A DNA stretch of 64,000 bases from Synechococcus sp. CBW1002. GTDB taxonomy: Bacteria > Cyanobacteriota > Cyanobacteriia > PCC-6307 > Cyanobiaceae. Under the pieces are notes generated by a model. It was not told the origin of the DNA, searched no databases, and was given only the letters and a program-made list of their open reading frames with translations. The position numbers were made by a program, and so were the translations under genes. This document shows, piece after piece, positions 1-64,000 of this stretch (positions are counted from its first letter, which is position 1; each line of letters begins with the position of its first letter). The stretch is taken from the NCBI RefSeq assembly GCF_015840915.1, contig NZ_CP060398.1:434001-498000 (forward strand). The letters are read 5' to 3'.

Positions 1-19
1 AATACTTGACTTATTGCTA

Positions 20-496
20 ATGAGAAGTTCCCTTGCCAAGGCATTTATCCTGCTTGCCTGTTTCGTTGGTCTTCAGTCATGTTCAATGAATAAGCGTGTC
101 CTTAGCGGAACCATGGCCCTCCTCGACCCTGGAGACATATATGGTTCTTGGGATGACTGCGAGGGAACGGGGGGATATGGCGATGTCAGTAATGGGTCAC
201 CCGTTACCATCGAAGATCAAGATGGTAAGATCATAGGTGGATCATCATGGAGCAATATGGACGAACAAGGACTGGTAATCTTTGCAAAGTCTCAAACTGG
301 TAAACTTAGCAATGTGAGCGCCGCCAAGGAATGGATGCAAAGCAATGAGGGGGATGTTTGCGTCCTATACTTTAAGACTAGCCTTAACGCGACTCCACAA
401 GCATTAACTGTAAAAACGCGACGCGGAGACTTGTCATTCACAAAGGAGCAGCTAGACAAGGATGGCTGGAATGTTGGTTTCTCACTTGGCTTGTAG
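20..496 (+). CDS. small secreted lipoprotein, function unknown
   Basis: A 158-residue protein with a basic N-terminus, a hydrophobic stretch (residues about 6-19) and a lipobox-like VGLQSC, so probably lipidated and attached to a membrane. The ATG at 20 is preferred to the in-frame TTG at 14 because it puts the signal sequence at the very start. The rest is polar and resembles no family I recognise. It lies on the element side of the tRNA-Pro attachment site and is more AT-rich than the chromosomal genes here, which suggests cargo of an integrative element (inference). It converges on the Xis-like gene. Confidence 0.6.
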   Translation: MRSSLAKAFILLACFVGLQSCSMNKRVLSGTMALLDPGDIYGSWDDCEGTGGYGDVSNGSPVTIEDQDGKIIGGSSWSNMDEQGLVIFAKSQTGKLSNVSAAKEWMQSNEGDVCVLYFKTSLNATPQALTVKTRRGDLSFTKEQLDKDGWNVGFSLGL

Positions 497-566
497 TCCG
501 GCTTTGAAACCCTGCTGCGATATAAGGTTTGAATCTGATGTCTAGCTGCTCAAGTAAGCCAGTGGA

Positions 567-600
567 AAAGCAGCTGCTGGAGCCTTCTAGCAGCTGCTCA
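567..600. terminator. hairpin between converging genes
   Basis: The self-complementary decamer AGCAGCTGCT occurs twice (569-578 and 589-598) with 10 bases between, so the copies can pair as a 10-bp stem with a 10-nt loop. It sits between the stops of the lipoprotein gene and the Xis-like gene and could terminate both. There is no strong T-run. The exact 20-bp spacing would also suit a dimeric repressor site. Confidence 0.4.
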
Positions 601-619
601 TAGCGGCTAGGCAACTTCG

Positions 620-865
620 TTACTCCTCTTCCCGCTCATAGGTCTCGCCAACTTGGACCTGTTTGCGAAACCTGCTGTACTCACGCAGCGCTTGCTCCGT
701 TGCATCAGCGTCCCAGATGGTTCTCACTTTTCCTTGAAGAAGGAAGTGCTTCCCAGGAAGGAGAACACCGTTGCGGCGCAGTTCTATCAGCCGATTGCGA
801 CTGATTCTCAAGTTCCTAGCGAGCTCGTTGGAAGTTAGCCACTTAGTGGCAGTGGTCGTAGTCAT
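620..865 (-). CDS. small helix-turn-helix protein, excisionase-like
   Basis: An 81-residue protein whose N-terminal half (WLTSNELARNLRISRNRLIELRRNG) is a MerR/Xis-type helix-turn-helix, followed by a short wing and a charged tail. Proteins of this size and fold next to a tyrosine integrase usually act as excisionase or as repressor of the integration genes. It lies directly downstream of the integrase on the same strand. The ATG at 865 is chosen over a GTG at 871 because the GTG adds only two residues; no Shine-Dalgarno is clear for either. The excisionase role is inferred from context. Confidence 0.6.
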   Translation of the reverse strand: MTTTTATKWLTSNELARNLRISRNRLIELRRNGVLLPGKHFLLQGKVRTIWDADATEQALREYSRFRKQVQVGETYEREEE

Positions 866-1074
866 ACACACAAAGGGAGATCACTGCCGGCCGTGATGGC
901 TGCAGCTGAACAAACGTGATCCCGCTTGATGCCTGCTAAGAATCGCTCGGCTGGAAGGCCGGCCAACAACGCGGTGTTGGCTCCGTATCGCGGCAGTGAT
1001 GAATCGGCAAACCCGCTGAGTGAGCTTCCACTCACGTCAACAGGTTTAGAGGTCGCAAGCTTGGAGCCTCCCCC

Positions 1075-2385
1075 TCAGAGCACTTTAGCGCAACTCTCAA
1101 CACTTGCGGACGATTTACCGGCCCCCTTCTCCCCGAAAGCGTCCGCAAATGCCGCCGCCGCTTCCCCTTGATTGACGAAGCGGGCGTATCGTCGCAAGTG
1201 AGTCTCCAGCGAATGCCCCATGGCTTCGGCGATGTACTTCGGCGGCAAGTTGTTTCGGTGGCAGGTCGCCGAGTAGCGGTGCCGCAGGGAGTAGGGCACA
1301 AGCTCCTCCCCTAGATGCTCGGCCTCGCCGCAGAGCTGCTGCCAGATACCTTGTCGTCTGAGGAAGCGCCCCATGCGATCCCCTGCCATCTTTGGTTCTG
1401 CGACCTCGGGGAGAGGTTCTCCGGCCCGGAGCCTCTTTTCAAGGAGCCATTCCATCCTTGTCCCATCAGCATCCATCACCGGTGCGGCCAGTAGTTGACG
1501 CGGTTTTGTCGTCCCGCCTCCACTCTTCTTGGCATAGAGGCACCAGAGCACATCCCCCCGAAACCGGAGGTGAAACAGCTCCGTAGGTCTGAGGCCGTAG
1601 ACGGCACACAGCTGAACCGCAAAGGCCCACCGGCGTGCTTCGTCACTGGTGCTTGCCTCCAGCGCTTCCACCAGCCGGATCACCTGGCTATCCCCGAGGG
1701 CGTATTGCTCTCGGGTCGGTGCGCGTCGTCCCACCACAGTTGTGAGACTCTGCGGGGGCGACCACGTACGAGCGCTCACCTCGTGTCGCTCAACTGCGTA
1801 TCGCAGAAATGCGGCCCCGTTCTGAGCCGCGATCTGACGGCTGCGACTTCCCAGCTCCCACTGACGCACGGCTTGCTCAAGAAGGTTCGCGCCGTTTGAT
1901 GGTGCCCGCTGCCCTTGCAGCAGTTTCAGCATGGCCTGGACGACGGGGGCGTACTTCCTTTCCCAAGTGGTCGCAGTGATACCAGCTCCGTGCTCTTGCT
2001 TGTGCCGCTGAAATGCGGTTGCTATGGCGGGCCAGTTGTAGGCGGCATGGCTGCTGGCGTTGTTCGCCAGGTTCGCTGCTGTTTTGAGGTCTTCCCCCTG
2101 GGCCAGGTATTTGCCAATCACTCTTAGCCGCTGGATCAGATCGTGCTCTTGCGCCTCGGACCAGTCGTAGGGCAGAGCCACCGAGACACTGGTGATGGAG
2201 CCATCCGGCTGACTGAAGCGCTGTTGAAGACGTGCACGCCTGGTCTTGTCGGGACCAACGTTGCAGCGCTCCGGGAGGTGCTGCCTCAGATGCGCTCGCA
2301 CCCGCTGTTCCCAGGTGGTGGCTGCAGGAGCGGGTTTGGTCACCGGTTGGACAGCGGTTGGACAGTACGGAGCAGAAGGGAGCAC
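1075..2385 (-). CDS. int: phage-type tyrosine recombinase/integrase
   Basis: A 436-residue protein. The C-terminal half has the catalytic pattern of tyrosine recombinases: the first Arg in YGLRPTELFHLRF, the H/R box in PYSLRHRYSATCHR, and the nucleophile Tyr in MGHSLETHLRRYARF. The N-terminal half would hold the arm- and core-binding domains. The start is a GTG (2383-2385) lying inside a block of 10-bp phased GAGCA repeats, so Int binding may repress its own gene (inference). It points away from the tRNA-Pro fragment at 2493-2536, the usual place for an integrase at the edge of a tRNA-targeted element. It appears intact. Confidence 0.9.
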   Translation of the reverse strand: MLPSAPYCPTAVQPVTKPAPAATTWEQRVRAHLRQHLPERCNVGPDKTRRARLQQRFSQPDGSITSVSVALPYDWSEAQEHDLIQRLRVIGKYLAQGEDLKTAANLANNASSHAAYNWPAIATAFQRHKQEHGAGITATTWERKYAPVVQAMLKLLQGQRAPSNGANLLEQAVRQWELGSRSRQIAAQNGAAFLRYAVERHEVSARTWSPPQSLTTVVGRRAPTREQYALGDSQVIRLVEALEASTSDEARRWAFAVQLCAVYGLRPTELFHLRFRGDVLWCLYAKKSGGGTTKPRQLLAAPVMDADGTRMEWLLEKRLRAGEPLPEVAEPKMAGDRMGRFLRRQGIWQQLCGEAEHLGEELVPYSLRHRYSATCHRNNLPPKYIAEAMGHSLETHLRRYARFVNQGEAAAAFADAFGEKGAGKSSASVESCAKVL

Positions 2386-2480
2386 TTCAGTGCATTTCTC
2401 CCCTCCCCATGAAAGTCTGAAAAGACTGCTATGACAAGCTCTAGAGCACTTGGGAGCACTTCAGAGCAGTCTGGAGCAGA
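2366..2480 (+). repeat. phased GAGCA repeats flanking the integrase start
   Basis: GAGCA recurs at exactly 10-bp steps in two clusters: about 2370 and 2380 (with a GTGCA at 2390), and 2444, 2454, 2464 and 2474. The 13-mer GGGAGCACTTCAG occurs at 2378 and again at 2452. Helically phased short repeats next to an attachment site are what integrase arm-binding sites look like. Confidence 0.6.
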
Positions 2481-2492
2481 TCTCTGTCTGTC

Positions 2493-2536
2493 GCTTTGGG
2501 AGCACTAGGTCGCAGGTTCGAATCCTGTCGCCCCGA
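2493..2536 (+). other. 3' half of tRNA-Pro(UGG): integration attachment site
   Basis: The stretch holds an anticodon loop TTTGGGA (anticodon TGG), the variable region, the T-arm with GGTTCGAATCC, and the acceptor strand CGCCCCGA, all in the layout of a cyanobacterial tRNA-Pro. The sequence just upstream lacks a D-arm and a 5' acceptor strand, so only the 3' half is present. Elements that integrate into a tRNA rebuild a full gene at one end and leave such a 3' fragment at the other. The element therefore lies to the left (integrase side) and the original chromosome to the right. Confidence 0.8.
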
Positions 2537-2550
2537 TCCAGTTACACCAA

Positions 2551-2580
2551 GGGCTCTCGGATTTCCCGGGAGCCCTTTTT
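2551..2580 (+). terminator. terminator after the tRNA-Pro fragment
   Basis: Stem GGGCTCTCGG / CCGGGAGCCC (one G-U pair) with a 5-nt loop, followed by TTTTT. It would have ended the original tRNA-Pro transcript and now follows only the truncated tRNA. Confidence 0.75.
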
Positions 2581-2781
2581 ATGCCCTGTTTTGGACCGTC
2601 GTGCGCATGATGTGCGCAAAATCCAGGCCCGTGCGCAGGCTGCGCACCAGCGGGAATGGCCGGACAGGGGCTGACAGGGGCGGGTCCGATAGCCTCCCGT
2701 GCACTCGGCCGGCGCCTCCTGGGTCCTCGGGTGCATCCCCAGCCCCTGCGGGCACAACTGCCATCAGCCGATGCATTCCTG

Positions 2782-3027
2782 TCATCCCGGCCTCTGAGCC
2801 ACGGCCCGCGAGGCCCGTGAACACCTGGGCGTGAGCGAACGAACCCTGGCCCGCTGGCGCAACAGCGGCCTCTTTCGAGCAGGTCAGCACTGGCGGCGCA
2901 AGTTCCCCAGCCCGAACTCCCCGGTTCTGTATCACCTGGAGCACTGCCAGGTGGCGATGAGCAAGGCCACGGCCCGCCAGGCCGACTTGCTGGAAATCGG
3001 CCTGGCGCAGACGTCTGCGGGCAAGAG
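2782..3027 (+). pseudogene. remnant of a helix-turn-helix protein gene
   Basis: In frame +, the sequence reads AREHLGVSERTLARWRNSGLF, then AGQHWRRKFPSPNSPVLYHL and an ARQADLLEIG-like end, which resembles small MerR-like HTH proteins of cyanobacteria. A TGA just upstream (about 2776) removes the N-terminus, and a GTG at 2831 would give a shortened product. The reading frame runs on past 3027 into sequence that makes better sense on the other strand, so the natural 3' end is unclear. I read it as a decayed gene beside the integration site. Confidence 0.45.
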
Positions 3028-3029
3028 CT

Positions 3030-3356
3030 TCAGCAGGCCTCGACCAGCAGCGGATCCCAGCCGTGGTGAAGCTCCAGGGCATCGGCGATGCCTAACAGGG
3101 CCTCGGCGGCGGGACCGTCGTAACGACCCGTTTTCTGGGCCTGCTGCTGGAGGCTGTGGCCCAGCTGGAGCAGTTGCAGCTCGCTGAGCAGATCCTGCTG
3201 GTCTGCCACGGCCTGGCTGTGACCGGGGGAGGCCGGAAGGGCCGGTGAGACCGATCGGGCCCGCTGCGGCCAGAGGCGGAGAAGGAGGCGTTGAAGGAGC
3301 AGCACAGGCACAGACGCGGGACCCCTGAGGATTCCGGGCCGGCCTTGGCGGCTCAT
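3030..3356 (-). CDS. small hypothetical protein
   Basis: A possible 108-residue protein starting at an ATG at 3356. The N-terminal half is Arg/Pro-rich and unremarkable. The C-terminal half (QDLLSELQLLQLGHSLQQQA, then a segment ending HHGWDPLLVEAC) is a plausible amphipathic helical domain and ends exactly where the opposing HTH remnant loses sense. I do not recognise the family. It lies 25 bp beyond the end of the PIN toxin gene on the same strand. A chance open frame in GC-rich DNA remains possible. Confidence 0.4.
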   Translation of the reverse strand: MSRQGRPGILRGPASVPVLLLQRLLLRLWPQRARSVSPALPASPGHSQAVADQQDLLSELQLLQLGHSLQQQAQKTGRYDGPAAEALLGIADALELHHGWDPLLVEAC

Positions 3357-3381
3357 GCGGACATCGGGCGCGGGCTGCGGA

Positions 3382-3789
3382 TCAACCCACGGTTTCCACA
3401 GGTGGTCCGTAGGCCGCCAGGGTGCGATCGGCACTGAACAACCGCAGGCCTTCCACCTGGGCCTGCACCACCAGGAGGCGGTCGAACGGATCACGGTGAA
3501 GCCAGGGAAGGTGCTGGACGGCCAGGGCGTGTTCGGCGCGCACAGGCAGCTCGCGGAATCCCTGGCCAAGCAGACCCAGGCGCAGGGCAGCAGCTTCCAC
3601 CTGGAAATCGGCTCGCCCGAGTGACGACTTGATCGCCACTTCCCAGAGGCTCACCACGCTGAGGACCAATGGCTGGGCCGGATCAGCCAGAAGGCCGGCC
3701 ACGGCTGCTGGCAGGCGCTTAGGTTCAATGGCCCACCAGAGCAGCAGCTGGGTGTCCAGGAGCAGGGGCAGGGGCTCGGTTCGGGTCAC
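3382..3789 (-). CDS. vapC: PIN-domain ribonuclease toxin (VapC type)
   Basis: A 135-residue protein with the acidic residues of the PIN fold in order: Asp in PLLLDTQLLLWW, Glu in SLWEVAIKSSLG, Asp in HRDPFDRLLVVQAQ and a final Asp in LFSADRTLAAYG. VapC toxins cleave RNA, commonly initiator tRNA or rRNA, until their antitoxin binds them. The antitoxin gene ends 10 bp upstream on the same strand, the usual order. The length is typical and the protein looks intact. The RNA target cannot be read from the sequence. Confidence 0.85.
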   Translation of the reverse strand: MTRTEPLPLLLDTQLLLWWAIEPKRLPAAVAGLLADPAQPLVLSVVSLWEVAIKSSLGRADFQVEAAALRLGLLGQGFRELPVRAEHALAVQHLPWLHRDPFDRLLVVQAQVEGLRLFSADRTLAAYGPPVETVG

Positions 3790-3799
3790 GATGGCCTGA

Positions 3800-4027
3800 T
3801 CAGCCGAACAGATGGTCGATCTCGCTGGCGAAGTCAGCCTTCAGGTCGGCACGGGCCACGGCGGCACCCTGCAGGAACCCTCCTCGCCGGACCTCGGAGG
3901 GGTTGTGCACCGGCACCAGCCGCACCAGTGGACGGCCAGCCTTGGCAATCACCACCTCCTCCCCTTCAAGGGCCTGCGCCACGTAGCGGGAGAGGTGGGT
4001 CTTGGCGTCGTGGAGGTTCACCTGCAT
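3800..4027 (-). CDS. Phd/YefM-type antitoxin
   Basis: A 75-residue protein starting MQVNLHDAKTHLSRYVAQAL, the typical N-terminus of Phd/YefM antitoxins (DNA-binding domain), followed by EGEEVVIAKAGRPLVRLVP and a helical tail that would wrap the toxin. A longer open frame continues upstream to 4264, but that part is IS-derived, so the ATG at 4027 is chosen. The gene pairs with the PIN toxin just downstream. The IS5-family element begins at 4072, only 45 bp upstream, so the native autoregulated promoter has been displaced or shortened (inference). Confidence 0.85.
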   Translation of the reverse strand: MQVNLHDAKTHLSRYVAQALEGEEVVIAKAGRPLVRLVPVHNPSEVRRGGFLQGAAVARADLKADFASEIDHLFG

Positions 4028-4193
4028 GGCCAGGGTCCGCAATGGAATCAACTTAGTCCAGGTACGGCTAAGGAACCTCTGGACAACGCCCCCCTTAAAA
4101 AGGGCCTGGAGTCGCGCATTGTTCAGGATGAACAATTTGAGGGTGGATCGGTTGTTGATCAGCCTGAATTCACCTTTGTGGACGCTGAATCTT

Positions 4194-4226
4194 GCCCATT
4201 TGGGGTGGTGCCTGCCCCAAATGGGC
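4194..4226 (-). terminator. hairpin downstream of the IS5 transposase
   Basis: Perfect 12-bp arms GCCCATTTGGGG and CCCCAAATGGGC separated by 9 nt. It lies 16 bp past the transposase stop at 4242, so it probably ends that transcript or shields the element from read-through. There is no T-run. Confidence 0.5.
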
Positions 4227-4699
4227 ACACCACTCCCCCAGTCATGTCTTGCATAGCAACTCATGGTGCGCCATAAATAGGTTCTTGATTACCCAGCTCG
4301 CTCCGTGCAGGCCATTTGTCCCGACTAGAGTGGTACACAGATACTGTTCTGGCCATGGCACGCAACGGCATCCAGTTCCAGAAGGGCCTGTCTCTGCCTG
4401 AGTTCCAGCGGCTCTACGGCACAGAGGAGCAATGTGAGGCTGCTCTGGAGAAGGCTCGCTGGCCGGATGGGTTCCGGTGCCCTCGCTGCAATGGGCATGA
4501 ACATGGCCTGGTTTACGGCCGACGACTCAAGCGCTACCAATGCCGCAACTGCGGCCATCAGACAACACTCACGGCCGGCACGATCCTGCAGGCCACCAAG
4601 CTCCCTCTGACAAACTGGTTCCTGGCCTTTTATCTGATCGGCCAGGCCAAGAACGGGATCTCCTCGCTGGAATTGAGTCGTCACCTGGGCGTCAACTAC

Positions 4700-4918
4700 G
4701 ACTGTGATGATCCTGGCAACCCCATCATCAGCAGATCTGACTCGAACTACGACCGGCCTGGCCAGCTCAGTGCCTTTCTGCGTGATCTGTCGATCTGCAT
4801 TGATGGGGCCGATCAACGGAGAAGTGTCGTGACCTGATACGAGCCTGGTCAAGAGGCCCCATCACAGTCCTGTCCGACCTCCCCGCTGATCGCTTCTCCC
4901 CACCACCATCTGGCATCG
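4700..4918 (+). ncRNA. candidate bridge-RNA region of the IS110 left end
   Basis: This is the non-coding stretch between the element's left edge and the recombinase start. In the IS110 group the left end is known to be transcribed into a structured bridge RNA with target- and donor-binding loops. I can see that the space and orientation are right; I have not folded it or matched loops to the flanks, so this is a family-based prediction. Confidence 0.4.
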
Positions 4919-6001
4919 ATGGCATCAGCAACCCTGACACAGTCCGTTCATCAGCGGGCGCCTGATGTTGTGATCGGCGTCGACACCCACAAGGACATCC
5001 ATGTGGCTGTGGCCCTGGCTCCCAACGGCGGCAGGCTCGGCGACTTCCGGATTCCCACAACCCGAAGGGGCTATGACGAGCTGATGACCTGGACTGAGCA
5101 ATTCGGCTACACGCCGGTCTTTGCCGTCGAGGGCACCGGTTCTTTCGGAGCCGGGCTGTGCCGTGAGCTTGTCGATGCTGGCTACGAGGTCGTCGAGGTG
5201 AACCGCCCCGATCGCTCCACCAGGCGCCGCCTCGGCAAGAATGACGCCATCGATGCCGAGGCCGCTGCCCGAGCGTGGATCGCCGGCACGGCCACGGTGA
5301 CACCCAAGGCAGGCGGCGAAAGGGTGGAAATGATCCGGATGCTCAAGTGCGCCAAGGATTCGGCCACCGGCAGCCGCACCCGGGCGATCAACCAGATCAA
5401 AGCGATTCTGGTGACCGCTCCGGCGGCCCTGCGCGAGCGGCTGGAGCCTCTGCACCGCAGCGCCCTGATCCGGGCCTGCTCGGCCCTGAGGCCAGGCCCG
5501 CTGGATGCTCCGCTGGCCGCCGCCAAACGGGCACTGCGAACCCTGGCTCGCCGGGTTCTGGCCCTGGAAGTGGAAATCGCAGGGTTGCGGGACGACCTTG
5601 ATCAGCTCACCCAGGCTGTTTGTCCCGCTCTGCGCCAGACCTTTGGCGTGGGAGTCGACAACGCCGCCACTCTGCTCACCGCGACTGGGGATAACCCGGA
5701 GCGCCTGCGCAGCGACGCCAGTTTTGCAGCGCTCTGCGGCGTTAATCCCCTACCAGCAAGCTCTGGTAAGACCCACCGACATCGCCTGAATCGGGGCGGC
5801 AACCGTCAGGCCAATGCGGCACTGCACCGGATCGCGGTGGTGCGGCTGCGATGGGACGAGCAGACCCAGGCCTATGCCGAGCGTCGAACAGAGGAGGGGC
5901 TCTCGAAAGCGGAGATCCTCCGCTGCCTCAAGCGGTTCATTGCCCGCGAGGTGTTTCGAATCCTCATGGGTGGTCCAGCCGTGCGGTTGAAGAAGGCATG
6001 A
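4919..6001 (+). CDS. IS110-family DEDD recombinase/transposase
   Basis: A 360-residue protein, intact. The RuvC-like N-terminal domain shows the DEDD residues: Asp in VIGVDTHKDIHVA (about 22), Glu in FAVEGTGSFGAG (about 71), and two Asp in GKNDAIDAEAAAR (about 109 and 112). The C-terminal Tnp domain carries the PASSGKTHRHRLNRGGNRQAN segment with the candidate catalytic serine. These enzymes move DNA with a DEDD/Ser mechanism guided by a bridge RNA from the element's own end. It is the only undamaged transposase in the three-level nest and presumably the youngest arrival. Confidence 0.92.
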   Translation: MASATLTQSVHQRAPDVVIGVDTHKDIHVAVALAPNGGRLGDFRIPTTRRGYDELMTWTEQFGYTPVFAVEGTGSFGAGLCRELVDAGYEVVEVNRPDRSTRRRLGKNDAIDAEAAARAWIAGTATVTPKAGGERVEMIRMLKCAKDSATGSRTRAINQIKAILVTAPAALRERLEPLHRSALIRACSALRPGPLDAPLAAAKRALRTLARRVLALEVEIAGLRDDLDQLTQAVCPALRQTFGVGVDNAATLLTATGDNPERLRSDASFAALCGVNPLPASSGKTHRHRLNRGGNRQANAALHRIAVVRLRWDEQTQAYAERRTEEGLSKAEILRCLKRFIAREVFRILMGGPAVRLKKA

Positions 6002-6028
6002 GCCCCCAGGGGGCAACAGCCCAGGCTC

Positions 6029-6077
6029 CCGCCAACCAGCCCGCCCGCTCCTCCATTGCGGGCGGGCTGGTTGGCGG
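6029..6077 (+). terminator. perfect 20-bp hairpin in the IS110 right end
   Basis: Arms CCGCCAACCAGCCCGCCCGC (6029-6048) and its exact inverse (6058-6077) with a 9-nt loop, starting 28 bp after the recombinase stop. No T-run follows, so it may be a transcript stabiliser or block, or a structural end of the element, rather than a simple terminator. Confidence 0.6.
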
Positions 6078-7166
6078 ATGAAGAGCCGGCCGCCTCTCCG
6101 TCACGGCATTGGCGAAAAGCTGCGCCAGGGGGGTTGACGATCTATACGAGCATCACCGCCTGGCTGCTTCACAACAAGATCCTGCGGGCGATGAGCTAAC
6201 GGGAGGAGGAGTATCTGCTGCGGGGAAAGATTCAGATAGATGATGCCTACCTCGGCGGAGAACGCACTGGCGGCAAGGTGGGTCGCGGATCAGAAAACAA
6301 GATTCCGATCGTGGCAGCCGTCTCGTTGAACGAGTCCGGCCATCCGATCCACGCAAAGATCGCGCCGGTGAATAGCTTCAGTTCAGAGGCGATCGCTAAC
6401 TGGTCCTTGAATAATCTGACTCCCGGTAGCGATGTACTCTCCGATGGCCTGGCCTGCTTCCGCGCCGTGACCACGGCCAACTGCCACCACAAGGCGAATG
6501 TCACCACCGGCAAGCACCCCAACGACCTGCCGCAGTTCCGCTGGATCAACACCCTGCTGGGCAACCTAAAGACCAGCTTCAACGGCACCTTCCATGCCTT
6601 CAACTTTGACAAGTACGCCAAGCGCTACCTGGGCGGCTTCTGCTTCCGCTTCAATCGGCGCTTTGCCATGGCTGAGATGACCGAGCGCATCGCCAATGCA
6701 GTCTGCTGCTGCATGCCTTGCACGGAGCGGGATCTCAGGCTTGCGGAGGCTTATGGGTAATCAAGAATAGGTTTGAGAGGCCGGCCAGCACATTCACCTT
6801 GCAGCGGTTCTTGAGCATTCCACGCAGCCGGGTCTTTTGAAAGCCGAACTGGCGCTTGATCACGCGGAACGGATGCTCCACCTTGGCACGGAAGTGAGCC
6901 TTTGCCGTCTCGATCAGGTCATCCACCCTCCCCTCGGGTGTATCCGGTAACGCGCGACGCTTGCCTGGACGCATGGCAGTACGGAAGCCGATACCCCTGC
7001 CTTCCATCTCGGGTCGTTTCTCAATACCCTGGTACCCGGCATCTGCGTAGACCACTGTCTCTTCACCGTGCAGGAGTTCAGCGGCGGGAGTGAGGTCATG
7101 CACATTGGCGGCGGTCGTTTCCACCGAGTGGATGAGGCCGCTCTCGCTGTCCACCCCGATGTGGAC

Positions 7167-7191
7167 CTACCGCTTCGCGGGCCTACGGCTA
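7167..7191 (-). repeat. 25-nt GC-rich insertion in the IS5 transposase
   Basis: Where the family protein reads HFGM-K-VHIGVDS, the single Lys codon is replaced by 25 nt containing CCTACCGCTTCGCGGGCCTA, with CCTAC at its start and again near its end. It adds 22 nt and shifts the frame. It looks like a miniature repeat rather than a slipped base. Confidence 0.45.
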
Positions 7192-7806
7192 CATCCCAAA
7201 GTGCCATTGCTTGCCCTTGCAGGTCTGGTGCATCTCAGGATCCCTCTCCCGCTTCTCATTCTTTGTGGAGCTTGGTGCCGCGATGATGGTCGCATCGATG
7301 ATCGTGCCCTGCTTCATAACCATGCCATTGGCCTTGAGGTGGGCCTTCACGGCTTCAAAGATCTGCGCGCCCAGATCCTTCTCCTCCAGTAGATGCCGGA
7401 ACGCCAGGATCGTGGTCTCATCCGGGATCCGGTCGGTGATCAGGGCGATACCGGCAAAGCGGCGCATGGTCGCCACCTCAAGCAGCGCATCCTCCATCGC
7501 CGGATCGCTCAGGTCATACCACTGCTGCAGCAGATGAATCCGCAGCATGGTTTCCAACGGATAGGGCGGCCGACCGCCCTTGCTGCTGGTCCTGGGGTAG
7601 TGGGGTTCGATCAGATCGATCAGTGCTTTCCAGGGAACAACCGCCTCCATCTCAGCCAGAAATCGCTCTCGCCGGGTGCGCTTTTTGGCCGTGGACTGCT
7701 CGTAATCACCAAAACCGAACTGCTTGGCGTCCATCAAGCCTGACCACGTCACCGATCACAAGGCCATTGTCGCGCAGGGTGGCGGGGTTTTCCAGAGTCT
7801 CCCTAA

Positions 7807-8167
7807 AGCATTCGATCAGGCAAGTGCCGATCTTCAGGCCGCTGTGGCAGCGAACGGATTCGGCGTGTTGGCAGTACTTGATCTCGGTGACAGCCTGCGC
7901 AGCAAAGGTATCAACTTCTCCGAGCAGTGCCAGGTATTTGAAGTGTGCAATCCCCAGCAGGCAGCCTACGTACTGAGCAAGGACATGAAGCTGACCATGG
8001 CCCTGCCCTGCCGGATCTCCGTCTTCACCGAAGCAGGCCAGACCCGGATCGGCATGATCCGGCCCGAAGACATGCTCAGCAACTTGTCCACCGAACCAGG
8101 TTTGATAGAGCTGGCCCACGACGTTGAATCCGCCACGACAGCCATCATCCAGTCTGCGGCAATATGA
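7807..8167 (+). pseudogene. DUF302-family protein gene, 5' end lost to IS5
   Basis: From AFDQASADLQAAVAANGFGV onward the sequence is a DUF302 domain, with the typical FEVCNPQQAAYVL and LPCRISVFTEAGQTRIGMI segments. An open frame runs back to a TTG at 7724, but codons before 7807 belong to the IS5 right end, so the native start and roughly the first ten residues are gone. Upstream of the matching CTAA on the left (4068) lies the antitoxin promoter region and no clear in-frame start. DUF302 function is unknown. A P-type ATPase pseudogene follows 157 bp downstream. Confidence 0.7.
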
Positions 8168-8324
8168 ACAGCAGCAGCATGAGCGGCGGCGGCCTGCGCT
8201 CACGATGATGCCCAACAATCTCGCAGACAACCGGCCTTAGACCCAGGCAAGGAGAACCAAAAAACAATCCCACCGAGGACGGATCCACCCCAACGAGGAA
8301 ATCCAACCAAGAAACCCAACGACG

Positions 8325-10791
8325 ATGAGTCCAGCACAGCAGCGCCATGGGCACACTGGGGAGTTGGACGACCTGGCTGGACAGCAGCTACAGGAGAAGC
8401 TGAAGTCTTCAGCGAATGGGCTGAGTCAGACCGAAGCGCTGCGTCGCTTGGCTCAGTATGGCAGTAACGAACTTACCGAAAAGAAGACGAATCAGATCCT
8501 GAAGCTTCTGACCTATTTCTGGGGTCCGATTCCATGGATGATTGAAGCAGCGGCGCTCCTCTCCTCAGTGGCCCAGCATTGGCCAGACTTCGCCATCATC
8601 CTGCTGCTTCTCGCCAATGCGGTGATCGGTTTCTGGGAAGAACACCAGGCTGGTCATGCCATCGCGGCGCTCAAAGCCAAGTTGGCCATGAAGGCGCAGG
8701 TGAAACGGGATGGCCAGTGGACCACTTTGGAGTCGCGGGAACTGGTACCTGGCGACGTCATCCATCTACGCCTCGGCGACATCGTGCCAGCGGATGCGCG
8801 CTTGCTGGATGGTGATCTGCCGCAGGTAGATCAGTCGGCGCTGACGGGTGCATCGTTAGCGGCCACACACCAATGCGATGACGCCGTGTTCTCGGGATTG
8901 ATCATCCGCCGGAGTGATATCGATGCCATGGTCTACGCCACAGGATCGAACACATACTTCGGCAAGACAGCTGAACTGGTGCAGGCAGCGGCCAGCGTCA
9001 GTCACTTTCAACAAGCCGTCCTGAAGATCGGCAATGTCCTGATCCTCCTAGCGCTGGCTCTGGTGTCGGTGATCATCACAGTCGCGTTGCTGCGCGGCGA
9101 CCCACTACTTACCACCCTTCAGTTCGCCCTGGTGTTGACCGTTGCTGCGATTCCCGTGGCCATGCCCACCGTGCTCTCGGTGACCATGGCGGTGGGAGCG
9201 CGCCTGCTGACGAAAAAAGGGGCGATCGTGACACGGTTGGCGGCCATCGAAGAATTGGCTGGCGTTGATGTACTTTGCTCGGATCAAACGGGCACACTGA
9301 CTCAGAACAAGCTGACACTTGGCGATCCTTTCAGCGTCAGGTCCCCCAGCTTGGATTCATCCAGCGGAGACAGGGATCCGGATCTGGTAATTTTTACCGC
9401 AGCCCTGGCCTCACGATCCGACAACAAGGATCCGATCAAGCAGTGCTGGACGGACTGAGCGATCATCAGAGCCTGGATGGCTACCAGTTGGTTCATTTCC
9501 AGCCCTTCGACCCGGTTCACAAGCGAACCGAAGCCACCGTCAGGGGATTGGACGGAATCGAATTCAAGGTCACCAAGGGTGCACCGCAAGTGATCCTGGC
9601 GTTGTCGGCCAATGCTGCCCAGGTGTCGGCCGCCGTTGATCGCGCGATCAGCGAGTTCGCCGCACGTGGATTCCGTTCGCTGGGAGTGGCCCGCACGGAT
9701 ACACAGCAGCAGTGGCAGTGTCTTGGAGCCTTACCCCTGTTTGATCCTCCTCGCGACGAAGCCAAAGCGACCATCGCGACAGCACGCCAGATGGGAGTGA
9801 CGATCAAGATGGTGACCGGTGATCAATTGCCGATCGCCCAGGAAACGGCAGAGGAACTGGGGATGGGCTCCAGGATTCTCGATGCCAGTGGCTTCGGGAC
9901 CAGCACGACCGATCAGTCGGAACGGTTGGCAGAGTCGATCGAGACAGCGGATGGATTCGCCCAGGTGTTCCCTGAGCATAAGTTTCAGATTGTCGATGTC
10001 CTCCAGCAGCACGGCCACATCGTCGGCATGACAGGCGATGGCGTCAACGATGCACCCGCGCTCAAAAAAGCCGACTGCGGCTCGCCGTTTCGGATGCAAC
10101 AGACGCGGCGCGTGGCGCGGCCTCGATCGTGCTGATGAAGCCGGGACTGTCCGTGATGATCAAGGCCATCAAGGCAAGTCGCAAAATCTTCCAGAGGATG
10201 AACAGCTACGCGATCTACCGCATCGCGGAAACTCTGCGCGTCCTGCTCTTCATGACGGCCTCGATCCTGGCATTTAACTTCTATCCCGTGACCGCAGTCA
10301 TGATCGTGATGCTGGCCCTACTGAATGACGGCGCCATCTTGTCGATTGCCTACGACAACGTTCATGTCAGCAGCGATCCAGAACGATGGCATATGCGCAC
10401 GGTCATGGGGATCGCGGCAGCCTTGGGCGCCATTGGGGTCGTTTCAGCGTTTGGCTTGTTCTATCTCGCGGAGCGCGTCTTTCATCTTGACCGTGCCCAT
10501 AGTCAGACCCTGATGTATCTGAAGCTCTCCGTGGCTGGACATCTGACCATCTTCCTCACACGCACGCGCGGGCCTTTCTGGTCCATACGACCGGCACGGG
10601 TTCTGCTGTTGGCCGTTTGCGGCACGCAACTGGTGGCAACGCTGATCGCGGTGTATGGATGGCTGATGACCCCGCTGGGGTGGGATTGGGCCTTGGTGGT
10701 CTGGGGCTATGCCCTGGCTTGGTTCTTGGTTAACGACCGCCTGAAGTTGATGGCTGATTCGATCCTCAGCCCACAACTGCCTGCCAATTGA
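8325..10791 (+). pseudogene. plasma-membrane-type H+ P-type ATPase, two frameshifts
   Basis: Three overlapping frames together cover a type III (proton-pumping) P-type ATPase. Part one (8325 to about 9435) has the N-terminal cation-ATPase domain, helices M1-M4 and the phosphorylation site. Part two (about 9435-10083) has the nucleotide and P domains to GDGVNDAPALKKADCG. Part three (about 10083-10791) has the last membrane helices. One base appears lost near 9435 and one near 10083 (GGCTCGCC for GGCATCGCC). Two near-invariant residues are also changed: TGES is TGAS and DKTGT is DQTGT. The gene is a relic. Confidence 0.9.
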
Positions 10792-10920
10792 CCAGGAGGC
10801 AACGACGACGCCCATGCGAGCCGGCCATGCCGAGCTTGGAGCGGCCCTGGCCAGGATCGCCATAGCGTTGGACCAGCTCCTCCACCCTGGCCTCACCTGC
10901 CCCTTGCACCTCCAACGCCC

Positions 10921-12111
10921 GTGATCCAGTTCCTCCACACCGCCGACTGGCAGCTCGGCAAGCCCTATGCCCGGGTCAGCGATCCCGACAAGCGGGCCCG
11001 CCTGCGCCAGGAGCGTCTGAGCGCCATCGGGAGGCTGGGGCAGGTAGCGCAGCAGCACGGGGCCGCCTTCATCGCGGTGGCGGGTGATCTGTTCGATTCC
11101 CATCAGCCCACCCGCTCCAACGTGTCGGCCGCCTGCAGCGCCATCGGAGCCCTGGAGCTGCCGGTGCTGGTGATTCCGGGCAACCACGACCACGGCGGCG
11201 CCGGCAGCCTCTGGCAGGAGACCTATTTCCAGGAGGAGCGTCACCACCTGGCCCCCAACCTGCATGTGTTGCTGGAGCGCAAGCCGTTGACGCTGACCAG
11301 CCTCGGCCTCGGCCCTGGGGTGGTGCTGCCCTGCCCCTTGCTGCGCAAGGCCGAACCCGTCGATCCCACCGCCTGGTTGCGCCACATGGACTTCACCGCC
11401 TGGGCAGACCAGCCCCGCATCGTGCTGGCCCATGGATCGATCCAGGGATTTGGCGCGGAAGACAGCAGCGACACCGACGACGAGAATCCGCCGGTGCCCA
11501 CCAACCGCATCGATCTGGCCCGCCTACCGGCCGGGGAGATCGACTACGTCGCCCTCGGCGACTGGCATGGCCTCAAGCAGGTGAGCCCGCGGGCCTGGTA
11601 CGCCGGCTGTCACGAGATGGACCGCTTCCCCCGCAGCGCCGCGTACCGCTCCGGTCAGGTGCTGATGGTGAGCGTCTCGCGAGGTGGGCAGCCAGAAACC
11701 TTTCCGGTGCCCACCGGTGGCATCCGCTGGCATCAGATCGCCCACCGGTTCAACAGCGACGCCGACCTGGAGCGCCTGGAGCAACTGCTGAGGGATGCCA
11801 TCGGCCCCCGCAGCAACGAAGACCTGCTGCTGCTGGAGCTTGAGGGCAGCCTCAGCCTGGCCGCTGCCGGCCGCCTGCAGGATCTGCTGCAGCGCCTCGA
11901 GGCCCGCCTGCTGCGCCTCAAGCGGCGCGACCACACCCGTGTCGCCCCGGATGCGGCCGAACTGCGTCAGCTCACCCGGCGCTCCGGTGATCCGTTGGTG
12001 GCCCGCGTGGCCCAGCGGCTGCAGCAGCTGATCGAGAGCAGCCCGGAAGACTCCGCGGAACTGGCCCGCATGGGCCTGCGCGAACTGCACCGCGCCTGCG
12101 AAAGCCACTGA
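10921..12111 (+). CDS. SbcD/YhaO-like metallophosphoesterase (DNA exonuclease subunit)
   Basis: A 396-residue protein with the calcineurin-like metal-binding motifs in order: HTADWQLGKPY, AVAGDLFDS, IPGNHDHGG, LAHGSIQGF and ALGDWHGLK. These coordinate two Mn ions in SbcD/Mre11-type nucleases. The C-terminal 130 residues are helical and probably bind the partner's coiled coil. Start is GTG at 10921, placing the first strand at residue 2; no Shine-Dalgarno is evident. The partner ATPase begins 31 bp downstream. The pair looks closer to YhaO/YhaN than to classical SbcDC, judging from the ATPase. Confidence 0.85.
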   Translation: MIQFLHTADWQLGKPYARVSDPDKRARLRQERLSAIGRLGQVAQQHGAAFIAVAGDLFDSHQPTRSNVSAACSAIGALELPVLVIPGNHDHGGAGSLWQETYFQEERHHLAPNLHVLLERKPLTLTSLGLGPGVVLPCPLLRKAEPVDPTAWLRHMDFTAWADQPRIVLAHGSIQGFGAEDSSDTDDENPPVPTNRIDLARLPAGEIDYVALGDWHGLKQVSPRAWYAGCHEMDRFPRSAAYRSGQVLMVSVSRGGQPETFPVPTGGIRWHQIAHRFNSDADLERLEQLLRDAIGPRSNEDLLLLELEGSLSLAAAGRLQDLLQRLEARLLRLKRRDHTRVAPDAAELRQLTRRSGDPLVARVAQRLQQLIESSPEDSAELARMGLRELHRACESH

Positions 12112-12142
12112 AGACCGACGATCCACGAGGACACACCAGCCC

Positions 12143-14863
12143 ATGCGCCTGCTTTCGGCCCGCATCCGCGACTACCGCCTGCACCGTGACCTGACGGTGA
12201 ACTTTGATCCCCGCTTCACGGTGATCGCTGGACCGAACCAGTCGGGCAAGAGCACCCTCGCCGAAGCCCTGCACCGGGCCCTGTTCCTGCCAGTCAAGAC
12301 CGGTGGCGCCGTGCTCGAGGGCATGAAGACCGATCCCTTCATGGCCGATCCCGAGGTGGTGCTGGCCTTCGCCGCCGGCGGCGACACCTGGACGCTGCGC
12401 AAACGCTTCGCGGGCAGCCGCGGCAGCATCGCCTTGCAGGACTCCGGCGGCCGCAGCCTCCAGGGCGATGCCGCCGAGGAACGGCTGGCTGAACTGATCG
12501 GCACCGCCGCCGTGGCCCGCAACCGTGCTGCCGCAGACCAGCTCAAAGAGCGGTGGGGCCATCTCTGGGTCTGGCAGGGGTCCGCCAGCGACAACCCCCT
12601 GGCGCTCAGCTCCAGCGCCTATGACCACGACCGGCTGGTGGAGCGTCTGCAGGCCGGTGCCGACCTGGGGGTGCAATCGCCCCTGGATCTGGCGGTGCTC
12701 GACGACATTCAGACCCGCTGGGCCACGGTCTTCACCCCAGGCAGCGCGACGCGTGCTCCCCAGCTGCGCCGGGGATCGGAGTTGCAGCGGGCCCGCGAGG
12801 CGATGCAGCAGGCCGAGGTTGAGCTGGCCGCCATCGGCGACACGTTGCAGCAGCAGGCGCAGGCCCAGCAGGCCTATGCAGCGGCGACTGAGCTTCAGGA
12901 CCGCCTGGCCATCGAACTGCCGCAGCGCCGCAAGGAACGCCAGGCCCTCGAGGAACGCCTGGGGCGCAGCCGTGAGCTCCAGACCCTGATCGACCAGGAG
13001 GGCCCTCTGCTGGAAGGGCTGCGCAAGCAGCTGGACGAGCAGCGGCGCGACCAGCAGGAACTCCAGCAGCAGGGCCAACGGGTGGCCGCGCTGGAAGCCG
13101 CGCTGGCGCCAAAAGCCGCAGAGCACGGAGCCCTGTGCAGCAAACTCCCGGCGGCTGAGCAACAGCGGCAGGCGGCACGTACCCAGCTCGATACCCTGCG
13201 GCAGGCCAGCGCAACCGGCACGACCGCCGCTGAACAGATCGAGCAACGGCTCAGCCGTGTCCGCCTGCAGCTTCAGAAACAGGAACTGGCGCAGCAGCTC
13301 TCCAGGGTCGAGCAACTGCAGGCAGACCTGACAGGCCTGGAGAAGGATCTGCAGCGCCTGCCCGCGATCGATGCCAAGGCGGTGGAGGCCCTGCGCCGAT
13401 TAGGGGAAACTGTCCAGACCAGCCGCGCCAGGGCGGAGGCCATGGCAACGGGCCTCGAGGTGATCCGAGCCGGCCAGTCCATCCGGGTGGATGGCGAGGA
13501 CCTGACTGCCGGCACCACCCGGTTGCTGGCCGAACCGACCGTGCTGAGGGTGGGCAACGACGTGGAGTTGCGGCTGGTGCCCGGTGGTGGCACCACCGCC
13601 GCTGCGGCGCAGCAGAAGCTGCAGGACGCGGATGCGGCCCTCGGTAAGGCCCTGAGGCTCTGGCAGGTGAGCAGTGTGGAGGAAGCTGCCACCGCCGAGC
13701 GTCGGCGCAGTGACCTGCTGGCGGAACGGGAACGGCTGGCCGCTCAGCGTGGTGCCGAGGATCCGGCGAGCATTCGCCAACGCCTCACGGCCCTGGAGGC
13801 ACAGCTCGCAGCACAGCCCGCCGATCCGATCGACGACACGGCGTCCGATCAGGACTCGACAGCCCGGCTCGCTTCCCTGGAGCTGGACCTGCAGAACGCC
13901 CGTGCCGTCCGAACCCAGGCTCTCGCCGCGGAGCAACAGCAGCAGCGCAGCCTGGAAGCCAGCGAAGCGGCGCTTGAGGCCCTCAAGGCCTCGATCGAGA
14001 CCACCAGCCAGGCACTCCGCGATGGGGAGTCGCAGCTGCTGGAGGCCCGGACCCGCATCAATGCCGTGCTGCAGCGTTGCCGTTCCGCCGCCAACCTGGA
14101 GACGGTGATCACCGAGCTGGTCACGCGCCTGCAGCAGAGCGAAGCCAGGCTCGCCGCGCTGGTAGCCGAGCGGGCCGCCCTCGAGCCGGACCACCTGGAT
14201 CTGCAGGCCCGGAGCCTCGATCGGGCCATCGCCACGCTGCAGCAGCAGGAGCGTGAGGCCCATGAAGCCCGCATCCGTGCCGAGAGCCGACTGCATGGCG
14301 ATGGACGCATCGATCTGCAGGCTGAACTGGAGCAGAAACAGGCCGAACTGGAATCGCGGCGGGTGGAGCGGGAGCGCCTCGAACAGGAGGCCGGCACGCT
14401 CAACCTGCTGCGCCAGCTGCTGGAGGAGGAACAGAACGCCATGGCAAGCCAGTACGCCGCTCCGTTGACGAAGCGCATCGCCACCTACCTGGCCCATGTG
14501 TTCCCGGATGCGCCCCGCACGGCGCTCTCCTACGACGCCCGCCATGGCTTCCAGCAACTGCAATGGCGCCGCGGCGGTGAAGCCGCCTTTCCATTCGAGG
14601 TGCTCAGCACCGGCGCTCGGGAGCAGTTCGCCGCCGCCCTGCGGGTGGCGATGGCCGAAGTGCTGGCCGGGGCCTACGACGGCAGCCTGCCGCTGCTGTT
14701 CGACGATGCCTTCGCCCATTCCGACCGGGAGCGGCAGGCCGGGGTGGTGCGGATGCTGACCGAGGCCAGCGCCCAGGGTCTGCAGGTGGTGCTGCTCACC
14801 TGTGACCTGGAACGCAGCACGCTGATCGAAACCGCCACCCAGGTCAGGCTCGGGTCCGGCTGA
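12143..14863 (+). CDS. SMC/SbcC-like ATPase (YhaN-like) with long coiled coil
   Basis: A 906-residue protein. The N-terminus reads MRLLSARIRDYRLHRDLTV, then Walker A GPNQSGKST (about residues 30-38). Residues about 200-740 are Gln/Glu/Leu-rich coiled coil with a central break that could form a hinge. The C-terminal lobe has a signature-like LSTGAREQFAAALRVAMAEV and Walker B LPLLFDDAFAHSD. It would dimerise through its ATPase heads and drive the upstream phosphoesterase in processing DNA ends. The two genes form an operon. Its stop overlaps the end of the converging kinase remnant by 20 bp. Confidence 0.85.
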   Translation: MRLLSARIRDYRLHRDLTVNFDPRFTVIAGPNQSGKSTLAEALHRALFLPVKTGGAVLEGMKTDPFMADPEVVLAFAAGGDTWTLRKRFAGSRGSIALQDSGGRSLQGDAAEERLAELIGTAAVARNRAAADQLKERWGHLWVWQGSASDNPLALSSSAYDHDRLVERLQAGADLGVQSPLDLAVLDDIQTRWATVFTPGSATRAPQLRRGSELQRAREAMQQAEVELAAIGDTLQQQAQAQQAYAAATELQDRLAIELPQRRKERQALEERLGRSRELQTLIDQEGPLLEGLRKQLDEQRRDQQELQQQGQRVAALEAALAPKAAEHGALCSKLPAAEQQRQAARTQLDTLRQASATGTTAAEQIEQRLSRVRLQLQKQELAQQLSRVEQLQADLTGLEKDLQRLPAIDAKAVEALRRLGETVQTSRARAEAMATGLEVIRAGQSIRVDGEDLTAGTTRLLAEPTVLRVGNDVELRLVPGGGTTAAAAQQKLQDADAALGKALRLWQVSSVEEAATAERRRSDLLAERERLAAQRGAEDPASIRQRLTALEAQLAAQPADPIDDTASDQDSTARLASLELDLQNARAVRTQALAAEQQQQRSLEASEAALEALKASIETTSQALRDGESQLLEARTRINAVLQRCRSAANLETVITELVTRLQQSEARLAALVAERAALEPDHLDLQARSLDRAIATLQQQEREAHEARIRAESRLHGDGRIDLQAELEQKQAELESRRVERERLEQEAGTLNLLRQLLEEEQNAMASQYAAPLTKRIATYLAHVFPDAPRTALSYDARHGFQQLQWRRGGEAAFPFEVLSTGAREQFAAALRVAMAEVLAGAYDGSLPLLFDDAFAHSDRERQAGVVRMLTEASAQGLQVVLLTCDLERSTLIETATQVRLGSG

Positions 14864-15875
14864 GGCCGCCGAGGCCCCGCCTGAGCCGGAAACGCTGCAG
14901 CGCTGCAGCGAGATCCTCCAGGCGCACCGGCTTGGTGAGGAAGTCATTCATGCCGGCACCCTGGCATTCCTGGCGCTGCGTCTCGAACGCATAGGCCGTC
15001 AGGGCGATCACGTACAACCCCTGGAAACCGCGCCGGCGCAACTCACGCGTGGCTGAAACCCCATCCAATCGGGGCATCTGGATATCCATGAACACCAGAT
15101 CAATCCCACCGGCCTCGATCCGCTCCACGGCGGCCTGACCGTCGGCAACAAAGTCAGCCTTGAGGCCCAACTTGGCCAACATCAACTCAATCATCCGCTG
15201 ATTGACGCGACCATCTTCCGCCACCAGGATTCCGACACCTTGAAGGCCTTTCACCTGTGTTTCTGACAGCACCTCGGATTGCTTTTCCGAGGGCACCTCG
15301 GCCAGGGTTTCTGACAGCAGCTCGACTTGCGGTTTCGATGTCGCCGGCTTGTTTGCTTTCAGATCCACCGGATCAGCTGATTCAGGTTCCTTCACTGTGG
15401 ACAGCGCTGACCGCGCCGGGGCCAAGGCGAGGCTGAAGGGAATCGTGGCCGTGAAGCAACTCCCTTCACCGAGCCTGGAGACCACGGCAAGATCACCACC
15501 CATGAGCCTGCAGAGGCGGCGGGTGATGGCCAGACCAAGGCCGGAGCTGCGGCCATCCTGATCCCTCAGGGACTGACGGGTGAACTCTTCAAACAGGATG
15601 GCCTGAAAGTCGTCGGAGATGCCAAGGCCCGTATCCGTGACCTTGAAGCCAAGGTCAACACCATCCTCACCACGCGGCGAAGACTCGACAACGAGACTGA
15701 CGCCACCGGCATCCGTATATTTACAAGCATTGCCGAGAAGATTGAAGAGGATCTGACGCAACTTGACCTCATCCCCAAGCAGCCATCTCGGCGCCTCTGG
15801 AGCCAGCGAAACCTCGAGCGTCAACGCCTTGGCATCAGCCGCCTGACGAAATAAAGTCTCACAATCCGTAAGCAT
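14844..15875 (-). pseudogene. hybrid histidine kinase, C-terminal fragment (ATPase + receiver)
   Basis: From LTDCETLFRQAADAKALTLE onward this is the catalytic half of a hybrid sensor kinase. The HATPase domain shows the N box (LRQILFNLLGNACKYTD), G1 (VTDTGLGIS) and G2 (GRSSGLGLAITRR). A Ser/Glu/Lys-rich linker with near-repeats (SETLAEVPSEKQSEVLSETQ) leads to a receiver domain with the phospho-acceptor Asp in DLVFMDIQMPRLDG, then ALTAYAF and FLTKPVR. The other half lies at 17563-18331, separated by an IS66-family element. Removing the element and one copy of CACAATCC joins the halves in frame (LLIKDC-ETLFRQ). Confidence 0.9.
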
Positions 15876-17562
15876 TCAGGGGTCGGGACAGCACGCGGCG
15901 AACATCGTCTCTGCTGAACCCTTGACGGCGTCCTGATTCCCGTTTGCATCTCAGGCAGAGACTGCTTGAGATGGGCGCCCCTCCTGCTGGCATTTCCGAG
16001 GTGGACTGGTTGTCGTGGCCAGCTGGTGCCAGGGAGTTCATCCTGGCTCAACAGGAGGAGATGGTGCAGCTCCGCGTCCAGCTCACCGCCCTGGCGACCG
16101 AACTGGCCCATCTGCGCGAGCGGATCGGCCGCAGCTCCCGCAATTCTTCCAAGCCTCCCTCCAGTGATGGCCAGGGGTTTAGGCCGCCCGAACGACGCAA
16201 GGGCAGTGGCCGCAAGCGCGGCGGCCAGCCGGGCCATCCCGGATCTGGGCCGGAGCTGCTGCCGATCGAGCGGGTGGATGAGGTGGTCGAGCACCACCCC
16301 CAGGCCTGCCGCCGCTGCGGCACGTTGCTACAGGGTCAGGATCCCGAGCCCTTGAGGCACCAGGTGATCGAGATTCCACCGATCACGCCTCTGGTGATCG
16401 AGCACCGGCTGCACCGCCTGGTCTGCCCCTGCTGTTCCACCAGCACCTGTGCCTCGTTACCGGCGGAGGTGGAAGTAAGCCATTACGGTCCCCGGCTCAG
16501 TGCTCTGGTGGGTCTGCTGGGTAGTGCCTTCCCGTTGAGTTTCAGCAAGACCCAGGCGCTGCTGGATCAGCTGCTGGGGGTACAGATCAGCCGGGGAGCG
16601 ATGGCCACTATCCGCCAGCGCTTGAGTGCAGCACTGGAGCAGCCCATGCAGGAGGCCCTTGCGTTTGCCCGTCAGCAGTCGGTGGTCTATGTCGATGAAA
16701 CCGGTGCCCCTACCGGTAATGCCGATGGGGGCAACCCCGATGGCCGGCGCGGCTGGGAGTGGGTCATGGTGACCGCCATGGGGGTGACAGTGTTCTTGCA
16801 GAGCCTGAGCCGCTCGGCTGCCGCCGCGATCGACCTGCTCGGGAATGCCTTTGGCGGAATTGTGGTGAGCGACCGCTTCTCCGCCTACAACCATCTCCCG
16901 CTGGAGCAGCGCCAGCTGTGCTGGGCGCACGTGATCCGCGATCTCACTGCCATCGCTGACCGTCAGGGCGCCAGCGGTGAGATTGGAGCGGAGCTGCTGG
17001 GCCTGCAGCAGCAGCTGTTTGCCCAGTGGCACCGCTACAAAGACGGAACGATCGACTGGTCCACGTTGCAGCAGGGCTGTCGGCCGATCCGCCAGGCGTT
17101 TGTGGGCACGCTGCATCGGGTTGTGGAGCTGGGCTGCCAGCGCGGCGAGCGAACGCCGTGGGCCAAGACGGTGCGTACCTGCCATCAGTTGCTGCAAGTG
17201 AGCGATGGCCTCTGGACCTTCCTGGAGATTGAAGGGATCGAGCCCACCAACAACGCAGCCGAGCGTGCCCTGCGCCATTCGGTGATTCAGCGCAAGATCA
17301 GCCATGGCGTCCAATCCCGCCAGGGTGCAATCTGCCGCAGCAGGTTGCTCACGGTCACCACCAGCCTGCGGCAACAGGGCCGTGATATCTGGCAGTTCCT
17401 GGAGCAGGCCTTGATCGCCCATCATCGCGGCGGTGAGATGCCATCGCTGTTGCCGAATCCCTGAGCCGGCCGTCATCGATCGTGGTGTCTGTGGTCGCTT
17501 GGTGATCAGCGATCAAGGGCGGTGAATGCTGCGCGGCTGCGTCACGGCCCCTGAACGGATAC
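15868..17562 (+). mobile_element. IS66-family element, transposase only
   Basis: The left end begins GTAAGCATTCAGGGGTCGGG (15868). The right end, read inward, is GTATCCGTTCAGGGGCCGTG (ending 17562). The flanks are a perfect 8-bp duplication, CACAATCC, at 15860-15867 and 17563-17570, as expected for IS66. At 1695 bp it carries only the transposase, without the accessory tnpA/tnpB genes of full IS66 elements. It splits the hybrid kinase gene and lies opposite to it. Confidence 0.92.
15971..17464 (+). CDS. IS66-family transposase
   Basis: A protein of about 497 residues. An N-terminal leucine-rich coiled stretch leads into IGRSSRNSSKPPSSDGQG, then a zinc-finger-like segment (CRRCGTLL ... CPCC) and the DDE core: Asp in VVYVDETGAPTGN, Asp in GIVVSDRFSAYNH, and Glu in IEPTNNAAERALRH. 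The ATG at 15971 is preferred over a TTG at 15944. The frame is intact, so the element may still be active, and excision would restore the host gene. Confidence 0.92.
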   Translation: MGAPPAGISEVDWLSWPAGAREFILAQQEEMVQLRVQLTALATELAHLRERIGRSSRNSSKPPSSDGQGFRPPERRKGSGRKRGGQPGHPGSGPELLPIERVDEVVEHHPQACRRCGTLLQGQDPEPLRHQVIEIPPITPLVIEHRLHRLVCPCCSTSTCASLPAEVEVSHYGPRLSALVGLLGSAFPLSFSKTQALLDQLLGVQISRGAMATIRQRLSAALEQPMQEALAFARQQSVVYVDETGAPTGNADGGNPDGRRGWEWVMVTAMGVTVFLQSLSRSAAAAIDLLGNAFGGIVVSDRFSAYNHLPLEQRQLCWAHVIRDLTAIADRQGASGEIGAELLGLQQQLFAQWHRYKDGTIDWSTLQQGCRPIRQAFVGTLHRVVELGCQRGERTPWAKTVRTCHQLLQVSDGLWTFLEIEGIEPTNNAAERALRHSVIQRKISHGVQSRQGAICRSRLLTVTTSLRQQGRDIWQFLEQALIAHHRGGEMPSLLPNP

Positions 17563-18331
17563 CACAATCCTTGATCAACAGGTGGAGATCGAATCGCCTT
17601 AACGCCAGCTTCAAGCGCCCGGCTTCAATGCAGGAAAGGTCGAGAATGTTGTTGATCAGGCCAAGCAGATGCTCACCGCTCCGCTGGATCGACTGGGTCA
17701 GCTCGCGCTGCTGCTCATCCTGATCGGTGTGCATCAGCAGCTCCGTCATGCCGATCACCACATTCATCGGCGTCCGAATCTCATGGCTCATGCTGGCCAG
17801 AAATCGGGTTTTCGCCTCATTGGCCGCCATCGCTTCATCCCTCGACGCCTTGAGCTCACGGGTGCGCAGCTCCACCTGCATCTCCAGATCATCCCTGGCT
17901 GCGATCAAGCGCTCCCGGGCTTGAACAATGGTGCTCTGATCCCGGAAGGTGAAGATCAAGGAACTCTGGCCCGGCAGGATCACCGTGGCCCAGGACACCT
18001 CGATGACACGGCGTGGCGGCGCTGTGGTCATCTCCCAGGTCACTGTTCCGTTGCTGTCCAACGTCCAGAACGGCAACAACGGCAACAACGGCAACGGTTC
18101 AGCATCACCGAGTTGATAGCGGGCCGGCAACAGCTGGATCAGCGGGACGCCCAGGCACTGAAGCCGGAGCCGGTCGACGAAGCGCTCGAACGGAGCATTG
18201 GTCCATTCGACAACGCCCTGTGAGTCAGTGAAGACCAGACCCTCTTGCACCACACCGAGGGCCGCTTCCATCCGCCCCAGGGTGGAACGCAGCGTCGAGA
18301 TCAGTCTCTGGGGATCCTCCAAAACGCTCAA
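17563..18331 (-). pseudogene. hybrid histidine kinase, N-terminal fragment (PAS + HisKA)
   Basis: The fragment has a PAS-like sensor domain (residues about 20-135, with [20 protein letters not shown]), a coiled linker, and a HisKA dimerisation domain with the phospho-acceptor His in [11 protein letters not shown] (about 183). No membrane helix is present, so the kinase was cytoplasmic. The frame runs into the IS66 end after LHLLIKDC. The start appears to be TTG at 18331, overlapping the stop of an upstream remnant as TTGA, typical of translational coupling in an operon. The upstream gene is itself only a remnant. Confidence 0.85.
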
Positions 18332-18450
18332 GCGGGGGGACGCCGATCCCCGGAACGCGCTGATCGCCGGTCGATGATCGCGTTGATCACGCCTACCCGT
18401 TCGATCTCTCCGATCAGCTTAGCCGTGGTGTGCGGGGAGGCCCCAGGCAG
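18328..18450 (-). pseudogene. 3' remnant of a gene upstream of the kinase
   Basis: A frame of about 40 codons without a start reads [20 protein letters not shown], then [17 protein letters not shown], and stops exactly at the kinase start (TTGA overlap). A TAG precedes it. The sequence looks like real protein and the overlap fits an old operon, so I read it as the surviving tail of a gene that sat upstream of the kinase. I do not recognise the family. Confidence 0.35.
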
Positions 18451-18455
18451 ACAAA

Positions 18456-18479
18456 GCCATCCCTAACCGAAGGGATGGC
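18456..18479 (-). terminator. hairpin after the glycine-zipper protein gene
   Basis: Perfect 9-bp arms GCCATCCCT and AGGGATGGC with a 6-nt loop, 25 bp beyond the stop of the minus-strand gene at 18504. The following tract (CTTTGTC) is only weakly T-rich. Confidence 0.5.
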
Positions 18480-18503
18480 GCGCGCAGATGTTGTCGAGCG
18501 GCT

Positions 18504-18962
18504 TCACCAGAGGGTGGGACCGCGACCGCTACCCACCTGGCAGCCCATCTGGGACCCCAGCAGTGCACCCAGGGGGACGGCCCAGGTACGGCCGTCGTCG
18601 CGCGAGGCTGCATAGCCGACGCCGCCGCCCACCAGGCCGCCCACCAGACGGCCCACATTGCAACGTTGATCCAGCTGGGCCTGCTCCACCACCGGATCAG
18701 GGCCATACACCTGGGCGGTCTCACCCCACCGCTGGCTGGGCTGGGGAACGGGAGGGAGCGGGGCGGGGCGGCCATAGCCCCAGTCCCAGGGAGCCGCGGT
18801 GGCCGCCAGTGGGCTGAACAGTGCCGTGGCCACAGCCGCCAGGCCAAGCCAGCGGAGAGACCGGGCACGGCGGAGCGCGGAGGCATTGCCGGTGGTGGAA
18901 GGAGCAGCGATGGATGCGCCGGTGATGGATGCGCTGGTGATGAATGTCGTCATGGTGAACAT
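18504..18962 (-). CDS. secreted glycine-zipper protein
   Basis: A 152-residue protein. Residues about 30-58 form a basic then hydrophobic signal peptide (RSLRWLGLAAVATALFSPLA, ending near ATAAPWDW), followed by a Pro-rich segment. The C-terminal part is a glycine zipper (GRLVGGLVGGGVGYAAS ... LGALLGSQMGCQVGSG) like that of 17-kDa surface-antigen proteins, which insert in or brace the outer membrane. The Thr/Ser/Ala-rich stretch before the signal suggests that the true start is a downstream codon. Function is unknown. Confidence 0.65.
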   Translation of the reverse strand: MFTMTTFITSASITGASIAAPSTTGNASALRRARSLRWLGLAAVATALFSPLAATAAPWDWGYGRPAPLPPVPQPSQRWGETAQVYGPDPVVEQAQLDQRCNVGRLVGGLVGGGVGYAASRDDGRTWAVPLGALLGSQMGCQVGSGRGPTLW

Positions 18963-19208
18963 GTGAGGAGGACCTGGAGAAAGGCCGGCTCTGCCAGGCC
19001 TCCCTCCAGCACGCCCCTACGGAAGCAAGCCCGGATTGCAGGGCTGTGACCGCAACCCCAGGGGTTCTGACCAGATGCAACTGCCCTGCGCGGCTGCCCT
19101 GCGCCGCTGTGCCTCGCCGCAGGCCGATGAATGCATCGGCGTCAGCGATTTGCCAGCGTGGAAGCACGCCCGCGCGCCGGGCCGTTCCCGCCACTCCCCA
19201 GCGCCGCC

Positions 19209-20609
19209 ATGACCAACCGCACCGCGGTCCCATCACCCCTGGCCGTGCCCGTGGCCTCGATGCGCGAACCGGTGGAGCGGGGTGACACCCGGCCCGCAAC
19301 CTGGCGGCTGCAGCAGCTGGAACGGCTGGAACGCCTCCTCGCCACCCACGAAGAGGAGGTGCTGGACGCGCTGGCGGCCGATCTGGGCAAACCCGCCGTG
19401 GAGGGGTTCTTCGAGCTGGTGGCCGTGCGGCAGGAACTGAAGCTGTGCAAGCGCCAGCTGCGGCGCTGGATGGCCCCCCATCGCGTAGCGACGCCCGTTT
19501 CGATCAAACCCGGGCGCGCCTGGTGGCAGGCCGAACCGCTGGGCTGTGTGTTGATCATCGGTCCCTGGAACTATCCATTCCAGCTCTGCCTGCATCCGCT
19601 GGTGAGCGCCCTGGCCGCCGGCAACAGTGTGGTGCTCAAGCCCTCCGAGCACGCTCCCCATACGGCGGCCCTGATCGCGACCCTGATCGAGCACACCTTC
19701 GATCCCACCGTGGTGCAGGTGGTACTCGGTGATGGCGCGGTGGCTGCGCGCCTGCTGCAGGAACGCTTTGATCACATCTTCTTCACCGGCGGCGAACGGG
19801 TGGGGCGGCTGGTGATGGGCGCCGCAGCCCAGCACCTCACGCCGGTGACCCTGGAGCTCGGCGGCAAGAGTCCGGCAATCGTGCTGGCCAACGCCGACCT
19901 GGCGATCACGGCCCGGCGGCTGGCCTGGGGCAAGGGACTCAACGCCGGCCAGACCTGCATCGCCCCTGACTACCTGCTGGTGCAGGCCCCCGTGCGAGAG
20001 GCCCTGCTGCAGGGCATCAGTGCGGCGATCACCCAGCTCTATGGCAGCGATCCACTGGCCAGCCCCGACCTCGGCCGGATCATCAATGCCACCCAGTTCG
20101 AGCGGCTGGAGGCGTTGCTGCAGGGTGCCCGCAGCCGCGGCCAGGTGCTGGTGGGGGGCCGCAGCGATGCTGGCAATCGCCGGATCGAGCCCACCCTGGT
20201 GGCCGTGAACGGACCGGACGATCCGCTGATGCAGGACGAGATCTTCGGCCCGATCCTGCCCGTGCTTTCGGTGGAGGATCTGGAGGAGGCTCTCACCCTG
20301 GTACGCCGACGGTCTCGCCCCCTTGCCCTCTACCTGTTCAGCAAAGACACCGCCAGCCAGGAGAAGGTGCTGGCCTGCAGCAGCTCCGGCGGGGTGTGCT
20401 TCAACGATGTGGTGTTGCAGGCGGGCATCCCCGATCTCCCCTTCGGCGGCGTGGGGGCAAGCGGCATGGGCAGCTATCACGGCGAAAGCGGCTTCCTCAC
20501 CTTTTCCCATCGCCGCAGCGTGCTGCGGCGTCCGTTCTGGCTGGATCTGCCCGCTCGCTACGCCCCCTACGGCGACAAGCTGGCCCGGCTACGCCGGCTG
20601 ATGGGATAG
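19209..20609 (+). CDS. aldehyde dehydrogenase (class 3-like, AldE type)
   Basis: A 466-residue NAD(P)-dependent aldehyde dehydrogenase. Visible motifs are the substrate/cofactor segment IIGPWNYPFQLCLHPL, the NAD-contact FFTGGERVGRLVM, the general base Glu in VTLELGGKSPAIV, and the catalytic Cys in GLNAGQTCIAPDYLLV. The short, Trp/Pro-rich layout resembles the class 3 fatty-aldehyde enzymes that cyanobacteria use to oxidise long-chain aldehydes to fatty acids. The ATG at 19209 (MTNRTAVPSP) is preferred over a longer frame from 19131. The exact substrate is an inference from family. Confidence 0.9.
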   Translation: MTNRTAVPSPLAVPVASMREPVERGDTRPATWRLQQLERLERLLATHEEEVLDALAADLGKPAVEGFFELVAVRQELKLCKRQLRRWMAPHRVATPVSIKPGRAWWQAEPLGCVLIIGPWNYPFQLCLHPLVSALAAGNSVVLKPSEHAPHTAALIATLIEHTFDPTVVQVVLGDGAVAARLLQERFDHIFFTGGERVGRLVMGAAAQHLTPVTLELGGKSPAIVLANADLAITARRLAWGKGLNAGQTCIAPDYLLVQAPVREALLQGISAAITQLYGSDPLASPDLGRIINATQFERLEALLQGARSRGQVLVGGRSDAGNRRIEPTLVAVNGPDDPLMQDEIFGPILPVLSVEDLEEALTLVRRRSRPLALYLFSKDTASQEKVLACSSSGGVCFNDVVLQAGIPDLPFGGVGASGMGSYHGESGFLTFSHRRSVLRRPFWLDLPARYAPYGDKLARLRRLMG

Positions 20610-20738
20610 GGCCTGATCGGCGCTGTGCAGGCAGACGCAGGCTGAGCCGCCAATCTCACGATCAGCAGACGTGATCAATCCTGGGACTGGGCGGAACCGG
20701 GTGGGACCCTTAAGGTGCCGCCAGTTTCTGGTGCAGCC

Positions 20739-22043
20739 ATGCGGCGCCCCCTCGCTGCCCTGGTTCTCGCGCTGGCCCTGCCGATGCCGTCGCTCGCGGC
20801 TGAGGTGGTGGTCAAACCGGGCGAAACCCTGTCCGAAATCGCCAGCCGTCACGGCATCAGCCTCACGCGGCTGATGCAGATCAACGGTATCCGCAATGCC
20901 GATCAGGTGGAAGCTGGCCGGCGGCTGACCGTACCCAGCGCTCCATCGACAGGGCGAAGCACCGCCAGTGGCGGCAGCGTGACCGTGAAACCAGGAGAGA
21001 GCCTCTCGGAAATCGCGGATCGCCATGGCGTGAGCCTGAGCAGGTTGATGCAGATCAACGGCATCCGCAATGCCGACCATGTGGAAGCAGGTCGCCGGTT
21101 GGCCTTGTCGTCAACCACCAGCCGCAGCGGCTCCAGCAGCGCAGCGCCGCCTCCGGCTGGAAGCAGCATCAGCGTGCAGCCGGGTGAGACCCTCTCAGAA
21201 ATCGCCGATCGCCACGGCACCTCCGTGAGCCGATTGCTGCAACTCAATCGCCTGGCCGATCCCGATCGGGTCGAGGCCGGCACCAGGCTGGTGTTGCCCG
21301 CCAAACCCGTCACCAAGGCCACCGCAAAACCCGCCGCTCCAGCTCGCACCTATGACCGCAAGGCCAGCGAACACGTGGTGCGCAGCGGCGAAAGCCTGTC
21401 GCAGATCGCCGATGGCTATGGCATCAGTCTGACCAACCTGGTGGCCATCAACCGGATCACCGATCCCAACCACGTGGAAGCAGGCAGCCGCCTGCGCCTC
21501 AAGGGCACGGCCGCTCCCGCTCCCAAACCGGCTGCGCCCCGACCAGCCGCCGCCCCCAGACCACCGGCCTCCCAGGCCAGCACCAGCCCACAGACGACCA
21601 GCGCCTCCACGGCCACCGCAAAACCGGTCTCGGCGTCACAACCTGTCGCTGCAGCACAACAGGCTCCTGCTGCACAGCCAGCACCCGCAGCCCAGGTCGC
21701 CACTGCCACTCCAGCAGTGAAACCAGTCCCGGCGAAGCCTGCCGCCGCCCAACCCATCCAGGCCAAGGCCACAACGGCAACCGCCGCCGCAAAGCCATCC
21801 CAACCGGACTGGCGCACCTACGGGCCGTTGCAGGTGGACTGGGCCAACTGGCAACCGATGGGCGGCAGTTTCGTGACCCCCAGCCTCAATGGCGAGGGAC
21901 AGCCGCTCTACCTGGCCATCAACTGTTCGGCACGCCGGCTCAACGCCACCGGCCAGTCGGGGCAGTGGAAGAGCTGGGACCCACCCCAGAGCGAGTTCGA
22001 ACAGCAGCTGATCACCGACCTTTGCAAGACCCGCACCAGCTGA
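20739..22043 (+). CDS. secreted protein with four LysM domains
   Basis: A 434-residue protein. A signal peptide (MRRPLAALVLALALPMPSLA) is followed by four LysM repeats, each starting like VVVKPGETLSEIASRHGISL and ending VEAGRRL (residues about 20-65, 88-132, 145-190 and 210-255). LysM binds peptidoglycan. A long Ala/Pro/Gln-rich spacer (about 260-365) leads to a compact C-terminal domain (DWRTYGPLQVDWANWQPMGG and onward) with a conserved-looking Cys pair. No hydrolase motif is visible, so it may be a wall-anchored structural or scaffold protein. It ends 25 bp before the converging recQ. Confidence 0.8.
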   Translation: MRRPLAALVLALALPMPSLAAEVVVKPGETLSEIASRHGISLTRLMQINGIRNADQVEAGRRLTVPSAPSTGRSTASGGSVTVKPGESLSEIADRHGVSLSRLMQINGIRNADHVEAGRRLALSSTTSRSGSSSAAPPPAGSSISVQPGETLSEIADRHGTSVSRLLQLNRLADPDRVEAGTRLVLPAKPVTKATAKPAAPARTYDRKASEHVVRSGESLSQIADGYGISLTNLVAINRITDPNHVEAGSRLRLKGTAAPAPKPAAPRPAAAPRPPASQASTSPQTTSASTATAKPVSASQPVAAAQQAPAAQPAPAAQVATATPAVKPVPAKPAAAQPIQAKATTATAAAKPSQPDWRTYGPLQVDWANWQPMGGSFVTPSLNGEGQPLYLAINCSARRLNATGQSGQWKSWDPPQSEFEQQLITDLCKTRTS

Positions 22044-22067
22044 TCTGACCTGAACCGCCGATCCGCG

Positions 22068-23651
22068 TCAGCCGGCCCAGGGGAGGGGCCAGGGCTCCCG
22101 CAGGAAATGTTCGCCGCTGACCCGCAGCCACAGGCGCTGCGATCCGTCGTCACTTTCGTGGATCAGCTCCTCCTGCACCAGCCGCCGCACCAGCCAGGCC
22201 CACCGGTCCTCCGGCTCCCCATGGGCCTCGGCCAGGTCTTCCACCAGGCTGCGCAGATCCCGGCCCCGCCGTTCCTGCAGAGCCCCGAGCAGACGCACCG
22301 CCGGCTCCGACCAATCCTGCCGGGAGGGCTTCTCCAGGCAATTGTCACAGCGGCCGCAGGGATGGCTGATCTCTCCCACCGCCATCAGCAACGCCTGCTC
22401 GCGACAACCCTCCCCCTCCGCCACCGCCTCCATGCGGCGTAACTGCCGCTGGGCCAGCTCCGCCCGCTGATCCTCAGGCTCGCGGCCCGACCCTGACACC
22501 CCACCCCGGTCCTGCTGGGTGGAGGCCCGGATGGCCCAGCCGAGGCTGGTGCGATCGATCGGATCAAACAGCACCAGACAGCGGGCTGGCAGACCGTCGC
22601 GGCCGGCCCGGCCCGATTCCTGCAGGTAGCCCTCCGGACTGGCGGGCAGATCGAGATGGAGCACAAGGCCCACATCGGGCCGATCCACCCCCATGCCGAA
22701 CGCCATCGTGGCCACCAGCACCGGCTGGGGGGAGCGCTGGAAATGCTCCAGCGCCAGCTGGCGACTCTCCGGATCCATGCCGGCGTGATACGCGATCGCT
22801 TCCACTCCCGCCAGCGTCAGCCGCTCGGCCCACTGCTCCACGGAGCGGCGGGTGCGGGCATAGATCAGCACCGCGCCACGGGCCTGCTGCACCGCCTCCA
22901 GCAGCAGCGGCAACGGATCGGCCCGGCGACGCTGCATGGCGTAGGCCAGGTTGTTGCGCCGGGCGGAACGCACCTGAATCAAGGGGCGCTGCAGCCGCAG
23001 CAGCCGGATGATGTCGGCCCGCACCTGGGGCGCCGCCGTGGCACTGAGGGCCACCAGGGGAACGCCGGGACAGAGCTGCCGCAACTGGCCCAGCCGGCGG
23101 TAATCGGGCCGGAAATCGTGGCCCCAGGCACTGATGCAGTGGGCCTCGTCCACCGCCAGGGCCACCACCCGGCCCGTGCCCATCACCTCATCGAGCAGCT
23201 GACGGCTGGCCTCCCCCTGCAGCCGTTCGGGGGCGAGATAGAGCAGCCGCAGCCTGTTGTCCCGCAAGCGCTGCAGCAGTGCCCGCCGCTCCGGCAGGGA
23301 GACTCCACCGTGCAGGCTGGCCGCCGCAATGCCGCGGCGCTGCAACTGGTCGACCTGGTCCTGCATCAGGGCCACCAGGGGGGAAATGACCAGCACCAGG
23401 CCACCTCGGACCAGGGCCGGCAGCTGAAAACAGAGCGACTTGCCGCCCCCGGTCGGCAACACCGCCAGGCAATCGCGTCCGGCCAGCAGGGCCTCCACCA
23501 CAGGCCGTTGCCCGGGCCTGAAGCTGGACCAGCCGAAATGACGCGCCAGGGTGGCGGTGAGGGGGTCCGGGGCCGTTTCAGCAGTTGCGGCGGCGGTTGC
23601 AGCGATCGAACCTGCGGCGCCTGCGGCCGTCTCCGCCCGGATGGTGTCCAT
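22068..23651 (-). CDS. recQ: ATP-dependent DNA helicase RecQ
   Basis: A 527-residue superfamily 2 helicase. Motifs: FRPGQRPVVEALLAGRDCLA (motif 0), Walker A PTGGGKSLCFQLP, DEAH box AVDEAHCISAWGHDFRP, and motif VI SGRAGRDGLPARC. The Cys cluster CREQALL ... CGRCDNCLE forms the RecQ zinc domain, followed by a short winged helix. There is no HRDC domain, so it is a shorter RecQ form. It unwinds 3'-to-5' in recombination and fork repair. The ATG at 23651 is chosen over a GTG two codons earlier. An Ala/Thr-rich N-terminal extension of about 25 residues precedes the helicase. Confidence 0.93.
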   Translation of the reverse strand: MDTIRAETAAGAAGSIAATAAATAETAPDPLTATLARHFGWSSFRPGQRPVVEALLAGRDCLAVLPTGGGKSLCFQLPALVRGGLVLVISPLVALMQDQVDQLQRRGIAAASLHGGVSLPERRALLQRLRDNRLRLLYLAPERLQGEASRQLLDEVMGTGRVVALAVDEAHCISAWGHDFRPDYRRLGQLRQLCPGVPLVALSATAAPQVRADIIRLLRLQRPLIQVRSARRNNLAYAMQRRRADPLPLLLEAVQQARGAVLIYARTRRSVEQWAERLTLAGVEAIAYHAGMDPESRQLALEHFQRSPQPVLVATMAFGMGVDRPDVGLVLHLDLPASPEGYLQESGRAGRDGLPARCLVLFDPIDRTSLGWAIRASTQQDRGGVSGSGREPEDQRAELAQRQLRRMEAVAEGEGCREQALLMAVGEISHPCGRCDNCLEKPSRQDWSEPAVRLLGALQERRGRDLRSLVEDLAEAHGEPEDRWAWLVRRLVQEELIHESDDGSQRLWLRVSGEHFLREPWPLPWAG

Positions 23652-23827
23652 CGCCACCGCTCAGCCGTGACACAGGCTACCGCCGCCCTCCGGCAGGGGC
23701 CTGAACCAGGGCCTGAGCGAGGTGCCTGAGCGACCGTTGCAAAGCCCATCGATTCCTGATCGATTCCCTGCAGAACCCAGGGTCCCGCCGCTACCACGGT
23801 TCAAGGGACGCGAACGGTGACACCAGC

Positions 23828-25357
23828 ATGGCCGAACCGCTCCTGCTCACCCTCGATCAGGGAACCACCAGCTCCCGGGCCACGCTCCACACCGCCAGCG
23901 GCCAGAGGCTGCTCTGCTGCAGCGCCCCCCTGACCTGTCGCTACCCCGCCGATGGCTGGGTGGAGCAGGACGGGGAGGAGATCTGGATCAGCCAGCTCAC
24001 GGCCCTGCAGCAACTGGAGCAGGCCCTCACCCCGGAACAGCGGCGGGCGGTCGTGGCGGCCGGCATCGCCAATCAGCGCGAAACCACCCTCCTGTGGGAG
24101 CGCCAGAGCGGCGCCTTGCTGGGGCCGGCGATCGTGTGGCAGGACGGGCGCACCGCCGGGATCTGCAGCCACTGGAGGCAGGAGGGGCTGGAGACACTGC
24201 TGAGGCAGCGCACCGGGCTGCTGGTGGACCCCTACTTCAGTGCCAGCAAGATCGTCTGGCTGCTGCAGCACCAGGCCGCCGCCGCCTCGGCCGCCGCCAA
24301 CGGCAACCTCTGCTTCGGCACGGTGGACAGCTGGCTGCTCTGGCGCCTCAGCGGCGGCCACTGTCATGCCACCGACCGCAGCAACGCCAGCCGCACCCTG
24401 CTGATGGACCTGGAACGGGGCTGCTGGGATCCAGAGCTGTGCGCAGTGCTGGGAATTCCGCCAGAGGCCCTGCCGGAGCTGCACCAAAGCGGCGACGCCT
24501 TCACCACGATCGCGGCCGGGTTGCCCTTCGCGGGGGTTCCGGTCCAGGCGGTGCTGGGAGACCAGCAGGCGGCAACCCTGGGCCAGGGCTGCCTGCAGCC
24601 CGGCGCCGCCAAGTGCACCTACGGCACCGGCGCCTTCCTGGTGAGCAACACCGGCCATGAGATCCGCCGCTCCAGCCAGGGCCTGCTCAGCACCTGGGGC
24701 TGGAGCATGCCCGGGAGCAGTCCCACCTACTGCCTCGAGGGCAGCCTGCTCAACGCCGGCACCGTGATCCAGTGGCTGCGGGATGGCCTCGGCCTGATTG
24801 AGCAGACCGAGGAGGTGAATGCCCTGGCGGCCTCCGTGCCGGACAGTGGCGGCCTCATGCTGGTGCCCGCCTTCACGGGCTGGGGGACGCCCCACTGGGA
24901 TCCCTTCGCCCGCGGCCTGATGATCGGTCTGGGTCGCGACACCAGCCGCGGCCATGTGGCCCGGGCGGCACTGGAGGGCATTGCCCTGGCGGTGGCCACC
25001 CTGGTGGAACTGGCCGGCGACGCCCTGAACGCCCCCCTGCAGAACCTGGTGGCCGATGGCGGTGCGGCGGCTTCCGATCCGCTGCTGCAGGCCCAGGCCG
25101 ACAGCACCGGCCTGACGGTGTACCGCCGCTCAGACCTGGAGAGCACCAGCCGCGGTGTGGCCTTGCTCGCGGGGGTGATGGCCGGGGTGGTGCCTGGACT
25201 GGAGGCCTGGAATCAGGTGCCCGGCGAGCCCCCCCCCCGATGCTTCCAGCCGCAGCTGACGCCGGAGCAGCGCCACCATTGGCGGCAGCGCTGGCACGAG
25301 GCGGTACGCCGCAGCCTGGGCTGGGCAGATCAAGACCATGAACACGATCAGAGCTGA
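23828..25357 (+). CDS. glpK: glycerol kinase
   Basis: A 509-residue FGGY-family kinase that phosphorylates glycerol to glycerol 3-phosphate. Diagnostic segments are LTLDQGTTSSRA (phosphate-binding), YGTGAFLVSNTG, LEGSLLNAGTVIQWLRDGL, and FTGWGTPHWDPFARGLMIGL. The length is normal. glpD follows 96 bp downstream on the same strand, and the glucosylglycerol operon converges on the pair, so this kinase most likely recovers glycerol released from the osmolyte and supplies glycerol 3-phosphate back to GgpS (inference from neighbourhood). Confidence 0.95.
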   Translation: MAEPLLLTLDQGTTSSRATLHTASGQRLLCCSAPLTCRYPADGWVEQDGEEIWISQLTALQQLEQALTPEQRRAVVAAGIANQRETTLLWERQSGALLGPAIVWQDGRTAGICSHWRQEGLETLLRQRTGLLVDPYFSASKIVWLLQHQAAAASAAANGNLCFGTVDSWLLWRLSGGHCHATDRSNASRTLLMDLERGCWDPELCAVLGIPPEALPELHQSGDAFTTIAAGLPFAGVPVQAVLGDQQAATLGQGCLQPGAAKCTYGTGAFLVSNTGHEIRRSSQGLLSTWGWSMPGSSPTYCLEGSLLNAGTVIQWLRDGLGLIEQTEEVNALAASVPDSGGLMLVPAFTGWGTPHWDPFARGLMIGLGRDTSRGHVARAALEGIALAVATLVELAGDALNAPLQNLVADGGAAASDPLLQAQADSTGLTVYRRSDLESTSRGVALLAGVMAGVVPGLEAWNQVPGEPPPRCFQPQLTPEQRHHWRQRWHEAVRRSLGWADQDHEHDQS

Positions 25358-25453
25358 GCGAAGCAAGCCACCGAACGGCTCTGGCCAGCGCAGCCCCCTC
25401 ACCACGGCCACGCAGCCGCGCTGTCTCCCGACATCCCGTCCTTCCCCATCCCC

Positions 25454-27049
25454 ATGCCGAGCGACCGTCCGCCCATCGATCCAGACGCGAGTTCGCTGAC
25501 CGGTCCCTACGACCTGCTGGTGATCGGGGCCGGCGCCACCGGAGCCACCCTCGCCCTGGAGGCCGTGCGCCGCGGCCTGTCCGTGGCCCTCGTGGATGCC
25601 CGCGACATCGCCAGCGGCACCAGCAGCCGCAGCACCAAGTTGCTGCACGGCGGTGTGCGCTACCTGGAGCTGGCCTTCCGCACCCTGGGTCGGCGTCAGC
25701 TGCGGCTGGTGCGCGAAGCCCTGGCGGAACGGGGCCACTGGCTCAAGGCCGTGCCCTTCCTGGCCCATCGGCTGGAGCTGCTGCTGCCCACCCGTCAACC
25801 ACTGGCACAGGCCTATTACGCCATCGGTCTGGGGCTCTACGACCTCCTGGCAGGCCGGGAATCGATCGGCGCCAGCCGCTGCGCCCAGGCGAAGGAGGTG
25901 CAGCGGCTGCTGCCGGATCTGGCACCTGGCCACAGCGGCGTGCTCTACAGCGACGGGCAGTTCGACGATGCGCGGCTGAATCTGCTGATCGCCCGAACCG
26001 CCGCACGCCACGGGGCCCTGGTGCGGCCCCACACGCCGGTGGTGGAGCTGCTGCAGAAGAACGGCCGGCTCTGCGGCGCGGTGCTGGAGGCAGCCGACGG
26101 CCAGCGCTGCCAGGTGGAGGCTCGGGTGGTGGTCAATGCCGCCGGCATCGGCGCCGACGCCGTGCGGCGCCTGGCGGCGCCGGATCTGCCATCACGGCTG
26201 CAGGTGAGTCGCGGCATGCACCTGGTCCTGGAGCAGGCCCTGTGTCCCGCCGGCACCGGCCTGCTGGTGCCCTCCACCGACGACGGCCGGGTCCTGTTCA
26301 TGCTGCCGTTCTTCGGGCGCACGCTGGTGGGCACCACCGACACCGCCTGCCCCGCCGCCGCTGCCGAGCAGCCCAGCCCAGAAGGGGAGGCCTATCTGCT
26401 CGACTATGTGCGCCGCTGGTTCCCATCGGTTCAGAGCCCGCAGGTGAGCAGCCGCTGGGCCGGCGGACGGCCGCTGCTGCTGCCGGATGAGGCCGCCACC
26501 AGCACCGCCGGCGTGGTGCGGGAGCACAGCGTCGAGCGCCTGCCCTGCGGACTGGTCAGCGTGCTGGGGGGGAAGTGGACCACCTGCCGCACGATGGCGC
26601 TGGAGGCGCTCGCCGCCGTGACCGCCGAACTGGGTCAGACCCTGCCGGCCCCCAAGGCCGCGCCGATCGTCGGCAGCGCCACCGCTGCCGCCCAGACCAC
26701 AACCGGGCTCGCCGCCCTGCGGCAGAGGCTCACGGAAACCCTTCAGGAGCAGCTCGGTCCAGCCGGGGCCGCCGGCTTGAGCGCCCATCTGCTGGCCAGC
26801 CACGGGCTGGAGGCGGAGGCCGTACTGGCCTGCGCCTCCCATGCCGCGGAACGGGAACCGCTCAGCAGCGTGATTCCGCTCACAGCCGCGGAGGTGCGCC
26901 ACATGGCCCGCCACGAATGGGTGCGCGACCCTGAGGACGTGCTGGCGCGGCGCTGCCGCCTCGCCTTCGTGGACACCGCCGAAGCGGAACGGCTGAAGGA
27001 GCCGGTGCGACAGCTGCTGGACGAGGAGGGTGTGCACGCAGGGTCATAG
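25454..27049 (+). CDS. glpD: FAD-dependent glycerol-3-phosphate dehydrogenase
   Basis: A 531-residue flavoprotein that oxidises glycerol 3-phosphate to dihydroxyacetone phosphate at the membrane, passing electrons to quinone. The N-terminal dinucleotide fold is LLVIGAGATGATLALEAVRR, followed by the family signature ASGTSSRSTKLLHGGVRYLE. Further motifs are VVNAAGIGADAV and VLGGKWTTCRTMALEAL, with the C-terminal helical domain. It probably forms an operon with glpK. It ends 22 bp from the converging GH13 gene, leaving no room for a classical terminator between them. Confidence 0.95.
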   Translation: MPSDRPPIDPDASSLTGPYDLLVIGAGATGATLALEAVRRGLSVALVDARDIASGTSSRSTKLLHGGVRYLELAFRTLGRRQLRLVREALAERGHWLKAVPFLAHRLELLLPTRQPLAQAYYAIGLGLYDLLAGRESIGASRCAQAKEVQRLLPDLAPGHSGVLYSDGQFDDARLNLLIARTAARHGALVRPHTPVVELLQKNGRLCGAVLEAADGQRCQVEARVVVNAAGIGADAVRRLAAPDLPSRLQVSRGMHLVLEQALCPAGTGLLVPSTDDGRVLFMLPFFGRTLVGTTDTACPAAAAEQPSPEGEAYLLDYVRRWFPSVQSPQVSSRWAGGRPLLLPDEAATSTAGVVREHSVERLPCGLVSVLGGKWTTCRTMALEALAAVTAELGQTLPAPKAAPIVGSATAAAQTTTGLAALRQRLTETLQEQLGPAGAAGLSAHLLASHGLEAEAVLACASHAAEREPLSSVIPLTAAEVRHMARHEWVRDPEDVLARRCRLAFVDTAEAERLKEPVRQLLDEEGVHAGS

Positions 27050-27071
27050 GGCTGGGGACCAGCCGCCTGCC

Positions 27072-28787
27072 TCACTCCCCCACCAGCCACCAGAAGAAGC
27101 CATAGGCGGGCAGATACACGAACCAGGCGTCGCTGGCCGCCGGGAATTCGCAGCCCCAGAGGGTGTCGCGCATGCGGCTGCCCTGCCAGCGCCCCAGTTC
27201 CAGCTGGGTGGACGCACCGGCAGACGACACGTTCGCCGCCACCACCACGGTCATCGATGGCTGGGGGGCGTCCCCGTCCTGGCACTCGGGGCAATGGCGG
27301 GCATAACAAAGAACGCCGGGATGGCCGCTCTCAAGCCACACCACGTCGCCATGGCGCAGGGCCGGCAGCAGCCGCCGGCTGGTGAGCATGCGGTGATGCC
27401 AGTTGAGCAGGGAGCCGGAGAGCTGTTGCTGCACCTCCACGTTCACCATGCGGTAGTCGAAGCCCGGCGCCGTGATCGGCGGCAGCACCAGCAACGGGTC
27501 GGGAGCCGTCGAAAAGCCGCCGTTGGGGGCACGGGTCCAGGCCATCGGCGTGCGGTTGGCGTCGCGGTCCCGCAGCCCCGGCCAGTCGCCCATGCCCAGT
27601 TCATCGCCGTAGTAGAGGCAGGGCAGGCCGGGCAGGCTGTAGAGCAGGCCATGCAGCAGGGTGTTGGGCCGGGGATCGCCATTCAGCAGGGGGGCGAGCC
27701 GACGGTTGATGCCCCAGTTGAGCCAGTGGTCGCGCCCTTCCGGGAAGCCGTTGAGGATCGCCTCGATCACGCTCTGCTCCACGAGATGACCGTCACCGAG
27801 CCAGAGCTCGTCGTGGTTGCGCAGCGGCAACGCCCAGCGGCAGCCGGGCACCATCTCCTGGGCATGGCTGAGGCAGTGGAGTAAGTCGTCGCAGCGGCCA
27901 TGGGCCACGGCGGCAAACAGATGGGCCGTGAGGGCGAAATCGAAGGCGGCATGGAGTTCGTCATCCGCCAGGTAAGGCGCCGATTCGCGCACCGGCTGGA
28001 TCGCCTCCGCCAGCAGCAGCACATCCCGGCCGCAGGCGTCCACCCGGGAGCGCAGGCGCCGCAGGAAGGCATGGGTTTCGGGCAGGCCCTCACAGCGGCT
28101 GTGCTCGGCCTCGAACAGAAAGGGCACCGCATCGAGGCGGAAGCCATCCACCCCCTGTTCCAGCCAGAAGTCGACCACCTGCAGCATGGCCTCCTCCACG
28201 GCGGGGTTGGCGTAGTTGAGATCGGGCTGGTGACGCAGGAAGCGATGCAGGTAGTACTGGCCCGCCATCGGGTCCCATTCCCAGTTCGACGACTCGAAAT
28301 GGCGGAACAGCACCGGGGCGTCGGCGTAGCCGCGTTCGTCGTCGCGCCACACGAAGAACTCCCGCTCGGGGGTGCCGGGGGCCGCCCAGCGGGCCCGCTG
28401 AAACCAGGGGTGCAGCACGCTGGTGTGATTGAGCACCAGATCGAGGATCAGGCGAATACCGCAGGCATGGGCCCGATCCAGCAGCAGCCGGAAGTCGTCC
28501 AGGCTGCCCAGGTCCGGATGGATGGCCGTGAAATCGGTGATGTCGTAGCCGCCATCCCGCAAGGGAGACGGATAGGGGGGCGTCAGCCAGATGGCATCAA
28601 TACCGAGCCACTCGAGGTACGGCAACTTGTCGATGATGCCGGCCAGATCACCGATGCCATCGCCGTTCGCGTCGGCGAAGCTGCGCGGCATCAGCTGATA
28701 GATCACGCAGCCTTCCCACCAGTGGGGCACGCGGCCCAGCGGCCTGGGCGGAACCTTGCGACTGCGGCGGGAGGAGGGGGGCGACAT
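27072..28787 (-). CDS. GH13 alpha-glucosidase, trehalose-synthase-like
   Basis: A 571-residue glycoside hydrolase family 13 enzyme. Catalytic positions are visible: nucleophile Asp in GVDGFRLDAVPFLFE, acid/base Glu in VLLLAEAIQPV, and stabilising Asp in LPLRNHDELWLG. The VIYQLMPRSFADANGDGIGD start and the PETHAFLRRLR stretch are typical of the trehalose synthase/sucrose-isomerase group. A C-terminal beta domain follows. It is last in the ggpS-ggt operon, 42 bp after ggtA. The substrate may be glucosylglycerol, trehalose or a related glucoside; sequence alone does not decide. It is not an obvious match to the classical glucosylglycerol hydrolase GghA. Confidence 0.85.
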   Translation of the reverse strand: MSPPSSRRSRKVPPRPLGRVPHWWEGCVIYQLMPRSFADANGDGIGDLAGIIDKLPYLEWLGIDAIWLTPPYPSPLRDGGYDITDFTAIHPDLGSLDDFRLLLDRAHACGIRLILDLVLNHTSVLHPWFQRARWAAPGTPEREFFVWRDDERGYADAPVLFRHFESSNWEWDPMAGQYYLHRFLRHQPDLNYANPAVEEAMLQVVDFWLEQGVDGFRLDAVPFLFEAEHSRCEGLPETHAFLRRLRSRVDACGRDVLLLAEAIQPVRESAPYLADDELHAAFDFALTAHLFAAVAHGRCDDLLHCLSHAQEMVPGCRWALPLRNHDELWLGDGHLVEQSVIEAILNGFPEGRDHWLNWGINRRLAPLLNGDPRPNTLLHGLLYSLPGLPCLYYGDELGMGDWPGLRDRDANRTPMAWTRAPNGGFSTAPDPLLVLPPITAPGFDYRMVNVEVQQQLSGSLLNWHHRMLTSRRLLPALRHGDVVWLESGHPGVLCYARHCPECQDGDAPQPSMTVVVAANVSSAGASTQLELGRWQGSRMRDTLWGCEFPAASDAWFVYLPAYGFFWWLVGE

Positions 28788-28829
28788 CGTGGGGCAGGAA
28801 CGGGAACGATCAGGCCACCGCGGCCCTCA

Positions 28830-29879
28830 TCAGTCCGGCAGACGCAGGCCGGAGCGGCCATCGAAGCGATGGACCCGCCGGGGCTCCCAGCCCAGGCGCA
28901 GCTCAGCCTCCACCGGCTGATCCCCGTTGCACACCCAGCGCAACGGTCCGTAGGACGTGGACAACAGCAGCTGCTGGCTGGCGCCATGCCATTCGCGGCT
29001 GAGCAGACGGGCCGCAATCCCCCCCTCCGCAACGGGATGAAGATGCTCCGGGCGCACCCCCAGCAGAGATCCATCGGGCTGGGGAAGCAGATTGATCTCC
29101 GGCCGCCCGATGAAGCGGGCCACAAAGGCGTTGGCGGGCTGCTCGTAGAGCTGCTGAGGGGTGCCGCACTGCTGCAGGCGGCCGTCCCGCAGCACGGCGA
29201 TCCGATCGGCGATGCCCATCGCCTCCTGCTGGTCATGGGTCACGTACACCACCGGGGCACTGCCGCCGCAGAGGATCGTGCGCAGCTGGGGCCGCAGTTC
29301 CTCGCGCAGCTGGGCATCGAGATTGCTCATCGGCTCGTCCAGCAGGAAGACCTGCGGCCTGCGCAGCAGAGCCCGGGCCAAGGCGACCCGCTGCCGCTGC
29401 CCGCCCGACAGATCGGCCGGCCGCCGGCCACGCAGCTCCTCGAGCTGCAGCAGCGCCAACACCCGATCCAGCTCGCGCTCGATCGTGGCCCGAGCCACCC
29501 CGCGCATCTCCATCCCGAGAGACAGATTGCGCGCCACGCTCAGATGCGGATAGAGGGCATAGCTCTGGAACACCATGCCCACCTGACGCCGCACCGGTGG
29601 CAGGGTCGTGATGTCGCGGCCCGCCAGCAGGATCCGCCCCGCATCGGGCCAGTCCAGGCCGGCGATCAATCGCAGAATGCTGCTCTTGCCGCATCCACTG
29701 GGGCCCAGCAGCGCCAGGCAATCGCCGCCTGCGACGGTGAGATCGAGATGATCGACGATCGTGCGCGTCCCGATCCGCCGCAGCAGCTGCTCAAGCCGCA
29801 GGCTGCCAGCCATGGCCGGACTGGCTGTCGCTGCAGTCACCGTGACTGACGCAGGCGTGGCCGGAGTAGGTGTCGTCAT
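28830..29879 (-). CDS. ggtA: sugar/osmolyte ABC transporter ATPase (GgtA-like)
   Basis: A 349-residue MalK-type ATPase. Motifs: Walker A GPSGCGKSSILR, signature LSGGQRQRVALARALL, Walker B VFLLDEPMSNLD, and switch His in VVYVTHDQQEAMG. The last third is the OB/TOBE regulatory domain. It energises import by the two permeases encoded just upstream; its start overlaps the ggtD stop by 4 bp (ATGA). In Synechocystis the Ggt transporter retrieves glucosylglycerol, and also trehalose and sucrose; the name rests on linkage to ggpS. Confidence 0.88.
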   Translation of the reverse strand: MTTPTPATPASVTVTAATASPAMAGSLRLEQLLRRIGTRTIVDHLDLTVAGGDCLALLGPSGCGKSSILRLIAGLDWPDAGRILLAGRDITTLPPVRRQVGMVFQSYALYPHLSVARNLSLGMEMRGVARATIERELDRVLALLQLEELRGRRPADLSGGQRQRVALARALLRRPQVFLLDEPMSNLDAQLREELRPQLRTILCGGSAPVVYVTHDQQEAMGIADRIAVLRDGRLQQCGTPQQLYEQPANAFVARFIGRPEINLLPQPDGSLLGVRPEHLHPVAEGGIAARLLSREWHGASQQLLLSTSYGPLRWVCNGDQPVEAELRLGWEPRRVHRFDGRSGLRLPD

Positions 29880-30787
29880 CCCTTGATCGCCCCCTGGGTG
29901 AGCCCCGCCACGATCGGCCGCTGGAACACCAGTAGCAGCACCAGCAGCGGCACGCTGCCCAGCACCGTGGCGGCGGCAAAGGCTCCGTAGGGCACGGTGT
30001 ACACCGAGGAGCCGGCGATGCGGGCCATGGCCGGCGCCAGGGTGAGCAGCTCGCTGCGGCTCAGCCAGGTGAGGGCGATGGGGAACTCATTCCAGCTGAA
30101 CAGGAACACCAGCAGTGCCGTGCTGAACACCGCCGGACCGAGCAGCGGCAGCAGGATCCAGCGCAGGCGCTGCAACAGGCTGAGCCCCTCCAGCACAGCG
30201 CTTTCCTCCAGTTCCGGGGGCAGCTCAGCAAAAGCCGCCTGCAACAACAGCACTGCCAGGGGCAGGGACAACCCCGCATAGGGCAGGCAGAGCGCCAGCA
30301 GGTTGTTGGCGAGCCCGAAGTGACGGGCCACCTCCAGCAGGGCCAGGAACAGCAACACGTAAGGGAACACCGCCGTGGCCAGCAGAGTGCCCCCCATCAC
30401 CAGCCGCAGCGCCCCGGAACGCCGTGCCAGGCCATAGGCGCAGGGGATGGCCAGCAGCAGGGTGAGCAGCGTGCTGACACCGCCCACCAAGGTGCTGTTG
30501 AGCAGATAGCGCCAGAAGGGAGGATCTCCCGTGAGGATCTGGGTGTAATTCGCCAGCGTCCAGCCGCGGGCCAATCCAGCCCAGCCCGCCAGCAGGGCTT
30601 CGGGAGTGCGCAGCGACGTGTAGAGCTGCCAGACCATCGGCCCGAGGCTCCAGAACAGCAGCAGCCCCACCGCCAGGACTCGGCCGAAAAGGGCTGAGGC
30701 GGGAATCGAACCGGCACCACTGGCCACGGGGCTTCTGGCCATGGGGCCTCCAGGCATGGGATCCGAGGAACGAGAGGGAGACGTCAT
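29876..30787 (-). CDS. ggtD: ABC transporter permease (GgtD-like)
   Basis: A 303-residue MalG-type inner-membrane permease with about six hydrophobic helices. The ATPase-docking EAA loop is seen as EESAVLEGLSLLQRLRWILL. A Ser/Pro-rich N-terminal tail of about 25 residues precedes the first helix, so a downstream start (for example the internal ATG codons of MPGGPMARS) is possible. It follows ggtC by 18 bp and overlaps ggtA by 4 bp. With GgtC it forms the membrane channel of the osmolyte importer. Confidence 0.87.
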   Translation of the reverse strand: MTSPSRSSDPMPGGPMARSPVASGAGSIPASALFGRVLAVGLLLFWSLGPMVWQLYTSLRTPEALLAGWAGLARGWTLANYTQILTGDPPFWRYLLNSTLVGGVSTLLTLLLAIPCAYGLARRSGALRLVMGGTLLATAVFPYVLLFLALLEVARHFGLANNLLALCLPYAGLSLPLAVLLLQAAFAELPPELEESAVLEGLSLLQRLRWILLPLLGPAVFSTALLVFLFSWNEFPIALTWLSRSELLTLAPAMARIAGSSVYTVPYGAFAAATVLGSVPLLVLLLVFQRPIVAGLTQGAIKG

Positions 30788-30805
30788 GGCGGAGATCAGC
30801 GGCGT

Positions 30806-31681
30806 TCAGGCCTCGGCGGCTCGCCGCCACAGCAACAGCAGAAGGGCAGAAAGCAGCAACAGCAGGAACATGCCCAGCATCACGGTGGCGCTGTAGCCGA
30901 AATCGAGGAAACGCATGGCATTGAGATAGGCGTACACCGCCAGGCTCTCGGTGCTGCCCGCTGGCCCACCGCCGGTGAGCACCGCGATCAGATCAAACAC
31001 GCCCAGGGCCTGGGCGAGTCGAAACAGCAGCACCAGAAAGATGTAGGGCCGTAGCAACGGCAGGGTGATGCGCCGCAAGGCCTGCCAACTGGTACCACCC
31101 TCAAGCGCCAGAGCTTCGTAGAGATCGGCGGGGATCATCTGCAACCCCGCCAGCAACACCAGAGCCACGAACGGGGTCGTCTTCCAGACGTCCGCCACCA
31201 CCGCCGCGATCCAGGCGAGCTGGGGAGACGCCAGAAAGGGCAGCGTGGCCAGCCCGACGCTCTGGAGCAAGCCGTTGATCGGCCCGTTGGGATCGTTGAA
31301 GATCCAGCGCCAGCCCAGGGCCATCACCGTGGTGGGCAGGGCCCAGGGCAGCAGGGTGAGGCTTCTGACCACCCCCCGTGCCGGCCAGCGCTGATGCAGC
31401 ACCAGGGCAATGGCCAGGCCAAGCAGCAGCTCCAGTCCCACGGAAACGCCGGAGAAGCGCAATGTCTGACCGGCGTCCTGCCAGAAGCGGCCGTCCCCGA
31501 GCAGCCGCTGCCAGTTGGCCAGGCCCACCGGCACGGGCTCCAGGCCCGTGAACACCGACTGGGCCTGCAGACTCAGCCAGCCGTAGTAGCCCATCGGCCA
31601 GACGAACACCGCCAGCAGCAACAGCAGCGCCGGGGCGATCAACGCCAGGGTGACGAGATTGGCGCGCAACGTTCGGCTCAT
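30806..31681 (-). CDS. ggtC: ABC transporter permease (GgtC-like)
   Basis: A 291-residue MalF-type permease with about six membrane helices. The EAA docking loop reads YEALALEGGTSWQALRRITL. The periplasmic loop after the first helix (QAQSVFTGLEPVPVGLANWQ) is typical of sugar permeases. Start (ATG) overlaps the ggtB stop by 4 bp, indicating translational coupling. It pairs with GgtD. Confidence 0.87.
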   Translation of the reverse strand: MSRTLRANLVTLALIAPALLLLLAVFVWPMGYYGWLSLQAQSVFTGLEPVPVGLANWQRLLGDGRFWQDAGQTLRFSGVSVGLELLLGLAIALVLHQRWPARGVVRSLTLLPWALPTTVMALGWRWIFNDPNGPINGLLQSVGLATLPFLASPQLAWIAAVVADVWKTTPFVALVLLAGLQMIPADLYEALALEGGTSWQALRRITLPLLRPYIFLVLLFRLAQALGVFDLIAVLTGGGPAGSTESLAVYAYLNAMRFLDFGYSATVMLGMFLLLLLSALLLLLWRRAAEA

Positions 31682-32973
31682 GCCCCCTTCGCCTCTCCAC
31701 CGGTGGACTCCAGCAACAGGGTGCTGGCCTGGCCCGCCCGCCCCATGGCCTGAGCGGCCGGCAGTCCGCCGGTGATCACATCGCTCAGCTGCCGCTGCAG
31801 GATGTCGCTCAACTGAGCGTAGGCCGGCGTGATCGGCCGCAGAACGGCGTATTCAAGGGCCCGCAGCTGCTCCGGCAGGGTTGGGGAGGCGGCCAGCAGC
31901 TCCGGATCCTCAAACAGGGCCGTCAGGGTGGGGGTGTTGCCCCAGTCCTTCACCAACCGGCGCTGGCTGTCGGCTCCGGTGAGGGCCTGCAGCACCTCCA
32001 CCGCCTGATCGGGATGGGAGCTGCCGCGCAACACCGACAGGCCCCAGCTGCCCTGGGTCGCGGCGGGGGACTGGCCAGGCTCCGCCACCATGGTGGTGAC
32101 CCCCACCTTGCCGGCCACGCGGCTGCCCGGCTTCTGCAGCTCGCTCCAGGCATAGGGCCAGTTGCGCATGAAGGCGACGTCGCCGGTCTCAAACGCCTGC
32201 AGGGTCTCCGGTTCAGCGAAATTGGCCACCGCCGCCGGGCTGATGCCGTCGACGAGCAGCTGCCGCAACCAGCCCGCCGCTGCCGCCGCCTCGGGTTGCT
32301 CCAGCCCCAGGCCCGGCGTCAGATCCGGCTCCCAGCGACCGCCAAAGCCGTGCAGCACCTCCAGAAAATCACAGATCAGGCCCTCGTACTGGCGCCCCTG
32401 CCAGACAAAGCCCCAACGCACCCGACCCTGCTGCTGCAGCTGCTGAGACACGGCCACAAGTTCGGCGGGCGTCCGGGGTGGGCGCTCCATCAGATCGGTG
32501 CGCCAGTAGAGCAGCCCCATCGAGGCCACCATCGGCACCCGCCAGAGATGGCCATCGATCACGTTGCCCTGCCGCGCGCCGGACACCACACCGGCCAGGG
32601 GATCGGGACCGAGCCGATCGTCGAGGGGCAACAACCAGCCGGCGGCGGCGTACTTGGCCGTCCAGCTCACATCCATCAGCAGCAGGTCGTAGGGGCTGTC
32701 GCCCAGCAGCAGGCTGCTGATCGCCAGATCCGAGACGGATTCGGTCTCGAAGGGACCACGGGTCACGGCGATGGTCAGCCGCGGATGGCTGCGGTTGAAG
32801 GCCTCCACCGTGGCGGCGGTGGCATCGACGAAGGGCGCCGGCATCAGCACCCGGATCGTGACCGCGGGCCGGGCCACGGCGATGGACACCGGCAGCAACA
32901 GCGCCACCACCAGGGCCGCCAACAGCGCCAGCGCCAAGCGCCGAGCCCAGAGCTCGCGAGACGGCCGGGTCAC
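31678..32973 (-). CDS. ggtB: ABC transporter solute-binding protein (GgtB-like)
   Basis: A 431-residue extracytoplasmic binding protein of the MalE/UgpB type. The N-terminus is a basic then hydrophobic signal sequence (RRLALALLAALVVALLLPVS). Binding-protein features follow: DLLLMDVSWTAKYAAAGWLL, VAFMRNWPYAWSELQ, and GSWGLSVLRGSSHPDQAVEV. No lipobox Cys is visible, so it may be free in the periplasm or anchored by an uncleaved signal. It starts 4 bp inside the end of ggpS (ATGA overlap), tying osmolyte uptake directly to synthesis. Confidence 0.87.
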   Translation of the reverse strand: MTRPSRELWARRLALALLAALVVALLLPVSIAVARPAVTIRVLMPAPFVDATAATVEAFNRSHPRLTIAVTRGPFETESVSDLAISSLLLGDSPYDLLLMDVSWTAKYAAAGWLLPLDDRLGPDPLAGVVSGARQGNVIDGHLWRVPMVASMGLLYWRTDLMERPPRTPAELVAVSQQLQQQGRVRWGFVWQGRQYEGLICDFLEVLHGFGGRWEPDLTPGLGLEQPEAAAAAGWLRQLLVDGISPAAVANFAEPETLQAFETGDVAFMRNWPYAWSELQKPGSRVAGKVGVTTMVAEPGQSPAATQGSWGLSVLRGSSHPDQAVEVLQALTGADSQRRLVKDWGNTPTLTALFEDPELLAASPTLPEQLRALEYAVLRPITPAYAQLSDILQRQLSDVITGGLPAAQAMGRAGQASTLLLESTGGEAKGA

Positions 32974-34535
32974 AAGGCCCGCAGAACGCCCAGCTGCTCC
33001 TCAGCCCAGTGCTGCACGGTGAACGTCTCCACGGCGCCGGTCATGCCGTCCATGCGGCGGCGCTGCTCCTCGAGCGGCATCACCAGAGCCGCCGCGATCG
33101 CCTCATCCATGCTGCGGTGCGAATACGGGTTGGTGAGCAGGGCGTCCTGCAGCTCCACCGAAGCACCACTGAATTCCGAGAGCACCAGCACCCCTGCCTG
33201 GCCGCGGCGAGCCGCCACATATTCCTTGGCCACCAGGTTGAGGCCGTCCCGCAGCGGGGTGATCCAGCAGATGTCGGCCTGTCCGAACCAGGCCACCAAC
33301 TCTTCGTAGGGCGTCCGCACCGTCGACAAACGCACCGGTGTCCAATCGATCCGGCCGAAGCGGCCATTGATGCGACCCACCACTTCCTCCACCGAGCGCT
33401 GGATCTCGTCATAGATGCGCATGCCACTGGCGGCAGCCACGCAGGCCAGGAACAGCTCGACACGGCCATGCCAGTCGGGCTGGTTTTCGAGCAGGCGCTC
33501 GTAGGTGAGCAGCATCTCCTCGTTGCCCTTGGTGTAGTCCACCCGCGAGGCCGAGAGGATCAGGGTGCGGCCCTCGTGCTGTTCGGCGATCGTGCGCGCT
33601 GTGGCCTGCACCGCCGGCTTGTCGGCCAGGGCCCGGATCAGGTCGGGGGAGGTTCCAACCGGTGAGGACACCAGACGCACCTGCCGGCCCTGATGCTCCA
33701 GCCAGGGGATGGCCATCGGTTCAGCGAGGGCACTGCCGGTCCGCCGGAACTTGTCCTCCACCGCCACGGCTGCCCCAGCCGTGGCGCCGCGCAGGGAAAT
33801 GGCCGCATGGGCGAAGTTATTGGCATAGCGCGGGATGTGGAAGCCCACGAGATCGCAGCAGAGCAGGCTGTCGACGATGGCGTCGCGCCAGGGAAGGATG
33901 CTGAACACATCACACGAGGGAAAAGGCGTGTGATGGAAGAAAGCGATGCGCACATCCGGCCGCTGACGCCGAATGAAGGCCGGTGCGAGCCAGAGGTTGT
34001 AGTCATGCACCCAGATGGTGGCCCCCGGAGCCGCCTCTTCGCAGGCCGCCCTGGCGAACGAAGCATTCACCTGCTCAAAAATCTGCCAATCGGAATTATC
34101 AACGCTGAAATAACCAGGGAAGGAATGCAGGATCGGCCAGAACGACTCCTTCGATGTCACATGATAGAAGCTTGAGATCTGCGCCTCGGTCAGCGGCAGC
34201 CGCCGCAAGGTGATATTCACCGATGCGCGGATCTGCAGACGCTCATCCGAAACGACGACCCCCTCGTCCGCCTCCTTGCGCCAGGCGATCCAGGTTCCCC
34301 GCGGCTGCTCACGGAACAGATTCCGCAGGGTGGGAATGATGCCGTTCGGACTGGTCTGATCCACCCAGTGGCGGGTGCCGTCGACGTCGATCTGCTCGTC
34401 GTAGGGCGAGCGATGATACACCAGCACGAAGTCGCTCTGGCCGTTGATGCCTCCACTTGCGTAGGTGCTGCCACTTGGGCTGCTGCCTTCGCTGGCGGGA
34501 TTCGCCGGATGGCGAGCTGAATCGAGAACAGTCAT
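32970..34535 (-). CDS. ggpS: glucosylglycerol-phosphate synthase
   Basis: A 521-residue GT20 enzyme that joins ADP-glucose and glycerol 3-phosphate to make glucosylglycerol phosphate, the committed step to the main osmolyte of moderately salt-tolerant cyanobacteria. GT20 motifs are present: WVHDYNLWLAPAFIRR, FFHHTPFPSCDVFSILPWR, SRVDYTKGNEEMLLTYERLL, and LRDGLNLVAKEYVAARR. The ATG at 34535 (MTVLDSARHP) is chosen over an extension to 34646. It heads the ggt-GH13 operon. No ggpP phosphatase gene is seen in the window, so dephosphorylation must be encoded elsewhere. Confidence 0.93.
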   Translation of the reverse strand: MTVLDSARHPANPASEGSSPSGSTYASGGINGQSDFVLVYHRSPYDEQIDVDGTRHWVDQTSPNGIIPTLRNLFREQPRGTWIAWRKEADEGVVVSDERLQIRASVNITLRRLPLTEAQISSFYHVTSKESFWPILHSFPGYFSVDNSDWQIFEQVNASFARAACEEAAPGATIWVHDYNLWLAPAFIRRQRPDVRIAFFHHTPFPSCDVFSILPWRDAIVDSLLCCDLVGFHIPRYANNFAHAAISLRGATAGAAVAVEDKFRRTGSALAEPMAIPWLEHQGRQVRLVSSPVGTSPDLIRALADKPAVQATARTIAEQHEGRTLILSASRVDYTKGNEEMLLTYERLLENQPDWHGRVELFLACVAAASGMRIYDEIQRSVEEVVGRINGRFGRIDWTPVRLSTVRTPYEELVAWFGQADICWITPLRDGLNLVAKEYVAARRGQAGVLVLSEFSGASVELQDALLTNPYSHRSMDEAIAAALVMPLEEQRRRMDGMTGAVETFTVQHWAEEQLGVLRAL

Positions 34536-34926
34536 GTTGAAAAAAGACAATAGAATCGAAACTGGTTCAACAACTGAACAGCAGGGTTCAGACAGACTGG
34601 TCGGAAGGCGCTGGAAGGCTGGATAGACAGAGCCTGAGATCGGCATCCCTTAGAGCGCCAGGTGCTGCTGCGAACAGAGCAGGGCCCACATCCCGAGTGT
34701 GCTCATTCGAACTCGCAACCTGGGGAATCCAGGCGGTGAGGGGCGGAGCCTGACGTCGAGTCGCACAGCAGCCGAGTGGGCCGAATGACACGACCAGATC
34801 GCACCACGGATCTGGCCTAACAGGCTGGACGCGATGGCGGAACCGGGTGGATTCGAGGCACAACAACGACACCATCTCTTCGTTCCACCAGAACACACGT
34901 TCCTGCGGCTGTCAAATCGTGTCGGC
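34536..34926. promoter_or_regulatory. 391-bp region upstream of ggpS
   Basis: No convincing gene is seen. Near the ggpS start, on the minus strand, a TATTGT (-10-like, around 34551) follows TTGTTG by about 15 bp. The palindrome GTTCAACAACTGAAC (34565-34579) overlaps the -35 side, with a third GTTCA at 34586. This is a plausible site for salt-dependent control of ggpS. It is unproven. Confidence 0.35.
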
Positions 34927-35958
34927 TCAGGGCATCGGCGGGGGCTGCAATTGATCGGGGGCTTCCTCGACCAGCTGCAGCCGCAGCCGCTTCCCGCCGG
35001 CCAGTTCGCCGAGGGACACCCGCAGGGTGCTGCCGCTGAGGGTCTGCAACGCATTCAGCAGCTCACGCAGGTGGGGCGTGCTGCTGCCGCTTTCCACCCA
35101 GAGGCGCTCGTACAACCCTCCCAGCCGACGCCAGCTGGTGTGGAGCTTGAGCACCGCCGCCTCCAGTTGCTGGGCCTGCCCCACCGCATCAGCCAGCAGG
35201 CCGAGGGCATCGAGGCGCTGCGCCTCCTGCATCGCCTTTTCCAGATCGAGATGGTCGTGCTGAAACGCACGGACCGCCAATCCGGCTTCGGCAGCCTTGC
35301 GCAGCCAGCGGGCTGTGAGGGTCACATCCTTGACCCGATCCAGCTCGGGCTCGTCCTGAAGCACGCGCCGCAGATCCTGCTGCTGCTCCTCGGGCAGCTG
35401 GGCCAGCTCCTTCACCAGCGGAGCCACCACCCGGGGCGGCAGCAGGTTTTCGGCGGTGCGCTGGCGGATCTCCTCAGGCAGCAAGGGGCTGGTGGCGGCC
35501 GTGAATTCGTCGGCAAGGCGCTTCACCTGCTTGCGGGTGATCTGCTGCCCCTCATTGGCGGCCTCGCTCACCATCTGCTGTACCTCCGGCTCCGCCTGGG
35601 CCGTTTCGAGGAAGGCGCGTTTGGAAAAGAGGTTGACACTGGCCTCCTCCAGCAAGCCGCCACCCACCAGTCCATCGGCAGACTCGGCCAGCTGGATGAG
35701 GGTGTAGGCCCGGGTCTTGCTGATCTCCTGCTCCCGCAACCACTGCAGGAAACCGGTGCCGCGACCCTCGCCGCCGCGCTTCTCGCGGTCGCGGACCGCC
35801 CGGAGGATCCTGCCGCGCCAGATTTCGGTCTGCAGGTCGAAGCGATCGCACACCTGCCAGGCCGCCTCGAGGCGGGCCAGGAATTCCATGGTGCTGATCG
35901 CGTCGGAGTCCGGATCCGGAAGCTCGAGGCTGAGCGCGGGAGCCTCGATCGGATCCAT
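34927..35958 (-). CDS. conserved hypothetical protein, helical
   Basis: A 343-residue soluble, almost wholly helical protein, rich in Glu, Gln, Leu and Arg. It begins MDPIEAPALSLELPDPD and has a segment GFLQWLREQEISKTRAYTLI that resembles a short DNA-binding helix pair, then ITRKQVKRLADEF and a long run of predicted helices. I do not recognise the family. The ATG at 35958 is chosen because the upstream 27 codons look non-coding. It is divergent from psaE, sharing a 129-bp promoter region. Confidence 0.75.
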   Translation of the reverse strand: MDPIEAPALSLELPDPDSDAISTMEFLARLEAAWQVCDRFDLQTEIWRGRILRAVRDREKRGGEGRGTGFLQWLREQEISKTRAYTLIQLAESADGLVGGGLLEEASVNLFSKRAFLETAQAEPEVQQMVSEAANEGQQITRKQVKRLADEFTAATSPLLPEEIRQRTAENLLPPRVVAPLVKELAQLPEEQQQDLRRVLQDEPELDRVKDVTLTARWLRKAAEAGLAVRAFQHDHLDLEKAMQEAQRLDALGLLADAVGQAQQLEAAVLKLHTSWRRLGGLYERLWVESGSSTPHLRELLNALQTLSGSTLRVSLGELAGGKRLRLQLVEEAPDQLQPPPMP

Positions 35959-36087
35959 GACACGAACACGGGGGCAAGAGGCGATCGTGCCACGGCCCCA
36001 GGACGGCGACGAATCGTGACGCGCTTCCGCCAGCGCCACGGCCCACGGGTAACGTCCCGTTGACAGCCACCCACTTCACGCGCAGCG

Positions 36088-36297
36088 ATGGCCATCTCCC
36101 GCGGCGACAAGGTGCGCATCAAGCGCCCTGAGTCCTACTGGTTCAACGACGTCGGCACCGTGGCGTCGATCGACACCTCCGGGATCCGTTATCCCGTGAT
36201 TGTGCGCTTCGAGAAAGTCAACTACAACGGTTACAGCGGCTCCGAAGGCGGCATCAACACCAACAACTTCGCCGAGTACGAACTCGAGAAGGCCTGA
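36088..36297 (+). CDS. psaE: photosystem I reaction centre subunit IV (PsaE)
   Basis: A 69-residue protein, [20 protein letters not shown] onward to [13 protein letters not shown], which is full-length PsaE with its small SH3-like barrel. PsaE sits on the stromal face of photosystem I and helps dock ferredoxin and support cyclic electron flow. Complete, with no unusual changes. Its presence fixes the organism as a cyanobacterium. Confidence 0.98.
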
Positions 36298-36666
36298 GTG
36301 CCAGGGAGATCCCTTCCCAGCACGTCTTCGCCCAATGCGCTGATCCGTCTTCAGGGCAGGTCGGCCCAGCAAAGCCGTTCCGCTTGACCCCGGAGCGGGA
36401 GGCGCCATCAGCGCCGGGCATTCAGCCTGAATCACCTCTAGACCCCTCAATCACAACCGAAGCAGGGTCAGCCTGTCTGGAATTCCAGGCAGGCTGTTTT
36501 ACTGTTTCGCGGCACTGTGTCCGCCTCACACTGACTGCTCTGGATGTCCATCCTGCGGCCCAAGGCAGGCAGAGCCATCCACCAGAAGAACCCGCCAGCA
36601 GAGCGCTGGGTGGCACGATGAGGCCATCCCTGCGTCACAGCGCAGACCGATCACCACCAAGCGCCC
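36298..36666. other. psaE-mutM spacer with terminator
   Basis: No gene is evident in 369 bp. A strong hairpin at 36469-36496 (arms CAGCCTGTCTGG and CCAGGCAGGCTG, one G-U pair, loop AATT) is followed by TTTT and would end the psaE transcript about 170 bp beyond its stop, implying a long 3' UTR. Confidence 0.6.
36469..36500 (+). terminator. intrinsic terminator, probably of psaE
   Basis: A 12-bp stem with AATT loop and TTTT tail, located between psaE and mutM on the plus strand. Confidence 0.75.
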
Positions 36667-37515
36667 GTGCCGGAGCTGCCCGAGGTCGAAACCGTCCGCC
36701 GAGGCCTGGATCAGCAGACCCGCGGCATGACGGTCGCCGCTGTTGAGGTGCGACTTGCGCGCACCATCGCCCACCCCCAGCCTGCCGAGCTCTTCTGTGT
36801 CGCACTGCAGGGCTGCAGCCTGCAGCATTGGCAACGGCGCGGCAAGTACCTGCTGGCGACCCTGACGGACAGAGCAGGTGTCAGCGCCGGAACCTGGGGG
36901 GTGCATCTGCGCATGACCGGCCAGTTCCTCTGGCTTCCAGAGTCAGCAGAGCCCTGCCGCCACACACGGGTGCGGTTCTTTGATCCACACGGCAATGAAC
37001 TCCGCTACGTCGACATCCGCAGCTTTGGACAGATGTGGTGGGTGCCACCCGATCAGGCTCCTGCGGAGGTGATCAGTGGCCTGCAGCGACTCGGGCCAGA
37101 ACCCTTCAGCCCTGAGTTCACCGCCAGCCATCTGCAACGGGCCCTGCAGGGTTCGTCTCGACCGATCAAGAACGCCCTGCTCGATCAACGTCTGGTGGCC
37201 GGTGTGGGCAATATCTACGCGGATGAATCGTTGTTCGAAGCTGGAATCCGTCCCCACACACCCGCTGGCCAGCTGAAGCGTCCTCAGCTGGAACGCCTGC
37301 ATGGGGCCCTGCTGAGGATTTTGCGGGCCAGCATCGGCGCCGGCGGCACCACCTTCAGCGACTTCCGTGATCTCACAGGCACCAATGGGAACTATGGCGG
37401 TGTGGCCTGGGTCTATCGACGCGGCGGCGAACCCTGCCGCCGCTGCGGCACCGTGCTGCGCCGCGACAAGCTGGCCGGGCGCAGCAGCCACTGGTGCCCG
37501 CTCTGCCAGCAGTGA
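36667..37515 (+). CDS. mutM: formamidopyrimidine-DNA glycosylase
   Basis: A 282-residue bifunctional base-excision enzyme that removes 8-oxoguanine and ring-opened purines. The catalytic N-terminal Pro-Glu is seen in MPELPEVETVRRGL (start codon GTG; Met is removed to expose Pro). The helix-two-turn-helix motif is VAGVGNIYADESLFEAG, and the C-terminal zinc finger has Cys pairs in CRRCG and CPLC. Downstream of psaE, an order common in cyanobacteria and sensible for a phototroph under oxidative stress. Intact. Confidence 0.96.
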   Translation: MPELPEVETVRRGLDQQTRGMTVAAVEVRLARTIAHPQPAELFCVALQGCSLQHWQRRGKYLLATLTDRAGVSAGTWGVHLRMTGQFLWLPESAEPCRHTRVRFFDPHGNELRYVDIRSFGQMWWVPPDQAPAEVISGLQRLGPEPFSPEFTASHLQRALQGSSRPIKNALLDQRLVAGVGNIYADESLFEAGIRPHTPAGQLKRPQLERLHGALLRILRASIGAGGTTFSDFRDLTGTNGNYGGVAWVYRRGGEPCRRCGTVLRRDKLAGRSSHWCPLCQQ

Positions 37516-37539
37516 ACCCGGGCGCCGCGACGCGCTTGG

Positions 37540-38280
37540 ATGGATGGAGTTTCCGAACGATCCGGTTTGGAGTCCCTGGCGACCCAACTCACTGAGGCCA
37601 TGGTTGCCATCCACCAGCGCGGTTGGTGCGATGGAACGGGAGGCAATTTCAGTTGTGTCAGGCAGCAGGAGCCCCTGCAGCTGTTGATGGCACCCAGCGG
37701 CGTGGACAAGGGCTCGGTAGAGCCCGAACAGTTGATCCTCGTCGATGGGAACGCACGCGTGATCAGCGGACACGGCAAAGCCAGTGCCGAAACCCTGCTG
37801 CATCTGGCGATCGTCGCCGAGGCTGGCGCCGGGGCCGTGCTGCACACCCACTCCCAGGCGGCCACCCTGCTTTCATCCTGGGCTCTGGGCCAGGAGGAGA
37901 GGGCGGAATCAGGCTGCGCTGCATTGGCGATCAGCGGCCTGGAGATGCTCAAAGGCCTGCAAGGCGTCAGCACCCACGCCACCACCATTCACATCCCCGT
38001 GCTTCCCAACGATCAGGACCTGCAGTCCCTCAGCTCAGCCGCTCGGCCACACCTGGCCCAGGCACCGCATGGGCTGTTGATCGGAGGTCACGGGCTCTAC
38101 GCCTGGGGCAGGGATCTGGGCGAGGCCCAGCGCCATCTTGAGATCCTCGAATTTCTTCTCGAACAGCGGTGGCGACGCCTGCTGCTGCAGAGCCTGATGC
38201 CCCCCATGCCCGGCCGTGAGCATTCCGACGCAACCATCACACAGCGACACGACGTTCAGAAGGAGACAAACCATGCCTGA
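37540..38280 (+). CDS. mtnB: methylthioribulose-1-phosphate dehydratase
   Basis: A 246-residue class II aldolase-fold protein of the methionine salvage pathway, which dehydrates methylthioribulose 1-phosphate. Features: RGWCDGTGGNFSCV near the N-terminus, SGVDKGSVEPEQLILVD, metal-binding His residues in AVLHTHSQAATLL, and a C-terminal His in LIGGHGLYAWGRD. Its last 8 bp overlap mtnC, the next enzyme, so the two are cotranscribed and probably translationally coupled. Confidence 0.92.
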   Translation: MDGVSERSGLESLATQLTEAMVAIHQRGWCDGTGGNFSCVRQQEPLQLLMAPSGVDKGSVEPEQLILVDGNARVISGHGKASAETLLHLAIVAEAGAGAVLHTHSQAATLLSSWALGQEERAESGCAALAISGLEMLKGLQGVSTHATTIHIPVLPNDQDLQSLSSAARPHLAQAPHGLLIGGHGLYAWGRDLGEAQRHLEILEFLLEQRWRRLLLQSLMPPMPGREHSDATITQRHDVQKETNHA

Positions 38281-39283
38281 ACCCAATCGCGCCACCAACA
38301 ACCAAGCCAGCGGAGCCCCTGGCGTGCTTTTGCCCGACACGACGACACACATCCTGCTGGACATTGAAGGGACCACCTGCCCGGTGAGCTTTGTCAGCGA
38401 AGTGCTGTTTCCCTATGCCAGGTCCAACCTCGCATCTTTTCTGAAATGCCAAGGTCAACAGCCAGCCGTCATAGAGCTGGTACAGGAGTTGCAGCAAGCC
38501 TGGGACCTGGAGAGTGACCCCGAAGCAGTGCAACTGCGCAGGAAGTCATCAGGCAAGGATCCAGACCCTGGAACGGGAATGACAACAGAACCTGTTATTG
38601 CTAACAATGGCAATAGCAATAGCAATAGCAATAGCAATAGCAATAGCAATAGCAATAGCAATAGCAGTGTTACTACCAGCCCTGACTCTGGCCCTAGTGA
38701 GATTGTCAACAATCAGACATCCGGAAGCGCTTTCACCGGTGAATTCAATTCTTCAAGCCTCAACGCAACAAGAAACCATGCGCTCGTACCCTATCTGGAA
38801 TGGCTGATTCATCAGGATCGCAAACTCACCCCTCTCAAGGAGCTTCAAGGACTGATCTGGGAGCACGGCTATGCCAATGGGAGTTTACAGGGGCCCATTT
38901 ACGCCGATGTTCCACCAGCCCTGCGTGACTGGAAGAATCAGGGACTACAAATCGCAGTGTATTCTTCCGGCTCTGTCCGTGCACAGCAACTCATCTACCA
39001 ATACAGCTGCTTTGGAGATTTGCGCCCTTGGTTTTCGGCTTGGTTCGACACTCGCATAGGTGCGAAACAAAGAGCAGAGAGCTATCGATCCATTTGCACC
39101 GAACTTCAGACGGATCCCAGCAGGATCCTTTTCATCAGCGATGTCACCTTCGAACTGGATGCCGCAGCAGAGGCTGGGTATGCAGTGCTGATTAGCGAAC
39201 GTGAGGGAAATCCGCCGCAACCCTGCCATCCGTACACAAGCATCAAGCGTTTTGACGCTATCCGATCAATCATGATGCCCTAA
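38273..39283 (+). CDS. mtnC: enolase-phosphatase E1 with a low-complexity insert
   Basis: A 336-residue HAD-family enzyme that enolises and dephosphorylates the MtnB-derived intermediate in methionine salvage. HAD motif I is LLDIEGTTCPVSFV; later motifs are AVYSSGSVRAQQL, IGAKQRAESY and ILFISDVTFELDAAAEAGY. Relatives are about 230-260 residues. The extra length is a Ser/Asn/Thr/Gly-rich insert (residues about 90-165) in the cap region, containing nine Asn-Ser pairs encoded by a perfect AATAGC repeat. The ATG at 38273 has a good ribosome site (AAGGAG). The catalytic residues look intact. Confidence 0.92.
   Translation: MPEPNRATNNQASGAPGVLLPDTTTHILLDIEGTTCPVSFVSEVLFPYARSNLASFLKCQGQQPAVIELVQELQQAWDLESDPEAVQLRRKSSGKDPDPGTGMTTEPVIANNGNSNSNSNSNSNSNSNSNSSVTTSPDSGPSEIVNNQTSGSAFTGEFNSSSLNATRNHALVPYLEWLIHQDRKLTPLKELQGLIWEHGYANGSLQGPIYADVPPALRDWKNQGLQIAVYSSGSVRAQQLIYQYSCFGDLRPWFSAWFDTRIGAKQRAESYRSICTELQTDPSRILFISDVTFELDAAAEAGYAVLISEREGNPPQPCHPYTSIKRFDAIRSIMMP
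38612..38665 (+). repeat. hexanucleotide tandem repeat (AATAGC)9 inside mtnC
   Basis: Nine perfect copies of AATAGC (54 bp), preceded by one variant AATGGC. The unit of six keeps the frame in any copy number, encoding (Asn-Ser)n. Confidence 0.97.
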
Positions 39284-39412
39284 CAGTTCCGAATCCCTGA
39301 AGGCAAAGCCATCTGAGTCAGCAGACTCTCTCTAGGGAAGGCTGCTGCTTGGGGAGGCTGCTCTTGGGGAGGCCGTCAAGCGGGGAGGCCATCGATCCCC
39401 AGGCACACGAAA

Positions 39413-39452
39413 ACGCCCCCGATCGCAGCCATCAGGCTGCCATCGGGGGCGT
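39413..39452 (-). terminator. rrn operon terminator
   Basis: Long hairpin on the minus strand: outer 11-bp stem (ACGCCCCCGAT and its inverse), one mismatch, inner 6-bp stem (GCAGCC/GGCTGC) with a 4-nt loop, followed by TTTT. It starts about 20 bp after the 5S gene. Confidence 0.85.
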
Positions 39453-39472
39453 CGTCGTGGAGCAAAGTTTGA

Positions 39473-39589
39473 CCTGGCATCGAGCTATTTTCGCAGGAGG
39501 CTACCCTCCAACTATCGTTGCCGCTGCTGCGTTTCACAACCGAGTTCGAGATGGATCGGAGTGGGTCCACAGCGCCATGAACACCAGGA
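39473..39589 (-). rRNA. rrf: 5S ribosomal RNA
   Basis: On the minus strand it begins TCCTGGTGTTCATGGCGCTG and ends GATGCCAGG, with the typical internal CCGATCCATCTCGAACTCGG. About 117 nt, correctly placed after 23S. Confidence 0.9.
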
Positions 39590-39743
39590 AAGCAAACGGC
39601 CTCTTCAGGCCCCTTGCCGGTCTTTGCCCCCAGGTTGAACCCTGAGAACTGCATAGGAGCGGTTGACAAGCAACCGGTCTGGATCCAAAAGCTTTGAGCG
39701 CGTGATCCCTGTGTCATCCGGTCAGGATGGCAAGGGATGGAAT

Positions 39744-42623
<2,880 letters not shown>

Positions 42624-43090
42624 ATAATCACAACTCGCGTTTAGCTTGTTGAAGGCTATTCTTCCGGTGTCTAAGCTCTCAATCAAGAGATCTCAGACAG
42701 CCAGAATCAAACTCCTGCTTGGTGGCTTGTGGCCATGCCAGACAGAAGACACGAGCTGTACTCGGCTCTAACTCAAGAATCACTGGCTTTCCTGTTTCTC
42801 TCAGATTGAGGCTTGCACCTCAATCTTCCCTTCGCTTTCGCTGGGATGCCGCAGCCGAGGCCGCGACCAGAGAGAACCGGAAAGTCAGCGTCTATGAGAT
42901 GCTTTCTTTTCCAGACTTTTCCTATGCAGTTGTCAAGGTTCTTGCTGAATGCCCATCCTTGCGGACAGGGAATCCAGCATGCTTTCAACCACTCAGGGAA
43001 TGAAAGCAGGCTGGAATCGTCACCAAGACGTCAGGATCACACCAAAGAAATCTCTCCTTTGCTTCCGTGAGGGCGCTCGTCAGTGTGGAA
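42624..43090. other. tRNA-Ala to 23S spacer
   Basis: 467 bp of internal transcribed spacer. No gene is expected; it will hold the 23S processing stem and antitermination signals, which I did not resolve. Confidence 0.6.
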
Positions 43091-43163
43091 TGGAGGTTAG
43101 CGGACTCGAACCGCTGACATCCTGCTTGCAAAGCAGGCGCTCTACCAACTGAGCTAAACCCCC
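43091..43163 (-). tRNA. tRNA-Ala(UGC)
   Basis: Minus strand GGGGGTTTAGCTCAGTTGGT at the 5' end, anticodon loop CTTTGCAAG with anticodon TGC, T-arm GGTTCGAGTCC and end ACCTCCA. 73 nt, CCA not encoded. Confidence 0.96.
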
Positions 43164-43172
43164 AAACACGAA

Positions 43173-43246
<74 letters not shown>

Positions 43247-43510
43247 AGGAGTTCGACCTCGCGATCGCGTCAAAGTTGTGTCTGACCTGATTGATGATTC
43301 AGTATCGCTACCGTTTCATCTTTCAGGTTTCAACACCGCCTCAACAAAAATCGTTGGGGTGTGACCTAGACAAAGTTTAGGAACTGAACCTGCTTGGACG
43401 GACATGTTGCCATTCCGCTTCCACAGTTGAGGTACCGATCGACCTAGAGTGACAGGATCATGGCCTGAAAATAAAGTATTCAGACATCACAATCAGTTTG
43501 TCTCCCTGTT

Positions 43511-44993
<1,483 letters not shown>

Positions 44994-45864
44994 TAGTCTT
45001 CCCCCTTTAAACGTCAGCTCTAAACTTTCGCTTGAGCTTTCATCGCAGAGAAGTTTGTCGCTCACCCAAATCCTGCACTGGCGCACAGTCTTCAGTTGGG
45101 ACCACCTTTCGACTGACCGAAAGGGTTCGAGAGTGCACACAATTATTTAGCCTTCCTTCTGGACTTCTCCATTTGGATCTCTCCTCATGGTTCTTTCCTT
45201 TCGGTTCGCTTCACAATCCCGTGACTTTCCCAGATCTCAGATCCGGTTCGCTTCAGTCACCCACAGCTGGTTTTCACCCAGTTCTGACCCAAGGCGTGAG
45301 ACCTCAAGGCAGCACCACATCACTGCAGGTTCCCGTCGCTTAAAATGTTTGACGGGACCTCACACCTCTACCGCTCGTTTCGTCATCCTCGACACCGCAT
45401 CCAACGGGCTTTGACTCCACACTGGCGCCAGCACAAGGCTGGTCCACTGCGAACTCAGAACCGTTCGATCCGATCAGAATGACGCGGTAGAAGCGTCAGT
45501 TCCTAAACTTTTCAATTGTCCAGGTGCTGCCTCCACTCCCTTGGCCTCTCGGCTCCGGGTCGTCTCGGCGCGTCGCCTCTCAGCGACTCAGGAAACCTAC
45601 AACACCGGTGGCTCGCGCCTCCTTCGTCGTAAGCACGCACCCTTCACCCTTCCAGGCAAACGGCACTCGCCCTCAGTGCCTCGCAGCACCGAAGACTCTG
45701 CGTTTCCACCGGTGCTCTCGCTCCCGGTGTGCCGCGCAGTCCAAAACCATACCCCATTCACCTTCGATCCCGCAAGCTCCCACTGATGGAGCCGCGGGCA
45801 GCTTCAGCCCGCCAGGCTCAGCACCACCAGCACCAGGGCCAGGCAGAGGGTCTGCACGAGAAGA
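44994..45864. promoter_or_regulatory. 871-bp rrn leader and promoter region
   Basis: No convincing protein gene lies between 16S and the inositol-phosphatase gene, which is on the same strand upstream. The region must contain the rrn promoter(s) and the 16S leader with processing stem. I could not fix a -10/-35 pair with confidence, and saw no clear terminator after the upstream gene. Confidence 0.45.
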
Positions 45865-46668
45865 TCAATCCAGCAGGGCTTCAGCCCACGGGAGGAATCT
45901 CTCCAGACTATCTTCGCTGTCCGCGGCCAGCACCGGATAGTCCTGGGTGGCCTGGTCGCTGCCGATCTTGAGCAACTGGGGCTCCGCATCGAGCCAGCGG
46001 AGCGGGCAGGCCAATTCATCCAGCACCAGCCAGGCCGCGGCAAGGTCCCAGAGCTTCGGGGTGGCTTCCAGCGCCGCCACGGTCTGCCCCATGGCCACAC
46101 TCACCAGGTTGAGGCTCGCGACCCCCAGCAGGCGGATCTTGCCGGGGAAGCGGAGATTCGGCAGCTTCTGCAGCACCCCGATCGATCGACTGCACAGAGA
46201 CGCGCATCCCGCCGTGCGGGCCTGCAAGGAAGGCGGCTCCAGCCGCTTGCCATTGCGCCAGGCTCCCTCGCCCCGGATCGCCACGATGCGCTGACGCAAC
46301 GGGGGCACATCCAGCACCGCCAGCACGGGGCGGCCCCGTTCGAATCGGGCCAGCGAAATCGCCCAGTACGGGATGCCCGCAGCAAAGTTTGTGGTGCCAT
46401 CCAGCGGATCCACAACCCAGAAGCTCGGGGTGTCGGGAACGACCTGACGGCCCTCCTCACTGAGAACTCCATCCTCGGGATAGATCCACTGCAGGCCTTC
46501 CACCAGGGTGGCATCGCTCCAGCGATCACACGCCGTGATCAGGGTGCCGTCGGCCTTCAGATCAGAGGCCATGTGCCCGAAATCCCGCCGCTGCCGGTCT
46601 GCCACCCGATCGACCAAGGCATCAAGGGCCGGATCCAGGTGGGAGGAGAGGACGGGGGATGCGGTCAT
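45865..46668 (-). CDS. inositol monophosphatase family protein
   Basis: A 267-residue Mg-dependent phosphatase of the IMPase/FIG fold. Metal-binding motifs: EDGVLSEEG (Glu), WVVDPLDGTTNFAAGIPYWA (DPxDGT), and the C-terminal LWDLAAAWLVLDE (WDxAA). Members act on inositol phosphates, fructose 1,6-bisphosphate, PAP or histidinol phosphate, and sequence alone does not choose. Its start overlaps the upstream MFS gene stop by 4 bp. Confidence 0.9.
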   Translation of the reverse strand: MTASPVLSSHLDPALDALVDRVADRQRRDFGHMASDLKADGTLITACDRWSDATLVEGLQWIYPEDGVLSEEGRQVVPDTPSFWVVDPLDGTTNFAAGIPYWAISLARFERGRPVLAVLDVPPLRQRIVAIRGEGAWRNGKRLEPPSLQARTAGCASLCSRSIGVLQKLPNLRFPGKIRLLGVASLNLVSVAMGQTVAALEATPKLWDLAAAWLVLDELACPLRWLDAEPQLLKIGSDQATQDYPVLAADSEDSLERFLPWAEALLD

Positions 46669-48059
46669 CCGAGCTCCAGAGCGAGCACCCTGCTCAGGCT
46701 TCGTCCCGTATCTTCCCTGAACTGGCGCAGATTGACGCGACTCAGCAACAGGATGGCGGCAAAGGCCACCAGCGCTTCGATCCCGAAGACCAGCAGGTAC
46801 GGCGCCAGGGCAGGAGCGCCAGGAAACAGCAACCGACCCAGATCGAGCAGACCACCACCCACCAGCTTGCCCAGGGCACGGGAGAGAGCCTGGGCCAGAC
46901 CCCAGACCCCCACAAATGTGCCGGCGGCCTGGGGAAGGGTGAGATCGAGCATCAGACAGAGGGCGCTGTTGGTGGCGATGCCGGATGCCAGGCCGAAGAT
47001 CAGCATCACAACCTTCAGAAAGGCCACCTGGCCCAGCACGCCACTGACCATCAGGAGAAGAAGGCTGAGCAGGATCAGCTGACAGCCAAGCCGGGCCGTG
47101 GGCAGCTTGCCCAATCTCGGCACCACCCAGAGTCCCGCCATCACAAGCCCCAGCAGGGTACCGACCCCCCAGAAGGTGGTGAGCAGGGCCGTGGCGGAGA
47201 TCGGCATGGAGAACACCTCACCCCCGAAGCTCTCGAGGATGGGGTCCTGGATGAACAGAGCCAGGGTGAACAGCACGAGGAAGCCAAAGAACACGGCCAC
47301 CTGACGGCTGGAGGTGATCAGGGCCCAGGACTGAGCCAGGGTGATGGCATCGTCGCGCGATGACGCCACGCTCTGGGGAAGCCGAGCAGGCTCCATGCCG
47401 GCGATGGCCAGCAGGGTGAGGGCCAGCACCACCAGCACCAGACGCTGCATGAATCCGGCCAGGACCGGCTCGAGCACCGAAGGATCGGTGACCCCATCAA
47501 GGGAGCGCAGGGAGAGGCGGATCGCGATCGAGGCCACGATGATCCCCACCGTGAGCATGCACCACAGCAGGCTCACCGCACGGGGCCGCTGGCTTTCGGT
47601 GGTGCGATCGATCACCAGGGCGAGATAGGGGGTGGTGGCCATGGAGACAGCCAGCCCGTACAGGGCGAACAGACCGGCGATGGCGGCGATCGAAAACCCT
47701 GCCGTCAGTCCGATGCCACCGTCGAGCAGGCGGGCGGTATGGAAGACCAGCGGTACTGAAAGCAGGGCGAGAAGGCTGAACAGAACCGCCCCCAGAAGGA
47801 TGTAGGGCAGTCGGTGGCGACCGGCGATCGGGTGGTTGTCGGAGAGGTGGCCGAACAGCACACGACTGGGCGCCACAAACTGCTCACACGCCAGGGCGCC
47901 TCCCACCAGCAGGGCCGGCAAGGCCAGCTCGGTGATCATCACCCGATTCAGCATCCCCACAAACACCGCCGCCATGGCCCCAACGCAGCCCTGGAAGAGG
48001 CTCAGCCGGAGCACATCGATCCAACGGAGCGGCGAAAGGGGCGGAGCGGCCGAGGCCAT
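46665..48059 (-). CDS. PucC/BCD-family MFS membrane protein
   Basis: A 464-residue protein with about 12 hydrophobic helices. The N-terminal RWIDVLRLSLFQGCVGAMAAVFVGMLNRVM and GHLSDNHPIAGRHRLPYILLGA are typical of the PUCC family, which in phototrophs is linked to assembly of chlorophyll-binding light-harvesting proteins, probably by handling pigment. It is 17 bp downstream of the tolC-like gene and coupled to the phosphatase gene by ATGA overlap. The role in light-harvesting assembly is inferred from family. Confidence 0.88.
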   Translation of the reverse strand: MASAAPPLSPLRWIDVLRLSLFQGCVGAMAAVFVGMLNRVMITELALPALLVGGALACEQFVAPSRVLFGHLSDNHPIAGRHRLPYILLGAVLFSLLALLSVPLVFHTARLLDGGIGLTAGFSIAAIAGLFALYGLAVSMATTPYLALVIDRTTESQRPRAVSLLWCMLTVGIIVASIAIRLSLRSLDGVTDPSVLEPVLAGFMQRLVLVVLALTLLAIAGMEPARLPQSVASSRDDAITLAQSWALITSSRQVAVFFGFLVLFTLALFIQDPILESFGGEVFSMPISATALLTTFWGVGTLLGLVMAGLWVVPRLGKLPTARLGCQLILLSLLLLMVSGVLGQVAFLKVVMLIFGLASGIATNSALCLMLDLTLPQAAGTFVGVWGLAQALSRALGKLVGGGLLDLGRLLFPGAPALAPYLLVFGIEALVAFAAILLLSRVNLRQFREDTGRSLSRVLALELG

Positions 48060-48076
48060 GACTCAGGGGAAACGAC

Positions 48077-49873
48077 TCAATTGACCGGATTGGCGTTGAA
48101 GGCACAGGCCGGCTCAAGCGGCTGTGGTTCCACAGGAACGACAATCTCGCCGGTGTTGCTTGGCTTCTCAGCGGGCAGAGCCTGGGGCTTGCAGAGTGCA
48201 ATCTGATCGAGGCCGGTGCGGCGCCTCATCTCGGCCAGTCTGCGGTTGTAATCGCTGATGGCACTGGCGTAGCGAACTTCGGCGTTGGTGAGGTCGCGCT
48301 GGTTATCAACAACTTCCCGCTGGGTCGTCACACCGGCCTGGAAGCGGAGACGGGCCAGGCGAAGGGCCTCCCGAGCGGAGACAACCTCGCGGGTTGTGGT
48401 GAGGATATTGCGGTTATTCTTCTGCAGCTCGTAAAAACTGACTTCCACTTCCTGACGAATCGAATCACGCTGCTGAGCGAACCGGAAGCGGCTCTCCTCC
48501 GCTACCTGCTTCTGTTGCCGGTAAAGAGCACGAGCGCGGCCCCCATCGAAGAGATTCCAGCTGAGGTTGAGGCCAATGCTGTTATCCACGTTCCAACCGA
48601 TCTCGTTCGGGATCGGCTGTGTCACAAACTGGTAGCCGCTGGAGCGACCAGCCCGCAACGTATTGACAATGTTGAGGAAGGGCTGGACTTCGCCAAGCTG
48701 GGCGTTGGCACGGCTGTTGGCGATCGAGATGTCCAGCAGAGCCTGATCGAGTTCCTCGCGGAAGGCATAAGCCGCAATGATGCTCTCCTGAAGGGACGGT
48801 AGCCAGGTGCCGAGCACCCGAGCCGGATCCTTCGCCGTAGGGGTCACGGTCTGGGGAAGATCCAGCAGGGAGGCCAGGGTGCGGCGAGCGATCGACTGGG
48901 CGGACAGGGAAGCGGTGAGCAGCTGCTGGTCGCGGGCCAGCTGGGTCTCGGCCTCCAGCACCTCCAGCTTGGTGGCCACACCAGCCTGGAACCGGGCCCG
49001 GGCGTCTCTCAGGCTCACCACAGAGGCCCGCACCGACTCCTGGCCGATGCGCACCTGTTCATCGGATTCCTGCAGATCGAAATAGGCCTGTGCCGCCTGC
49101 AATCTGAGGTCTCGCAGGCCGATCAGGTACTGGTTCTTGGCCTGCTCAAACTGGTCGCGTGCTGCGGCGATCTGGGGCACCCTGGTGGGGTTGATCAGGG
49201 ACCAGGTGGCCTGAAGGCTGGCCTCCATGTTCCAGATGCTGGTAATTGTGTTGCCCCTCTCCTCGCCCGTGCCGGTGATGCTGGAGCTGTACTGCTGGCC
49301 GCCGGTGTAGGTGGGCAGGGCGCCGGCGTTGAGGTTGAGATTCGGGTACCACAGAGCGATCTGGGCGCGCAGATTCGACTGGGCCTGCTCCACCTGGCTG
49401 GCCAGGGCCTTGAGGTTGGGATTGTTGACCTCCGCCAGCTGCTCCACGTCGCCGAGTCCGAGGGGCCGGAGCTCGTTGATGCGGACCTGATCGGTCTTGA
49501 TCGGCAGGCCGAGGGATTCAGGGGCCGCCAGGGGCTGAAGGGCCGGATCAAGGGTGGTCGCGGCCGGAGGCAAGACAGAGGGATCGGACTTGGGCCGCGG
49601 ACCCTTGACATCCGGTGCCAGCGGCAGGGGCTCGGGCTGGGCTTGAACCACCGGATCGCCTGTCTGTTCGGACGGAACGGTGTCAACGGCCGAAACAGGC
49701 TCCGCAGCCAGCGCAGCATCCGTCGCAGACCCCGGGGGACTCCCACCAGCAGCGATCGAGGTCGAGGGCGGTGCAGCCGCCGCAGACTGTGACTCCGCAT
49801 CCGCCACCGAAGCCCCTGCAGGGAGGCCTACAATCGCGATGAGAACTGCACGCAGGAACAAGGAGCGCGTCAC
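48077..49873 (-). CDS. TolC-family outer-membrane efflux protein
   Basis: About 598 residues. A signal peptide (TRSLFLRAVLIAIVGLPAGA) is followed by an Ala/Pro/Ser-rich segment of about 110 residues and then the duplicated outer-membrane efflux domain, with helix-rich repeats such as VEQLAEVNNPNLKALASQVEQAQ and long runs of coiled helices plus porin-like strands. It would form the trimeric exit duct for drug or protein export pumps. GTG at 49873 gives a clean signal peptide; a TTG at 49891 is the alternative. It ends 17 bp before the pucC-like gene. Confidence 0.9.
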   Translation of the reverse strand: MTRSLFLRAVLIAIVGLPAGASVADAESQSAAAAPPSTSIAAGGSPPGSATDAALAAEPVSAVDTVPSEQTGDPVVQAQPEPLPLAPDVKGPRPKSDPSVLPPAATTLDPALQPLAAPESLGLPIKTDQVRINELRPLGLGDVEQLAEVNNPNLKALASQVEQAQSNLRAQIALWYPNLNLNAGALPTYTGGQQYSSSITGTGEERGNTITSIWNMEASLQATWSLINPTRVPQIAAARDQFEQAKNQYLIGLRDLRLQAAQAYFDLQESDEQVRIGQESVRASVVSLRDARARFQAGVATKLEVLEAETQLARDQQLLTASLSAQSIARRTLASLLDLPQTVTPTAKDPARVLGTWLPSLQESIIAAYAFREELDQALLDISIANSRANAQLGEVQPFLNIVNTLRAGRSSGYQFVTQPIPNEIGWNVDNSIGLNLSWNLFDGGRARALYRQQKQVAEESRFRFAQQRDSIRQEVEVSFYELQKNNRNILTTTREVVSAREALRLARLRFQAGVTTQREVVDNQRDLTNAEVRYASAISDYNRRLAEMRRRTGLDQIALCKPQALPAEKPSNTGEIVVPVEPQPLEPACAFNANPVN

Positions 49874-49906
49874 GCCGTCTGTCCAATCCAATCCGTCGGC
49901 CGCAGC

Positions 49907-51235
49907 TTAAGCAGCTCCCACCGGATTGCCGAGGCAGACAGACACCAGATCGTCCACCCCTTCCAGCAGATGGACCGGCACCGGCAGCCGGGCCGACAGC
50001 TCATCAAGGGTCATGTCATCGAGGAAGACCGGCTCGCCCTGGCGCAGCATCACCCTCGGCAGCAGCAGCGCCTGGCCCAGAAGACGATCCGCCACGCCGT
50101 CGAGCAGATCCGAGCCGGTGAGCAGCCCGGTGACCACCTGATCCTGGCCCCAGTAGGGGCTGGGGAGGCCGTGCAAGGTCAGAGTGAGCCCCGCGACGGC
50201 ATTGAGCCGCTCCACCACCGGCTGCAGGGCCTCGGCCACGAGCTTGCCCACCACCCAGCTGTAGTGACGGGCGGGGGTCACCGCCGCCGGCAGGGCCGTG
50301 GTGGCGGCATCGAGCTGCTCAAGAAAAGCGCGGATACTGCCGACGCCGTTTTCCTGTTGGGGCAGATCTTCGTAGGTGGCCCTTGGCGGCAGGGGCAAGC
50401 CGGCGATCAGATACCACTCATCCGAGAGCCAGGCAAAGCGGCTGCCCAGCCGGCCGGCGAACTCGCGCTGCAGGGGCTCCAGCCGCTCGATCACAGCCCG
50501 GGCACAGGCCCGATCCACCGGCACGAGCGAATCCCCAGCCGGCCGAAAGCGGGTCAACCCCACCGGCACAACAGCGGCGGAGAGCACGGCAGGCCAGTCG
50601 CCGGCGGCGAAACCAGCCAGATCCCGCAGGGTGCGCTCCAGGGCATCGCCATCGTTGAGACCAGGGCAGACCACCACCTGGGCGTGGATCTGCAACTGCC
50701 GCTCGGCAAACCAGCTCAGCTGCTGCGGCAGCAGAGCGGCGCGAGGATTGATCAGCAGGCGACTGCGCAGCTCCGGATCGGTGGCATGAACCGAGACGTA
50801 GAGAGGCGAGAGGCGCTGCTGCTCGATCCGCTGCCAATCAGCGGCCGTGAGGTTGGTGAGCGTCAGATAGGAGCCGTAAAGAAAGCTGAGCCGGTAGTCG
50901 TCGTCCTTGAGATAGAGGCTGTCGCGCCGGCCTGGCGGCTGCTGATCGATGAAGCAGAAGGGGCAGTGGTTATTGCACTGGCGCAGGCCATCGAACAGCG
51001 CTTCGGTGAAGCCCAGGCCCAGCCCCTCGTCGGCGTCCTTCTCCAACTCCACGAGATGTCTGGTTCCATCGGGATCGAGCACCTCAAGGGCCAGGTCCTC
51101 GTCACCGCAGAGAAACTGCACATCGATCAGATCCCGCGGCCGAACCCCGTTGATGCTGACCAGGCGATCCCCCGGCTGGAAGCCAAGCTCCTCGGCAATC
51201 GAGCCGGGCTCGACGCTGGCCACCTCCGCAGGCAT
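49907..51235 (-). CDS. DUF512 PDZ/radical-SAM-like FeS protein
   Basis: About 442 residues from the ATG at 51235; an in-frame GTG at 51334 would add 33. An N-terminal PDZ-like domain (ASVEPGSIAEELGFQPGDRL, SINGVRPRDLID) precedes a cysteine cluster NNHCPFCFIDQQPPGRRDSL that resembles a radical-SAM FeS site, and a C-terminal DUF512 region. This is the cyanobacterial FeS oxidoreductase family of unknown reaction. It lies between uppP and the tolC-like gene, all on one strand. Confidence 0.88.
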   Translation of the reverse strand: MPAEVASVEPGSIAEELGFQPGDRLVSINGVRPRDLIDVQFLCGDEDLALEVLDPDGTRHLVELEKDADEGLGLGFTEALFDGLRQCNNHCPFCFIDQQPPGRRDSLYLKDDDYRLSFLYGSYLTLTNLTAADWQRIEQQRLSPLYVSVHATDPELRSRLLINPRAALLPQQLSWFAERQLQIHAQVVVCPGLNDGDALERTLRDLAGFAAGDWPAVLSAAVVPVGLTRFRPAGDSLVPVDRACARAVIERLEPLQREFAGRLGSRFAWLSDEWYLIAGLPLPPRATYEDLPQQENGVGSIRAFLEQLDAATTALPAAVTPARHYSWVVGKLVAEALQPVVERLNAVAGLTLTLHGLPSPYWGQDQVVTGLLTGSDLLDGVADRLLGQALLLPRVMLRQGEPVFLDDMTLDELSARLPVPVHLLEGVDDLVSVCLGNPVGAA

Positions 51236-51402
51236 CGGCTGGCGGCCCGGAATCCCGCCGATCTCACCGGCGACACCTGCAGGCTCTCGCTCCCTGGCCG
51301 CCGCAGTGGCCTCGGCACTCAGTTCAGTCCACACGACTCAATCCAGGGGGTAGGGGTCAGAAGGTTGGGGCAGCGGAGCAAACCTGCCCCAGAGAGCAGT
51401 GT

Positions 51403-52311
51403 TCAGAAACCGGAGCGAGACACCCACTGCAGCAGAAACAGACCGAACAGCAGCCGATACCCCACGAAAATCCAGGTGCTGTGGCGCTGCAGGAAACGCA
51501 GCAACCAGGCGATCGCCAACCAGGAGACCAGGGCCGCCGAGAGAATGCCCAGCAGCATCGGCACCAGACCGCCACCGGCCGGCGCCGACAGGGCGCCCTT
51601 GATCTCGGCCAGGCCCGCCAGGGTGATGGCCGGGATGCCGAGCAGGAAGGAAAAGCGCGCGGCGGCAGGCCTCTGCCAGCCATCGAACAGGGCGGCAGTG
51701 AGAGTGCTGCCGGAGCGGGAGACACCGGGAATCAACGCCAGGGCCTGGGCAAGTCCCACCACGAGACCATCGCGGGGGAAGGTGTCGTCGATGGTGCGGC
51801 GGCGGCGGCCGAGCAGCTCGGCCAGGGCGAGCAGCAGGGCCATCACGATCGAAACGATGGCGATCGAGGGAAGGCTGCGCAGCACGGATGTCTCGTAGCC
51901 CGGCCAGAAGCGCTTGATCGAGAGACCCGCCACAACGATCGGCACGGTGCCGACCAGAATCGCCACCCCCAGTCGAGCGGAAGGATCGCTCCAATCGCGG
52001 CGGCGGCTGGCCTCGACCATTCCAAGGACCACGGTCCGGAGGTCATCGCGGAAGTAGGCGAGCACCGCCGCGATGCTGCCGAGCTGAATCACCGCCGTGA
52101 CGGCGACACCGGGATCTCCCCAGCCCAGCAGGACAGGAACCACCTTGAGATGGGCGGTGCTGCTGATCGGCAGAAATTCCGTGAGTCCCTGCACCACCCC
52201 GAGCACCAGCGCATGCCAGCAGGCGGTCCAGAGGTCGAGGGCGCCGGCCCCGGCGGGGTCGACAGCGACGCCGAAGGGCATGCCGCCGAAAGCCATGCCG
52301 GAGAAGGCCAT
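51403..52311 (-). CDS. uppP: undecaprenyl-diphosphatase
   Basis: A 302-residue membrane enzyme that recycles the undecaprenyl carrier for cell-wall synthesis; loss usually causes bacitracin sensitivity. Motifs: GVVQGLTEFLPISSTAHL (catalytic Glu region) and PGVSRSGSTLTAALFDG. About eight hydrophobic helices. The N-terminus has three in-frame ATGs in a near-repeat (MAFSGMAFGGMPFG), so the start could be 52311, 52296 or 52281. Likely first gene of the minus-strand run to 45865. Confidence 0.95.
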   Translation of the reverse strand: MAFSGMAFGGMPFGVAVDPAGAGALDLWTACWHALVLGVVQGLTEFLPISSTAHLKVVPVLLGWGDPGVAVTAVIQLGSIAAVLAYFRDDLRTVVLGMVEASRRRDWSDPSARLGVAILVGTVPIVVAGLSIKRFWPGYETSVLRSLPSIAIVSIVMALLLALAELLGRRRRTIDDTFPRDGLVVGLAQALALIPGVSRSGSTLTAALFDGWQRPAAARFSFLLGIPAITLAGLAEIKGALSAPAGGGLVPMLLGILSAALVSWLAIAWLLRFLQRHSTWIFVGYRLLFGLFLLQWVSRSGF

Positions 52312-52407
52312 GCAGGAAGACGAGCACCAATGCCGACCCTATGGCGGCCAGCAGCCCCTCACCGGGGGCGGCTTCACCTTTAAGGTTGGCCAACTTTCTT
52401 CACATCC

Positions 52408-53178
52408 TTGGTGATCGGGGTTCCCTCCAGCCTGCAATCCCCCTCCGGCGTAGGTCCCCTCAGCCTGAGCCCGTTGCTGCGGAATCTGGAGCGCCCCGAG
52501 CCACGGAGGCCTGGTCTGGCTTCCATCCAGGCCACGTCTGCGCCCTGGCTGGCGGCCCTGCTGGTGAGTCTGCCAGTGTTTCTGCAGGCTCCCTGGGTGC
52601 GTGTCGCCCCGGCCAGCTCGGCCCTGTTCACCGGCGTCCTGCTCCTTGTGGGACTCGTACTGGAACGTCAGGCGCAGGAACGATCGAGCCAGGCCGGCGC
52701 CCTGCTGGTGGGGTTCAGCGGCAGCTGGCTGGCCGGCTCCCTGTTCTGGGGCTGGTGCCGCCTCCACCCGCTCTGGCATCTGCCGATTGAGGCCTTCGCC
52801 CTGCCGCTGGCCCTGACCGGCCTGGCCGGTCGCTGGCGGCTGGCCTGTGCCTTCTATCTCGGATCCCTGCTCGGCACCGCCGCCACCGATGCCGTGATGG
52901 CCCTGACGGGAGTCATGGCCCACTGGACGATCGTGCTGCAGGCCAGTCCGGAGCAGGCCCCGCTGCTGCTCCAGGACGCAGCACGCCAGGTGCTTCAGCC
53001 ACTGCCCCTCTGCACTGTGCTGCTGGCGGCCGTTGCGATCGGGTTGCTTTGCCGTCAGATCTGGCAGCGGGGCACGGCCTGGCGAGTGGCCGCCTCCAGC
53101 CTGCTCACCACGCTGGTGGTTGATGGGCTGTTTCTGTTGGCGGCGCTGCTCGCCCCCCATGTCTCGGGTCTGGTCTGA
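52408..53178 (+). CDS. DUF3120 membrane protein
   Basis: A 256-residue integral membrane protein with about six hydrophobic helices after a polar N-terminal tail (residues 1-40). LPVFLQAPWVRVAPASSALF, GFSGSWLAGSLFWGWCRLHP and FYLGSLLGTAATDAVMALTG match the cyanobacteria-restricted DUF3120 family as I remember it. Function is unknown. Divergent from uppP across 96 bp. Confidence 0.8.
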   Translation: MVIGVPSSLQSPSGVGPLSLSPLLRNLERPEPRRPGLASIQATSAPWLAALLVSLPVFLQAPWVRVAPASSALFTGVLLLVGLVLERQAQERSSQAGALLVGFSGSWLAGSLFWGWCRLHPLWHLPIEAFALPLALTGLAGRWRLACAFYLGSLLGTAATDAVMALTGVMAHWTIVLQASPEQAPLLLQDAARQVLQPLPLCTVLLAAVAIGLLCRQIWQRGTAWRVAASSLLTTLVVDGLFLLAALLAPHVSGLV

Positions 53179-53343
53179 GCCGGCTGGCCCCAGGCCTCCG
53201 GCGCCAGGCAAAGCTGAAGTTCTGCAAAAGCCACCGGCCCCATCGGGGTTGGCGGAAGGAGAGATCTGTAACGTTGTTGGCCTGGTGGCTTTCTGTCGCC
53301 TCAGGTCCCGGATTCAATGTCCCGTATTCAACGGAGAGTGGAG

Positions 53344-53721
53344 ATGAAACGGCTGGTTGCCTGGCTGATGGGCGGGGTTGCCATGATCGGGCTGATGGCT
53401 TCGCTGGTGCTGCCCCCTGCAGCCTGGGCCGATGAGCTGCGCAATGTGGCCGACGACAAGATCGCCGAGTCTGCAGGCAAAGTTGATCTCAACAATGCTT
53501 CAGTGCGCCGCTTCCAGCAGTATCCCGGCATGTATCCGACCCTGGCTGGCAAAATCGTGTTGGGAGGTCCCTACGAGAGCGTCGACGACGTTCTTCAGCT
53601 GGATCTGACCGAACGCCAGAAGGAACTGTTCGACAAGTACAAGGACAACTTCACCGTGACCCCGCCCTCGATCGCCTTGAATGAAGGCTTCGATCGCATC
53701 AATGACGGCGTCTACCGCTGA
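53344..53721 (+). CDS. psbU: photosystem II extrinsic protein PsbU
   Basis: A 125-residue precursor. A signal peptide (MKRLVAWLMGGVAMIGLMAS, cleaved near AWA-DE) sends it to the thylakoid lumen, where it stabilises the Mn cluster region of photosystem II. The mature part has the helix-hairpin-helix-like core KVDLNNASVRRFQQYPGMYP and ESVDDVLQLDLTERQKELFD. The ATG at 53344 is chosen because GGAG precedes it. It is followed by a strong terminator that abuts nadB. Confidence 0.97.
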   Translation: MKRLVAWLMGGVAMIGLMASLVLPPAAWADELRNVADDKIAESAGKVDLNNASVRRFQQYPGMYPTLAGKIVLGGPYESVDDVLQLDLTERQKELFDKYKDNFTVTPPSIALNEGFDRINDGVYR

Positions 53722-53745
53722 GCCTTACCATCAGCCTCAGGTGAA

Positions 53746-53774
53746 AGCCGTCGGGCCCTCCCGGCGGCTTTTTT
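53746..53774 (+). terminator. psbU terminator
   Basis: Stem AGCCGTCGGG / CCCGGCGGCT (one G-U) with a CCCT loop, followed by six T. It ends one base before the first ATG of nadB at 53776. Confidence 0.85.
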
Positions 53775-53775
53775 C

Positions 53776-55518
53776 ATGGGCGATGCCGTGACGCAAGCAG
53801 ACGATTCGAGCGAGCGGTCGCCCTTCCAACGCTCCTGGGACGTGGTCGTGGTCGGCAGCGGCGCCGCCGGCCTGATGGCCTGCCTGGAATTGCCGCCTGA
53901 GCTGAGGGTGCTGCTGCTCAGTAAAGACAGCGAGCCCCGCTCCGCCAGCCGCTGGGCCCAGGGTGGAATCGCCGCCGTGACCCGGCCGGATGACAGCTTC
54001 GCCAGTCACATCGCCGACACCCTGAAGGCCGGTGCCGGCCTCTGTGATCCCGCGGCGGTGGAGCTGCTGGTGCGCCAGGCCCCAGCCTGCGTCGAACGCC
54101 TGCTCAGCCTGGACATGGCCTTCGACCGCCATGGCGCCGAGCTCAGCACCACCCTGGAGGCCGCCCACAGCCATCGGCGCGTGCTGCATGCCCAGGACCG
54201 CACCGGTGGCGCCCTGGTGGAAGCCCTGGAGCGGAGGGCCCTGCAGCGACCGGGGCTCTGCTGCCTCAAAGGAGCCGTGGCGCTGCAGCTATGGGTTTCC
54301 GCCGGCCGATGCCGGGGGCTGCAGGTCCTGCACCAGCAGGAGCTGGGCTGGATCCGCAGCGGGGCTGTGGTGCTGGCCTGTGGCGGCGGTGGCCACCTGT
54401 TTGCCCACACCACCAACCCGTCGCAGTCGAGTGGCGATGGCGTCGCCATGGCCTGGCGGGCCGGGGCGGAACTGCGGGACCTGGAGTTCGTGCAGTTCCA
54501 CCCCACCGCCCTGATGCTGCCGGATGCTCCCCACTTCCTGATCTCGGAGGCCGTCCGTGGCGAAGGGGGCCGGCTGCTCGATGGCGCTGGGGCCAGTCCG
54601 GTGGCCGGGCTCAGTGGCGGCGATCTGGCCCCGCGCGACCAGGTGAGCCGCGCTCTGGCCAGGCGGATGCGGGAGCTGCGCACCGACCATCTCTGGCTGG
54701 ATCTACGCCCAGTGGGCGGCGAACGGTTGGAACGACAGTTCCCCACGATTCTGCGGCGCTGCCGCGAACTGGGCCTGGAGCCGACCCGGAACCCGATCCC
54801 CGTGGCGCCGGCCGCCCACTACTGGATGGGAGGCGTGGCCACCGACCTGGAGGCCGCCACCAGCCTGCCCGGGCTCTATGCGGTGGGAGAGGTGGCCTGC
54901 ACCGGCGTCCACGGCGCCAACCGCCTGGCCAGCAATTCCCTGATGGAATGCCTGGTGTTTGCCCGGCAGCTGAGGCAACTCCAGCCCGCGGATTCAGACG
55001 GGGCCACGGCCCCGATCACCGCCCATGGGCGCCGGTTCAGCCTGGAAGCCTTGGCACCAGGGTTGACGCTGCCCGATCCGGATGTGTTGCGAGCGCGCAT
55101 CCAGGCACTGCGGAGGCTCTGCTGGCAGGAGGCCGGGGTGGAGCGCAGCGGCAGCGGTCTCCGACGCGCCCTGGCCTGGGTGCAGGAACGGGCCGGGCTC
55201 TGGCCCTCCGGCTCCCTGGATGGGCGCTTGGCCCATCTGGAGCCAGGCGATCGGCTCGGCCTCGAACCGAGTGCCGCTGCCGCCCTGCAGCGTGGCCAGA
55301 ACCTGCAGCAGCGGCTGGTGCTGGCCGAACGCCTGATCGAGGCGGCCCTGTTTCGCCAGGAAAGCCGTGGCGGCCACTTCCGCACCGATGTTCCTGCGCC
55401 CCAGCCCTTCTGGCAACGCCACAGCGTCCAGAGGTTGGGGCATCCGGTGCAGACAGCTCCGGTGGGGCAGCTGGTGAATCCCGTCAACGTGGACAGCGGA
55501 GCTGCACAGGACCGGTGA
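53776..55518 (+). CDS. nadB: L-aspartate oxidase
   Basis: A 580-residue flavoprotein that oxidises L-aspartate to iminoaspartate, the first step to NAD. Motifs: FAD fold VVVVGSGAAGLMACLEL, active-site region SRWAQGGIAAVTRPDDS, HSHRRVLHAQDRTGGALVEA, and GLYAVGEVACTGVHGANRLA. The ATG at 53776 directly follows the psbU T-run and has no ribosome site; a GTG at 53788 is an alternative. Either way the mRNA would be leaderless or nearly so if psbU transcription stops there. Confidence 0.93.
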   Translation: MGDAVTQADDSSERSPFQRSWDVVVVGSGAAGLMACLELPPELRVLLLSKDSEPRSASRWAQGGIAAVTRPDDSFASHIADTLKAGAGLCDPAAVELLVRQAPACVERLLSLDMAFDRHGAELSTTLEAAHSHRRVLHAQDRTGGALVEALERRALQRPGLCCLKGAVALQLWVSAGRCRGLQVLHQQELGWIRSGAVVLACGGGGHLFAHTTNPSQSSGDGVAMAWRAGAELRDLEFVQFHPTALMLPDAPHFLISEAVRGEGGRLLDGAGASPVAGLSGGDLAPRDQVSRALARRMRELRTDHLWLDLRPVGGERLERQFPTILRRCRELGLEPTRNPIPVAPAAHYWMGGVATDLEAATSLPGLYAVGEVACTGVHGANRLASNSLMECLVFARQLRQLQPADSDGATAPITAHGRRFSLEALAPGLTLPDPDVLRARIQALRRLCWQEAGVERSGSGLRRALAWVQERAGLWPSGSLDGRLAHLEPGDRLGLEPSAAAALQRGQNLQQRLVLAERLIEAALFRQESRGGHFRTDVPAPQPFWQRHSVQRLGHPVQTAPVGQLVNPVNVDSGAAQDR

Positions 55519-55630
55519 GCACGTGGATGCCCCAGCAGGCAGGCCATCGCACTGAGCTGAAGCCTAGAAACGCAGCCCTGAACCTCAGACGACTGAAGGC
55601 GCTGTTCATCCAGACGGATTCAGCCCCTGA

Positions 55631-56545
55631 TCAGCTCGAGAAACCGCTGATCAGTTTGAGCTGCTCCAGCGACTTGACACCGGAATCGAGCTTGCCCTTG
55701 ATCTCCCAGCTGGGGAAACCTTCCAGATTCTTGCTGTCGCACAGCTCCTTCTGACTGTTCTTGCCATCGGCGGCGCATTCGATCACCTTCAGCTTGGTGG
55801 TGGCCTCCTTGCCGAACAGCTCCTTCTGCTCATGGCAATGGGGGCACCAGTAGGCGGAGTACATCACGGCGCCCGTGGCGGTGAGATGTTCAGCCAGGGC
55901 AATGGACTCCGGCGTGCTGGCGGCGATGACGGCTGGCGGAGTGCCACGGGTGTCGACGGCGGCGGGCCGATCCACAGACGCCGCCCAGCCCAGGCCCACC
56001 AGGGCCACGACCAGGGCCACCAGCACCCCACGGAAGAGCAGCTGGCCCCGGTCTTCCCAGCCCCCCTGCAGCAGGCTGAAGACGCACAGAGCCAGGCTGA
56101 GGCTGGCCGACAGCAGACAGAAAAAGCAGAAAGCCTGGATCTTGAACACCATCAGCCCCAGCAACAGCAGGCTGAACACCGCCATGCCCGTGGCGATCAG
56201 GAACAGTCCCCAGCGACCGACCGGCAATAACCGGCTCCGCAGATCGCCGCGCAGCACCAACGCCAGCACCGCCAGCACCAGCACGCTGGAATAGGCGAGG
56301 AAGCCCAGCAATGACAGGGGCTGACCCAGCACGGTGCCCCAGGCGCTGTTGAGCACCTTGTCGCAACCCTCGGCGCCCCCCGGGCAAACCAAAGGTCCGA
56401 GCAGCCCCCACCGCTTCAGGGTGATGGAGCCGGTATCGATCACGCCAACGGTGGCCAGCACGGCCATCACCACCCACACCCAGCGCCGGCTGGGCTCGCT
56501 GGGCCGCCGGCTGCTGAGGCGACTGCTGAGAAGACTCGACGTCAC
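55631..56545 (-). CDS. VKOR-thioredoxin fusion, disulfide-forming membrane enzyme
   Basis: About 304 residues from a GTG at 56545; a frame reaching 56644 would overlap the rimO promoter region. A VKOR domain with four or five helices carries the loop cysteines (CPGGAEGC) and the active CXXC (QAFCFFCLL). It is fused to a thioredoxin-like domain with YWCPHCHEQKELF. Such fusions make disulfides in secreted and thylakoid-lumen proteins, and in cyanobacteria they support photosystem II assembly. It converges with nadB and diverges from rimO. Confidence 0.92.
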   Translation of the reverse strand: MTSSLLSSRLSSRRPSEPSRRWVWVVMAVLATVGVIDTGSITLKRWGLLGPLVCPGGAEGCDKVLNSAWGTVLGQPLSLLGFLAYSSVLVLAVLALVLRGDLRSRLLPVGRWGLFLIATGMAVFSLLLLGLMVFKIQAFCFFCLLSASLSLALCVFSLLQGGWEDRGQLLFRGVLVALVVALVGLGWAASVDRPAAVDTRGTPPAVIAASTPESIALAEHLTATGAVMYSAYWCPHCHEQKELFGKEATTKLKVIECAADGKNSQKELCDSKNLEGFPSWEIKGKLDSGVKSLEQLKLISGFSS

Positions 56546-56683
56546 GGGGGCAGAAAGCGCTGACGGAATTGTGGCAGTCCTCTGGCGACGCGCCGAAGGC
56601 CCCTGACACCCTCTGCCATTGCATAGGGTGGTGGATTGGCCCATCTCTCACCCATCCGGCCCACCCTGAACCCAGCGACCTCC

Positions 56684-58078
56684 ATGTCCCCGCCAAGCCA
56701 GTCCAGCCGGAAGACCGTGGCCTTCGCCCACCTGGGCTGCGAGAAGAACCGGGTGGATACCGAGCACATGCTCGGCCTGCTGGCCCAGGCCGGCTACGGC
56801 GTGAGTGCCGATGAAAGCGAGGCCAGCGTGGTGGTGGTCAACACCTGCAGTTTCATCCAGGACGCCCGCGAGGAATCGGTGCGCACCCTGGTGGAACTGG
56901 CGGAACAGGGCAAGGAACTGATCATCGCCGGCTGCCTGGCCCAGCACTTCCAGGAGGAACTGCTCGAGAGCCTGCCGGAGGCCAAAGCGATTGTGGGCAC
57001 CGGCGACTATCAGCACATCGTCAGCGTGCTGGAGCGGGTGGAAGCCGGCGAGCGGGTGAACCAGGTGAGCGCCGTCCCCACCTTCGTGGGTGATGAACAT
57101 CTGCCCCGCTACCGCACCACCTCCGAGGCGGTGGCCTACCTCAAGGTGGCGGAGGGCTGCGACTACCGCTGCGCCTTCTGCATCATCCCGAAGCTGCGCG
57201 GCGACCAGCGGTCGCGGCCGATCGAATCGATCGTGGCCGAGGCCCGGCAGCTGGCCGCTCAGGGGGTGCAGGAGCTGGTGCTGATCAGCCAGATCACCAC
57301 CAATTACGGCCTGGATCTCTACGGCAAACCCCAGCTGGCCGAGCTGCTGCGGGCCCTGGGCGAGGTGGAGATCCCCTGGATCCGGGTGCACTACGCCTAT
57401 CCCACCGGCCTCACCCCCGAGGTGCTGGCGGCCTACCGGGAGGTTCCCAACGTGCTGCCCTACCTGGATCTGCCACTGCAGCACAGCCACCCGGAGGTGC
57501 TGCGGGCGATGAATCGCCCCTGGCAGGCCGATGTGACCGCGGGCCTGCTGCAACGGATCCGCGAGCAGCTGCCCGAAGCCGTTCTGCGCACCACCTTCAT
57601 CGTGGGCTTCCCCGGTGAAACCGAGGAACAGTTCCAGCACCTGCTCGACTTTGTGGCCGCGCAACGCTTTGACCACGTGGGCGTGTTCACCTTCTCCCCT
57701 GAGGAGGGCACCGCCGCCGCGTCCCTGCCCAACCCGGTGCCTCCCGAGCTTGCCCAGGAGCGCAAGGACCGGCTGATGGCCCTGCAGCAACCGATCTCTG
57801 CCGAGCGCAATGCCGCCTGGGTGGGCCGGATCGTGGACGTGCTGATCGAGCAGGAGAATCCATCCACCGGTGAGATGCTTGGCCGCTGCGCCCGCTACGC
57901 CCCCGAGGTGGACGGCGAGGTGCGGGTGAGGCCAGGCGTGGGGGGTCTGTGCGCCGCTCCGGGAACCATGGTGCCGGTCCGGATCACCGCGGCAGACATC
58001 TACGACCTGGAGGGCGAAGTTGTAGGAGCCAGGGCCATGGTGGGCGACGCCCTCGCCGCCCACCGGAGCGGCGCTTGA
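56684..58078 (+). CDS. rimO: ribosomal protein S12 methylthiotransferase
   Basis: A 464-residue radical-SAM enzyme that adds a methylthio group to an Asp of ribosomal protein S12. The N-terminal MTTase domain ([33 protein letters not shown]) is followed by the radical-SAM cluster [24 protein letters not shown], and a C-terminal TRAM domain. The RimO (not MiaB) assignment rests on the GCEKNRVD start and [10 protein letters not shown]. The ATG at 56684 is chosen over one at 56636. The downstream MFS gene overlaps its stop (TTGA). Confidence 0.95.
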
Positions 58079-59400
58079 GCCTTAGGGAGAGCTCCAGCCA
58101 GGCCCCCCGGGCCGTTCTTCCGGCGGCGAGCCGGGCGTCCGGGCGGCCCCCTGAGCCCCCGGGACACGATCCAGCTGGCCTGCTGGAGACGCTGCACCGC
58201 CATCAGCGCACCACCTTCCTGATCGCCTCGGGCGTGAGCACCGCCGGATCCTTTGCCGGGATCACCGCCAAGGGCTGGATCCTGATGCACGGCACCGGCA
58301 ACCCCATGGTGCTGGCCCTGCATTTCGCCGTGCTGGCCCTGCCCAGCCTGCTGGTGAGCGGGCCGGCCGGGGTGCTCACCGATCGGCTCGGCTGCGAAAC
58401 GGTGCTGATCCGCGCCCAGTGGGGACTGTTTCTGGCCGGCACCCTCGGCGCCCTGGCGATTCCGCTGCAGACCGGCACGATGCAGGTGGTGCTGCTGATG
58501 CTCAGCACCATGCTGGCCGGAATCGCCAGTTCCTTCGAACTCACGGCCCGCAACAAGTACTGCGCCCTCGTGGTCGACCATCCCGGCCAGCTGGCCCGCT
58601 ACATCACCAGTTTCTCGGTGGTGTTCAACGTGGGCAAGCTGGTGGGCCCGCCCGTGGGGGGCTGGCTGGTGGCGGCCACCGGCCCCCTGGCGGCCCTGAC
58701 CATCGATGCCGCCACCTACCTGCTGCCGATTGCGACCGTTGTCTGGCTGCTGCGGCCCAACCGGGCGATGGAACAGCGCAGCCGACCGGGTCAGAAAGCC
58801 AGCCTGATCAGCGCGTGGAAGGACTGCGGCCGTCCCCTGCGGCACGTGCTCGGCTTCACCGCCCTGGCCTGCCTGGCGGGCTTCTTCCACCCTGGCCTGG
58901 CCCCCTTGATGGCAGCGGAGATCCTCGGCCCATCACCCCAGGCCCTGGGCCTGTTCACCAGCGTGCTGGCGGCCGGCAGCATCTGCGGAGGGGTGGTGCT
59001 GCAGCGGAACAGCAGCTGGCTCAGCCAACGCCCCGCCCTGCTGATGGGGGCGTGTGTGCTGGCCACCGGAGCGGCCCAGGTGGGCATGGGCGTCAGCACA
59101 TCCACCGGCTTTGCACTGGCCATGGCGTGGGTGATCGGCGCCGGGACCGCATCGCTGCTGGCCGGGGTGAATCTGATCAGCCAGGTGGGCAGCCCGATGG
59201 TGCTGCGCGGCCGGATGGCCGGCCTGGGTCAGATCGCCTTCCTCGGTGGCGGCGGCCTCAGCGGGCTGATCGCCGCCGGATTGTCGATGACCATCGGGCT
59301 GGCCGCCACCTTTGCCTGGCTGGGTGGCATCGGCGTGCTGCTGGGGCTCTGGGAACTGACCCAGCGCGCCGGCCTGCGCATTCCACCACCCGTCGATTGA
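58075..59400 (+). CDS. MFS transporter
   Basis: About 441 residues with 10-12 hydrophobic helices of the major facilitator superfamily. The TM2-3 loop reads [20 protein letters not shown], similar to enterobactin-exporter or macrolide-type MFS pumps (EntS/MefA-like). The likely TTG start at 58075 overlaps the rimO stop; a start further in is also possible because the first 45 residues are Pro/Arg-rich and polar. Substrate is unknown. Confidence 0.85.
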
Positions 59401-59437
59401 CGCGCAGGGTTGGCGTGCTGGGTTCAGCTCAGGCGGA

Positions 59438-59530
59438 TCAGATCAGCCGGATGCCGCGCAGCACCACGGCGGCGATGAACGCGGCAGCAAGGCCACCACC
59501 GACCAGACCCAGATAGATTGCCGCACCCAT
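59438..59530 (-). CDS. petL: small membrane protein, cytochrome b6f subunit PetL-like
   Basis: A 30-residue open frame from ATG at 59530: starts MGAAIYLGLVGGGLAA and ends VVLRGIRLI, one membrane helix. Size, single helix and the basic-hydrophobic RLI C-terminus resemble PetL, a peripheral stabilising subunit of cytochrome b6f. It stands alone between two plus-strand genes. Very short proteins are hard to assign by eye, so PetL is a likely rather than certain name. Confidence 0.65.
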   Translation of the reverse strand: MGAAIYLGLVGGGLAAAFIAAVVLRGIRLI

Positions 59531-59682
59531 GGCCGTGATTGAAGCGTTTGGGTGCCATTACAGCAGAAGGCCCGAGATCGGCGCTCCCAGCTGGATGCAC
59601 CTAGGGTGGCCAGCACCATTGACCAGGCGACCCGGACGCCGACTGCGCAAGCACCTTTTCCACACCTCCCTCCCCCCCGAGC

Positions 59683-61290
59683 ATGCGCACCCTGTTCATC
59701 TACCCGGAATTTCCCAAAACCTTCTGGAGCTACGAGAAGATTCTCGAGCTGGTGAATCGCAAGGTGCTGCTGCCCCCCCTGGGCATGGTCACCGTGGCAG
59801 CCCTGCTCCCCCAGACGTGGGAGATGAAGCTGGTCGACCGCAATGTGCGCGAGGTGAGCGAGGCTGAATGGGCCTGGGCTGAACTGGTGATCATCTCCGG
59901 GATGATCGTCCAGAAGGCGGACATGGCCGCCCAGATCGCCAAGGCCAAGGCCCGGGGACTGCCCGTGGCGGTTGGCGGGCCCTTTGCGAGCTCCACTCCG
60001 GATGCACCCGAGCTGCAGCTGGCCGACTACAAGGTGCTGGATGAAGGTGAGATCACCCTGCCTCTGTTCATCGAAGCGATCGAGCGGGGTGAATCCAGAG
60101 GTCGCTTCAGCTCCGAGGGGGAAAAGCCGGATGTGACGGGCACGCCGATTCCCCGCTTCGACCTGCTCGAGCTCGATGCCTACGACTCGATGAGCGTTCA
60201 GTTCTCGCGGGGCTGTCCGTTCCAGTGCGAGTTCTGCGACATCATCGTGCTTTACGGCCGCAAGCCGCGCACCAAAACACCGCAGCAGCTGATCGCCGAG
60301 CTCCAATATCTCTACGACCTGGGTTGGCGCCGCTCCATCTTCCTGGTGGACGACAACTTCATCGGCAACAAGCGCAACGCCAAGCTGCTCTTGCCTGCTC
60401 TGAAGCAGTGGCAGATCGAGCATGGCTATCCCTTCAGCTTTGCCACTGAAGCGTCGGTCGACCTGGCCTCAGACGACGAAATGATGCTGATGATGGCCGA
60501 ATCCCGCTTCGATTCGGTGTTCCTCGGCATCGAAACCCCCGATGAGGCCAGCCTCTCGATCGCCGGCAAGCACCAGAACACCCGCAGTTCCCTGGAGGAA
60601 TCCGTCGACCGGATCACGTCCTACGGCATCCGGGTGATGGCAGGGTTCATCATCGGCTTCGACGGTGAGAAGAAGGGCGCAGGCGATCGGATCGTGACGT
60701 TCGTGAGCCGCACCGGCATCCCCGCCGCGATGATGGGCATGTTGCAGGCCCTGCCCAATACCGGGCTCTGGCATCGCCTTGAGAAGGAAAATCGGCTGAT
60801 CCAGGAAAAGGCCGACGCCAAGGGCGTGAACCAGACCAATCTGCTCAACTTCGTGCCCACCCGGCCGATCCGCGACATCGCCAACGAATATGTGGATGCG
60901 TTCTGCCGTCTCTACGAGCCGAACGCCTACATCGATCGGGTGACGCATTACTACACCAAGGTGGGCAAACCACGCTGGCAGCAATATGTGAAGGCCGCAG
61001 CCTTCGGCAAGGCCTCCCTCCCCACCTGGACCGATGTGCGTGCCCTGCTGATCGTGATCTGGCGTCAGGGCTTTCAGCGGGACACCCGCTTCCGTTTCTG
61101 GCGCTCCATTGTCAAGATCGCCCGCTGCAACCCGGACAACCTCGAACAGTTCCTCGTCACCCTGGCCCACAACGAGCACTTCCAGGAATATCGCGAGGTG
61201 GTGACTCGGGAAATTCAGGACCAGCTCTCGGCCCTTCCCCCCGAACCGCCGCGCAGCCAGGTGGCCGATCGTCAGCTGCAGCCTGCTTGA
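59683..61290 (+). CDS. B12-binding-domain radical SAM protein (DUF4070)
   Basis: A 535-residue enzyme. Residues about 1-150 are a cobalamin-binding-like Rossmann domain (KVLLPPLGMVTVAALLPQTW, DEGEITLPLFIEA). The radical-SAM cluster is in FSRGCPFQCEFCDIIVLYGR (about 175-195), followed by IFLVDDNFIGNKR, VFLGIETPDEASL and a C-terminal DUF4070 region of about 150 residues. Related enzymes act on lipids, pigments or hopanoids, but the substrate here cannot be named. Start ATG at 59683. Confidence 0.9.
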   Translation: MRTLFIYPEFPKTFWSYEKILELVNRKVLLPPLGMVTVAALLPQTWEMKLVDRNVREVSEAEWAWAELVIISGMIVQKADMAAQIAKAKARGLPVAVGGPFASSTPDAPELQLADYKVLDEGEITLPLFIEAIERGESRGRFSSEGEKPDVTGTPIPRFDLLELDAYDSMSVQFSRGCPFQCEFCDIIVLYGRKPRTKTPQQLIAELQYLYDLGWRRSIFLVDDNFIGNKRNAKLLLPALKQWQIEHGYPFSFATEASVDLASDDEMMLMMAESRFDSVFLGIETPDEASLSIAGKHQNTRSSLEESVDRITSYGIRVMAGFIIGFDGEKKGAGDRIVTFVSRTGIPAAMMGMLQALPNTGLWHRLEKENRLIQEKADAKGVNQTNLLNFVPTRPIRDIANEYVDAFCRLYEPNAYIDRVTHYYTKVGKPRWQQYVKAAAFGKASLPTWTDVRALLIVIWRQGFQRDTRFRFWRSIVKIARCNPDNLEQFLVTLAHNEHFQEYREVVTREIQDQLSALPPEPPRSQVADRQLQPA

Positions 61291-61345
61291 AGACAGCAGT
61301 GTCTGGCTCATTCACTGCCTGACTGACGCACGGCCTGGCTGACGC

Positions 61346-61744
61346 TCAGTCCTGGATGTAGGGGATTCCCTGTAGCAGGCAGGCTTCCGCTTTCTGCAGT
61401 TCACGCCCGAGATACAGGGCATGATCCAGACGGCTGAGCGGATGGGGCCCAGGCCCCTCGGTGAGAGCCACACCCAGCTCCTTGGCCGTGCGGCCCCGGA
61501 ACACCGCCAGGGGGGCATGGGGACCGGCGCCGCGGCAACTCAACACCTCCCCGCTTTCCGGATCGGTGGCCAGCCCCTGGTCATTGATGCCGTTGCCGTA
61601 GTGCTCGGCCACCAATTCACCGGCCTCGGCATCCAGCTTGATCAGGAAATAACCGGCCGGATCCAGTGCGATCTGGCGCTGCGAGAGCTGCTCATCCAGG
61701 CTGCGGCGCTGATCGGCGGCGCTGGCGGGGGAAAACAGAACCAT
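61346..61744 (-). CDS. DUF4346 protein
   Basis: A 132-residue soluble protein. LDPAGYFLIKLDAEAGELVA, GINDQGLATDPESGEVLSC, FRGRTAKELGVALTE and LSRLDHALYLGRELQKAEAC match the DUF4346 family, which is common in cyanobacteria and related to tetrahydromethanopterin S-methyltransferase subunit A-like proteins. Function is unknown. It lies 9 bp after the FemAB-like gene on the same strand, so they are probably one operon. Confidence 0.85.
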   Translation of the reverse strand: MVLFSPASAADQRRSLDEQLSQRQIALDPAGYFLIKLDAEAGELVAEHYGNGINDQGLATDPESGEVLSCRGAGPHAPLAVFRGRTAKELGVALTEGPGPHPLSRLDHALYLGRELQKAEACLLQGIPYIQD

Positions 61745-61753
61745 GGCTCCAAG

Positions 61754-62935
61754 TTAAGCCGCCCGCTGGTCGAGAGGCAGCGGAGTCGCACTGAAGGGCA
61801 ACTCCGCATTGATCGCTTCGATCTCCTCGCGCATCAACGCATTGGCCCGGGGCAGCCACTGGCGCAGCATCGAATCGAAGCGGGGATCACTCCAGCGGTG
61901 CAGGCTGGCCCGCGGCTCGGCCAGGAAACCGCGACGACGCTTGTGGCTGCCCCCCGCACCGGGATCGAAGCTGCGGATGCCCTGGGCGATCGCCCATTCA
62001 ATCGGCGCGTAGTAACAGACCTCAAAGTGAAGATTGTCGAGGTCCACATCACTGCCCCAGTAGCGACCCCAGAGCTCCTGCTCGGAGCGCACGCACAGCG
62101 ACATCGCCACCGGCTCCGAGGGATCACCGCGGTGTGCACTGAACAGCACCAGATGCTGCCGCAACTGCTCAGCCGCCGCCGTGAAGAACGCCTCGGTGAG
62201 GTACTTGCTGCCCCATGGCCCCCAGCGGCTGCAGTGCTGGGCATAGAAGTCGTGCATCCGCCCCACCATCCGGGGGGGAATCTCCGCCCCCACCAGAGGC
62301 GTGACCTGAAGACCCGCACTGGCGACAGCCTTGCGTTCCCGCTTGATGTTGCGGCGCTGGTTGGCGTTGAAGCTGGCCAGGTAATCAGCAAAGCTGCGAT
62401 AGCCGGGGTTGTGCCAGAGGCTCTGCTGATTGATCCAGGTGGCGCAGCCGGCCGCCTCGGCCAGGGGCTGCCAGGCGGGATCGACATAGAGAAAGTTGCA
62501 GCTGAGCAGATGATTGCGGCGGCAGAACGCGTCGATCAGCTCCAGCATCAACCCGGTCAGTGTCGCGGCGTCCTCGTCGGGGGAGAACCAGAAGCGGTAG
62601 CCCTGCACCGGGCTCACCGGACTCATGCCCACGAGCTTGGGGTAGTAGCGCAGCCCCAGGTCGTCGGCGAGGCGTGCGAAGGCCTGGTCGAAGACGAATT
62701 CGCCATAGCTGTGACCCTTGAGATAGAGCGGTGCCACCGCCACCAGCAGGTCGCCGCGCCACAGACCCAGGTGACAGGGCTGCCAGCCCTGGCGCGGCAC
62801 GATGCTGCCGCTGGCCTCGAGCTGATGCAGCCAGTCCCAGCCATAGAACGGCAGGTGCTGGCCCACCAGCGCCTGCCACTGTTCGGAAGGCAGCTCCGCC
62901 ATCGACTGGTGCCAGCGGGCGTGCAACTCAGCCAT
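61754..62935 (-). CDS. FemAB-like GNAT acyltransferase (DUF482/PF04339)
   Basis: A 393-residue protein with two GNAT-like lobes: GWDWLHQLEASGSIVPRQGW, SYGEFVFDQAFARLADDLGL, and the conserved FNANQRRNIKRERKAV, FYAQHCSRWGPWGSKYLT and GAGGSHKRRRGFLAEP. These mark the PF04339 peptidoglycan-biosynthesis-like acyltransferases. The acceptor is unknown. Divergent from the secreted protein gene at 63005. Confidence 0.88.
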   Translation of the reverse strand: MAELHARWHQSMAELPSEQWQALVGQHLPFYGWDWLHQLEASGSIVPRQGWQPCHLGLWRGDLLVAVAPLYLKGHSYGEFVFDQAFARLADDLGLRYYPKLVGMSPVSPVQGYRFWFSPDEDAATLTGLMLELIDAFCRRNHLLSCNFLYVDPAWQPLAEAAGCATWINQQSLWHNPGYRSFADYLASFNANQRRNIKRERKAVASAGLQVTPLVGAEIPPRMVGRMHDFYAQHCSRWGPWGSKYLTEAFFTAAAEQLRQHLVLFSAHRGDPSEPVAMSLCVRSEQELWGRYWGSDVDLDNLHFEVCYYAPIEWAIAQGIRSFDPGAGGSHKRRRGFLAEPRASLHRWSDPRFDSMLRQWLPRANALMREEIEAINAELPFSATPLPLDQRAA

Positions 62936-63004
62936 GGAGCGGGCCGCGGTGGCGAGTGTTCGGGCGCAAAACTAACGGGACTGTTCCAGCCACGGCGGTC
63001 TGTC

Positions 63005-63481
63005 ATGCGCCAGCCCCAGCGACGATCGCACCGATCCCTGCTGCTGCCCCTGGCCGCCGCACTGCTGGGTGGCCTGGGCGGGCTGGGCGCAGCGCCACCG
63101 GCCCGGGCTGGCCTGGCCCGGCCGCTGCTGATGATGATGAAACCGCAGCTGGAGGAGCGGCTCGCCCGGGTCTGTGTGGAGACCGCCTCTGGAGGGCAGA
63201 GCGATCTGGCCCGCAGACTGAAGGATCCCTGCCGCCAGCTGGCCGGGCCCACCAGTGCCTGCCTGATCGAAGAGACTGACCGCAGTGGCCGCAGCCTCGG
63301 CGTGGTCAGCGAACTGGTGCAGGGCCGCTTCGGCGACGACAGCGAATGGGTGGTGAAACGCTGCCTGGCCCGTCTGCTGGGACTGAAACCCGAAAGCCTG
63401 CAGGAGGTGCCGCTGGAGGAGCTGGCCAAACGCTTCGGTCAGAGCGCGGGGACAGGCAAAGACCGACTTGATTACCCATAA
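63005..63481 (+). pseudogene. secreted hypothetical protein, 3' end replaced by IS1595
   Basis: An N-terminal signal peptide (HRSLLLPLAAALLGGLGGLG, ending near PARA) is followed by about 125 residues of helical protein with three Cys (VCVETASG, DPCRQLAG, SACLIEE, and a later RCLARLLG). From 63467 the sequence is the terminal repeat of the IS1595 copy, so the last five codons (LDYP and stop) come from the element. How much of the native tail is lost is unknown; it may be only a few residues, and the protein could still work. No family recognised. Confidence 0.65.
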
Positions 63482-64000
63482 GCCTCCGCAAGCCTGAGAT
63501 CCCGCTCCGTGCAAGGCATGCAGCAGCAGACTGCATTGGCGATGCGCTCGGTCATCTCAGCCATGGCAAAGCGCCGATTGAAGCGGAAGCAGAAGCCGCC
63601 CAGGTAGCGCTTGGCGTACTTGTCAAAGTTGAAGGCATGGAAGGTGCCGTTGAAGCTGGTCTTTAGGTTGCCCAGCAGGGTGTTGATCCAGCGGAACTGC
63701 GGCAGGTCGTTGGGGTGCTTGCCGGTGGTGACATTCGCCTTGTGGTGGCAGTTGGCCGTTGTCACGGCGCGGAAGCAGGCCAGGCCATCGGAGAGTACAT
63801 CGCTACCGGGAGTCAGATTATTCAAGGACCAGTTAGCGATCGCCTCTGAACTGAAGCTATTCACCGGCGCGATCTTTGCGTGGATCGGATGGCCGGACTC
63901 GTTCAACGAGACGGCTGCCACGATCGGAATCTTGTTTTCTGATCCGCGACCCACCTTGCCGCCAGTGCGTTCTCCGCCGAGGTAAGCATCATCTATCTGA
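63467..64000 (-). mobile_element. IS1595-family element, second copy (partial)
   Basis: It begins with the same terminal sequence CTTGATTACCCA as the copy at 4284-6765 and runs in inverse orientation to the window edge. The shared 534 bp differ in the places I compared by a single base (GCC/GCT in an Ala codon). The flanking 8 bp, AAGACCGA (63459-63466), should recur at its far end outside the window. Confidence 0.92.
63472..64000 (-). CDS. IS1595-family transposase, C-terminal part
   Basis: The reading frame encodes QIDDAYLGGERTGGKVGRGS onward to ERDLRLAEAYG, with the same last 160 residues as the first copy. The N-terminal zinc ribbon lies beyond the window. No disruption is visible in this part, so this copy may be the active one that supplied the other. 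Confidence 0.88.
   Translation of the reverse strand, partial: QIDDAYLGGERTGGKVGRGSENKIPIVAAVSLNESGHPIHAKIAPVNSFSSEAIANWSLNNLTPGSDVLSDGLACFRAVTTANCHHKANVTTGKHPNDLPQFRWINTLLGNLKTSFNGTFHAFNFDKYAKRYLGGFCFRFNRRFAMAEMTERIANAVCCCMPCTERDLRLAEAYG

Follow-up and report, generated by a model that had tools for sequence, protein, structure and literature searches.

A 45-kb integrative element bordered by tRNA-Pro(UGG) in Synechococcus sp. CBW1002, and a tRNA gene apparently produced by two mobile elements

Genomic islands of picocyanobacteria are important in ocean and lake ecology, and their movement is poorly known. Tycheposons of marine picocyanobacteria are reportedly the subject of Hackl et al. 2023. 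They are treated in secondary accounts (PMC10872708, PMC11389934, PMC10803314), one of which describes elements of 4–200 kb that are bordered by a tRNA and feature a tyrosine recombinase (PMC10872708). The Islander account counts 3760 islands with a 3′ tRNA fragment versus 159 with a 5′ fragment (PMC4383910). Elements that use the 5′ half put the rebuilt tRNA under the promoter of the element and are seldom met in bacteria, according to a review (PMC8371274). Among cyanophages, an integrase is borne by the T7-like P-SSP7 and S-TIP37 (PMC8776855) and by the siphoviruses P-SS2 (PMC2784084) and S-LBS1 (PMC6157547), and one of these papers describes isolates of marine Synechococcus and Prochlorococcus as being without intact prophages (PMC8776855).

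The window—the whole stretch of DNA analyzed, 64,000 nucleotides long—covers positions 434001–498000 of contig C1 in genome G000, a one-contig genome of 3,854,122 bp. Further coordinates refer to this contig unless they are marked as window positions (Table 1). The sequence-only reading had placed the right border of an integrative element here, marked by an integrase, a small HTH gene, and a 3′ tRNA fragment, and this border stands: the ORFs are present, the tRNA match is exact over 44 bp, and arm repeats accompany it. As that reading had anticipated, a leftward search for the full tRNA-Pro(UGG) with an identical 3′ 44 bp finds the gene at 391020–391094 on the same strand, 45.4 kb left of attR. 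The repeat begins at the anticodon stem/loop of the tRNA and matches 391050–391093 with 0 mismatches (E 5.5e-15); the copy in the window is a fragment, because ARAGORN calls no tRNA at window 2493–2536. The whole of element B spans 391095–436536, that is 45,442 bp including the terminal repeat, and 43 kb of it lie left of the window, where the bulk of the element had been supposed. The 9-mer GGTTGGACA occurs as a pair with 11-bp spacing just inside each end of element B: on the plus strand of the 51-kb stretch 386001–437000 it is found only at 391123, 391134, 436345, and 436356, and on the minus strand as a single copy at 412576. Because these pairs sit just inside both ends, the boundary is judged to be more than a chance repeat; the pairs themselves are putative binding sites of the integrase. 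The intact tRNA and the fragment that matches it thus face the same way at opposite ends of element B, and a tyrosine integrase inside the element adjoins one end. This integrase, int_B, reads away from the tRNA fragment and is accompanied by a small HTH protein, a candidate excisionase or regulator.

Table 1. Features of element B and its surroundings; positions without the word window are those of contig C1
Feature	Position	Strand	Basis or remark
Element B, right-hand end	window 1–2492	.	both ends carry the 44-bp direct repeat and the arm repeats
Cargo ORF, 160 aa, lipoprotein-like start (by eye)	window 14–496	+	no family found
Small HTH protein, 83 aa	window 620–871	-	PF12728 E 4.4e-4, which does not reach Pfam's own threshold
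int_B, tyrosine recombinase, 436 aa	window 1075–2385	-	Pfam PF00589 E 9e-7; PHROG 1 integrase E 7e-15
Paired arm-type repeats GGTTGGACA	window 2345–2364 (copies at 2345, 2356)	+	match left-end pair at 391123, 391134
attR, displaced 3′ part of tRNA-Pro(UGG), tRNA positions 31–74	window 2493–2536	+	exact match to intact tRNA
Terminator-like inverted repeat and GTGCGC pair (2601, 2612; 11-bp spacing), right of attR	window 2537–2620	+	read from sequence
int_A, second integrase	389650–390942	-	PHROG 1 integrase E 8.5e-14
Short XerC/D-like recombinase	392271–392927		
Prim-Pol/CHC2/AAA_25 protein	393066–396221		
Type I restriction-modification set and DUF4268 protein	398466–405923		methylase scanned for first 511 residues only
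Glycosyltransferase; L-PSP-family protein	within element B		
LodA-type oxidase in pieces	N-terminal domain 415982–416851		C-terminal domain matches in two later ORFs
VapE-like helicase and Prim-Pol ORF	428531–430435 and 432041–432934		transposase-like ORF (by eye) between

The preferred explanation, which we hold to be highly probable, is that B is a 45-kb integrative element, that the intact tRNA-Pro(UGG) is the joint product of B and of a second element, A, and that the native tRNA gene is interrupted by a transposable unit. It draws on what can be read in the DNA: the borders, the arm repeats, both polarities among relatives, a broken native copy, upstream DNA of type-A appearance, and attP-like junctions in viral contigs. 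The tyrosine recombinase of B would act on tRNA-Pro(UGG), at a core within its anticodon loop. B would carry a copy of the 3′ half and, by its insertion, rebuild the tRNA at the left junction, with the old 3′ half being pushed to the right end of B, beside the integrase. Element A, whose integrase is distantly related to int_B, has its right end next to this tRNA, on the 5′ side. In the intact gene, the 5′ half together with the upstream DNA would then come from type A, and the 3′ half would be that of B or of the site entered by B, while the native gene elsewhere is broken by the transposable unit. The recombinases of A and B are presumed to be active, and an element promoter presumably drives the tRNA.

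The integration module of element B recurs in two further elements, one of 53.4 kb in G249 and one of 65.0 kb in G219, both genomes from other genera. These elements have the same 44-bp fragment and the same arm repeat; int_B is 75.8% identical to the integrase of G249 and 74.5% identical to that of G219, each beside the same 3′ fragment, and copies of the HTH protein (64% and 66% identical, respectively) lie beside the integrases. The remaining protein matches to G249 and G219 are transposase-like ORFs (46–59%), the primase region (36% over 242 aa), and a weak methylase match (27%). With so few matches beyond the integrase and the HTH protein, the module is judged to be conserved while carrying different cargo in the three elements. 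Among the 29 int_B-like loci—those with DNA among the top hits of 300 genomes—a tRNA-Pro 3′ fragment adjoins the integrase in 27; none was found in L048 and L072. This recurrence bears on the idea that the repeat of 44 bp, like the splitting of the native tRNA, stems from homologous recombination or from IS-driven duplication or rearrangement rather than from site-specific integration. The genome is rich in IS, with more than 20 copies of the stretch at window 15868–17562, synteny with the same-genus genome G001 stops at window 7805 beside ORFs read as transposase, and two complete tRNA copies did exist. However, the same fragment with the same kind of integrase at nearly all of these loci, the arm repeats matched end to end, and the identical ends around different cargo in G249 and G219 leave such an origin very improbable.

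The cargo of element B was assigned from the ORF list and from Pfam and PHROG family scans, with transposase ORFs being judged by eye rather than scanned. PHROG structural families have no match among the 10 proteins of B and A scanned, and no capsid, portal, terminase, or tail gene is found in the 20 proteins scanned with Pfam, which cover part of the ORFs of B. The attachment core is also present in viral contigs: it occurs exactly, over 42 bp, in 20 IMG/VR contigs, two of which hold an intact tRNA. The same arm motif flanks the core on both sides in 14 of these 20 contigs versus 0 of 24 chromosomal fragments (24 of the 29 int_B-like loci, the other five having not fitted the pattern). The 14 contigs are, by this arrangement, likely free, unintegrated attP sites; like arms on both sides could also come from a tandem of two like chromosomal elements. 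Related integrases lie near the core in most of the viral contigs, and the attP-like junctions appear to belong to relatives of element B. A scan of the ORFs in 13 of the 14 attP-like contigs adds a phage structural gene in six, namely a terminase in L236 and a minor tail protein in L240, L246, L249, L250, and L251; the other scanned contigs have a sigma factor, helicases, annealing proteins, or no match at all. L243 has a replication protein similar to its counterparts in the Synechococcus phages S-CBS3 and S-CBS1. Neither int_B nor the integrase of L249 has a match among 50,697 phage records, and the type-A attP pattern has 0 matches in the viral collection. Protein queries with int_A and int_B, run against the viral and the genome collections, find no relatives apart from the 11 named loci that alignment A1 gives; the viral result is a weak negative, as the DNA search with the core found related integrases there. 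The contigs are like known cyanophages in combining an integrase with an attP-like match to host tRNA sequence; the match is to tRNA-Pro(UGG) here, versus tRNA-Leu in T7-like cyanophages (PMC8776855) and a 53-bp match of partial tRNA identity in P-SS2 (PMC2784084).

The free-looking attP junctions beside related integrases in 14 of the 20 contigs, and the structural gene near the core in six of those 14, would suit an element B that is a decayed temperate cyanophage rather than a cargo element. We regard this as unlikely, since the scanned ORFs of B are primase/polymerase, helicase-like, restriction-modification, oxidase, and other genes, and since structural families are absent from the portion of its proteins covered by the PHROG and Pfam scans. 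As an integrative cargo element, the 45-kb B corresponds to the size, the tRNA border, and the tyrosine recombinase of tycheposons as summarized in PMC10872708 and is likened to them by description only; like them, it belongs to the tRNA-bordered cargo elements with a tyrosine recombinase in Cyanobium, Synechococcus, and Prochlorococcus.

Element A is represented by int_A, which lies directly left of the intact tRNA-Pro(UGG), reads away from it, and is 36% identical to int_B; no Pfam model matches it. Beyond int_A lies a small HTH ORF of its own with a weak PHROG match to excisionase/regulator. At the far side, G000 shows no truncated 5′ fragment, no left-end motif, and no second pair of arm repeats; because no left end is found in G000, element A is considered a remnant. 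A search with int_A matched 152 of 400 family genomes at E ≤ 1e-30, and the 30 best loci with DNA were analyzed. The integrase is accompanied by an intact tRNA-Pro(UGG), as judged by ARAGORN, in 17 of these best 30 and by a 3′ fragment only in 12. The last locus, L143, has the 5′ half only, and beyond it the sequence resembles the left end of another element. The 11 named loci of alignment A1 belong to Cyanobium, Synechococcus, and Prochlorococcus—in keeping with the earlier attribution to a picocyanobacterial group—and the tRNA is divergent beside the integrase in nine of them, missing from the contig in L194, and on the same strand as the integrase in L199.

The relatives also hold displaced 5′ fragments of the tRNA (from positions 1–4 to 40–44), which occur in 11 of the 21 genomes searched. 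In four of the five other one-contig genomes with a type-A integrase, the fragment lies 19–43 kb off, on the strand of the tRNA, which gives element lengths of 43.4 kb (G104), 28.8 kb (G116), 25.3 kb (G060), and 19.2 kb (G219). An island with the displaced 5′ fragment upstream and the intact tRNA at its integrase end is found in G104, G060, G219, and G116; such a fragment is absent from the one-contig genomes G154 and G000. Paired arm repeats are common to both ends in G104, G060, and G116 and weakly in G219. At the left end, TTTGGGAG-N12-CAAGC follows the core and is constant in six genomes, with an extra match without a tRNA half in G060 (position 1320976 of that genome) and none in G000 and G154. 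It is the positions and the constant 12-nt spacing that suggest a left-end motif, the count being weak (a reversed control pattern gives 12 matches over eight genomes versus seven). Ahead of the tRNA, a TAnnnT hexamer occurs at a distance of 14–16 nt in 16 of 17 type-A loci, L146 being the exception; the median −10 score of a type-A locus is 4.99 versus 1.57 at the same offset of type-B fragments, and 5.2% of random windows reach this type-A median. Type-A relatives carry the 5′ half of the tRNA plus a promoter-like −10 box. In types A and B alike, the integrase is on the 5′ side of the core; it is the carried tRNA half that differs. Since type-A relatives carry the 5′ half, and displaced 5′ fragments lie tens of kilobases off, the tRNA-Pro(UGG) gene serves as a target on both of its sides, with a single core in the anticodon loop. 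Composites of a type-A integrase, an intact tRNA, and a same-strand 3′ fragment downstream are present in G000, G219, G116, and G060 and not in G104 and G154, that is in four of the six one-contig genomes with type A; G219 repeats the order of G000, with 65 kb in its own case: int_A–tRNA–65 kb–int_B–3′ fragment.

The DNA upstream of the intact tRNA points the same way. Of its 60 nt, 45 are shared with the G045 type-A locus and 14 with the native copy, and the 60 nt upstream of the native copy agree with G001 at 42 of 60; the upstream DNA thus looks type-A-like and unlike the native locus. An ordinary single tRNA island, in which B alone is real, the left integrase is an unrelated decayed neighbor, and host DNA of native origin flanks the tRNA on its 5′ side, would accommodate the missing left end of A and the transposase-like ORFs that hem A in. 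It is contradicted by the 17 of the best 30 int_A relatives that likewise lie divergent to an adjacent intact tRNA-Pro, by the displaced 5′ fragments, and by the upstream agreement with G045 rather than with the native locus; it is already largely refuted and seems decidedly unlikely. The joint origin of the tRNA from A and B remains the preferred explanation.

The native tRNA-Pro(UGG) locus lies at 2,056,062–2,059,666, about 1.67 Mb from the sandwiched copy, and its neighbors are syntenic to G001 in five ORF pairs of 87–97% identity. The native tRNA is cut into positions 1–47 and 45–75 around a unit of 3,527 bp; over its full length, this unit is 99.97% identical to 410298–413824 inside element B. 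The flanks of the copy inside B have no matching 3-bp repeat, and for this reason the 3-bp overlap in the native tRNA is not established as a target-site duplication. The genome came to hold two complete copies of tRNA-Pro(UGG), a point that counts against the preferred explanation. Further tRNA-Pro genes found have the anticodons CGG and GGG, and a homology search finds no intact UGG gene besides the tRNA at 391020. The codon CCA, which no tRNA-Pro other than UGG is known to read, accounts for 31 of 274 proline codons across eight window ORFs. We infer from this that the cell depends on the copy at 391020.

A broader reading is offered tentatively, as a possibility somewhat short of probable. 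The only working tRNA-Pro(UGG) gene would consist entirely of mobile-element DNA—promoter and 5′ half from A, 3′ half from B—after a transposon broke the native gene, and the host would be dependent on both elements. The picocyanobacterial tRNA-Pro(UGG) would be a two-sided hotspot, at which integrases switched between the 3′ and the 5′ half at least twice, and temperate cyanosiphophages would feed the 3′ side. If the all-mobile tRNA is true, a host depends on two otherwise dispensable elements. The locus is a natural test of the consequences when two mobile elements, one of them the source of the upstream DNA, reconstruct a gene that is probably essential. The locus also provides a defined att module that can be traced from chromosomes into virus-like contigs.

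Against the described systems, the right border of B belongs to an ordinary kind of element; its setting is what is new: a tRNA gene targeted on both sides that apparently persists in this genome only as the product of two elements. Element B shares with Islander class A the intact tRNA at one end and the fragment at the other, an integrase of its own, tandem arrays, and an anticodon-centered core (PMC4383910). Unlike the islands of that account, the 3′ and the 5′ kinds here use one tRNA gene with related integrases and are often back to back. Type A is like the archaeal pTN3-like integrases, which attach at the 5′ half of a tRNA gene (PMC8371274), and unlike them in being bacterial, in belonging to another integrase family (stated without a sequence comparison), and in being paired with a 3′-half user at the same gene. 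Carrying either half of a tRNA is already known; the two-sided arrangement at one tRNA is new in that no published account of a two-sided tRNA-Pro hotspot was found, in a search that did not include the main tycheposon description or Williams 2002 and hence is no proof of novelty.

The habit of carrying the 5′ half was mapped on a tree of 58 integrases, 16 of them 5′-carrying rows. It needs two changes on this tree, and a single clade is not rejected (p-AU 0.276). Genomes G020 and G051, which feature an intact tRNA beside an int_B-like integrase, were added after being noticed in the match lists; the quick tree that includes them needs three changes, at least two of which are forced by well supported branches. 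One clade for the 5′-carrying integrases is rejected on this quick tree, and because of these forced changes there seems to have been more than one gain or loss of the habit. The program flags a joining of long branches in the integrase tree.

The empty-site comparison draws on a single same-genus genome, G001, in which the tRNA-Pro locus is already occupied or is interrupted by contig ends. The inverted repeat and the GTGCGC pair to the right of attR resemble the left terminus of a third element, now decayed. In G001, the 3′ fragment is also followed by similar sequence, with query positions 1–44 being 86% identical to contig C11 of that genome.

The right neighbourhood of the island is rearranged, because synteny with contig C48 of a same-genus genome (G001) begins after transposase-like ORFs that directly precede its starting point, and the start of that contig is devoid of a tRNA-Pro fragment (none was found in its first 7 kb). 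Insertion sequences are very abundant in the CBW1002 genome, and a further transposase-like stretch in the window occurs there in more than 20 copies. The window also features two genes resembling a toxin–antitoxin module, of which the upstream ORF matches a Phd-family antitoxin model and the other has no NCBIfam match.

Left of the window, the 45-kb integrative element at tRNA-Pro(UGG) carries a LodA-type oxidase gene broken into pieces—an insertion sequence transposase-like ORF sits between its N- and C-terminal parts—and an adjoining L-PSP-family gene.

Coordinates of the features described
Feature	Position	Strand
Toxin–antitoxin-like pair	window 3382-4264	-
Transposase-like ORFs	window 6735-7805	
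Start of synteny with G001:C48	window 7805	
Repeated transposase-like stretch	window 15868-17562	
LodA-type oxidase pieces	G000:C1:415982-416851 and 418091-420957	
Terminase-domain protein, G219 element	L205 14008-15705	
20-kb tRNA-Pro element (L088-L089)	G014:C6:81426-101308	
Second type-A left end (L203)	G060:C1:1320976-1321000	

Among related elements is the 19-kb element of G219, which is of type A (carrying the tRNA-Pro(UGG) 5' half). One of its proteins has a phage terminase large-subunit domain and another is helicase-like, a pair that a phage satellite might encode. The 20-kb element of G014 encodes a DnaB-like helicase, a radical SAM protein and a ParA-like protein, and no phage structural gene was matched among the 8 ORFs scanned.

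Genome G060 features a second type-A left end, whose arms (paired repeats, putative integrase binding sites) resemble those of the first and which has no tRNA 5' half in front. At a locus of G361 (L179), a type-A integrase end precedes a 5' half, beyond which lies the apparent left end of another element; this may be a tandem array of type-A elements. A third arrangement at tRNA-Pro is found at locus L199, where an integrase that is distantly related (34%) lies on the same strand as the tRNA-Pro.
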